Part shown: positions 1-32,208 of the stretch, one piece after another | Layout of the letters: each line of letters opens with the position of its first letter | Position numbering within the stretch: the stretch's first letter is position 1 | Virus record (IMG/VR): IMGVR_UViG_3300042549_003221 | Coordinates: 1 to 32,208 of that record | Strand: one strand, 5' to 3' | DNA length: 32,208 nt | Source: a virus | The notes under the pieces: model-generated | Told to the model about the DNA's origin: nothing | What the model saw: the letters and a program-made list of their open reading frames with translations, nothing else | Database searches by the model: none | Position numbers and translations under genes: made by a program

Positions 1-1
1 C

Positions 2-1048
2 ATCTCGACGCCCACGCCGGTCACGCCGACGTTCCGCGTGCTCGACATCCCGCCGTTGGTGGACGAGGACGCCTTCGTGCCGGGCTACTACATCGGCGCG
101 TGCTCGGCCGGCGGAGCTCGTTGGGGCGGCGCGGTGGTCTACGAGTCCCGCGACGGCGGCACGAACTACACGCAGGTCGCCACGCTCAACACGCAGTGCG
201 GCATGGGCACGCTGACCAGCTCGCTTGCGTCGGGCACGCCCGGCGATGGCATCGGCAGCGTGACCTACGACACAACCAACAGCTTCACGGTCGCCATCGA
301 CCGCGACAACGTGGTCCCGCTGGTCACGGTCACGACCGCATTTGTCGAGGCGGGCTGGAACTGGATGCTGGTCGAGAACGGTGCCAACTTCGAGATCCTC
401 GGCGCGCGCGACGTTGTCGACAACGGCGACGGCACGTTCACGTTCGACCACCTGCTGCGCGGCTTGCGAGGAACCTACGACAGCGCAGCGACCACCAAGG
501 CCGCAGGCAGCAAGGTGACGTTCCTCTACCAAGCGCGGCAGCTCGGCGCTGTGCAGTTCGTCCCGACCAACCTGAGCGCGGGAAGTTTGCCCACCACGAT
601 CGACATCAAGGTCGTGGCCGCTGGTCAGTCGATCGACGATGTGACGGCAGAGACGGTCACGCTCGACTGCTGGAACGCACGCCCGATGCCGGGCCGCATG
701 TTTGATACTGACCTGAACCTGAGCACGAACGACCGCACGTTCACGTTTGATCACTGGACGCGCCTTCAGTCTGTGCCAGGAAGTGGTGCTCCTTACCAAC
801 TCGACGAGAGTTACGAAGGCTACAAGGTCAACTTCTACGACCCGACTGGCGTCACGCTGCTGCGCACCAAGACGATCAGTGCACAGAACACGGGCAGCTC
901 GATGATCCGTGGCGCGCGCGAGTTCGTCTACACGGCAGCCGAGCAGACGGCGGACGGGTATACTCCGGGGCCAACGGAGACGTTCAAGGTCGAACGCTTC
1001 CAGCTCGGCGACTTCGGCGACGGTCGCACATGGATTGAGGACGTCTGA
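2..1048 (+). CDS. Host-specificity/tail-tip protein, C-terminal part (GTA gp15/Rcc01698-like), 5' truncated
   Basis: The frame is open from the window edge, so the N-terminal part of this gene lies outside the window; about 348 residues are visible. The visible part is rich in beta strands and holds a stretch LLRGLRGTYD, which resembles the conserved LLRG-R-GT segment of the C-terminal region of gene-transfer-agent and siphophage host-specificity proteins (Rcc01698-like). Proteins of this family sit at the distal tail tip and contact the host surface. The next gene starts on the last base of its stop codon (TGATG), so it heads or continues a tail operon. The assignment rests on motif memory and on gene order (tail-fibre-like gene directly after it), not on a search. 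A generic tail-tip or baseplate hub protein is the alternative. Confidence 0.7.
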   Translation: MSTPTPVTPTFRVLDIPPLVDEDAFVPGYYIGACSAGGARWGGAVVYESRDGGTNYTQVATLNTQCGMGTLTSSLASGTPGDGIGSVTYDTTNSFTVAIDRDNVVPLVTVTTAFVEAGWNWMLVENGANFEILGARDVVDNGDGTFTFDHLLRGLRGTYDSAATTKAAGSKVTFLYQARQLGAVQFVPTNLSAGSLPTTIDIKVVAAGQSIDDVTAETVTLDCWNARPMPGRMFDTDLNLSTNDRTFTFDHWTRLQSVPGSGAPYQLDESYEGYKVNFYDPTGVTLLRTKTISAQNTGSSMIRGAREFVYTAAEQTADGYTPGPTETFKVERFQLGDFGDGRTWIEDV

Positions 1049-2223
1049 TGCCAGTCATCAACCAGGACTACAGCGAGAACGTGGTGTTTTCCGGCGACTT
1101 CGCGCGCCGCACGGTCACTGCGCCTGTTGCAGCTGCTGACTACGTCGAGTTCCTCGACGCGACCGACGGCCTGGTCAAGCGCTGTCTGATCTCGGCCGTC
1201 AGCGGTGGTGTCACGGACGGCGACAAGGGCGACATCACGGTGTCGAGCAGTGGCACCGTCTGGACGCTCGATTCGCCAGTTGCGACCGCTCGCTTGGGCA
1301 CTGGAACCGCCGACAACAGCACGTTCCTGCGCGGCGATCAGACGTATGCCCACATCGAGGCATGCAGATTTCCCGTGAAGAATACGAGCGGCGGATCGCT
1401 GACAATCGGCACGCCTGTTTATGCGACCGGGAGCGTTGGGGCATCTGGCGCGACTGAAGTCGCGGCTGCGGACGCAAGCAACAGTGCCACAATGCCGTGC
1501 ATCGGAGTGCTGGAGGCGACGCTGGCAAACAACGCTAGTGGCTTTGCGGTCCCGCTGGGCATGGTGCGCGGTCTCAACACGTCTGCGTATTCGATGAACG
1601 GCGTCGTTTATGTCGCAGCCGGTGGCGGCCTGACGCCGACGAGGCCGACTGGCACGACCGATCTGGTGCAGAACATCGGGCGCGTCGTTCGCGTGCATGC
1701 AACTACCGGCGAGATCCTTGTGATGGGACCGGGCCGCACAAACGACGTGCAGAACCTGATCCCGACGAGCCGTCTTGCAAGCAGTGGCACGGCTAGTTCG
1801 TCGACCTATCTGCGCGGTGACCAGACCTGGGCCAGCATCCCAGGCGCGAGCGGCCAGACCACCGTCGACTTCGGCGCGTTCCCTGGCAGCTCGGACGCAT
1901 CGGTGGATATCACGGGCCAGACTGGCTTCGACGCAGCGTCGAACGTGGCGCAGGCGTGGCTGCTCGGCGTCGATACAGATGACCACACGGCAGACGAGCA
2001 CCGCGTGGAGACGATCTCGGTGGCAGTCGGCGCGTTAAGCACCGGCGCGGGCTTCACCATCTACGCACAGAACACGTCGCAACTGAACGAGCCGCTGCAA
2101 ATCGCAGCGCCTGCGACGTTTCGACAAACGGCAGCGAGCATTTACGGAACCAGCGGGCCAAGCGTTGGCGGAAAAGGCACGCGCATCTATGGCAAGTGGA
2201 CCGTCGCTTGGCGGTGGAGCTAA
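1048..2223 (+). CDS. Tail-fibre-like protein with LRGDQTW repeats
   Basis: This 391-residue protein has the low-complexity, Gly/Ser/Thr-rich make-up of phage tail fibres. Near residues 54-76 it carries TDGDKGDITVSSSGTVW, a segment often seen in tail fibres. It also holds two copies of a repeat ending in LRGDQT(Y/W): residues 82-100 (GTGTADNSTFLRGDQTY) and 242-261 (SGTASSSTYLRGDQTW). The C-terminal part (residues about 270-391) is a separate beta-rich unit with a DDHTADEH segment and ends in YGKWTVAWRWS. The start overlaps the upstream stop by one base (TGATG). It probably attaches to the tail tip and recognises the host, but no receptor-binding fold can be named from sequence alone. Confidence 0.7.
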   Translation: MPVINQDYSENVVFSGDFARRTVTAPVAAADYVEFLDATDGLVKRCLISAVSGGVTDGDKGDITVSSSGTVWTLDSPVATARLGTGTADNSTFLRGDQTYAHIEACRFPVKNTSGGSLTIGTPVYATGSVGASGATEVAAADASNSATMPCIGVLEATLANNASGFAVPLGMVRGLNTSAYSMNGVVYVAAGGGLTPTRPTGTTDLVQNIGRVVRVHATTGEILVMGPGRTNDVQNLIPTSRLASSGTASSSTYLRGDQTWASIPGASGQTTVDFGAFPGSSDASVDITGQTGFDAASNVAQAWLLGVDTDDHTADEHRVETISVAVGALSTGAGFTIYAQNTSQLNEPLQIAAPATFRQTAASIYGTSGPSVGGKGTRIYGKWTVAWRWS

Positions 2224-2229
2224 CAAGAC

Positions 2230-2886
2230 ATGGCAATCCAACTACAAGGGAATGGCGGCACCGTTGCCGAGGTCGATGGCACCAACTACCGGGCGATGCG
2301 CGCAACGCTGCGCCCGATCGACGCAGGCGCGCTCGGCGCTTACCGACTCTCGCTGCTTTCGGGCACCATGGCCGCAGGTCTTGCAGCTAACAGCGAGGTG
2401 TTCCAGTTCCGCTGGTCGGACGCGACGAGGCTGTGCATCGTGACGTCGGTGCTGTGGGACGGACTTTCGGGCAACGCGACAGCGTTCGCGGCTGGCATCG
2501 GCAAGGTCGATCTACTCGTTGCGCGTTCTTGGACCGCTGACGGTTCTGGCGGCTCTGCTGCGACGTTGAGCGGCAATAACCAGAAGCAGCGCACCAGCAT
2601 GGGCTCCACCTTGCTCGGTGCTGCGCGCATCAGCTCGACCGCTGCACTGACCGCAGGCACGAAGACGCTAGACGCGCACGCGCACGGTCAATACTCGGCT
2701 GCGTTTGGCACTGCGGCCAGCACGCAATGGATCCCGCAGTTCGATCTATTCCATGCTGACCCTGGTGGCGAGTCGCCGCTGATCCTCGCGCAGAACGAGG
2801 GATTTGTAGTGCGCGCTACCGTCCCAGCGACTGGCACTTGGCAGTTCGGCGTCACGGTTTGCTGGACAGAGGTCACGGCTTACTGA
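2230..2886 (+). CDS. Distal tail/virion protein of unknown function
   Basis: This 218-residue protein is not a family I can name with confidence. It is Ala/Gly/Thr-rich, has no transmembrane segment or signal peptide, and shows alternating hydrophobic patches typical of beta-structured virion proteins. It lies six bases after the tail-fibre-like gene and its stop overlaps the next start by one base (TGATG), so it belongs to the same late operon. Position and composition favour a fibre accessory or distal tail component. A capsid decoration role is possible but less likely here. Confidence 0.5.
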   Translation: MAIQLQGNGGTVAEVDGTNYRAMRATLRPIDAGALGAYRLSLLSGTMAAGLAANSEVFQFRWSDATRLCIVTSVLWDGLSGNATAFAAGIGKVDLLVARSWTADGSGGSAATLSGNNQKQRTSMGSTLLGAARISSTAALTAGTKTLDAHAHGQYSAAFGTAASTQWIPQFDLFHADPGGESPLILAQNEGFVVRATVPATGTWQFGVTVCWTEVTAY

Positions 2887-3146
2887 TGAGCACCATCAAG
2901 ATCGTGCTATCGCATCCGCACATCGAGCTGGAAGACGGCGCGATCGAATACTGCGTCAACTACCGATTGACCGAGGCCGTGCGTGGCGTCATGGACGGCG
3001 AGGTTGGCTACGAGCCAGCGGAAGGCGCAACGCAAGAGGAGATCTTGTCGGACTTGTGCCAGATGGCCGCCGACCACGCCAACCTCCAGACCGAGCACGC
3101 CGAGTCCTTTACCGCAGCCGACGTGATTACGTGGGAGGCTCGTTGA
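2886..3146 (+). CDS. Small acidic hypothetical protein
   Basis: An 86-residue acidic protein (many Glu and Asp) with no motif that I recognise. I place the start at the ATG that overlaps the upstream stop (TGATG); an in-frame start 48 bases upstream would run far into the preceding gene. No membrane segment or signal peptide is visible. It stands between the distal tail genes and the small membrane-protein cassette, so it could belong to either group. Confidence 0.5.
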   Translation: MSTIKIVLSHPHIELEDGAIEYCVNYRLTEAVRGVMDGEVGYEPAEGATQEEILSDLCQMAADHANLQTEHAESFTAADVITWEAR

Positions 3147-3147
3147 G

Positions 3148-3390
3148 ATGGCTTCCGACGAACGTAGCCAGATTAACCTGCGCGACGCGGTGGTCCCGCT
3201 GTCGGTCATCATGTCGATCGTCGGCGGTGCGCTGATGATCCAGTCGCGGCTGCTGCAAGTTGAGTTTGCGGTGACCAACCTGCGGCAGTGGATCGAGACG
3301 CGCGAGGACGCCAACTTCAAACGGCTGCAAGCCTTCTCGCAGGGCTTGGCCGATCGCAACCCCAGTCTGAACGTGCCCGAGGTCAAGTGA
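3148..3390 (+). CDS. Small membrane protein, holin- or inner-spanin-like
   Basis: An 80-residue protein with one hydrophobic segment at about residues 14-32, preceded by a charged N-terminus and followed by a charged helical region (about 35-70) that could form a coiled coil. A single N-terminal membrane helix followed by a soluble helical region is the layout of inner-membrane spanins and of some holins. The next two genes encode lipoproteins, which supports a lysis or envelope cassette. There is no sequence signature that decides the matter, so the functional call is inference from topology and context. Confidence 0.5.
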   Translation: MASDERSQINLRDAVVPLSVIMSIVGGALMIQSRLLQVEFAVTNLRQWIETREDANFKRLQAFSQGLADRNPSLNVPEVK

Positions 3391-3788
3391 TGCGACACCC
3401 ATGGATCTTGTCGTTGCTGCTGCTGACGAGCTGCGGCGTCTACACCAAGCTCAACGACGCCATCGACCGCGTTGACCTGGCCACTAAGGAAGCCGAGAAG
3501 GCGCTGACCGGCGTCGAGGCCGGGCTACGCAACATGGGCGAACAGGGCCAGAAGCTCGCGGACAAGGCAGCCGAGGTGCGGGCCGCAGTCGCTGAAGCCG
3601 ACAAGAACGGCGACGGCAAGGTGGCGGGCCTTGAGGAGTGGTATGGGCTGGTCATGCAGCTCCTCGCCATCTTCGGCATCGGCGGTTACGCGGTCTCGAC
3701 CAATGCCAAGCGACGCGCCAACACGGCTGCGATCTACGAGCAGCTTGACGGCCTCAAGGATCGCATCCGTGAAACGCCCAGGGCGTGA
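3390..3788 (+). CDS. Lipoprotein with EF-hand loop and internal membrane helix
   Basis: This 132-residue protein starts with a lipoprotein signal peptide: a hydrophobic run and then the lipobox LTSC, with Cys15 as the lipidated residue. A helical, charged region (residues about 18-70) with coiled-coil character follows. Next comes a canonical EF-hand loop, D71-K-N73-G-D75-G-K-V-A-G-L-E82, with ligand positions 1, 3, 5 and 12 filled. A hydrophobic segment (about 86-104) and a charged helical tail end the protein. The start is the ATG overlapping the upstream stop (TGATG). It may be a calcium-responsive envelope or lysis protein; the EF-hand, lipobox and membrane segment are visible, the role is inferred. 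The next gene starts inside its last codons. Confidence 0.65.
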   Translation: MRHPWILSLLLLTSCGVYTKLNDAIDRVDLATKEAEKALTGVEAGLRNMGEQGQKLADKAAEVRAAVAEADKNGDGKVAGLEEWYGLVMQLLAIFGIGGYAVSTNAKRRANTAAIYEQLDGLKDRIRETPRA

Positions 3789-3951
3789 CGCAGCGAGGGC
3801 AGCCGCAGTGGCTGCTCTCGTGCTTTTCAGCGCGTGCGCGACAACGCAGGCGCTGGTCGAGGCTCCAGAGGAGTTCTGGTTGACCGTCGAGAAGTTGCTG
3901 TGGGCTATATGGCAAGACGTGGAGTCCACGCTCCTGCTGTTGGGGATCTGA
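3769..3951 (+). CDS. Small lipoprotein, candidate outer-membrane spanin
   Basis: A 60-residue protein starting at a GTG inside the end of the upstream lipoprotein gene (20-base overlap, different frame). It has an Arg-rich N-terminus, a hydrophobic stretch and a lipobox-like FSAC, with Cys23 as the predicted lipid site. The mature part is only about 38 residues, of which a large share is hydrophobic (Trp- and Leu-rich). Small lipoproteins that overlap another membrane-protein gene are typical of o-spanins, which act with an i-spanin to fuse inner and outer membranes during lysis. The start codon choice is uncertain because the frame is also open upstream; the GTG is chosen because it places the signal peptide at the N-terminus. 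Confidence 0.55.
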   Translation: MKRPGRDAARAAAVAALVLFSACATTQALVEAPEEFWLTVEKLLWAIWQDVESTLLLLGI

Positions 3952-3961
3952 AGGAGAGGAC

Positions 3962-4993
3962 ATGGAACGCGCCGAGCTCGAAGAACTAATCCGTGCTCGA
4001 GTAACTTGCGGGCAATCGCAAAAGTCTGTCGCCCGAGAGTTAGGCGTCACCGAGTGGCGCGTTCGATGCGTCATGCGCAGCGAGGTGACGCGGCTCGTCA
4101 TCAAGCGTGACCAAGTGCAAGTCCGCTTGCATACGGTGCAGGCCAAGCCGGTCTCGTCCAACCGCTGCCTGATCCTGTCCGACATCCACATCCCCTACCA
4201 CGACCAGGCCGCGCTGGCCATCGCGCTGGAGTTCGCGCGCGACTGGAATCCGACCGTCATCGTGCTCAACGGCGACATCCTAGACGCGCAAGAGATCTCG
4301 TCGCACCCAAAGGACAAGCACAACCCGATCACATTCCAGGACGAGATCAACGAAGCCCGACAGTTTCTGCGCGTGCTGCGCCACGATCACAAGAAGGCGC
4401 GCATCTACTACACGATGGGCAACCACGAGCACCGCTTGGAGCGGTATCTGACGCAGCATGCGCCCGAGCTGTCCAGCGTGACGAGCCTCGCGCTCGACGA
4501 GCTGCTGGACCTGCAAGCGTTGGGCATCGAGTTCATCGACCAGCGGTGCAAGCTCACTGTCCCGCCGTTCGAGATCTTCCACGGCAGCATCATCCGCAAG
4601 GACGCTGGCAACTCCGTGCGTGGTCACATGACCAGGCGCGGCGGCTCAGTCGCCATGGGCCATACTCACCGCATGGGCATCGTGGCGCGCACTGACCGCA
4701 ACGGCGTGCACTGGGGAGTTGAGAACGGGCACCTGTCGGACCCAGACCCCGACTGGACGCACGACCCCGACTGGCAGCAGGGCTTCTCCTGCATCGAAGA
4801 GACGGACGGCGCCGTCTCGATCCGCCAGCACCACATCCACGACGGCAGGCTGTTAGTTGACGGGCGCATCTACCAAGCGGTGAACCATGGCGGACCAGAG
4901 AAGGACAAACATCCAGGCCGAAGTGCAGCGCATCCGCGAGCAGTATCTGGCAATGGTCCGCGGCCTCGGCGTCGAATCTCTCGCTCCCGCTGA
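3962..4993 (+). CDS. Calcineurin-like metallophosphoesterase with N-terminal HTH
   Basis: A 343-residue protein with a strong Shine-Dalgarno sequence (AAGGAGAGG) just before its ATG. Residues about 15-45 look like a helix-turn-helix (SQKSVARELGVTEWRVR). From residue 69 all motifs of the calcineurin-like phosphoesterase fold appear in order: SDIHIP (Asp74, His76), NGDILD (Asp105), GNHEH (Asn154, His155), His207 and GHTH (His234, His236). These residues bind two metal ions. Relatives hydrolyse phosphodiester or phosphomonoester bonds; the substrate here is unknown. The HTH may bind DNA. The domain seems to end near residue 305; the last 35 or so residues are Arg/Pro-rich and overlap the next gene by 107 bases in another frame, which looks like read-on caused by a lost stop codon or a frameshift. 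Confidence 0.85.
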   Translation: MERAELEELIRARVTCGQSQKSVARELGVTEWRVRCVMRSEVTRLVIKRDQVQVRLHTVQAKPVSSNRCLILSDIHIPYHDQAALAIALEFARDWNPTVIVLNGDILDAQEISSHPKDKHNPITFQDEINEARQFLRVLRHDHKKARIYYTMGNHEHRLERYLTQHAPELSSVTSLALDELLDLQALGIEFIDQRCKLTVPPFEIFHGSIIRKDAGNSVRGHMTRRGGSVAMGHTHRMGIVARTDRNGVHWGVENGHLSDPDPDWTHDPDWQQGFSCIEETDGAVSIRQHHIHDGRLLVDGRIYQAVNHGGPEKDKHPGRSAAHPRAVSGNGPRPRRRISRSR

Positions 4994-5144
4994 AGAGCGA
5001 GCGAAGATGGACCGCCTCGAGGACGCGCTCGCGCAGGTCTTCCTGTTCGCGGCGCAGCTCGACGCGGCCGCGCTGCTTGACGTCTATGGCGAGTGGCAGC
5101 GCATGGTGGATATCTACCCACTGGACGGCGACGCCGGTCAGTAG
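4887..5144 (+). CDS. Hypothetical 85-residue helical protein
   Basis: No family recognised. The protein is rich in charged residues and Ala/Leu and looks all-helical (segments around residues 8-30 and 38-75). It begins 107 bases before the metallophosphoesterase stop, in a different frame; its own composition looks like a normal protein, so this frame is likely the coding one in the overlap. Its stop codon abuts the box GAAGTTGACA that also occurs at two other promoter positions, so it closes the rightward operon that begins with the tail genes. Confidence 0.5.
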   Translation: MADQRRTNIQAEVQRIREQYLAMVRGLGVESLAPAEERAKMDRLEDALAQVFLFAAQLDAAALLDVYGEWQRMVDIYPLDGDAGQ

Positions 5145-5176
5145 AAGTTGACAGCAAGCAGAACGCTTGCCACGAT
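5144..5176 (+). promoter_or_regulatory. Candidate promoter with inverted repeat in the spacer
   Basis: The box GAAGTTGACA (5144-5153) contains a consensus -35 TTGACA. A perfect inverted repeat GCAAGC-AGAAC-GCTTGC fills the 17 bases that follow, and CACGAT stands at the -10 position (a weak match). The same GAAGTTGACA box occurs at 5548 and 11546. An inverted repeat between -35 and -10 is a usual place for an operator. The poor -10 leaves activity uncertain. Confidence 0.4.
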
Positions 5177-5190
5177 TCCGCCGCGACATG

Positions 5191-5214
5191 GGCACGGCTT
5201 GCGAGGGCCGTGCC
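5191..5214 (+). terminator. Strong GC hairpin, terminator-like without T-run
   Basis: GGCACGGC and GCCGTGCC form a perfect 8-bp stem with an 8-base loop, followed by a pyrimidine run TCCCTCCC instead of a U-tract. It lies just downstream of the operon ending at 5144 and could end that transcript or fold within an RNA started at the promoter just upstream. Without the T-run, classic intrinsic termination is doubtful. Confidence 0.4.
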
Positions 5215-5223
5215 TCCCTCCCA

Positions 5224-5290
5224 GACCGGCGGCGACAGTGATGCGTTGAACGAGAGCAGCGCATGTTCGTAAGAGGGGTCGCCGCCGGTC
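5224..5290. repeat. Perfect 13-bp inverted repeat enclosing a tiny ORF start
   Basis: GACCGGCGGCGAC (5224-5236) is matched exactly by its reverse complement at 5278-5290. Between them ATGCG (5241-5245) and CGCAT (5260-5264) form an inner 5-bp pair. The enclosed bases include the leader TGAACGAG and the ATG at 5263. As RNA this would fold into a long stem that hides the start codon region; as DNA it could be a protein binding site or cruciform. Confidence 0.6.
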
Positions 5291-5355
5291 ACTTTCTCAG
5301 CACACCGCCCACGACGAGCCTCCGGCATGACCGTGCCGGGCCTTCCGATTCTTGA
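5263..5355 (+). CDS. Tiny ORF with conserved phage leader, possible leader peptide
   Basis: A 30-residue ORF begins at an ATG placed exactly 8 bases after TGAACGAG, the same arrangement as at the starts of the ATPase gene (5632) and the helicase gene (6988). The product (MFVRGVAAGHFLSTPP...) has no recognisable domain. Its stop TGA overlaps a TTG start of the following small membrane ORF (TTGA), the kind of overlap that couples translation elsewhere in this window. It lies within strong inverted repeats, so it might be a regulatory leader peptide rather than a functional protein. Confidence 0.35.
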   Translation: MFVRGVAAGHFLSTPPTTSLRHDRAGPSDS

Positions 5356-5372
5356 CCGGGCGCGTCGTGGGC
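5307..5372. repeat. 9-bp inverted repeat enclosing a second hairpin
   Basis: GCCCACGAC (5307-5315) and GTCGTGGGC (5364-5372) are perfect reverse complements. Inside, CCGGCA (5322-5327) and TGCCGG (5334-5339) form a 6-bp hairpin with a 6-base loop. Together with the 13-bp pair upstream this makes a nested, strongly structured stretch. Confidence 0.5.
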
Positions 5373-5555
5373 ATCCTTCCCACCATGCCTTGCCACGCCT
5401 TCGGCTCCTGCCTTCTCCGCCCCTGCGCTAAGTCCTGCGACGCTGGGGCATCAAGCAAGCTCCACTGCTGGGCCGCGCTGGTCCTGTGCTCGTTGCTCTG
5501 GTTCGTCGCCATTGCGCTTTCCGTTGCTGCTCTAGAAAAGCTGCAAGGAAGTTGA
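5352..5555 (+). CDS. Small membrane protein, hypothetical
   Basis: A 67-residue frame from TTG at 5352, or 56 residues from the ATG at 5385. The C-terminal half holds a clear hydrophobic segment (WAALVLCSLLWFVAIALSVA) that would span a membrane once, with a short Lys/Gln tail. The N-terminal half has five Cys residues. The TTG overlaps the stop of the tiny ORF before it. The stop lies inside the next promoter box. A real small membrane protein is plausible given the clean hydrophobic segment, but GC-rich DNA also yields chance ORFs, so confidence is limited. Confidence 0.4.
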   Translation: MTGRVVGILPTMPCHAFGSCLLRPCAKSCDAGASSKLHCWAALVLCSLLWFVAIALSVAALEKLQGS

Positions 5556-5579
5556 CACACGCGAGCGAATCGCTAGCTT
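5548..5579 (+). promoter_or_regulatory. Phage promoter of the replication operon
   Basis: GAAGTTGACA (5548-5557) supplies TTGACA, and 16 bases later TAGCTT (5574-5579) matches the first two and last bases of TATAAT. The spacer includes GCGAGCGAA, which is also present in the spacer of the promoter at 11546-11577. The ATPase gene starts about 45 bases downstream of the predicted transcription start. The shared spacer word suggests a common activator or operator. Confidence 0.55.
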
Positions 5580-5631
5580 CCCGCCGGTCTGCACGTCGCA
5601 GACCTAGCAACCGACTGAACGAGTGAACGAC

Positions 5632-6378
5632 ATGATTTCCCTGAACGACATCCAACAGAACGTCCCGCAGGCTCCGCGCATCGTCATCTACGGCGTCCCC
5701 GGCATCGGCAAGACCACGCTGGCCGCCTGCGCGTCGAACCCGGTCTTCATCCAGACCGAAGACGGCTTGGGCACGATCACGGCGCCCGCCTTCCCGAAGG
5801 CCACGAGCTACCGCCAGGTGCTCGAAGCCATGGCCGTGCTGATCAACGAGCAGCACGACTTCCACACGGTGATCTTGGACTCGCTCGACGCGCTTGAGCC
5901 GCTGCTGTGGCAACACGTCTGCGAGGAGAACGGCAAGAAGAACATCGAGGAGTTCGGCTACGGCAAGGGCTTCACGTTTGCGGCGATGGAGTGGCGTCGG
6001 CTGACCAACGGATTCGACAAGCTGCGCGCGAAGGGCATCACCGTCGTGCTGATCGGCCACAGCCAGGTCGTGCGCTTCGAGTCGCCCGAGGTCGATGCAT
6101 ACGACCGCTACCAGTTGCGCCTGCACAAGCTCGCCGAAGCGACGATCGTCGATTGGGCCGACGCTGTGCTGTTCGCCAACTACCGCGTCACGGCCGTGGT
6201 CAGCGGTGACCGCAAGCGTGGCGTGGGCGATGGCTCGCGCGTGCTGATGACCACCGAGCGCCCGGCCTTCCGTGCGAAGAACCGCTACCGCTTGCCGGAC
6301 CAGATCCCCATCCCTGCCAACGACCCGCAGGCGGGATGGAACCAACTCATGGGCGCGATCGCGGACACGGTGTCCTGA
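5632..6378 (+). CDS. Sak4-like RecA-fold recombination ATPase (AAA_24)
   Basis: A 248-residue P-loop ATPase. Walker A is GVPGIGKTT at residues 21-29, and VILDSLDAL near residue 83 fits Walker B. The following VVLIGHSQVVRF and DWADAVLFANY segments fit the AAA_24/Sak4 family of phage single-strand annealing and RecA-like recombinases. These act with a single-strand binding partner in phage recombination and replication. The DUF669 gene directly downstream is a frequent companion. I chose the ATG at 5632 because TGAACGAG stands 8 bases before it, as at 6988; a GTG three codons upstream is the alternative. It is the first main gene after the promoter at 5548. Confidence 0.8.
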   Translation: MISLNDIQQNVPQAPRIVIYGVPGIGKTTLAACASNPVFIQTEDGLGTITAPAFPKATSYRQVLEAMAVLINEQHDFHTVILDSLDALEPLLWQHVCEENGKKNIEEFGYGKGFTFAAMEWRRLTNGFDKLRAKGITVVLIGHSQVVRFESPEVDAYDRYQLRLHKLAEATIVDWADAVLFANYRVTAVVSGDRKRGVGDGSRVLMTTERPAFRAKNRYRLPDQIPIPANDPQAGWNQLMGAIADTVS

Positions 6379-6430
6379 TCACGCTCTGAACCCTGTAACC
6401 ACAACAACCAAGAAGAGAGAGAGACAGAAC

Positions 6431-6901
6431 ATGGGCAACCTGAACTTCGACGCGTCCAACATCGAGCCGAGCCAGAGCTTTGAGCCGATCCCCGATGGCT
6501 GGTATGCGGCCTCGATCATTGAGGCTGCGATGGTGCCGACGCGTGACGGCACGACCGAGCTGCTGAAGCTCACGTTCGAGATCGACGGACCGAACTACTG
6601 CGGCCGCCGCGTCTGGGAGCGTCTCAATGTCAACCACCCGAACGAGCAGCCGCGCCAGATCGCGCAGCGCAACCTGTCGTCGATCTGCCGCGCCATCGGA
6701 AAGCTGCAAGTCGCCGACACGGACGAACTGCTGGGCGCAAAGCTGCTGATCAAGGTGCGCGCCGTGCCTGCGGACGGCAAGTTCGACGCGCGCAACGAGA
6801 TCCGCGGCTACAAGGCCGGGATGGACACGCCGAGCGCAGCGCCTGCGCCGAAGATGTCGGCTCCTGCTGCGGCTCCTAAGGCTGCGCCGTGGCGTCGCTG
6901 A
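6431..6901 (+). CDS. DUF669 protein, probable ssDNA-binding recombination partner
   Basis: A 156-residue protein preceded by a purine-rich ribosome binding site (AAGAAGAGAGAGAGACA). The N-terminal part (FDASNIEPSQSFEPIPDGWY... LLKLTFEIDGPNYCGRRVWERLN) matches the DUF669 pattern: a beta-barrel-like core with a conserved GR.(V/I)W segment near residue 58. The C-terminus is an Ala/Pro/Lys-rich flexible tail, as in single-strand binding proteins, though without their acidic tip. DUF669 genes regularly sit beside Sak4-type ATPases in phages, as here, and are thought to coat single-stranded DNA. A terminator follows its stop. Confidence 0.8.
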   Translation: MGNLNFDASNIEPSQSFEPIPDGWYAASIIEAAMVPTRDGTTELLKLTFEIDGPNYCGRRVWERLNVNHPNEQPRQIAQRNLSSICRAIGKLQVADTDELLGAKLLIKVRAVPADGKFDARNEIRGYKAGMDTPSAAPAPKMSAPAAAPKAAPWRR

Positions 6902-6923
6902 TTGAGGTCGCATGACCAACACG

Positions 6924-6960
6924 CGGCCCGCTCGCTTGGACATGGCGTGCGGGCCGTTTT
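6924..6960 (+). terminator. Rho-independent terminator
   Basis: CGGCCCGC (6924-6931) and GCGGGCCG (6949-6956) form a perfect 8-bp GC stem with a 17-base loop, followed at once by TTTT. It lies between the DUF669 gene and the helicase gene. It would reduce transcription into the helicase and primase, or act as a partial terminator, because no clear promoter is visible between it and 6988. Confidence 0.75.
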
Positions 6961-6971
6961 CATTGAACAAC

Positions 6972-6990
6972 TGAACGAGGACAACGCATG
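6972..6990 (+). promoter_or_regulatory. Conserved translation leader TGAACGAG-N8-ATG
   Basis: TGAACGAG (6972-6979) stands exactly 8 bases before the helicase ATG. The same arrangement occurs at 5616-5634 (ATPase start) and 5247-5265 (tiny ORF). The GAG would be a short Shine-Dalgarno core; the rest of the shared word suggests a phage-specific initiation or regulatory element. Confidence 0.5.
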
Positions 6991-8643
6991 GAGCTTCGCG
7001 GATATCAACAGCGCGCGATCGAGGCGTCGCTGGAATGGATGGGGAACAACTTGGGCAACCCGCTGGTGGTGTTGCCGACGGGCGCTGGCAAGTCGCTCGT
7101 CATCGCGGGCCTGATCAAGCACGCACTGACGGAGTGGCCCGACACGCGCATCGTGGTCGTGACGCACGTCAAGGAACTGATCGAGCAGAACTGCGCGCAG
7201 GCCAGGCGATACTGGCCCGACGTGCCCGTTGGCATCTACAGCGCAGGCATCGGACGCCGCGAGGAAGGAGCGCAGGTCCTGTTCTGCGGCATCCAATCGG
7301 TCTACGGCAAGGCCGCGCAGATCGGCTGGACTGATCTTGTGCTGATCGACGAAGCGCACCTGGTGCCGAAGGACGGCTTCGGCATGTATCGCACGTTCCT
7401 CGGTGACCTTGGCAGCATGAACAACAACATGCGCGTGATGGGGCTCACCGCGACGCCATACCGCACCGACAGCGGCACGCTGCACGAAGGCGACGATCGG
7501 CTGTTCCACGGCATCGCATACGACGCCGACCTGGTCAGCCTGATCAACGACGGCTTCCTGTCGCCGACCATCGCTCGCGGCAGCAAGGTCGAGATCGAGA
7601 CCGGCGACGTGCACATCCGCGGCGGTGAGTTCATCGCGGGCGAGCTGGAGTCGGCGGCCATGGCACCAGGTCTCGTGTCGGCCGCGGTCGGCGAGATCAT
7701 CGCGCGTGGCCAGGACCGCAAGTCGTGGCTGGTGTTCTGCTGCGGCATCAAGCACGCCGAAGCCGTCGCGGCCGAGCTGCGCGAAGCGGGCGTCAACGTC
7801 GCCACCGTGTTCGGCGACACCGACAAGGCCGAGCGTGACCGTGTCGTGAAGGAGTTCAAGGCAAACTCTATCCGCTGCATCGTCAACGTCTCGGTGCTGA
7901 CCACGGGCTTCGATGCGCCGCAGGTGGATCTGATCGCGCTGCTGCGGCCGACGTGCTCGCCGGGCTTATTCGTGCAGATGGCCGGTCGCGGCTTCCGCCT
8001 GGCCGAAGGCAAGCAGAACTGCCTGATGCTCGACTTCGGCGGCAACTTCGAGCGCCATGGATCGCTGGACAACATCAAGGCAAAGGACAAGCGCAAGGGC
8101 GAGGCGGGCGAGAAGCCGTGCAAGAAGTGTCCGAACTGCCAGTCCTTTGTGGCGACGGCCGTGTTGCAGTGCCCAGAGTGCGGATACGAGTGGCCGCCGC
8201 GAGAGATCACGCACGACGAGCGGCCCGCAGAGGCCGTGGCCATCGCTGGCTTGGAGCCGAAGCAGATCGAGACCTACGACGTCACGGGCGTCGAATACCG
8301 CCGTCATCAGAAGCAGGGCAAGGTCGTGCCTGTGCTGCGCGTCACCTACCGCGCAGGCGACTTCGGCGAGTTCAACGAGTGGATCTGCCTCGAGCACGAA
8401 GGCTACGCAGGCGAACGCGCAGCCCGCTGGTGGCTCTCGCGTGCGCAGGCGCCGGTCCCTGGCTCGGTCGCGGAAGCCATCGAGCGCAAGGCCGAGTTGG
8501 CGCAGCCGCTGACCATCACCGTCGAGCTCGGCGGCGAGTGGCCCGAGATCAAGAAGGTGCTCTGCAAAGTTGAACCAGGCATCCACGAACCAGACGCTCC
8601 TCCTCCCACCCCTCACGTTGACTACTCTGAGGTCCCCTTCTGA
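6988..8643 (+). CDS. Superfamily 2 DNA helicase with C-terminal zinc ribbon
   Basis: A 551-residue DEAH-type helicase. Seen in order: Q-motif-like RGYQQRAI at the N-terminus, Walker A PTGAGKS (30-36), motif Ia VVTHVKELIEQN, motif II DEAH (121-124), motif III GLTATP (152-157), and motif VI QMAGRGFR (330-337). After the helicase core comes a zinc ribbon with C381-x2-C384 and C395-x2-C398. The fold is that of the ResIII/DEAD phage helicases that unwind or remodel DNA at the replication fork. It lies directly before the primase gene and overlaps it by one base (TGATG), so the two are probably made in step. It shows no nuclease or methylase domain, which argues against a restriction enzyme subunit. 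Confidence 0.88.
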   Translation: MELRGYQQRAIEASLEWMGNNLGNPLVVLPTGAGKSLVIAGLIKHALTEWPDTRIVVVTHVKELIEQNCAQARRYWPDVPVGIYSAGIGRREEGAQVLFCGIQSVYGKAAQIGWTDLVLIDEAHLVPKDGFGMYRTFLGDLGSMNNNMRVMGLTATPYRTDSGTLHEGDDRLFHGIAYDADLVSLINDGFLSPTIARGSKVEIETGDVHIRGGEFIAGELESAAMAPGLVSAAVGEIIARGQDRKSWLVFCCGIKHAEAVAAELREAGVNVATVFGDTDKAERDRVVKEFKANSIRCIVNVSVLTTGFDAPQVDLIALLRPTCSPGLFVQMAGRGFRLAEGKQNCLMLDFGGNFERHGSLDNIKAKDKRKGEAGEKPCKKCPNCQSFVATAVLQCPECGYEWPPREITHDERPAEAVAIAGLEPKQIETYDVTGVEYRRHQKQGKVVPVLRVTYRAGDFGEFNEWICLEHEGYAGERAARWWLSRAQAPVPGSVAEAIERKAELAQPLTITVELGGEWPEIKKVLCKVEPGIHEPDAPPPTPHVDYSEVPF

Positions 8644-10829
8644 TGTTCGCCTCTCCTCTCGATGCGGCGCTGCGATACGCAGCACGCGGCTGGCTGGTGT
8701 TCCCAGTCCGCGCTAACAAGCACCCGTTCACCCAACACGGCCACAAGGAAGCCACCAACGATCCCGCGCGTCTCGCCGCGTGGTGGGCGCAGTGGCCAGA
8801 TGCACAGGTCGGCGTCGATTGCGAGCGCAGCAGCCTCGCCGTCATCGACCTCGACTACGACCCGACCAAGTCGATTGACGGACCGGCCGTCTGGTCTGTG
8901 CTGCTGCAAGACCACGGCCGCGACCTGTGCGGCCTGATCGCCACGACGCCACGCGGCGGCCGTCACCTGTTCTACTCGCTGCCCAACCCGCCGGTCAGCT
9001 CGCGCGTCGGCGTGCGGCCTGGCGTCGACGTCCGCGCCGTCGGCGGCTACGTGGTCCTGCCGTCGCCTGCATCACCTGGCCGTGAGTGGCGCACGGGCGA
9101 CCCGTTCGACGTGGACAGCGACGGCGTCAGCGACATCGACCAGATGCCGGGTTGGGTGCGCGAACTGTGCGGCAGCCACCGTGGCGGCGAGAACTTTGGC
9201 GCGGAGTCCAGCGACGCCATGCCGTTGTCGGGCGCAGACGTTGCGTCGATCGAGGACGCGCTCAAGCACGTGGACCCGGACCCGCACGACTTGTGGCTGC
9301 AAGTCGGCATGGCGCTCAAGAGCACCGGCGCGAAGGACCAGGCCTACGAGATCTGGTGCGAGTGGTCGGCGCAGTCGGGCAAGTTCACGCCCAAGGACCA
9401 GCGCAGGCGGTGGAACTCGTTCAAGGAGTTCCGCTGGGACGGTTCCGAGATCACGCTCGGCACGCTGTTTCACCTGGCCCGAGACGGCGGCTGGATGCCC
9501 GGCGTGTTGCAGGAGCTGGCGGGCGACATCGAAGTCCCCGAGCCCGAGCCGGACTACGCGCCGCGGCAGCTCCAGAAGCGTCCGTTCCCGCGCAAGCTCC
9601 TCGACGTGCCCGGCATCATCGGCGAGCTGGTGTCGTGGATGCTGACGCAGTCGATCCGCAGGCAACCGTCGCTCTGCCTGGCGTCCGTGCTCGCGTGCAT
9701 GGGCGCTCTGATGGGTCGGCGCGTCCAGACCCGTGGCGGCCTGCGCACCAACCTCTACATGCTCGGCATCGCTGAGACGGCCAGCGGCAAGAACGCGTCC
9801 CTGCGTCTGCCGCAGCGGGCCTTCGCGCTCGCCGGCCTGAGCAACTGGATCGGCCCGAGCGAGTGGAAGTCCGACAGCGGCATCCGCTCCTCGCTGGTCG
9901 ATGAGCAGACCAGGTCGCACGTCTGCTTGATCGACGAGATGACCAAGTTTCTCCAGCAGGTGACCCACCCGAACGCGGGCGGTCACCAGCTCGGCATCAA
10001 GCGCACCTTGCTCGAGCTGTTCTCGTGCGCAGGCGACACCTGGCTCGCGGCCGCCTACGCGGACCGCCGCATCAACGCGCCGACGCCGCTGGAGGAGCCG
10101 CACCTGTGCTTCTACGGCACCGGCGTGCCGAGCGAGCTGTTCTCAAGCATGGACTCGGGCGCCATCCGTGACGGCTTCCTAAACCGTCTGCTGGTGTTCG
10201 TGTCCGATGACGCTCTCCCGCAACGGCAGACGGTAGACCGCGACGATCCGCCCGCCTACGTGCTCGAACGCCTGCGCGAACTGGAGCGGCTGACGCGTCG
10301 GCAAGGCAACCTGCACGGCGTCTGCCGCAAGGTGGCCTACCAGGAGGCCGCAGAATCGCTTCTGGGCTCGTTGGCGGACCGGAACGACGTTCGCATCATG
10401 GAACTGCGCAGGAGCGAACTGGCGGCCTTTGCGGACCTTTGGGCGCGGTTCACGGAGCACGTGGAGAAGCTGGCGCTGCTTCGCTCGGTCTGCCGCGACC
10501 CGTCCGACCGCATCAGCGTCGATGACGTCGAGTGGGCGGGCGAGCTCGCGTCCTGGTGCATCGAGCGCACCTGCGCCGAGGCGGCCGAGACCATGGCCGA
10601 CAACGCCGTCCAGGCCATGCAGAAGCGCGTGCTGCGGCTCGTCCGCGACGCTGGGCCCATGGGCATCACCATGGCCCAACTGAGCCGCAAGACCCAGTGG
10701 CTGCGTCGCAGCGAGCGTAAGGACGTGCTGGCCTCGCTCGTCGAAGGCGAAGAGGTCGTGACGCAGGAGACCGTGACGCTCGGACGCCGGAAGACCGTCC
10801 TGATCGCGCGCGACTTCCTCGCCCCTTGA
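8643..10829 (+). CDS. Primase-polymerase (prim-pol) / PriCT / DUF3987 replication protein
   Basis: A 728-residue multi-domain replication protein. Residues about 1-180 are a bifunctional primase/polymerase domain, with AARGWLVFPV near the start, the catalytic D69-L-D71, and TTPRGGRHLFY. Residues about 200-275 (IEDALKHVDPD...WLQVGMALKST) fit the PriCT domain. Residues about 310-640 fit DUF3987, a P-loop helicase-like domain with ETASGKN (378-384) as the degenerate Walker A. A C-terminal winged helix (about 655-720) probably contacts DNA. Such proteins prime and initiate phage and plasmid replication, often at sites next to their gene. The first iteron-like repeat overlaps its stop codon. Confidence 0.87.
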   Translation: MFASPLDAALRYAARGWLVFPVRANKHPFTQHGHKEATNDPARLAAWWAQWPDAQVGVDCERSSLAVIDLDYDPTKSIDGPAVWSVLLQDHGRDLCGLIATTPRGGRHLFYSLPNPPVSSRVGVRPGVDVRAVGGYVVLPSPASPGREWRTGDPFDVDSDGVSDIDQMPGWVRELCGSHRGGENFGAESSDAMPLSGADVASIEDALKHVDPDPHDLWLQVGMALKSTGAKDQAYEIWCEWSAQSGKFTPKDQRRRWNSFKEFRWDGSEITLGTLFHLARDGGWMPGVLQELAGDIEVPEPEPDYAPRQLQKRPFPRKLLDVPGIIGELVSWMLTQSIRRQPSLCLASVLACMGALMGRRVQTRGGLRTNLYMLGIAETASGKNASLRLPQRAFALAGLSNWIGPSEWKSDSGIRSSLVDEQTRSHVCLIDEMTKFLQQVTHPNAGGHQLGIKRTLLELFSCAGDTWLAAAYADRRINAPTPLEEPHLCFYGTGVPSELFSSMDSGAIRDGFLNRLLVFVSDDALPQRQTVDRDDPPAYVLERLRELERLTRRQGNLHGVCRKVAYQEAAESLLGSLADRNDVRIMELRRSELAAFADLWARFTEHVEKLALLRSVCRDPSDRISVDDVEWAGELASWCIERTCAEAAETMADNAVQAMQKRVLRLVRDAGPMGITMAQLSRKTQWLRRSERKDVLASLVEGEEVVTQETVTLGRRKTVLIARDFLAP

Positions 10830-10926
10830 AGAAAGGGTCGAGTTGAAGGAAGTCTTGAAGAAAGGGTCCGAGCTAGAACCCCGCGCAAGGCAACGACTTG
10901 CGGCGCGAAATGGGATCGCTTGGACC

Positions 10927-10944
10927 CTTATTTCTTGAAATAAG
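10927..10944. repeat. Palindrome CTTATTTC-TT-GAAATAAG
   Basis: Two perfect 8-base arms are separated by two bases. The preceding bases GGACC make the whole resemble an inverted, altered copy of the nearby CTTGAAGAAAGGGTCC repeat. It is a likely protein binding site within the candidate origin. Confidence 0.6.
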
Positions 10945-11017
10945 CCACCCCCACCGTGGAGGGAGAGACTAGGGGGTCTAACTTTACCCTAACTTGGGAA
11001 GGAGGGTAGCCTTGAAG

Positions 11018-11064
11018 TATTGAAATAAGGTATACTATATATATTAAGTATATATAATACATAC
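11018..11064. other. AT-rich island (candidate DNA unwinding element)
   Basis: An almost pure A/T stretch (TATACTATATATATTAAG followed by TATATATAATACATAC) interrupts GC-rich sequence. It also contains -10-like words (TATACT at 11031, TATATA at 11036 placed 18 bases after TTGAAG), so promoter activity is possible. Its place between iteron copies favours strand opening for replication. Confidence 0.5.
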
Positions 11065-11076
11065 AGTTACGTTCGG

Positions 11077-11109
11077 ACCTTTCTTCAAGTTGACCCCTTG
11101 AAGAAAGGT
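11077..11109. repeat. Perfect 13-bp inverted repeat made of two iterons
   Basis: ACCTTTCTTCAAG (11077-11089) and CTTGAAGAAAGGT (11097-11109) are exact reverse complements separated by TTGACCC. They are two head-to-head copies of the iteron core. No T-run follows, so a terminator is unlikely; a dimeric initiator or repressor site is more likely. Confidence 0.6.
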
Positions 11110-11161
11110 TGAAGAAAGTGAAGGAAGCCCCCCTACTTGCGCCGCTCCGAAAGCGTGGAGG

Positions 11162-11221
11162 TGGCGTAGTTCAGCCGCAGGTGGTGTAGATCCGCCCGAC
11201 CTGGTGTAGATCCGCAGCTCG
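11162..11221. repeat. Three tandem 20-bp repeats (TGGTGTAGATCCGC core)
   Basis: Units start at 11162, 11182 and 11202. The second and third share the 14-base TGGTGTAGATCCGC exactly; the first is a diverged copy (TGGCGTAGTTCAGCCGC). A period of 20 bp is close to two helical turns, so a protein could bind the copies on one face. The array sits between the candidate origin and the 3' end of the regulator gene. It could be a second iteron set, an operator or a partition-type site. Confidence 0.55.
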
Positions 11222-11227
11222 TGGCGC

Positions 11228-11482
11228 TTACGACCGACGCCGACGCTTGGGAACACCGGCCTGCCAAGACAACATCAACTCGGTGATGGAGATGCCGAGG
11301 AACGTCGAAAGCCGGTAGGCCTTCGTCCTCCATGGTCGAGCCAGGCCGCGGCACCACGAGTAGATGGTGTTCGGGGAAAGGCCGAGCTGGCGGGCGACCT
11401 GGTATTGCGTGAAGCCGGTCTGCTCGATCAGCGTGGACAGCTTGGTGGTCGCCTTGGTGGCACTTGTGGTCGGCTCCGACAT
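11228..11482 (-). CDS. Cro/C1-type HTH transcriptional regulator
   Basis: An 84-residue protein and the only clear gene on the - strand. Residues about 24-46 (FTQYQVARQLGLSPNTIYSW) form a helix-turn-helix of the XRE/Cro-C1 type, followed by helices that complete a small five-helix domain; the C-terminus is Arg-rich (PKRRRRS). There is no dimerisation or self-cleavage domain, so it is closer in size to Cro or small plasmid regulators than to a full lambda CI. It faces the early promoter at 11546, from which it is separated by about 60 bases, giving a divergent switch layout. Only about two bases separate its predicted transcription start from the ATG, as with leaderless repressor mRNAs. Confidence 0.75.
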   Translation of the reverse strand: MSEPTTSATKATTKLSTLIEQTGFTQYQVARQLGLSPNTIYSWCRGLARPWRTKAYRLSTFLGISITELMLSWQAGVPKRRRRS

Positions 11483-11483
11483 A

Positions 11484-11519
11484 GGAACTACATCTAGCGG
11501 TGGTTCTAGTTTGCTTCAA
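11484..11519 (-). promoter_or_regulatory. Leftward promoter and candidate operator for the HTH gene
   Basis: Read on the - strand, TTGAAG (11519-11514) and TAGATG (11496-11491) are separated by 17 bases and fit -35 and -10 boxes. The inverted pair AACTA (11486-11490) and TAGTT (11507-11511) overlaps both boxes and could be the operator of the regulator itself. The -10 match is only partial. Confidence 0.4.
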
Positions 11520-11545
11520 CTTTCCCGGCAGAAGAAAGCCGATCG

Positions 11546-11577
11546 GAAGTTGACAGTGGGCGAGCGAACTCTACGTT
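11546..11577 (+). promoter_or_regulatory. Rightward early promoter (GAAGTTGACA box)
   Basis: GAAGTTGACA (11546-11555), a 16-base spacer containing GCGAGCGAA, and TACGTT (11572-11577) repeat the design of the promoter at 5548-5579. Transcription would begin near 11584, at or beside an ATG at 11585. It drives the accessory early operon to the right and diverges from the HTH gene. Confidence 0.55.
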
Positions 11578-11602
11578 GCGGCGCATGAACGACGAGAACG
11601 AC

Positions 11603-11827
11603 ATGAACATCGAACGCGCCATCCGTAGCCTCATCCTCAAGCTGCACGACGAAGGTCACGGCCTCTGCGCCGAGTCCATCGCGCGCGACCTCAACGGCAA
11701 CATCGGCACCAAGCTCGCCGTCGAGACGGTTGAGCGCGTGATCGCTGAAGCCAACCCGCAACGTCGCACGATCAAGTCGTGGGACCTGGACGTCAGCCGC
11801 CTTGAAGGCTGGGAGCTGTCGCTGTGA
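11603..11827 (+). CDS. Small early protein, possible HTH-type
   Basis: A 74-residue protein from the ATG at 11603, or 80 residues from an ATG at 11585 that would lie at the very 5' end of the mRNA. I prefer 11603 because GACGAGAACGAC before it resembles the leader found before the ATPase and helicase genes. The N-terminal half (ALRSLILKLHDEGHGLCAESIARDL-like helices) could be a small winged or helix-turn-helix domain, but I do not recognise the family. As first gene rightward of a divergent promoter it occupies the place of a Cro-like or early regulatory protein. Confidence 0.5.
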   Translation: MNIERAIRSLILKLHDEGHGLCAESIARDLNGNIGTKLAVETVERVIAEANPQRRTIKSWDLDVSRLEGWELSL

Positions 11828-12060
11828 GCAACCAACGCACCAAGGCCGACCGCGACGTCCTGCGCCGCGAGATCGAACGCCACAACCCGTGGGTCTACGC
11901 ATCCGCCTCGCTGGCTCTGGTCACCGAGATCCTGGGCACGCCAGAACTGCGGGCCGAGCGCAGGAAGATCGACCAGGTCAACTGGGAGAACGGCCTGCGA
12001 GCCGAAGCACTGGCCAAGGCGCTGCTCAAGATCCTTGACGACGAGGAGATTGCACAGTGA
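11824..12060 (+). CDS. Hypothetical helical protein
   Basis: A 78-residue protein starting at a GTG whose last bases overlap the upstream stop (GTGA). It is charged and probably all-helical, with no motif I can name. Its own stop overlaps the next GTG start in the same manner, so it is translated within the early operon. Confidence 0.5.
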   Translation: MSNQRTKADRDVLRREIERHNPWVYASASLALVTEILGTPELRAERRKIDQVNWENGLRAEALAKALLKILDDEEIAQ

Positions 12061-12275
12061 CCAAGCCAACCAACGACGGTTGCAAGATTTACAACTTCGT
12101 TTGCAACGTTTGCAAAAGGCGGAGCCAGTCGAAGCGCAACCAGGCCGTCTGCTTCTCCTGCTCGGCCAAGAAGGGCGGGCAGTTCCGCGACCGACCGGAC
12201 CTCACCGCCGCGCAGCTCGAAGATCGCATGACCCAGATCGTCGCCGACGAGTTGAGGATGCCATGGGAACGATGA
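12057..12275 (+). CDS. Small zinc-ribbon protein
   Basis: A 72-residue protein with two CxxC pairs, C16-x2-C19 and C32-x2-C35, in a basic context (KRRSQSKRNQ between them). This is the pattern of a small zinc ribbon that could bind nucleic acid. It starts at GTG overlapping the upstream stop. The C-terminal half is helical and acidic. No specific family recognised. Confidence 0.6.
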   Translation: MTKPTNDGCKIYNFVCNVCKRRSQSKRNQAVCFSCSAKKGGQFRDRPDLTAAQLEDRMTQIVADELRMPWER

Positions 12276-12580
12276 ACGACTGGGAATACTGGGCGCAAGA
12301 TGACCTGCGCGTCGAAGAACGGGCGCTCGACACCGCAGCCCGCAAGCCGCACCTGGCCATCGAGCCGAGCGAGCGTTACGAGGGCGTGGAGCACCGCTGG
12401 GTCCGCTCTGCCTACCAGTTCCGCGTCGCCAACCGCGAGCGCGTCATGGCGAAGCTGCACGTGACCTGCGACCGCTGCGAAGGGCACGGCGCCTACAACC
12501 TGCGCCGGTCGGTCATGCCTGGCGATTACTTCACCGTCGATTGTCCCAAGTGCTCCAACCTCGGAGTCGTGCCAGCATGA
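12263..12580 (+). CDS. Protein with DnaJ-like zinc motif
   Basis: A 105-residue protein from ATG 12263 (preceded by GAGG), or 102 residues from ATG 12272, which overlaps the upstream stop as ATGA. The N-terminal part is acidic (NDWEYWAQDDL). The C-terminal part holds CDRCEGHG, an exact CxxCxGxG motif as in the zinc region of DnaJ, followed by a second pair CPKC. A four-Cys zinc site is therefore likely. Small phage proteins with this motif are common but of unknown role. Confidence 0.6.
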   Translation: MGTMNDWEYWAQDDLRVEERALDTAARKPHLAIEPSERYEGVEHRWVRSAYQFRVANRERVMAKLHVTCDRCEGHGAYNLRRSVMPGDYFTVDCPKCSNLGVVPA

Positions 12581-13026
12581 CCACGCCAACCCAACGAACT
12601 CTCAAGTGGGCCCGCGACCTCGGCTACACCGTGCAGGTGGTCGAGAAGTGGAACCCGCACGCGCGCGTCCGCCAGGACCTGTTCGGCTGCATCGACATCG
12701 TCGGCCTGTCCGACAAGATCATCGGCATCCAGGCCTGCGCCGACAGCAGCCGCTCGGCCCGCGTCAAGAAGTCTCTCATGGAGCCACGCATCGAGACATG
12801 GCTCAAGGCTGGCGGCCGCTTCCTCGTCGTGTCGTGGGGTAAGAAAGGACCACGGGGCAAGCGGAAGACCTGGACTGGGACCGTGGTCGAGCTGTCCTTG
12901 AACGCCGACGGCTTCGTCCTGGCCGAGCAGTGGGACGAGAACCGCTCGCTGGCGATCCCATGGCCAGAAGACGTCCAGGGATGTTGGGACGAGGACGCGC
13001 ATAAGGCATGCTGTGACCATGGCTGA
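12577..13026 (+). CDS. PD-(D/E)XK nuclease-like protein
   Basis: A 149-residue protein starting at an ATG that overlaps the upstream stop (ATGA). The segment VRQDLFGCIDIVGL followed by IIGIQACADS and a helical stretch with ARVKKSL fits a phage branch of the PD-(D/E)XK nuclease fold: Asp40 would be the metal-binding aspartate, and Q52-A-C54 takes the place of the (D/E)xK motif. A Gly-rich turn and the strand FLVVSWGKKG follow, as in relatives. Because the lysine is replaced, activity is uncertain. A role in recombination or DNA processing is inferred from fold and from the early-gene context. Confidence 0.55.
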   Translation: MTTPTQRTLKWARDLGYTVQVVEKWNPHARVRQDLFGCIDIVGLSDKIIGIQACADSSRSARVKKSLMEPRIETWLKAGGRFLVVSWGKKGPRGKRKTWTGTVVELSLNADGFVLAEQWDENRSLAIPWPEDVQGCWDEDAHKACCDHG

Positions 13027-13219
13027 CTGGCGATCTGTTTGGCGTGAACCGCAGGATGACTGGGGCGACGATGACCTGGTCGGGCACATGGTCGCAACGG
13101 CGATGGGCTACATGGCAAAGGCGCTCGACGAGACGCACATCAAGCTAGCGCGCCAGGCTCTGATGGAGCGCATGCGCAACCTACGCGAGCAGGCTGCGCA
13201 GGCGAAGCCCAAGGACTGA
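13013..13219 (+). CDS. Hypothetical 68-residue protein
   Basis: Starts at GTG 13013, which has AAGG six bases upstream, or at ATG 13019 two codons later. The product is Trp/Asp-rich at the N-terminus and helical at the C-terminus (HIKLARQALMERMRNLREQA). No family recognised. It overlaps the nuclease-like gene by 14 bases and ends just before the HExxH gene, inside the early operon. Confidence 0.5.
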   Translation: MTMADWRSVWREPQDDWGDDDLVGHMVATAMGYMAKALDETHIKLARQALMERMRNLREQAAQAKPKD

Positions 13220-13220
13220 C

Positions 13221-13487
13221 ATGGCCATCCGCCGCATCAAGATCAAGCACAGGCCGTTGCGTGACTGGTGGGGCTATGCATACCCGGACGAGAACCGCAT
13301 CGAGATCAGCACCAACCTCAGCGACTCGCAATACCTCGATACGCTGATCCACGAGATCCTGCACGTGCTCTACCCCAACGCGGCCGAGACCACGATCGCT
13401 GACCAGGCCAGCACGATCCGACACTACGTCTGGCGTGCTGGTTACCGATCGGGAAGACCGCTGCGCAAGCCGAGAAAGAAGCAATGA
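13221..13487 (+). CDS. Minimal HExxH metalloprotease-like protein
   Basis: An 88-residue protein with LIHEILHVLYP, an HExxH zinc-protease motif (H44, E45, H48), preceded by a strand region with NRIEIS. These features fit small zincin-like or SprT-like phage proteins. The expected third zinc ligand is not obvious: downstream candidates are E55 or H67. The basic C-terminus (RPLRKPRKKQ) could contact DNA. It might be a real protease acting on host or phage proteins, or a degenerate relative with a binding role. Confidence 0.6.
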   Translation: MAIRRIKIKHRPLRDWWGYAYPDENRIEISTNLSDSQYLDTLIHEILHVLYPNAAETTIADQASTIRHYVWRAGYRSGRPLRKPRKKQ

Positions 13488-13747
13488 CCAAGCTCACCAA
13501 GTTGGGACTAGATCTCGTGCGCATGTCGTGGCCCGTTGACAAGGACGGCATCCAGCGCACGCACTTCGATGCGTGCTACGTTGGCCACCACGCCTGCGCC
13601 ATCCAACGGCTGGCCGACGAGGTCGAGATGCTGCGCGAGGCCATCGGCGAGTTCGTCAAGTGGGACAAGGGATCGCACGGTGGCCGCTGGGCCAAGGCGC
13701 TGCATCGGCTCCACGAGATTGCCGACGAGGCGAAGGAGCAGAAGTGA
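13484..13747 (+). CDS. Hypothetical 87-residue protein
   Basis: No family recognised. It starts with an ATGA overlap on the HExxH gene. It holds a central helix (AIQRLADEVEMLREAIGEFV) of coiled-coil character and a His/Lys-rich C-terminal half. Its stop overlaps the next GTG start. Confidence 0.5.
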   Translation: MTKLTKLGLDLVRMSWPVDKDGIQRTHFDACYVGHHACAIQRLADEVEMLREAIGEFVKWDKGSHGGRWAKALHRLHEIADEAKEQK

Positions 13748-14025
13748 CCGTCACCGACGACCAGATCCGCGAGCTGCTCGCCACCTACGTCCACTGCCGC
13801 AAGTTCGCGCAGACGGGCTACGTTGGCAGCAACGCCGTAACGATCATCGCCGCGCTTGAGGAGTTACTCGAGCGACGCGCTAACGACATTCCCCAGCGTG
13901 TTGCTGGGGCCGAGGAGGTGCATGGACGTTCCAGACAATCTCAAAAGGACGATCTGGGGGCGGCGTCCACGCGTTGGGCCTCCTCGGTTTCTTCTAAACG
14001 CTGGCCAGAGGGGACCGACGGATGA
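13744..14025 (+). CDS. Hypothetical protein, ordered N-terminal half and odd C-terminal half
   Basis: A 93-residue ORF starting at GTG with a GTGA overlap and ending in an ATGA overlap with the next gene, which argues that the frame is intact. Residues 1-50 look like a normal helical protein (DDQIRELLATYVHCRKF...IIAALEELLERR). The remainder is polar and low in structure, and its DNA contains a perfect hairpin (13891-13909, CCCCAGC and GCTGGGG). An overlapping frame from ATG 13922, preceded by GAGGAGGTG, codes for 52 residues and could be a separate small gene. No function can be given. Confidence 0.45.
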   Translation: MTVTDDQIRELLATYVHCRKFAQTGYVGSNAVTIIAALEELLERRANDIPQRVAGAEEVHGRSRQSQKDDLGAASTRWASSVSSKRWPEGTDG

Positions 14026-14222
14026 CGCTACCGGACGAGCGCCTACGGGCTCTGCATCAAGCGCGCGACCTGCTTCGTAGCCTCCTCGACCCGCAGCAGA
14101 CCCCGAGAGTGCCGCTCGAAGTGCGCCGCTGGGCATCCCGCGTGCTCAAGCACTACCCGCTGGAGTTCGAGATCTACGAGCTGCGCAAGCACCGGCTGCT
14201 CGGCGGCAAGCGCAACGACTGA
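14022..14222 (+). CDS. BPSL0761-like small protein
   Basis: A 66-residue protein. The sequence LPDERLRALHQARDLL, then PRVPLEVRRWASRVLKHYP, fits the pattern of the BPSL0761 family: small helical proteins, found in Burkholderia and other proteobacterial genomes and phages, with ER(T/L)RA-x3-AR and a HYP ending. Their function is unknown. It starts with an ATGA overlap and closes the early accessory operon. Confidence 0.65.
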   Translation: MTLPDERLRALHQARDLLRSLLDPQQTPRVPLEVRRWASRVLKHYPLEFEIYELRKHRLLGGKRND

Positions 14223-14237
14223 TATACTGGAGGCACC

Positions 14238-14630
14238 ATGGCAACCACATTCACCGTTTCTGAAGTCGCTCCTGGCGACACGCTCTACACCTACTCGTCA
14301 TTGGCGCGAACCGACACCTGTGCGGCGATCAATGTCACGCCTGCCAAGCGCATTGTCGCTCAGGTCATGTCTGGCAACACCGGAACCGACACCATCTTGA
14401 TCGAAGGATCGTTGGATGGGACGAACTGGGGAGCCATGTATCCGCCAGACGCCACCTCGCTGACTGTTGGGGCGGCCTCTGCCATTGGATTTATTGGGGA
14501 TTTCACTTCAAACGCATCGGGACAAGCTGCAGTTCAGCCGACCTACTTCATCCGAGTTCGCGTCTTAGCTGGAGCTGGTGCATCCGCAAGCGGCATCAAG
14601 TGCTGCATCTTGCTGAGGACGTTGAACTGA
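14238..14630 (+). CDS. Virion-like beta-rich protein
   Basis: A 130-residue protein with a good Shine-Dalgarno (GGAGG, 14229-14233). It is rich in Thr, Ser, Gly and Val; the segment ILIEGSLDGTNWGAM resembles beta-sandwich decoration or fibre-accessory proteins of phages. No membrane segment is seen. It begins a new gene block after the early operon, and the next start overlaps its stop (TGATG), so it is co-made with the 629-residue protein. A virion surface role is inferred. Confidence 0.5.
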   Translation: MATTFTVSEVAPGDTLYTYSSLARTDTCAAINVTPAKRIVAQVMSGNTGTDTILIEGSLDGTNWGAMYPPDATSLTVGAASAIGFIGDFTSNASGQAAVQPTYFIRVRVLAGAGASASGIKCCILLRTLN

Positions 14631-16519
14631 TGACCAACGCGCCCGTCCGCATCCAGAACATCTCGGCATTGCCGCAACATGGGTGGGTCTTCGTCGGCCT
14701 GCCCGCTGTGGACATGCCCGAGGCCGAGGCAGGCTGGCTCGCCACCGAGCAGAGCAGCATGCCATGGGTCCGCGAGCCGCACGGAGTCCGCGTGCTCGCG
14801 TCGGTGCCTGCCTCAAGCACGATCAAGTGCTCCTGGTCGGACGAGCCGCGCAAGCTCGATGCCTTCGTCTGGCATCCGATCCTCGCAGACAACGCGCTTG
14901 CCATCCTGCCGCAGTTCAAGCTCGCAGGCGCCGGGCCGACAACGTCGAGCCTCGACCTCGTGCGCTCCTCGCCGGCCGCGATCGTCTGGCGCATCCGCGA
15001 CCACTGGGCCGCCGAGAAGGTGACCGTCGATTGCTGGCTGACGGTCTCGTCGGGCATGGCATCGGTCGAGTTCACGACGCAGGTGGTCTACGGCACGACG
15101 GAGAACAACGGCCAGGCGCAGGCGGTCGATCTGCCCGAGGTCACGATGACTTCGCGCGCCCGCATCCACTTCGACTTCGCCAAGCGCAACGGCCAGGAGC
15201 AGGCGCAGCAGTTTTCCAACCTGCCGACGTGGCGAGGCGTGATCCGCCCGGCTGGCCGAGCTCACCGAGCTGCGCGCTGGGAGTCCCGCGGCGTGCTGCT
15301 GCCGTTCGACGATGTCGCCCGCCGCGATGCGCCGCTGTCCGCGCTCTACATGGGCTGGGCCGACAAGTGGATGGCGCTCGGCAAGATCGTCGAAGCAACT
15401 CCCGATCTGCCGCAGGTCCGCGAGACGCAGTGGCAGCAATACAACTTTGGCCGCGGCTCCATGCTCGACATGCGCCCGCGTTGCCAACCGCGCGAGACTG
15501 GAACGACGGGCGACCAGCCCGACTTCGGATGCGCGTCCGACCTGGCCGTCACGACCGGTGACCCGTGGGAGATCCACGACGCGCTGTGGCAGTGCCAGTC
15601 CTTCGCGCTGCGCCCAACGGGCAACAGAGAGCCAGGTGGCGCACCGATGCGCGCCGAGCTGCATCCCAAGGCCACGATCTACAACCAGCGCGTGGACCTG
15701 GCCTACGGCGTCGAAGACCGCCTGGGATGGCCTGGCGTCAACCAGATTGGCTGGATGCCGTCGCCAGCAACCACGCTGTGGACGGCGGCCGATGACCAGC
15801 ACCGCAGCGACAACTTCCTGCACGCGACCTACGCGCTGACGCGCGACCCCGCGCTCGAACAGCTTATCCTCGACCACATCGAGCTGGACAAGCTGGACGT
15901 CTACTACCAGCAGCCCATGGTGCCGTCGCCTCGATCCGTCGGGCGCATGGCATTGACACGCGCCAACCAGATCTGGCTCGGATTCACGGGCGCCACGCAA
16001 GTCGCACGCACGTGCGCGCAGCGGGCGATCGTCAACAGCCCGCTCTCGACGCTGCCGCCCGACCGCGAGATCCGCACCATCGGCGGCCGCGAGCAGGCGA
16101 AGTATGGGTGGTCGGACGCCAACGGTCAGCCGGTCATCGGCTGGCAGTCGTGGCAGGAGACCATCGCGGCCATCGGCCTGCTCGCGCTCGGCAAGCAACT
16201 GCGCGACGGCGAGATGATCAACAGCGCCATGAGGCTTGCGCAGACGGTCGTGACACAGTGCTTCGACCTCGCAACCCGCAGGCACGCATACGCGGTGCGG
16301 TGGATGGAAGGCGACGTGCTCGGCACTGGGGCCTGGCCGACCTCGGTCAACTCGGCGGGCGAAGGCTGGACCTCGTTCATCTACGTCTCGCCCGCCTGCC
16401 AGTCGTGGTCGATGGCGTCGGCCGTGATGATCGCCGAGATCAACCAGCAGGCGCACTTCGTGCTGACTTCGTTCCCGCCTGCGCAGCGCATCAACGACGC
16501 ACGGTGGAGGGCTCTGTGA
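14630..16519 (+). CDS. Large protein of unknown function, possible (alpha/alpha)-toroid glycan-active enzyme
   Basis: A 629-residue protein from the ATG overlapping the upstream stop (TGATG). The N-terminal half (to about residue 220) is beta-rich, with repeated strands such as VTVDCWLTVSSGMASVEF. The C-terminal half is helical with many Trp, Asp and His residues in short conserved-looking blocks: TTGDQPDFG, GDPWEIHDAL, DDQHRSDNFLHATYALTRDP. A beta-sandwich followed by a helical toroid with D.(Q)H and TGDP-type blocks is the layout of several polysaccharide lyases and glycoside hydrolases. I cannot name a family. It lies between early genes and the terminase, with a virion-like partner, so a virion depolymerase is one possible role. 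Confidence 0.4.
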   Translation: MTNAPVRIQNISALPQHGWVFVGLPAVDMPEAEAGWLATEQSSMPWVREPHGVRVLASVPASSTIKCSWSDEPRKLDAFVWHPILADNALAILPQFKLAGAGPTTSSLDLVRSSPAAIVWRIRDHWAAEKVTVDCWLTVSSGMASVEFTTQVVYGTTENNGQAQAVDLPEVTMTSRARIHFDFAKRNGQEQAQQFSNLPTWRGVIRPAGRAHRAARWESRGVLLPFDDVARRDAPLSALYMGWADKWMALGKIVEATPDLPQVRETQWQQYNFGRGSMLDMRPRCQPRETGTTGDQPDFGCASDLAVTTGDPWEIHDALWQCQSFALRPTGNREPGGAPMRAELHPKATIYNQRVDLAYGVEDRLGWPGVNQIGWMPSPATTLWTAADDQHRSDNFLHATYALTRDPALEQLILDHIELDKLDVYYQQPMVPSPRSVGRMALTRANQIWLGFTGATQVARTCAQRAIVNSPLSTLPPDREIRTIGGREQAKYGWSDANGQPVIGWQSWQETIAAIGLLALGKQLRDGEMINSAMRLAQTVVTQCFDLATRRHAYAVRWMEGDVLGTGAWPTSVNSAGEGWTSFIYVSPACQSWSMASAVMIAEINQQAHFVLTSFPPAQRINDARWRAL

Positions 16520-16926
16520 CGGAGCACATCGACCGTGACGCATGGATGCTGCAACTGACACGCAGCGTCCGCCACCACAAAGCGTCTGCGTTGTTCCTCG
16601 ACGGCGTGGCCAAGCGGCTTGCCGTCGGCGAGCTCGAATACGGCAACGCGTCGTTCGACCGCGACGTTGACGTGATCGTCCGCGAGATCCTCGACGAGAC
16701 CCTGGACCGTGCGGGCTGGTGCTACGTGCTGGAGCGCGCCTGCCGCAAGCAGGCCGAGGCCGAGGCATGCACGCCCAAGCGCCGCGAGGAACTGCTGGCT
16801 CTTGCCGGGTCCGCTCGCACTGTCGCCGTCTCTGCGTTCGAGGCGTTCGCGCACGACCGCGAGATGTTCTGCCAACCCGTTACGCACGCCGCGCTCGATG
16901 AACGCGACGGTGCCTGGAATGCATGA
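16516..16926 (+). CDS. Hypothetical helical protein before the terminase genes
   Basis: A 136-residue protein starting at GTG (GTGA overlap). It is helical and charged. The region EYGNASFDRDVDVIVREILDETLDRAGW resembles a conserved phage pattern (eYG..SF..., E..DE..D.A.W) that recalls MazG-like helical proteins, but the full MazG EExx...ExxD signature is not convincing. Its stop overlaps the start of the small terminase gene (ATGA). Confidence 0.5.
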   Translation: MTEHIDRDAWMLQLTRSVRHHKASALFLDGVAKRLAVGELEYGNASFDRDVDVIVREILDETLDRAGWCYVLERACRKQAEAEACTPKRREELLALAGSARTVAVSAFEAFAHDREMFCQPVTHAALDERDGAWNA

Positions 16927-17351
16927 CCGAAGAACCCACAGACAAGCCGAAGATCGGCAGGCCGCGCGTGATGACTGACGAAGTGATCGAGAAGATCCTC
17001 GGCACCATCCGCTTGGGCCTGCACCAAGACCGCGCCGCCATGGCCCATGGTGTCAGCGCGGGCACGCTGCGTTCGTTCAAGAAACGCAACCCCGAGTTCG
17101 CGCGCATGGTCAAGGAAGCCGAGGCATCGGCAGAGGCGGGCTTCCTGTCCCGCATCCTGATGCACACGGACAAGCAGTGGACCGCTTGCGCGTGGATGCT
17201 GGAGCGTCGCTGGCCAGAACGCTGGGCCAAGAAGGAGCACGTCGAGGTCAGCACCAAGGGCGAGGCCGAGCAACTGCTCAAGGACTTGCAGCTCATCCGC
17301 AGCCGCAACGCCGGAGTCGCCGAAGACGAGTCGCATGCCGCTGCCAGCTAG
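16923..17351 (+). CDS. terS: Terminase small subunit
   Basis: A 142-residue protein with an N-terminal helix-turn-helix (residues about 19-55, MTDEVIEKILGTI...AAMAHGVSAGTLRSFKKRN) and a helical rest that would form the oligomer core (FARMVKEAEASAEAGFLSRI, WMLERRWPERWAKKE). The W-LERR-PERWA block is typical of small terminases. This subunit binds the packaging site in the phage genome and hands DNA to the large subunit. It overlaps the large-subunit gene by 17 bases. Confidence 0.85.
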   Translation: MTEEPTDKPKIGRPRVMTDEVIEKILGTIRLGLHQDRAAMAHGVSAGTLRSFKKRNPEFARMVKEAEASAEAGFLSRILMHTDKQWTACAWMLERRWPERWAKKEHVEVSTKGEAEQLLKDLQLIRSRNAGVAEDESHAAAS

Positions 17352-18618
17352 GTGGTATCCGCTGGAGCCGCACCCCGAGCAGGTGCGGCTGGTCCAGTCC
17401 ACCGCGCGCTGGAAGGTCGTGGCCGCCGGGCGTCGAAGTGGCAAGACCGAGCGCGCCAAGCGAAAGCTCGTCGAGGCCGCGCTGGATCCGCCAAAGGTGC
17501 CGACGCCGACGTTCATTGCCGCGGCTCCGACGCGCGACCAGGCCAAGCGCATCTGGTGGGACGACCTCAAGGCGCTGTCCCCGCGTCAGTGGATCTCGGC
17601 CATCAGCGAGTCCGAACTGACGATCCACTACAAGACCGGCTCACGGCTGATGGTCGTGGGCATGGACCGTCCGCAGCGCGTCGAGGGCATCCCGATCGAC
17701 GGTTGCGTCATCGACGAGATCGACGAGTGCAAGCGGTCCGCCTGGTCATCGTCGCTTCGTCCTGCGCTCTCGACGCGCGGCCGACCTGGCTGGTGCTGGT
17801 TCATCGGGCGACCGAAGGGCCGGGCGCTGCTCTACGATCTGTGGACCAACGCCAAGACCACGCCCGACTGGGACGCGTTCCACTGGACGTCGAGCGACAT
17901 CATCGGAGCGGCCGAGGTCGAGGCCGCCAAGCGTGACCTCGACCCGCGCATGTTCGCGCAGGAGTATGAGGCCGCCTTCCTCACCGCATCGGGCCGCGTC
18001 TACTACGCATTCGACACGGCCGTCCACGTGCAGCCGGTGCGATACGAGCCAACGCTGCCTCTCGTGTTCTGCTTCGACTTCAACGTCGCACCGGGCTCGG
18101 CCGTAGTGGTGCAAGAGCAAACGCTGGGACCCAAGGTCATCACGGCCGTCATCGGCGAAGTGCACATTGCAGACGACAGCCGCACCGACCTGGTCTGCGA
18201 CGAGCTGGCGCGCATGTATCGCGGGCACACGGGCGACGTCGTCATCTACGGCGACCCGTCGGGCAATCAGCGCAGGACCAGCGCGCAGTCGAACGACTGG
18301 GACCTGGTGCGGCAGCATCTGCGCAAGGGCTTCGCTCGCATCCTCGACCGCGTGACCAGGTCTGCGCCGCCGATTGTGGACTCGGTCAACAGCGTGAACG
18401 CTCGACTGCTCAATGCAGCAGGCGATGTGCGCTTCGCCATCAACGCGCAGGCCGCACCGCAGACGCTCAAGGACTTGGAGTCGGTCACTTGGAACGAGGA
18501 CAAGGACACGCGCGATATCGACAAGAGCGACCCTAAGCGCACCCACTGGAGCGACGCTCTGCGATACTACATTCACGAACGCCATCCCATCGGTGGCAGC
18601 AGCATGAGGATCACGTAA
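17335..18618 (+). CDS. terL: Terminase large subunit (packaging ATPase and nuclease)
   Basis: A 427-residue protein. ATPase: Walker A AGRRSGKT (31-38) with the usual preceding hydrophobic strand KVVA, and Walker B CVIDEID with Asp127 and catalytic Glu128. Nuclease (RNase H fold): Asp248 in CFDFNVAPG, Asp307 in YGDPSGNQR and Asp407 in HWSDALRYY are the likely metal-binding triad. The protein pumps DNA into the prohead through the portal and cuts the concatemer. Start at ATG inside the end of the small-subunit gene; stop overlaps the portal start (TAATG). Confidence 0.93.
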   Translation: MPLPARWYPLEPHPEQVRLVQSTARWKVVAAGRRSGKTERAKRKLVEAALDPPKVPTPTFIAAAPTRDQAKRIWWDDLKALSPRQWISAISESELTIHYKTGSRLMVVGMDRPQRVEGIPIDGCVIDEIDECKRSAWSSSLRPALSTRGRPGWCWFIGRPKGRALLYDLWTNAKTTPDWDAFHWTSSDIIGAAEVEAAKRDLDPRMFAQEYEAAFLTASGRVYYAFDTAVHVQPVRYEPTLPLVFCFDFNVAPGSAVVVQEQTLGPKVITAVIGEVHIADDSRTDLVCDELARMYRGHTGDVVIYGDPSGNQRRTSAQSNDWDLVRQHLRKGFARILDRVTRSAPPIVDSVNSVNARLLNAAGDVRFAINAQAAPQTLKDLESVTWNEDKDTRDIDKSDPKRTHWSDALRYYIHERHPIGGSSMRIT

Positions 18619-20276
18619 TGGACGGACACACGATTGGGCAGTGGCACAGTTCGCGGAAGGCCATGGAGGTTGACCGCATCATCACGCGTGCGCTGCGAGG
18701 CGGCACGACCGCGATGCGCTCGATGGGCACGGCGCTCACGCCGATGGACCACCGCGAGCGCAGGCAGCCCAAGGAGTATGTCTCTCGCTTGCTGCGCACG
18801 TTCCTGTTCCCTGCCTACGATGACGCCGTCACGGGCATCGTGGACAAGCCGTTCCAGCGCGCGATCGTGCTCAAGGACGCCGAGCTGCTGCCCGAGAACC
18901 TGCGCTACCTCGAGGAGGACTGCGACCGCGAGGACACCAACCTCACCACCATGGGCCGCATGCTCATGGACTCGATGGCGGACACGGGCCTTGCCTGCCT
19001 GCTCGTGGACAAGCCGGGCGCGCAAGTGGCGACCGAGTTCGACGAAAGCGGTGCGCCGACCGCGTTCCGCAACATGACGCTGGCCGAGGAAGAGGCCAAC
19101 GACGTGCGGCCGTACTTCGCGTTCGTCCACCCCGACAACATCATCAACTGGTCGTGGCGGCGTGACTCGACGGGCAAGCGCATCCTCGCTGGCATTGCCA
19201 TCTACCACGAAGACCACGAAGTCGATCCGCAGACGATGCAGGAGCGCACCGTGCAGACCGTGCTGGTCTGGACGGAGCAGGTCTTCGAGATGTGGGAGCG
19301 CACGATGCCCAGCTCGATCGCCGGGCTGTCGAGCACGATTGACACCGGGGCCGATCTGCTGATCACGGCCAAGCAGTCTTCGACCGCGACGAGCGCGACC
19401 GACCGCGACCCCTACCGCTTGGTGCAGCAAGGCATCAACCCGCTCGGCGTTGTGCCGTTCGTGTTCCGCAACGTCAGCAAGCGCAGCAACGACCCGCTGG
19501 TCGCAAAGCCGCCGCTGATCGACCTGGCGTGGAAGAACGTGGACGACTGGCTCGTCACCTCGTCGCTCTCGAGCAACCTGCACTGGCACAGCTACCCGGC
19601 GCTCTCGATCTCTGGCGCGTCGAGCGACCTGGCCGACGGCACGCAGGAGATCGTCTACGGCGCAGGTGCCACGATCATCAGCCGCGACCCCAACATGCAG
19701 GTCGGCTTCGTCGAGACGAGCGGCGCGGCCGCGACCAAGCTCATGGAGAGGCTGCGCGACATCCGCACCGAAGAGCAGAGCCTCGGCCTTGCGCCGTTCG
19801 TCGAGCAGGTGACCGCAGGCAGCACGGCCACGGCCGTTGACGCTGCGGGCGCGCGAGCGCAGAGCCGCGTGCAGTCGTGGACCGAGCAGCTCGAGTGGCT
19901 GCTTTACGACGCCTACGAGATGGCGATGCTGTGGGAGACATCGGGCGCGAGCGACGAGTTGCCCAAGTCGTTCGACATCGACATCTTCCGCGACTTCGGC
20001 ATCCCGACGCGGGCGCAGACCGACCTCCAGACGCTGACCACGGCGCGTCAGTCGAAGGAGATCACGCAGGCCACCTACCTGCGCGAGCTCCAGAAGCGCG
20101 GCACGCTAGGCGAGGAAGTGGACATCGAAGCCGAGGTCGCCGAGACGCAGGCCGAAGGGCCGGACCTCGCGGGCATGTCGATGCCGATCCCGCCCGAGCA
20201 GCCCGCGCCGCCGATCCAGCCGGAAGTGCCGGACGTCGAGGATGAGCCGGTGGCCGAAGAGGAGGACGAGGCATGA
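18618..20276 (+). CDS. Portal protein (DUF4055-like)
   Basis: A 552-residue protein directly after the large terminase, the standard place for a portal. The N-terminal region (YVSRLLRTFLFPAYDDAVTGIVDKPFQRAI) and the block TNLTTMGRMLMDSMADTGLACLLVD fit the DUF4055 group of phage portal-like proteins. The middle part includes a long helical segment, and the C-terminus is acidic and Pro-rich (about residues 490-552), probably disordered. Twelve copies would form the ring through which DNA passes. Its stop overlaps the start of a 25-residue ORF (ATGA). Confidence 0.87.
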   Translation: MDGHTIGQWHSSRKAMEVDRIITRALRGGTTAMRSMGTALTPMDHRERRQPKEYVSRLLRTFLFPAYDDAVTGIVDKPFQRAIVLKDAELLPENLRYLEEDCDREDTNLTTMGRMLMDSMADTGLACLLVDKPGAQVATEFDESGAPTAFRNMTLAEEEANDVRPYFAFVHPDNIINWSWRRDSTGKRILAGIAIYHEDHEVDPQTMQERTVQTVLVWTEQVFEMWERTMPSSIAGLSSTIDTGADLLITAKQSSTATSATDRDPYRLVQQGINPLGVVPFVFRNVSKRSNDPLVAKPPLIDLAWKNVDDWLVTSSLSSNLHWHSYPALSISGASSDLADGTQEIVYGAGATIISRDPNMQVGFVETSGAAATKLMERLRDIRTEEQSLGLAPFVEQVTAGSTATAVDAAGARAQSRVQSWTEQLEWLLYDAYEMAMLWETSGASDELPKSFDIDIFRDFGIPTRAQTDLQTLTTARQSKEITQATYLRELQKRGTLGEEVDIEAEVAETQAEGPDLAGMSMPIPPEQPAPPIQPEVPDVEDEPVAEEEDEA

Positions 20277-20350
20277 ACGGCGACCGCTGCACTTCCTGCG
20301 GCGCCGTTCTGGTTCACGGACACTGCACCTGCCAGATCAAGGTGGACTGA
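20273..20350 (+). CDS. 25-residue zinc-knuckle-like microprotein
   Basis: MNGDRCTSCGAVLVHGHCTC and five more residues. Four Cys in the order C-x2-C-x8-C-x-C, with two nearby His, can make a zinc knuckle. The ATG overlaps the portal stop (ATGA), and the next gene starts two bases after its stop, exactly as for true genes in this operon. That placement is the main support; function is unknown. Confidence 0.5.
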   Translation: MNGDRCTSCGAVLVHGHCTCQIKVD

Positions 20351-20352
20351 CC

Positions 20353-20601
20353 ATGCGATGCGACCTGTGCAACGAGATCCTCGACTACGGCCAGCAGTTC
20401 ATCTGCCTCAACCGTTGGTGCGTCTCTGTCGGTGGCACGGTGCGCATGATGCAGAAGGACAGCCGCAACGGTTACACGTGGGACCCAGAGGCCAGCAAGG
20501 GCGGCGTGCTGCCGTTGTGCTGGCCGCACTGCGCTTCGACCTACATCGACGGGCAGATGATCGAGATTGCCTACGACCAGAAGCAGAAGCGCCATGGCTG
20601 A
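20353..20601 (+). CDS. Cys-rich small protein, probable zinc-binding
   Basis: An 82-residue protein from the ATG two bases after the microprotein stop. It begins with a CDLC pair (C3, C6), then C18, C23 and a C-x3-C pair with an adjacent His (LCWPHC), so it probably binds zinc. No known family recognised. It stands between portal and Mu F-like genes and overlaps the latter by eight bases. It may help head assembly or be a moron-like insertion in the structural operon. Confidence 0.55.
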   Translation: MRCDLCNEILDYGQQFICLNRWCVSVGGTVRMMQKDSRNGYTWDPEASKGGVLPLCWPHCASTYIDGQMIEIAYDQKQKRHG

Positions 20602-21706
20602 ACCAGACGATCCCAAGCAGAACGTCAACGCGCGCATGCAAGACCGCGCGATCCGTCACGCCATCTACCTCGAACGCTACTACGCCACGGCGACGCAGCA
20701 GGTGGTGGGCTACCTCAACGAAGAGGTCTACCCCGACCTGTTGGCCAAGCTCGCCGTCCGCCTTGAACGCATCCGCCTTCGCGGCGTGGACTCCGGCTTC
20801 GCCACGACCAAGCGATACGCGACCATGCTGGCCGACATCAAGGCGATGCTGAAGGGCGGGCACGACGAAGCGCGCAAGATGCTGGCCGAACTCATGCGCG
20901 AGCTGGCCAAGGTCGAGGCGCGCTGGCAAGAGGGCATGGTCTCCCAGTCGATCCCGAAGGAAGCGCACGTGGTCGTGCTGCCCGATGACACGGTCAACCT
21001 GCGCATCGTGCAGCAGGTCGTGGATCAGCCGATCCAGGGCAAGCCGATGAAGAAGTGGTGGGATGACCTGACCGCGCGCACGCAAGAGAAGATCACCACC
21101 GAGATCGGCAAGGGCTTGAGCCAGGGCGAGACGGCCGACCAGATCGTGCGTCGAGTTCGAGGCACGCAGGCCAACGGCTACCGCGACGGCGCACTGAACG
21201 CGACCCGCGAGCAGGCTGCGGCCATCGTGCGAACGACCAGCAACCACGTGACCACGCAGGCGCGCGAGGTCACCTACGGCGAGATGGAGTCCGTGCTCAA
21301 GGGCGTGCAGTGGGTAGCGACTCTCGACACGAAGACCTGCCCGATCTGCGGCCCGCTCGACGGCAAGGTGTTCCAGCTCAAGGAAGGCCCGCGCCCGCCA
21401 GCGCACTGGAACTGCCGCTGCACAACGGCGCCGGTCACCAAGTCGCTGGCCGAGATCATCAAGGGCAGCAAGGCCAAGAAGGCCGAGGCCGCCGAGCTGT
21501 CCGCCTCGACGCGCGCGAGCATGGATGGCCAGGTGCCAGATGCCGTGACCTACAACGACTGGGTCAAGCGGCAGCCCAAGGACGTGCAAGACGAGATCTT
21601 CGGCCCAGGCCGAGCGCGTCTCTTGCGCTCGGGCCAGATTTCGCCCAAGGATTTGGTGACCAAGACCGGACGCTTGCGCAGCCTCGACGAGCTCAAGGAC
21701 TCGTAG
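20594..21706 (+). CDS. Mu F/SPP1 gp7-like minor head protein
   Basis: A 370-residue protein. The N-terminal part is long and helical. From about residue 175 comes the family domain: GLSQGETADQIVRRVRG, ATREQAAAIVRTTSNHV (helix) and, diagnostic, WVATLDTKTCPICGPLDGKVF followed by PPAHWNCRC. The Cys and His residues of these blocks are likely zinc ligands. Proteins of this family join the portal in the procapsid and are ejected or involved in DNA entry. The C-terminal 90 residues are helical with no further domain seen. It follows the portal as usual. Confidence 0.87.
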   Translation: MAEPDDPKQNVNARMQDRAIRHAIYLERYYATATQQVVGYLNEEVYPDLLAKLAVRLERIRLRGVDSGFATTKRYATMLADIKAMLKGGHDEARKMLAELMRELAKVEARWQEGMVSQSIPKEAHVVVLPDDTVNLRIVQQVVDQPIQGKPMKKWWDDLTARTQEKITTEIGKGLSQGETADQIVRRVRGTQANGYRDGALNATREQAAAIVRTTSNHVTTQAREVTYGEMESVLKGVQWVATLDTKTCPICGPLDGKVFQLKEGPRPPAHWNCRCTTAPVTKSLAEIIKGSKAKKAEAAELSASTRASMDGQVPDAVTYNDWVKRQPKDVQDEIFGPGRARLLRSGQISPKDLVTKTGRLRSLDELKDS

Positions 21707-21835
21707 GCGCGGCCCGGCCCGGACTCGACCGCTTGTGGTCTTGCTCGAGTAAGCGCGAAGGATTCTCGACGCGGCCGGCCGACGGCGAAGGAATCGCCGC
21801 TCAACTCGCGCAGCGGAAGTGCCGATAGCTTGGGC

Positions 21836-22273
21836 ATGCTACGCACTCTCTCGTTGGTCCTGCTCCTCTGCTCTGTCCTGTCTGCCCAGATCCGCCTGCG
21901 CGACGTTGACGCTGCGCGCCGCGAGCTGCGCCCGTGGCTCGACGCCGTGGCCATGGTCGAGAGCTCGGCCGATGACCAGGCCGTCGGCGACGGCGGCAAG
22001 GCGATTGGCCGCTTCCAGATCTGGGAGATCTACTGGTCGGACGCCTGCCAGGTCTGCCCGGCGCTGCGCGATGCCGTCTACCAGGACGTGACCGACCGCG
22101 TCTACGCGGAGCGCGTGGTGGTCGCCTACATGCTGCGCTATTGCCAGCAGGCCGTGGCGGACAAGGATTGGGAACGGCTCTCCCGCGTCCACAACGGCGG
22201 CCCGCGCGGCCATCGCAAGCAGGCGACCGTTGGCTACTGGCGCAAGGTCCAAGCGCAGCTTGAGCGATCCTGA
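21836..22273 (+). CDS. Sec-exported lysozyme with destabilase (i-type lysozyme)-like domain
   Basis: A 145-residue protein from the ATG at 21836 (a TTG two codons upstream is possible). Residues 1-17 are a signal peptide (LSLVLLLCSVLSA, cleavage before Gln18). The mature part has ESS (Glu42 as catalytic acid candidate), AIGRFQIWEIYWSDA (57-70), VVAYMLRY (96-102) and RVHNGGPRG (117-125) followed by TVGYWRKVQ. This order matches i-type lysozymes of invertebrates and related bacterial and phage domains (GPFQI...YW..., YM.RY, RIHNGGP, T..YW.KV). It probably cleaves peptidoglycan in the periplasm as endolysin. About 130 bases without another gene precede it; they hold only a weak hairpin (GGCGA/TCGCC). 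It interrupts the head genes between Mu F-like protein and scaffold. Confidence 0.75.
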   Translation: MLRTLSLVLLLCSVLSAQIRLRDVDAARRELRPWLDAVAMVESSADDQAVGDGGKAIGRFQIWEIYWSDACQVCPALRDAVYQDVTDRVYAERVVVAYMLRYCQQAVADKDWERLSRVHNGGPRGHRKQATVGYWRKVQAQLERS

Positions 22274-22323
22274 GCGATTAGGGGACTTGTGCGCCCGACT
22301 GGAAGTCGATACCTTTCCGACTG

Positions 22324-23058
22324 ATGGCATTCCGCATCGTCGCAGACAAGGACTCTGATCTTCCCGAAGGGCTGCGCGCCCATGCAAAGCAGGAGGGCGA
22401 CCGTTGGGTCGTTAGCTCGCTGCCAGAAGGATGGGAAGTGGGAGACACCGTTGGCCTGCGCAAGTTCCTCAGCGAGGAGCGCACGGCGCGGAAGACCGCA
22501 GAGAAGGCCCTTCAGGCTTACGAGGGCATCGACGACGCAGCGGCAGCGCGCGAGGCTTTGCAGCAACTCAAGGCGGGCGCCTTGAAGGGCAGCAAGGAGA
22601 TCGACGAGTTCCGCAAGTCGCTCGAATCGAAGGTTGCCGCTGACCTAGCGAAGAAGGACGCCATGGCGCACGGTCTGACCAAGCAGCTCACCGAGCTGAT
22701 GGTGGACAACGCCGCACAAAAGGCGATCGCTGAAGCGGGCGGCAACCTCAAGCTGCTGTTGCCGATCGTGAAGGCAGCAGTGAAGGCCGAGACCACTCCA
22801 GACGGGCGTTTGGCGGTGTCTGTGGTCGATGACTCGGGCAAGGAACTGGTGAGCAAGGCCGCGGGCGCGACCTCTCCCATGTCCATCAACGAGTTCGTTC
22901 ATACGTTGCGAGAGCAGGCCGAATACAAGGTCGCCTTCGCAGGTTCTGGAACCGGGGGCTCCGGTTCCACGTCTTCGACCGCGGGCGCGGTTCGGGCGTC
23001 AGTCCCAGGATCTCTATCCGCGAGGGAGCTGTTCGACCGTGCCAGTATGCACCGGTAG
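22324..23058 (+). CDS. Capsid scaffolding protein
   Basis: A 244-residue protein directly before the major capsid gene. It is highly charged and helical in the middle (residues about 45-125, FLSEERTARKTAEKAL..., SKEIDEFRKSLESKVAADLAKKDA), with a Gly/Ser-rich linker (about 205-222, GSGTGGSGSTSSTAG) and a short C-terminal helix (SARELFDRASMHR). This is the usual design of phage scaffolds, where the C-terminal helix binds the capsid protein. No protease domain is seen, so proteolysis may not be self-encoded here. Confidence 0.75.
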   Translation: MAFRIVADKDSDLPEGLRAHAKQEGDRWVVSSLPEGWEVGDTVGLRKFLSEERTARKTAEKALQAYEGIDDAAAAREALQQLKAGALKGSKEIDEFRKSLESKVAADLAKKDAMAHGLTKQLTELMVDNAAQKAIAEAGGNLKLLLPIVKAAVKAETTPDGRLAVSVVDDSGKELVSKAAGATSPMSINEFVHTLREQAEYKVAFAGSGTGGSGSTSSTAGAVRASVPGSLSARELFDRASMHR

Positions 23059-23084
23059 CGAGCTTCTGGGAGCCGCTATGACGC

Positions 23085-23113
23085 TTCCTCGTGGGCAAAC
23101 ACCCATTGAGGAA
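23085..23113 (+). promoter_or_regulatory. Hairpin covering the ribosome binding site of the major capsid gene
   Basis: TTCCTC (23085-23090) pairs with GAGGAA (23108-23113), and inside TGGG (23092-23095) pairs with CCCA (23102-23105) around a CAAACA loop. The 3' arm contains GAGG, the Shine-Dalgarno sequence seven bases before the ATG at 23119. A shorter alternative pairs GAGG with CCTC just before the ATG. Either fold would hide the ribosome binding site. Confidence 0.5.
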
Positions 23114-23118
23114 ACCTC

Positions 23119-24087
23119 ATGGCCGTTACTCTTCTCCAGTCCGCTCTGACTGCGGAAGCAAACGGTGAGTTCAAGAAGGCAGGCGTTCTGAAGACGTTTG
23201 CCGACAGCTCGCCGCTGCTCGCCGCTATGCCCATGCTGCCGATCCAAGGCAGCGCTTTCGCCTGGACGCGTCAAGCCTCGCTTGGCTCGGCAGGCTTCCG
23301 TTCCGTCAACGGTTCCTACTCGGAATCGGCAGGCACCGTTGAGACCCGCACCGTTGCGATGAAGATCATCGGCGGCGACCTCGACGTTGACGAGTTCTTG
23401 GTCCAGGCTCACGGCCCGGCCCACCGCGCGATCCAAGAGCAGGCGAAGGCCGCGCTCATCGCGCAGACGATCAGCTTCCAGATCATCAAGGGGTCGGTCG
23501 CTGGTGGTGGTGGCTCGACCGGTGACGCCAACGGCTTCGACGGCCTCCAGGTCCGTTACGGTGGCGGCTTCGGCTCCACGCCGGTCGTGGACGGCGGCGA
23601 GAACGCTGGCCAGATCTTCGCCAACGCTGGTGGCGGTGCGCTTTCGATGCGCTCGCTCGACGAGGCGATCCAGGCGGTCGAGAACCCGACGCACCTGCTG
23701 ATGGCCAAGAAGATGCGCGTCAACATCCAAGCCTTCCTGCGCGGCAGCTCGTCGGTGCAGATGGTCAAGGACGAGTTCGGCCGTCTTGTGACGACCTACA
23801 ACGGCCTGCCCATTCTCGACGCGGACGTGCTCGGCACGGTCAGCGGCCTGGAGCAGATCGGCTTCAACGAGAACAACGACAGCAGCTCGTCGATCTACTG
23901 CTTGTCGCTCACGGACATGGGTCTGTGCATGCCCACGGTCGGCGGTGTCCAGGTGCGTGACCTGGGCGAACAGAACGCCAAGGCGGTCCGTCGCACGCGC
24001 GTCGAGATGTATGCGAACATTGCAGACATCCACCCGCGTTGCGTGTCCCGCCTCTACGACATCAGCGACGCAGTCGCCATCGCCTGA
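23119..24087 (+). CDS. Major capsid protein
   Basis: A 322-residue protein following the scaffold gene. It starts with a helical N-arm (TLLQSALTAEANGEFKKAGVLKTFADSSPLL) and continues with a mixed fold of the HK97 type: an E-loop-like segment (SVNGSYSESAGTVETRTVAMKIIGGDLDVDEFLV), helices (HRAIQEQAKAALIAQTISFQIIKG) and a C-terminal strand region with RTRVEMYANIADIHPRCVSRLYDI. The pattern is that of phage major capsid proteins whose E-loop is followed by a GGD(L)-type strand. It is probably the most abundant protein of the virion. The assignment combines gene order and overall fold signals. Confidence 0.85.
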   Translation: MAVTLLQSALTAEANGEFKKAGVLKTFADSSPLLAAMPMLPIQGSAFAWTRQASLGSAGFRSVNGSYSESAGTVETRTVAMKIIGGDLDVDEFLVQAHGPAHRAIQEQAKAALIAQTISFQIIKGSVAGGGGSTGDANGFDGLQVRYGGGFGSTPVVDGGENAGQIFANAGGGALSMRSLDEAIQAVENPTHLLMAKKMRVNIQAFLRGSSSVQMVKDEFGRLVTTYNGLPILDADVLGTVSGLEQIGFNENNDSSSSIYCLSLTDMGLCMPTVGGVQVRDLGEQNAKAVRRTRVEMYANIADIHPRCVSRLYDISDAVAIA

Positions 24088-24105
24088 TCCAAGGAGGACA
24101 ACAAC

Positions 24106-24561
24106 ATGGCTTTTCAATGCTACTCGCTGACGCTCGATGGAGCGCTTCAGCTCGCTAGTGCAACCGCGGTCTCGACCGCGACCACGACCAACGGCACGGC
24201 GTTTGACCTTGGCGGCGCGGCCAACAACTGGCAGCGGTTCGCGGTGGTCATCGACTGGAGCGGTATGGACATCACCACCGGTGACGAGTCGTATCGCTTC
24301 CAGGTGCAAGGTGCCACGGCTTCGGCCTTCAGCACGGCCTACGTGTTGGCAGAGAAGCGCCTCGGCGACTCGACTGTCAACCTCCAGCCTGTTGATACGA
24401 CGGCTTTGGGTCGCACGGTGATCTACTGCGACAACGTCGCAGTCACCAGCGCGACGGATTCGAGCAGCATCATTGCGACGCAGTTCGTCCGTTTGACCTG
24501 CATCAGCGCCGGAACGACGCCTGCCGTGACCTACTCGGCCTGGATCGTCCCGATCCCCTGA
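24106..24561 (+). CDS. Capsid cement/decoration protein (Bbp16-like)
   Basis: A 151-residue, beta-rich protein with an excellent Shine-Dalgarno (AAGGAGGA) directly after the major capsid gene. The order S-L-T-L-DG, TAVSTATTTNGTAFDLGG, and a C-terminal strand RLTCISAGTTPAVTYSAWIV fits the Bbp16-type cement proteins that bind the capsid shell after expansion. Likeness to this family is from general pattern and gene position, so it could be another decoration protein. Confidence 0.6.
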   Translation: MAFQCYSLTLDGALQLASATAVSTATTTNGTAFDLGGAANNWQRFAVVIDWSGMDITTGDESYRFQVQGATASAFSTAYVLAEKRLGDSTVNLQPVDTTALGRTVIYCDNVAVTSATDSSSIIATQFVRLTCISAGTTPAVTYSAWIVPIP

Positions 24562-24575
24562 TCTGAGCAACCGCA

Positions 24576-24646
24576 CGACCGCGCGGCGCAAGCGGTCGCT
24601 TCCCTGTGACAGATCGCAGCTCGGCGGGCCGGAACTCCCGCCGAGC
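24576..24646 (+). terminator. Two tandem GC hairpins after the capsid genes
   Basis: CGACCGC (24576-24582) pairs with GCGGTCG (24592-24598). Then GCTCGGCGGG (24619-24628) pairs with CCCGCCGAGC (24637-24646), a perfect 10-bp stem with an 8-base loop. Neither has a T-run. They may trim or stabilise the capsid mRNA or terminate part of the transcripts before the neck and tail genes. Confidence 0.5.
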
Positions 24647-24666
24647 ACTTACACCAGGAGCACCAC

Positions 24667-27105
24667 GTGGCAGTTCGCAAGTTCATCCTGACCATCGGCC
24701 AGTCCAACGGCGGCACGAAAGCGGACTACGCGGCGTGGGGCGCGCTGCACAGCCAGATCTTTGTGGACGTCGAGAACGCAATCTCGACGTCGGAAGCGCA
24801 AGGTGCATACAACGACACCTACACGATCCCAGGCACGTGGCCTGAGTTCCCGACGTGCTCGCTGAAGGGCGCAGCCGTTGACAGCATTCGCTACCTGACG
24901 TTCTACAACCCGTGCGCAACGGGCATTGCTTACGTCACATATCCAGGCACAGCGCGTGTCACGGCGGTCGATAATCAGTTGAGCACGACAGCGTCAACTG
25001 GTCTGACGACTGCGCTTAAGTGGCAATACGATCCGACGGGCCGCACGCTTACACGCGAGCGCACTGGGACCACGCACACTGTTAGTGCCTGGGGAGGCAG
25101 TCTCTCCGCTGGAGCGGCTGACCAGCTTCTTGTTGCTCCTGCATTTGATCCGCCTCCTGTCATCGGCGAGGAAATCACCTACCCGATCCGCGCAGGCGTC
25201 AACAGTGCGTCTGGTAGTTACATCTGCATCGAGCCACGCTTGGGCGATGACTTCGGAACCGACGGCAGTTGGAACGGGTCGCTGGCGGGCATGCGCGTGC
25301 GTTGCACTGCAAGTGCAAGCGCAGGCAATGTCGGGCTTGTGCGCTATGTGAGCAGCATCACGTTGGACGGAGGCATTGCCAACGACGTTGCAGGAGCACC
25401 GCCAACGGTCAAGCTCACTTTCAGCGAAGCTCTGCCAAACAACCCGTCGAACAACGACACGTTCGTCATCGAGCCGCCGCCCGTTGGCGCGGTTGACGTT
25501 CCTTTCGAGAAGTGGGCTTACTTCCTGCCGTGGTCGCCCATCGAAGGCCGCGCTACCAAGCAAACGATCACATCGACGTCGGCAGCGTCTGGCACTGGCA
25601 GCTTTGTGGCGTTCACGGTTGCAGCAGGCCATGGCATCGTCGTAGGCCAATCCATCAATGTGATCGGTCCAGCGGTCCCGCCGAGCACGCCTGCACAGAC
25701 GACCTATCAAGGCACGCACTTCGTTGTCGAAGTCACCGCGACAACCATCACGCTAAACGTCGCCTACAGCATCGCGCTGAGTGTCCCGCACTACCTGCGC
25801 GTGATGGGCAAGGTCAATCCTTACCCGCCTGGCTTCAACTACCCGAACCACATCGCCACGCCGCAGTTCTACCAGCCGTTCCTTGGCGAGAGCTATCTCT
25901 ACGGCGCAGGCTCTTCGTTCGCGTTGACCGCGCGTGCGGCATATCACACGGGCCTTGCCAACCGGTTGCAGGAGAAGGTCGGCGACATCATCTACGTCGT
26001 CAACCTTGCGGTCGACGGCACCTACCTTGCGCAGCAGGACCTCTATCTTGACGCTGCTATCCCGGTGCCGTCGGTCGGATGGTTCGACCCCAACCAGCAC
26101 ACGAGCTGGAGCGCAGGCGACCGCAACAACTTGTTCCAGCGACTGGTCGACACGCTGGACGCGGCCAAGCTCGCGGCGCAGCGCGAAGGCAACACGCTGG
26201 AGTGCTTGGGCGTGTTCTTCGTGCAAGGCGAAGGCGACGGCTCGTTCCTCGATCAATCCGAGAGGTACTATCGCAACCTGACCACGTTCAAGGCCCAGGT
26301 GCGCGGCGCGATCAAGGACGCGGGCCTCTACGCAGGCACCGAGTCGACGATCCCCTGGGTGCAGCCGCTCATCACCACGACGCCGTGGCAGTTCTCGGCG
26401 ACCATCAACTCGGCCATCCAACTGTGCGCAGCGGAAGACCGCTACATGCGCACGGTGCAGATGGACGACGCCACGAAGATCGTCGGCGACACGGCGCACT
26501 ATGACGCGGCAGGCATCACGCTGCTCGAATACCGCGCCTTCCAGCTCTGGCGCAACATCACCGAGCAGCTCGACGTTGGCGCATACGAGAGCGCGCTGGT
26601 GGTCGAGACGGGCACGGGCAGTGCGACCGCCAATAGCTACTGCACCGAGTTGTTCGCCACGACCTACTTCCAGAACCAAGGCGGCAACACGGCGTGGGAC
26701 GCGGCGGACAAGATCCAGCGCCAGCGTGCTCTGATGCGCGCCACGTTCTGGATCGACCAGACCTACGGCGACCGCTTCGTTGGCTACCGCCAGGTGAACA
26801 CGCAGGCGCTAGAGTTCCCGCGCTCGCTGGCATACGACCGGCAGGGCTACGAGATCGAAGGCGTGCCGGTGGCTCTGCAACGCGCCACGGCCGAGATCGC
26901 GCGCCGTTACCTTGAGGACTCGACGCAGTTCCTGGCCGACACGGCCGCGGGATCCAACGTCGTTGCGGACTCGATCACGGTCGGCCCGATCTCGATCAAC
27001 AAGACCTACGGCGGCGGCAAGGACACGGCCAAGAAGTTCGTGATTGTGGACCGGCTGTTCAAGGTCGCGGGCCTCATCGACAACTCGATCTGGGCCGACC
27101 GATGA
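24667..27105 (+). CDS. SGNH-esterase domain fused to DnaT-like head-tail adaptor
   Basis: An 812-residue protein starting at GTG, seven bases after AGGAG. Residues about 1-640 form a hydrolase region of the SGNH/sialate-esterase type: ILTIGQSNGG with Ser13 in GQSN, VQGEGD (519-524) and D608-T-A-H611-YDAAG, fitting the Ser, QGE-D and DxxH blocks that form the active site. Insertions of beta-rich sequence separate the blocks. Residues about 643-812 match the phage DnaT-like family (ALVVETGTGSATANSY, TQALEFPRSLAYDRQGYEIEGVP, VGPISINKTYGG), which are head-tail adaptor proteins usually about 170 residues long and separate genes. The fusion puts an esterase-like domain at the neck of the virion. 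The adaptor lies at the expected place in gene order. Confidence 0.75.
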   Translation: MAVRKFILTIGQSNGGTKADYAAWGALHSQIFVDVENAISTSEAQGAYNDTYTIPGTWPEFPTCSLKGAAVDSIRYLTFYNPCATGIAYVTYPGTARVTAVDNQLSTTASTGLTTALKWQYDPTGRTLTRERTGTTHTVSAWGGSLSAGAADQLLVAPAFDPPPVIGEEITYPIRAGVNSASGSYICIEPRLGDDFGTDGSWNGSLAGMRVRCTASASAGNVGLVRYVSSITLDGGIANDVAGAPPTVKLTFSEALPNNPSNNDTFVIEPPPVGAVDVPFEKWAYFLPWSPIEGRATKQTITSTSAASGTGSFVAFTVAAGHGIVVGQSINVIGPAVPPSTPAQTTYQGTHFVVEVTATTITLNVAYSIALSVPHYLRVMGKVNPYPPGFNYPNHIATPQFYQPFLGESYLYGAGSSFALTARAAYHTGLANRLQEKVGDIIYVVNLAVDGTYLAQQDLYLDAAIPVPSVGWFDPNQHTSWSAGDRNNLFQRLVDTLDAAKLAAQREGNTLECLGVFFVQGEGDGSFLDQSERYYRNLTTFKAQVRGAIKDAGLYAGTESTIPWVQPLITTTPWQFSATINSAIQLCAAEDRYMRTVQMDDATKIVGDTAHYDAAGITLLEYRAFQLWRNITEQLDVGAYESALVVETGTGSATANSYCTELFATTYFQNQGGNTAWDAADKIQRQRALMRATFWIDQTYGDRFVGYRQVNTQALEFPRSLAYDRQGYEIEGVPVALQRATAEIARRYLEDSTQFLADTAAGSNVVADSITVGPISINKTYGGGKDTAKKFVIVDRLFKVAGLIDNSIWADR

Positions 27106-27470
27106 CAGTGGACGCTGCGCAGATCCTGGCCGATGTCTACTCGGCGACCGCTGAGGTCGGGCGCACCGTCACCGTCACGACCTACTCGGACACCTACAGC
27201 ACGACCACCGGCAAGACCACGAGGACGGCGACCGACCACAGCGTGCTGGCGTCGCCGCTCTACTCGCAGACGCGCGGCGTCACGGCTGACTCGCAGCCGC
27301 GAGGCTCAGCGCAGTTGCTGATCCCGGCCAGCGGCCTCACGTTCACGTTGCAGGTTGGTGCAAAGGTCACGGTCGGATCGAAGATCTACACGGTGACGGT
27401 GGTTGGCCGGCTGGAGATCGGCACGACGCTGCTGGCCTACGAGCTCACGTTGCAGGAGGGCGCGCCGTGA
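27102..27470 (+). CDS. Head-closure (stopper)-like neck protein
   Basis: A 122-residue, beta-rich protein (VGRTVTVTTYSDTYS, then KVTVGSKIYTVTVVGRLEIGTTLLAYELTLQ). The C-terminal half resembles stopper proteins, in which a small barrel ends in a strand such as YELTLQ. It follows the adaptor with an ATGA overlap and precedes the gp10-like protein, the standard place for a head-closure protein. Named from order and fold character only. Confidence 0.55.
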   Translation: MTVDAAQILADVYSATAEVGRTVTVTTYSDTYSTTTGKTTRTATDHSVLASPLYSQTRGVTADSQPRGSAQLLIPASGLTFTLQVGAKVTVGSKIYTVTVVGRLEIGTTLLAYELTLQEGAP

Positions 27471-27958
27471 CCAACTCCGACAACGCGCGCTCGTTCCAGT
27501 TCCAGCTCGACAAGTTCATGTCAGACCTGGTGCCAGAAGCGGTGGTCCAGGTGCACGCCAAGATCACGCTGGACCTGCTCTACTCGCTGGTCAAGAAGTC
27601 GCCCGTCGGCTTCCCACCGAGCTGGAAGAACCCAGCGCCCAAGGGCTACGTCGGCGGCCAGTTCCGCAGCTTCTGGCAAGCCAACCTTTCGGGCAGCGCG
27701 ACGGTTGCGCAGAAGACAAACGACTCGCGCAAGTACGGCGAGGATCCCTCCTCGAGGCAGACCGAAGCAGCAAACGCGGAGCTTGGTAAACTAGCTCCTT
27801 TCAGCGTGAGCTACATCGTCAACGGACTCCCATACGGCGACCGCCTGAACTCTGGCTGGTCGAGGCAAGCGCCCGCTGGCTTCATCGAACTGTCGATCGC
27901 TGAGGTCAAGAGCAAGACCGAAGCGGAGATCAGGACGCTGGAGGCCGAAGGTGGCTAG
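27467..27958 (+). CDS. Neck/tail-completion protein (HK97 gp10-like)
   Basis: A 163-residue protein starting at GTG (GTGA overlap). It has an N-terminal helix (FQFQLDKFMSDLVPEAVVQVHAKITLDLLYSLVKKSPV), followed by P-GGQFRSFWQ, as in HK97 gp10-like proteins where a long helix is followed by a GxLR/SW-type strand. The C-terminal helical tail ends in acidic residues. These proteins connect neck and tail. The next gene starts eight bases before its stop. Confidence 0.6.
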   Translation: MTNSDNARSFQFQLDKFMSDLVPEAVVQVHAKITLDLLYSLVKKSPVGFPPSWKNPAPKGYVGGQFRSFWQANLSGSATVAQKTNDSRKYGEDPSSRQTEAANAELGKLAPFSVSYIVNGLPYGDRLNSGWSRQAPAGFIELSIAEVKSKTEAEIRTLEAEGG

Positions 27959-28379
27959 CCTCATCGCCACGGCCGCTGGCCTGATCCGTGACCGCTTCGC
28001 GGCGCAGATCACGACGCCCGAGACGCTGACCACGGTGCACGACAACGCGCCCAACCAGACGATCCCCTCGTCTGGTCGTTGGTGCCGCCTGTCGCTGCGC
28101 ATGGGCCTCCAAGAGCAGCTTACCGTCGGCGGCCTGGGCCAAGGGCACTTCCGCACGACGGGCGTGGCTCTCATCCAGCTCTTCGAGCCAGTCGGCGCCG
28201 GTGACGGCACGCAGCTCGAGCTCGTTGACGCGATCGTTGACGCCTTCCGCGGAGTGACGCTCGCCGGTCCGCCGCCGATCCACTTCGACCCACCCTACGT
28301 GTCGGCTCCGCCGACGCTCGACGATGGCCTCTGGCTTCTCGTCGTGACCATCCCTTTCCGAATCGAGGAGCAGGTCTGA
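27951..28379 (+). CDS. Tail terminator protein (DUF4128-like)
   Basis: A 142-residue protein starting at GTG. The order LIRDRFAAQI, NAPNQTIPSSGRWCRLSLRMG, GHFRTTGVALIQLFEPVGAGDG and VVTIPFRIEEQ matches the DUF4128 tail-terminator pattern (R..VRFGD..Q..GG...R..G...V.iF.P.G.G...). Tail terminators form a hexamer at the end of the tail tube and stop its growth. Position directly before the tube gene supports this. Confidence 0.75.
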   Translation: MASLIATAAGLIRDRFAAQITTPETLTTVHDNAPNQTIPSSGRWCRLSLRMGLQEQLTVGGLGQGHFRTTGVALIQLFEPVGAGDGTQLELVDAIVDAFRGVTLAGPPPIHFDPPYVSAPPTLDDGLWLLVVTIPFRIEEQV

Positions 28380-28380
28380 C

Positions 28381-29559
28381 ATGGCCTCCATCAGCACGAG
28401 CAAGCTATTAGTCCACGAGCGCGCGTCGCTCACTGGTGACGTTCCCGCCAACAGCACTTGGCAATACATCAACGTCCAGAAGCCTGGCGTCAGCGGTGGT
28501 CCGGCCAACCAGACGGTCGAGTCGCAGTTGATCCGCAACAACCGCAACCCGGCAGGGCTCAAGCTCGTCGGCCCGCAGTCGGCTCTGACGATCCCCTTCG
28601 AGACGCAGATCCCGACCGCGGCGTCAGAGAACTGGTGGTTGATGCTGAAGGCGTCGATCTACAGCGCGGCGTCTACGGCGGCCCAGAGCACTGGCAGCTT
28701 CACGTGGGCTACGACGGTGCTCACCGGCACCACGACCGGCTTCGAGCGCGGCGACGTGATTGAGATCTACGACACGGCTGCGCCGACGGTGAAGTACTAC
28801 GCACGCGTCACATCGACGCCTGGCGCGACCATGTCGATCGACCTGACGAAGCCGGGCACGGCTGGCGCAGGTCCGTTCACGGTGCGCCGTGGCGTCACGA
28901 TCAAGAACGGCAGCACGCAGAAGAACTTCGCCATGCTGCGCGTCTTCCAGTCGCCTGGCAGCACTAGCGACAATCGCTTCGAGCTCTTCGACAAGGAGAC
29001 GATCGACGCGTGCAGCTTCTCGCTGACAAACAAGGGCATCATCACCGGCACGTTCAACACGGTCGGCGTGGGCTCTGATCAGATTGCGACGGCGCTCTCT
29101 GGTTTGCGCACCACGCAAGCGAGCGGCACGTTCAACGCGGCGTCTACTGGCGAAGTGGTCGATGCGACCAACAACGTCCCGTGGGTCAACGTCGCTGGTG
29201 CCGAATACGGCGTCCAGTCGGTCAGCTTTAACTGGGCCAACAACAGCCAGGCGCGCAGTAACGTCGGCGACTACGTGGCCGACAGCATCAGCGCAGGCGA
29301 CTTTCGCGGCACGGGCCAGTTCACTGCCTACTTCGATGACATCGCCGAGTTCAACAAGGCGCTGCTCGGCACGGCCTCGTCGATGTATGTCGTGATGAAG
29401 AACAGCACTGGCAGCATCCTCACGCTGTCCATCCCGCGCGTGCGCTACGGCAACCCGACGCTGAATGGCAGCGACCGCGACGTGATCGCGTCGATGCCGT
29501 TCCAGTTCGAGGAAGATGCAAGCGAAGGGATCGGCATCCGCATTAGCTTCTTCGCATGA
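28381..29559 (+). CDS. Major tail (tube) protein
   Basis: A 392-residue protein, of the phage tail tube type. N-terminal ISTSKLLVHERASLTGDV and the sequence NQTVESQLIRNNRNPAGLKLVGPQSALTIPFETQI fit the tube proteins of the Phage_TTP family; the C-terminal part contains the long helix and the F-QFEEDA ending typical of such proteins. It forms the central tail tube. It lies between terminator and tail chaperone genes, as expected for a siphophage; the next start overlaps its stop (ATGA). Confidence 0.8.
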   Translation: MASISTSKLLVHERASLTGDVPANSTWQYINVQKPGVSGGPANQTVESQLIRNNRNPAGLKLVGPQSALTIPFETQIPTAASENWWLMLKASIYSAASTAAQSTGSFTWATTVLTGTTTGFERGDVIEIYDTAAPTVKYYARVTSTPGATMSIDLTKPGTAGAGPFTVRRGVTIKNGSTQKNFAMLRVFQSPGSTSDNRFELFDKETIDACSFSLTNKGIITGTFNTVGVGSDQIATALSGLRTTQASGTFNAASTGEVVDATNNVPWVNVAGAEYGVQSVSFNWANNSQARSNVGDYVADSISAGDFRGTGQFTAYFDDIAEFNKALLGTASSMYVVMKNSTGSILTLSIPRVRYGNPTLNGSDRDVIASMPFQFEEDASEGIGIRISFFA

Positions 29560-29984
29560 ACCTGAAGACCATTCGACGGAACAAGGCGAGCAAGGCCGGT
29601 GTCTGGTGGGAATACCAGACCGGCCAGCGCATCGACGCGCCCAACGGCCAGTTCTGCGTGCGAGTCGCCGAGCGCGACAACCCGCAGCACCGGGCCGTGC
29701 TGGCAAGGCTGCAACTGGCCAACGCAGAGAAGCTTCGCGCCGGTGGCGAGGATGCTGCGACGGCCTGGTCAAAGCTCGTCACGCGCGCGCTGGCCGAGTC
29801 GATCCTCGTCGGATGGGACGGGCTCCAAGATGACGCAGGCGCGGCGATCCCCTACTCGGTGGACAAGGCGGTCGAGCTGCTCGAGGACGAGGAGCTGTGG
29901 CCGTTGCGTCACTTCATCGAAGACACGGCAGGCATCATCCGCAGCTACCGCATCGAGCAGGAGGAAGCGGCAAAGGGAAACTGA
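29556..29984 (+). CDS. Tail assembly chaperone, short form (lambda G-like)
   Basis: A 142-residue protein between tube and tape-measure genes, the place of lambda gpG. N-terminal strand-rich part (TIRRNKASKAGVWWEYQTGQR, FCVRVAERDN), then helical C-terminal part (DAATAWSKLVTRALAESILVGWDGL, LRHFIEDTAGIIRSYRIEQEEAAKGN). Its stop follows GGGAAAC directly, so some ribosomes should shift by -1 and extend the protein. Chaperones of this type coat the tape measure protein before tail assembly. Confidence 0.75.
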   Translation: MNLKTIRRNKASKAGVWWEYQTGQRIDAPNGQFCVRVAERDNPQHRAVLARLQLANAEKLRAGGEDAATAWSKLVTRALAESILVGWDGLQDDAGAAIPYSVDKAVELLEDEELWPLRHFIEDTAGIIRSYRIEQEEAAKGN

Positions 29985-30020
29985 GCAGCCTCCTGCGGCT
30001 CGCGCTGATCCCGCAGGAGG
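29975..30020 (+). promoter_or_regulatory. Programmed -1 ribosomal frameshift signal
   Basis: The heptamer G GGA AAC (29975-29981) matches X XXY YYZ in the frame of the upstream gene, and is followed by that gene's TGA. After a seven-base spacer, CCTCCTGCGG (29989-29998) and CCGCAGGAGG (30011-30020) form a perfect 10-bp stem with a 12-base loop. Slip site, spacing and stem are all in the classic arrangement. Confidence 0.85.
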
Positions 30021-30343
30021 AGCGAGAATACATCCGGGGACTTGCCGAGTGGCGCAGGCAAAGAGGCAAGCCCGAACCAGACCACCCGGCCATGCAGGCC
30101 GCAGAACTCGACCCTAAACACACCGACCTATGGGACGCCTTCATCGACCTCAAGCAGAGCGCAAGCGTGGGATGGTCTTCGGACCCGATCTCGCCCGACT
30201 CCGTGCTTGCCTGGTGTCGGTTGCATGGCATTCCGCGATGGCGGTGGCGCACGTTCTGGGCGGTGGTGCATCACTTGGACGGCGTGGCGCGTCACGCACT
30301 GAAGGAACGCAGCAATGACGACCATCGCAGCACTGAAGCTTGA
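29981..30343 (+). CDS. Tail assembly chaperone, frameshift extension (lambda T-like)
   Basis: After the -1 shift translation resumes at CTG (29981) and adds 120 residues (LSSLLRLALIPQEEREYIRGL...), giving a 262-residue fusion. The extension is helical at first and has WRRQRGKPEP, WRLHGIPRWRWRTFWAVVHHLDG-like Trp/Arg-rich stretches near the end. There is no convincing start codon with a ribosome binding site for it alone, so production by frameshift is the best explanation. The end overlaps the start of the tape-measure gene by 29 bases. The fusion would recruit tail tube protein to the tape measure, as lambda gpGT does. Confidence 0.75.
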   Translation: MSSLLRLALIPQEEREYIRGLAEWRRQRGKPEPDHPAMQAAELDPKHTDLWDAFIDLKQSASVGWSSDPISPDSVLAWCRLHGIPRWRWRTFWAVVHHLDGVARHALKERSNDDHRSTEA

Positions 30344-31715
30344 GCTGAATGCCCAGCAGATGCGGCAGGAGACTCAAGGGGCTAAGACCGACCTCGACGG
30401 CGTCAGCAAGTCGGCAGAGGCCGCAGGCCGCGCCGTCGATGGCATGGGCCGCCAAGTCGATGCAGCGGCCCGCACGGTCGGCACTTCGACCGAAGCAGCA
30501 GCAGCCAAGACCAAGAAGTTCCAGGACGGCGTGGCGGCGCTGGGCGAGGTCACGCAGATCAATCAGCGCGTCCGCCTGCTCGGCGAGGAAGTGCGCAACC
30601 TGGGCTCCGGCTTCAGCAGCGCAGGCACCGTGGCCAGCGTGTTCGCGCAGTCGTTGGTGGACGTTGCGCAGATCAGTAGCATGGCAGGTGGCAAATTTGG
30701 CAACCTGGTCGGGCTGCTGCGCGCCAACCCGTTGCTGGCTGCCGCTGGCGTGCTGTCAGCTATCGCCACCGCCATGGCTCTATTCGGCGGCGAGACGGAC
30801 GAGACCAACAACAAGCTGCGCGAGCAGATCAAGCTCCAGCAGGAGCTGCGCCAGGCGAGCGTCGATCTAGCGCTCCAGATCCAGCGCAACGCCGACTTGC
30901 AGCGCATCGGATTCAGGATTGATGAGAAGGAGCAAGAGACGCTGCGCGCTCGCCGTCTGGCGGAGGTTGCCAGCGGATTGGCTGGAAAGCCTGGGTTCCA
31001 GACCTTTGAAGACCTGACGAGCCTCACCGGACTGAGCAAGCAAGAGCTGAAAGACCTCGCTCCTCCTGGGAGCACTGTTCGAGACCCGAACGACCGACGA
31101 GTTGTGCAGACGTTCCCGCGCGAGCTCGGCCTGACCAACGAAGCCGCGCGCGAGATCGTCCTTCGCGTTGCGCAGATCTTCCGCAACCAGGCGGTCTTCT
31201 CGCCCAACCCAACGGCGCCCGTGCAAGGCGTCGTGCAGGCCGGGCAAGCCGGAGTCTCGAACGGTGGCTACGGCTTCGGCGGCTTCGGCGTGTTGCAGCC
31301 TGGCCAGATTGCGACGCTGCGCGATCGATTGAACCCGCCCAACCTCGCGTCAGACTACAGCGTCGTGAGCCAAGAGCAGATCTTTAACGTCATCGCAAAG
31401 CGGCGCGACGATGAGATCCGCAAGCTGACTGAGCAACTGAACCAGCTCAAGTCGCTCGGGCAGGACGTTGGCACGGCCATCGGTGGTGCTTTCTTCAGCA
31501 TCGTCAACGGCGCGGCCAACGCCCGCCAAGCTCTGGCTGGCCTGCTCCAGCAGTTCGTGGCAATCGCGCAGCAGCGCGCGATCCAGGGCATCGCCAACAG
31601 CCTTGGCAATGCGTTTGGAGCTTCGACTGCGCAGCAGATCAGCAATGTGCAATCTGGCGGCGTCAATGTCCCAGCACAGCCAGGTGGCGGCCTAGCTGGT
31701 GGAGGTATCGGCTAA
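30315..31715 (+). CDS. Tape measure protein
   Basis: A 466-residue protein with GAAGGA eight bases before its ATG. The N-terminal half is a long helical, Ala/Gln-rich region (KLELNAQQMRQETQGAKTDLDGVSKSAEAAGR...) followed by hydrophobic segments (FGNLVGLLRANPLLAAAGVLSAIATAMALFGG) and more helices; the C-terminus is Gly/Gln-rich. These features and its place after the tail chaperone pair identify it. At about 1.5 angstrom per residue, as known for other siphophages, it would set a short tail. Its stop overlaps the start of the tail-tip gene (TAATG). Confidence 0.8.
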   Translation: MTTIAALKLELNAQQMRQETQGAKTDLDGVSKSAEAAGRAVDGMGRQVDAAARTVGTSTEAAAAKTKKFQDGVAALGEVTQINQRVRLLGEEVRNLGSGFSSAGTVASVFAQSLVDVAQISSMAGGKFGNLVGLLRANPLLAAAGVLSAIATAMALFGGETDETNNKLREQIKLQQELRQASVDLALQIQRNADLQRIGFRIDEKEQETLRARRLAEVASGLAGKPGFQTFEDLTSLTGLSKQELKDLAPPGSTVRDPNDRRVVQTFPRELGLTNEAAREIVLRVAQIFRNQAVFSPNPTAPVQGVVQAGQAGVSNGGYGFGGFGVLQPGQIATLRDRLNPPNLASDYSVVSQEQIFNVIAKRRDDEIRKLTEQLNQLKSLGQDVGTAIGGAFFSIVNGAANARQALAGLLQQFVAIAQQRAIQGIANSLGNAFGASTAQQISNVQSGGVNVPAQPGGGLAGGGIG

Positions 31716-32208
31716 TGGCATTCCACAACGTCCAACTCAACCCCGACATCAGCTACGGCGCGACTGGCGGCCCGGCGTTCGGCACCACGATTCAAACGAC
31801 GGCGAGCGGCCACGAGTATCGCATCTCGCGCGCATCGCGGGCTCGGCGTCGCTACCAGTTCGACAAGCTGCTGCTTGAGCCTGCGCAATGGGGCGCGCTG
31901 ATTGAGTTTTGGATGGCGCGCCGTGGGCACTTGCACGGCTTCCGGTTTAAGGACTGGAGCGACTGGTCGAGCGCGAGCGATGGCGTCAGCACGCCGACCA
32001 ACCTCGACCAAGTGCTCGGCACTGGCAACGGCACCGAGACGCAGTTCCAGCTCGTCAAGACCTACGATGACGGCGGCCTGAACCCTTACACCGAGTCGAT
32101 CACGCTGCCGGTTGCGGGCACGTTGGTCGTTGCGGTCGCTGGTTCCGCGACCACTAGCTACACGGTCACCAACCCTGGCGGGCTGATCACGTTTGCCAGC
32201 GCGCCGGG
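31715..32208 (+). CDS. DUF2460 tail-tip protein (GTA gp12-like), 3' truncated
   Basis: The window ends inside this gene; 164 residues are visible. The N-terminus FHNVQLNPDISYGATGGPAFGTTIQTTASGHEYRISR followed by ARRRYQF and WGALIEFWMARRGHLHGFRFKDWSDW fits DUF2460 (TIGR02217): conserved ggP.F.T.I....G.E.R, then F...R.G...GFRFkDw.D. In gene transfer agents and related siphophages it is the first of four tail-tip genes. The last of those is the host-specificity protein whose end opens this window, so the missing pieces lie between the two window edges. Confidence 0.85.
   Translation, partial: MAFHNVQLNPDISYGATGGPAFGTTIQTTASGHEYRISRASRARRRYQFDKLLLEPAQWGALIEFWMARRGHLHGFRFKDWSDWSSASDGVSTPTNLDQVLGTGNGTETQFQLVKTYDDGGLNPYTESITLPVAGTLVVAVAGSATTSYTVTNPGGLITFASAP

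Follow-up and report, generated by a model that had tools for sequence, protein, structure and literature searches.

The stretch analysed here, which we call the window, is the 32,208-nt IMG/VR record IMGVR_UViG_3300042549_003221. On its forward strand, positions 24667-27105 form an 812-codon open reading frame, with a GTG start and without internal stop, in which a carbohydrate-esterase-like SGNH domain is joined to a head-tail adaptor. The initial annotation had proposed such a joining of an SGNH domain and a DnaT-like adaptor in one gene, and the open frame, a Pfam SASA match and matches to DnaT_2 and PHROG 477 bear it out. The gene and its neighbours are arranged as follows.

A fusion gene among head and neck genes

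23119-24087, forward strand: major capsid protein, upstream (PHROG 212, E 1e-55)
24656-24660, forward strand: ribosome-binding site AGGAG, 6 nt upstream of the GTG, read from the sequence
24667-27105, forward strand: fusion gene, SGNH carbohydrate-esterase-like domain plus head-tail adaptor (single open frame, 812 aa)
24667-24846, forward strand: SGNH block I with GQSN, residues 1-60 (block I alignment; model pLDDT 80-92 for residues 1-30); the codon of the nucleophile Ser13 is 24703-24705
24847-25815, forward strand: residues 61-383, an insert rich in beta strands within the SGNH fold (from the secondary structure of the model, most of it confident)
25816-26586, forward strand: remainder of the SGNH core, residues 384-640 (SASA match, A4 and A6 alignments, conserved Ser/Gly/Asp/His), holding the NPYPPGFNYP signature, Gly451, QGEGD (26224-26238) and DTAH (26488-26499)
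26587-27105, forward strand: head-tail adaptor Ad1 (DnaT_2), C-terminal residues 641-812 (PF20557, PHROG 477, tblastn)
27102-27470, forward strand: head closure Hc1, next gene (PHROG 161, E 1.3e-5), overlapping the fusion gene by ATGA
27467-28379, forward strand: Neck1/tail completion and tail terminator, downstream (PHROG 169, E 8e-26; PHROG 179, E 9e-18)

The protein opens straight into SGNH block I and ends in the adaptor, and no fibre or chaperone domain was recognised in it by Pfam and PHROG profile searches. Its SGNH domain is discontinuous, block I being separated from residues 384-640 by the beta-rich insert of about 320 residues. The identity of the adaptor part is well established by comparison with profiles. 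Indeed, residues 643-799 match Pfam DnaT_2 (PF20557; profile positions 2-151 of 168, E 1.1e-25), PHROG 477, 'head-tail adaptor Ad1', matches the protein at E 2.5e-31, and tblastn finds YuA gp63, R7M gp29 and JG054 gp10. Known Ad1 members measure about 170-177 aa, in agreement with the figure of about 170 residues given initially for stand-alone adaptors, against 812 for the window protein; the short length is a habit of the known members and not a feature of the profile.

The gene order in the window is scaffold, capsid, a PHROG 427 gene, the fusion, Hc1, Neck1 and tail terminator, then PHROG 290/tail-tube and tail assembly chaperone genes. Since capsid, head closure, neck and tail genes surround it, the adaptor part is correctly placed. 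Further along, positions 30315-31715 encode a tape-measure-like protein of 466 aa, with a weak PHROG match; by rule of thumb, this length would correspond to a siphovirus tail of only about 70 nm, short enough to bring the neck fairly near the cell. Rcc01698-like C-terminal and DUF2460 tail genes, a gene-transfer-agent-like tail tip set, lie at both ends of the window (38-1048 and 31715-32206), which makes it probable that the contig represents part of a genome or a circularly permuted one.

Fold and active site of the SGNH module

The Pfam SASA profile (PF03629) matches residues 480-617 at E 2.6e-6, with 27.6 bits against a curated cut-off of 24.8, and its score reaches 42 bits in relatives. 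A search of PDB sequences with the window protein as a single query gave no match. Structure prediction was more informative about this region. A first AlphaFold2 model, built with six close relatives, had a pLDDT of 32 and was discarded; the model built from a 41-row alignment has a pLDDT of 76 and a pTM of 0.71, and its N-terminal region adopts the flavodoxin-like SGNH fold, as had been anticipated. In Foldseek, this model is matched best in the PDB by SASA/CE-type acetylesterases (2apj, XAC1771, NanS, 1zmb and SIAE), with 2apj at E 6.7e-7 and an rmsd of 2.4-3.3 in the fold superposition; the cyanopodophage tailspike 9vyh is a lower-ranked match.

The motif blocks lie in the sequence where the initial annotation had put them: GQSN with Ser13, QGEGD at residues 520-524 and DTAH at 608-611. 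Both the nucleophile serine of GQSN and the histidine of the C-terminal DxxH motif are present in the window. A chance motif match is excluded, because the motif residues are conserved over 49 non-redundant cores and solved structures of carbohydrate acetylesterases match the model from the deep alignment. Among the 46 lineages with an intact N-terminus, 38 keep the serine and all 38 have the histidine, and every A, C or D lineage (see below) in which the N-terminus is present retains both. The eight lineages devoid of the serine are all podoviral and of type B, and four of them lack the histidine as well; the two residues are retained or lost jointly (Fisher p 4e-4, computed on lineages without correction for relatedness). 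Asp608 is less constant than either. The eight are L028, L064, L048, L051, L062, L099, L106 and L107, and the fusion is retained in each.

From this Ser-His pattern across lineages, the window domain is predicted to be catalytic, and should be so as far as its residues tell, while the type B lineages without the serine have likely become pseudoenzymes, on more than one occasion. The loss of the nucleophile in eight podoviral lineages means that the domain is no ordinary esterase in some members and that catalysis is not family-wide. The SGNH core is under purifying selection, with an omega of 0.08-0.19 against its closest relatives. As for the insert, its residues 295-382 (25549-25812) form a cassette that is swapped for a clearly different version in L003 and L004. 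We observed that this other version resembles the one in L012 and L018, a mosaicism inside the insert itself.

One SGNH module on several unrelated adaptors

The family search began from the SGNH core alone (A3, A5), in two scans of the metagenomic viral contigs of IMG/VR that gave about 70 contigs; removal of near-copies left 49 non-redundant SGNH cores. The search was seeded from, and confirmed against, fused members, so that very distant stand-alone relatives may be missed. A further C-terminal domain follows the SGNH core in 49 of 49, wherever the 3′ end is present, and in 48 of them it is a recognised connector, of three unrelated kinds:

Type A, 14 members (the window and 13 further non-redundant relatives): DnaT_2/Ad1
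Type B, 28 members: PHROG 394, homologous to the BPP-1 bbp14 podovirus adaptor
Type C, 6 members: lambda gpW-like (PHROG 2545/118; NCBIfam head-tail joining just under the cut-off)
Type D, 1 member (L017): C-terminal domain without family assignment

The polarity is constant, SGNH first and adaptor second, in every fusion, and the length ahead of the core in relatives ranges from about 265 to 1036 aa. Hc1 directly follows the fusion gene in all 14 type A loci, and the type B fusion precedes a PHROG 376/bbp13-like tail gene. The type A fusion comes after the capsid genes, while that of type C sits between terL and portal, which is also where the lambda gpW gene lies. Because these two slots differ, the SGNH module tracks the adaptor and not one genome position. 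The oddity pointed out by the initial annotation is therefore real as a fusion but not a one-off: it belongs to a modular family, in which the C-terminal partner is one of three unrelated adaptors or, once, an unassigned domain.

The single type D domain (L017, positions 8766-9251, on the same contig as L011) stands on a 70%-identical SGNH module and is followed by a Mu gpG-like gene. It has neither a convincing Pfam or PHROG match nor a significant GenBank match. Its position before the Mu gpG-like gene suggests that it is probably an undescribed fourth adaptor type, and we left it out of the proven adaptors. A candidate adaptor-less member, L098, was rejected as a frameshifted contig, and L109-L112 were left out as distant generic matches with a core score below 51 and without an adaptor. 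We also noticed that L065 (PQ492659.1, Limnohabitans phage DC33) is classed in the filamentous Inoviridae, yet encodes an adaptor of the BPP-1 type, with a large tail-like gene after it; the taxonomic label of the record seems mistaken.

The search for the same fusion in phage genomes that the initial annotation had suggested thus succeeded within IMG/VR, with the 13 further type A relatives, but not in GenBank, where tblastn with the N-terminal part found no relative among the phage records tested. Scans of GTDB genomes by exact peptide patterns of the SGNH core likewise returned none. In Vibrio phage ALK and JG054, extension of the tblastn alignments upstream of the adaptor was rejected, as it enters neighbouring frames and the upstream genes have no SASA match. 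The best structural match in BFVD is A0A516LTA4, an unnamed viral protein of 1084 aa (E 4.5e-48, TM 0.59 by query length), and another unnamed viral protein, A0A516LMG1 (761+ aa), matches the window structure at E 3.9e-27. Judging by the models, both are likely uncharacterised relatives present in UniProt, and the SGNH-adaptor architecture is probably already in the protein databases, uncharacterised.

Exchange of the module can be followed on the SGNH tree, which calls for about 10 changes of adaptor type (minimum 3). Three clades are mixed with strong support: {L076 A, L084/L080/L092 C} at 100/100, {L033 A, L061 B, L081/L029/L087 A} at 100/98 and {L019 A, L017 D, window group A} at 100/98. 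Close pairs tell the same from the other side. Between the window and L076, identity is 95-99% for scaffold, capsid and Hc1 and 82% for the adaptor, yet only 43% for the SGNH module; L020 and L084 share 96-97% in terL and portal and 92% in the gpW part, but 51% in the SGNH module. Conversely, the SGNH modules of L084 and L076 are 62% alike while their adaptors are unrelated. As read from the sequences, this exchange of SGNH modules between near-identical phages is how receptor-binding parts diversify, and the resemblance gives reason to place the SGNH domain at the host interface.

A proposed esterase crown on the neck and its alternatives

In tailed phages, tail fibres and spikes get most of the credit for recognising the host and processing glycans. 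Here, we consider it likely that the neck of these phages bears a covalently attached ring of domains that act as glycan O-acetylesterases or bind glycans, and that these phages probably work the sugars of the host surface from the neck and not from tail fibres alone; the position in the virion and the catalysis are what we infer. Where phages have been characterised, the adaptor forms a ring of 12-fold symmetry beneath the portal (PMC10721106; PMC9509320), as is the case for lambda gpW (PMC10721106), and in SU10 and T7 this ring docks fibres, a fibre-dock domain being found in SU10, T7 and KP32 (PMC9509320). The gene product would form the Ad1 ring under the portal, each subunit bearing at its N-terminus a complete SASA-type SGNH domain with its large beta insert, so that each virion would display at the neck a crown of up to 12 covalent esterase domains, presumably turned outward. 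Acetylated glycans of the host, in capsule, O-antigen or exopolysaccharide, could be bound by this crown, and members with an intact Ser-His pair, such as the one in the window, would also strip O-acetyl groups from them. The esterase would then be built into the dock itself, replacing or supplementing the separate esterase fibres that dock on the same ring elsewhere. A podovirus neck lies near the cell. Because a siphovirus neck is far from the cell surface, that of the window phage may reach only a thick capsule or exopolysaccharide, or act in the first capture, before the tail engages.

The SGNH domain might alternatively be a glycan-binding or structural collar module, in which the fold is kept but not necessarily the catalysis; appendages built from it would serve to catch the host or to support the neck. 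The type B lineages that have lost the serine, half of them with the histidine, and nonetheless retain domain and fusion are in line with this, as is the wide variation of the region before the core. Moreover, the esterase-like fibres of phage DEV form a collar surrounding the HT-adaptor, and the virions that carry them had no LPS hydrolase activity when assayed (PMC10925440). However, the joint retention or loss of Ser and His, and their presence in all A, C and D lineages with a preserved N-terminus, point to selection for catalysis in most members, the window included, and we regard this alternative as unlikely.

It is still less probable that the esterase is cleaved off or is active before assembly, the virion receiving the adaptor only and the fusion serving stoichiometry, folding or a role at the lysis stage. 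Maturation proteases are present in some of these phages, but the linkers are short, with no conservation from one adaptor type to the next, and no shared cleavage motif is evident in the junctions seen. An internal start giving a separate adaptor was sought at the junction across relatives and none is conserved; in addition, the swapping reminiscent of receptor proteins suggests an exposed interaction with the host. A mere accident of gene order, by which a tail-fibre or esterase gene beside the adaptor became fused without functional meaning, seems very improbable. The slot before Ad1 in cultured relatives does often hold large variable proteins, such as R7M gp28, but the recurrence with three unrelated adaptors, in two genome slots (terL-fusion-portal and capsid-fusion-connector) and with the same polarity, contradicts it. 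Finally, the initial annotation had named a sequencing error joining two genes as a possible refutation; such an error, in sequencing or assembly, is itself refuted, as nothing speaks for it (the L098 frameshifts are breaks, not joins) and at least 13 other non-redundant relatives carry the fusion uninterrupted. It is unbroken, for instance, in L001, L015, L016, L018, L019 and L076, and in relatives whose SGNH and adaptor parts are 43-98% identical to those of the window.

The esterase crown could also be a distinct class of virion enzyme, a covalent O-acetylesterase module moving between unrelated adaptors of long- and short-tailed phages and forming a main, fast-changing element of host recognition, at the neck and not at the tail tip. 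We hold this broader proposal as a serious possibility only, and lean slightly against it. If the connector ring does carry an exchangeable esterase in siphoviruses and podoviruses, pipelines that search tail fibres would miss receptor-processing parts, and such genes would be annotated only as 'adaptor' or 'hypothetical'. The family also offers a clear case of repeated fusion of one module to proteins that are unrelated yet sit at the same virion position, and the near-identical pairs (window/L076 and L020/L084) make a role in host range directly testable.

Comparison with known systems

No published covalent fusion of SGNH and head-tail adaptor was found in the open-access literature; as far as our searches show, the parts are known and their combination is undescribed, non-covalent esterase fibres docked at the adaptor being known. 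The stand-alone Ad1/DnaT_2 proteins YuA gp63, R7M gp29 and JG054 gp10 are homologous to the C-terminal 170 residues, with up to about 41% identity, and their genes, like that of the window, precede head closure and neck genes. They consist of the adaptor only, whereas 640 esterase-like residues stand ahead of it in the window. In Alteromonas phage R7M (L010, 2541-6005), the 1154-aa gp28, with PKD and bacterial Ig domains, sits just before the stand-alone Ad1 gene, which it overlaps, and may be a neck appendage of its own at this same position. Similarly, BPP-1 bbp14 (223 aa) and lambda gpW (68 aa; PMC10721106), the adaptor types that end the type B and type C fusions, are stand-alone proteins.

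The SASA/SGNH acetylesterases (2apj At4g34215, XAC1771, NanS and SIAE) have the fold and the GQSN, QGExD and DxxH motifs in common with the window. They are, however, cellular enzymes, while in the window the beta insert interrupts the fold after block I, and the whole is attached to a ring protein of the virion. Several phages have SGNH tail fibres that are demonstrated esterases or deacetylases (PMC13123978, PMC9569702). In these tail-fibre deacetylases (G7C gp63.1, Possum gp66 and Klebsiella prophage RBPs; PMC9569702, PMC13123978) the SGNH module is likewise exchanged between phages, but they are separate fibre proteins of the virion, whereas the SGNH domain described here is covalently linked to the head-tail adaptor.

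Two other systems are comparable. KP32 tail tubular protein A is a podovirus adaptor with a reported hydrolytic activity besides its structural role (PMC5440376); an SGNH domain is not described in it, and the KP32 and T7 adaptors carry a fibre-dock domain (PMC9509320). The long tail fibre gp53 of DEV likewise places a carbohydrate-esterase-like domain around the head-tail adaptor, but gp53 is a trimeric fibre in its own right, docking to form a 15-fold collar (PMC10925440), whereas the domain encoded in the window is fused to the adaptor itself.
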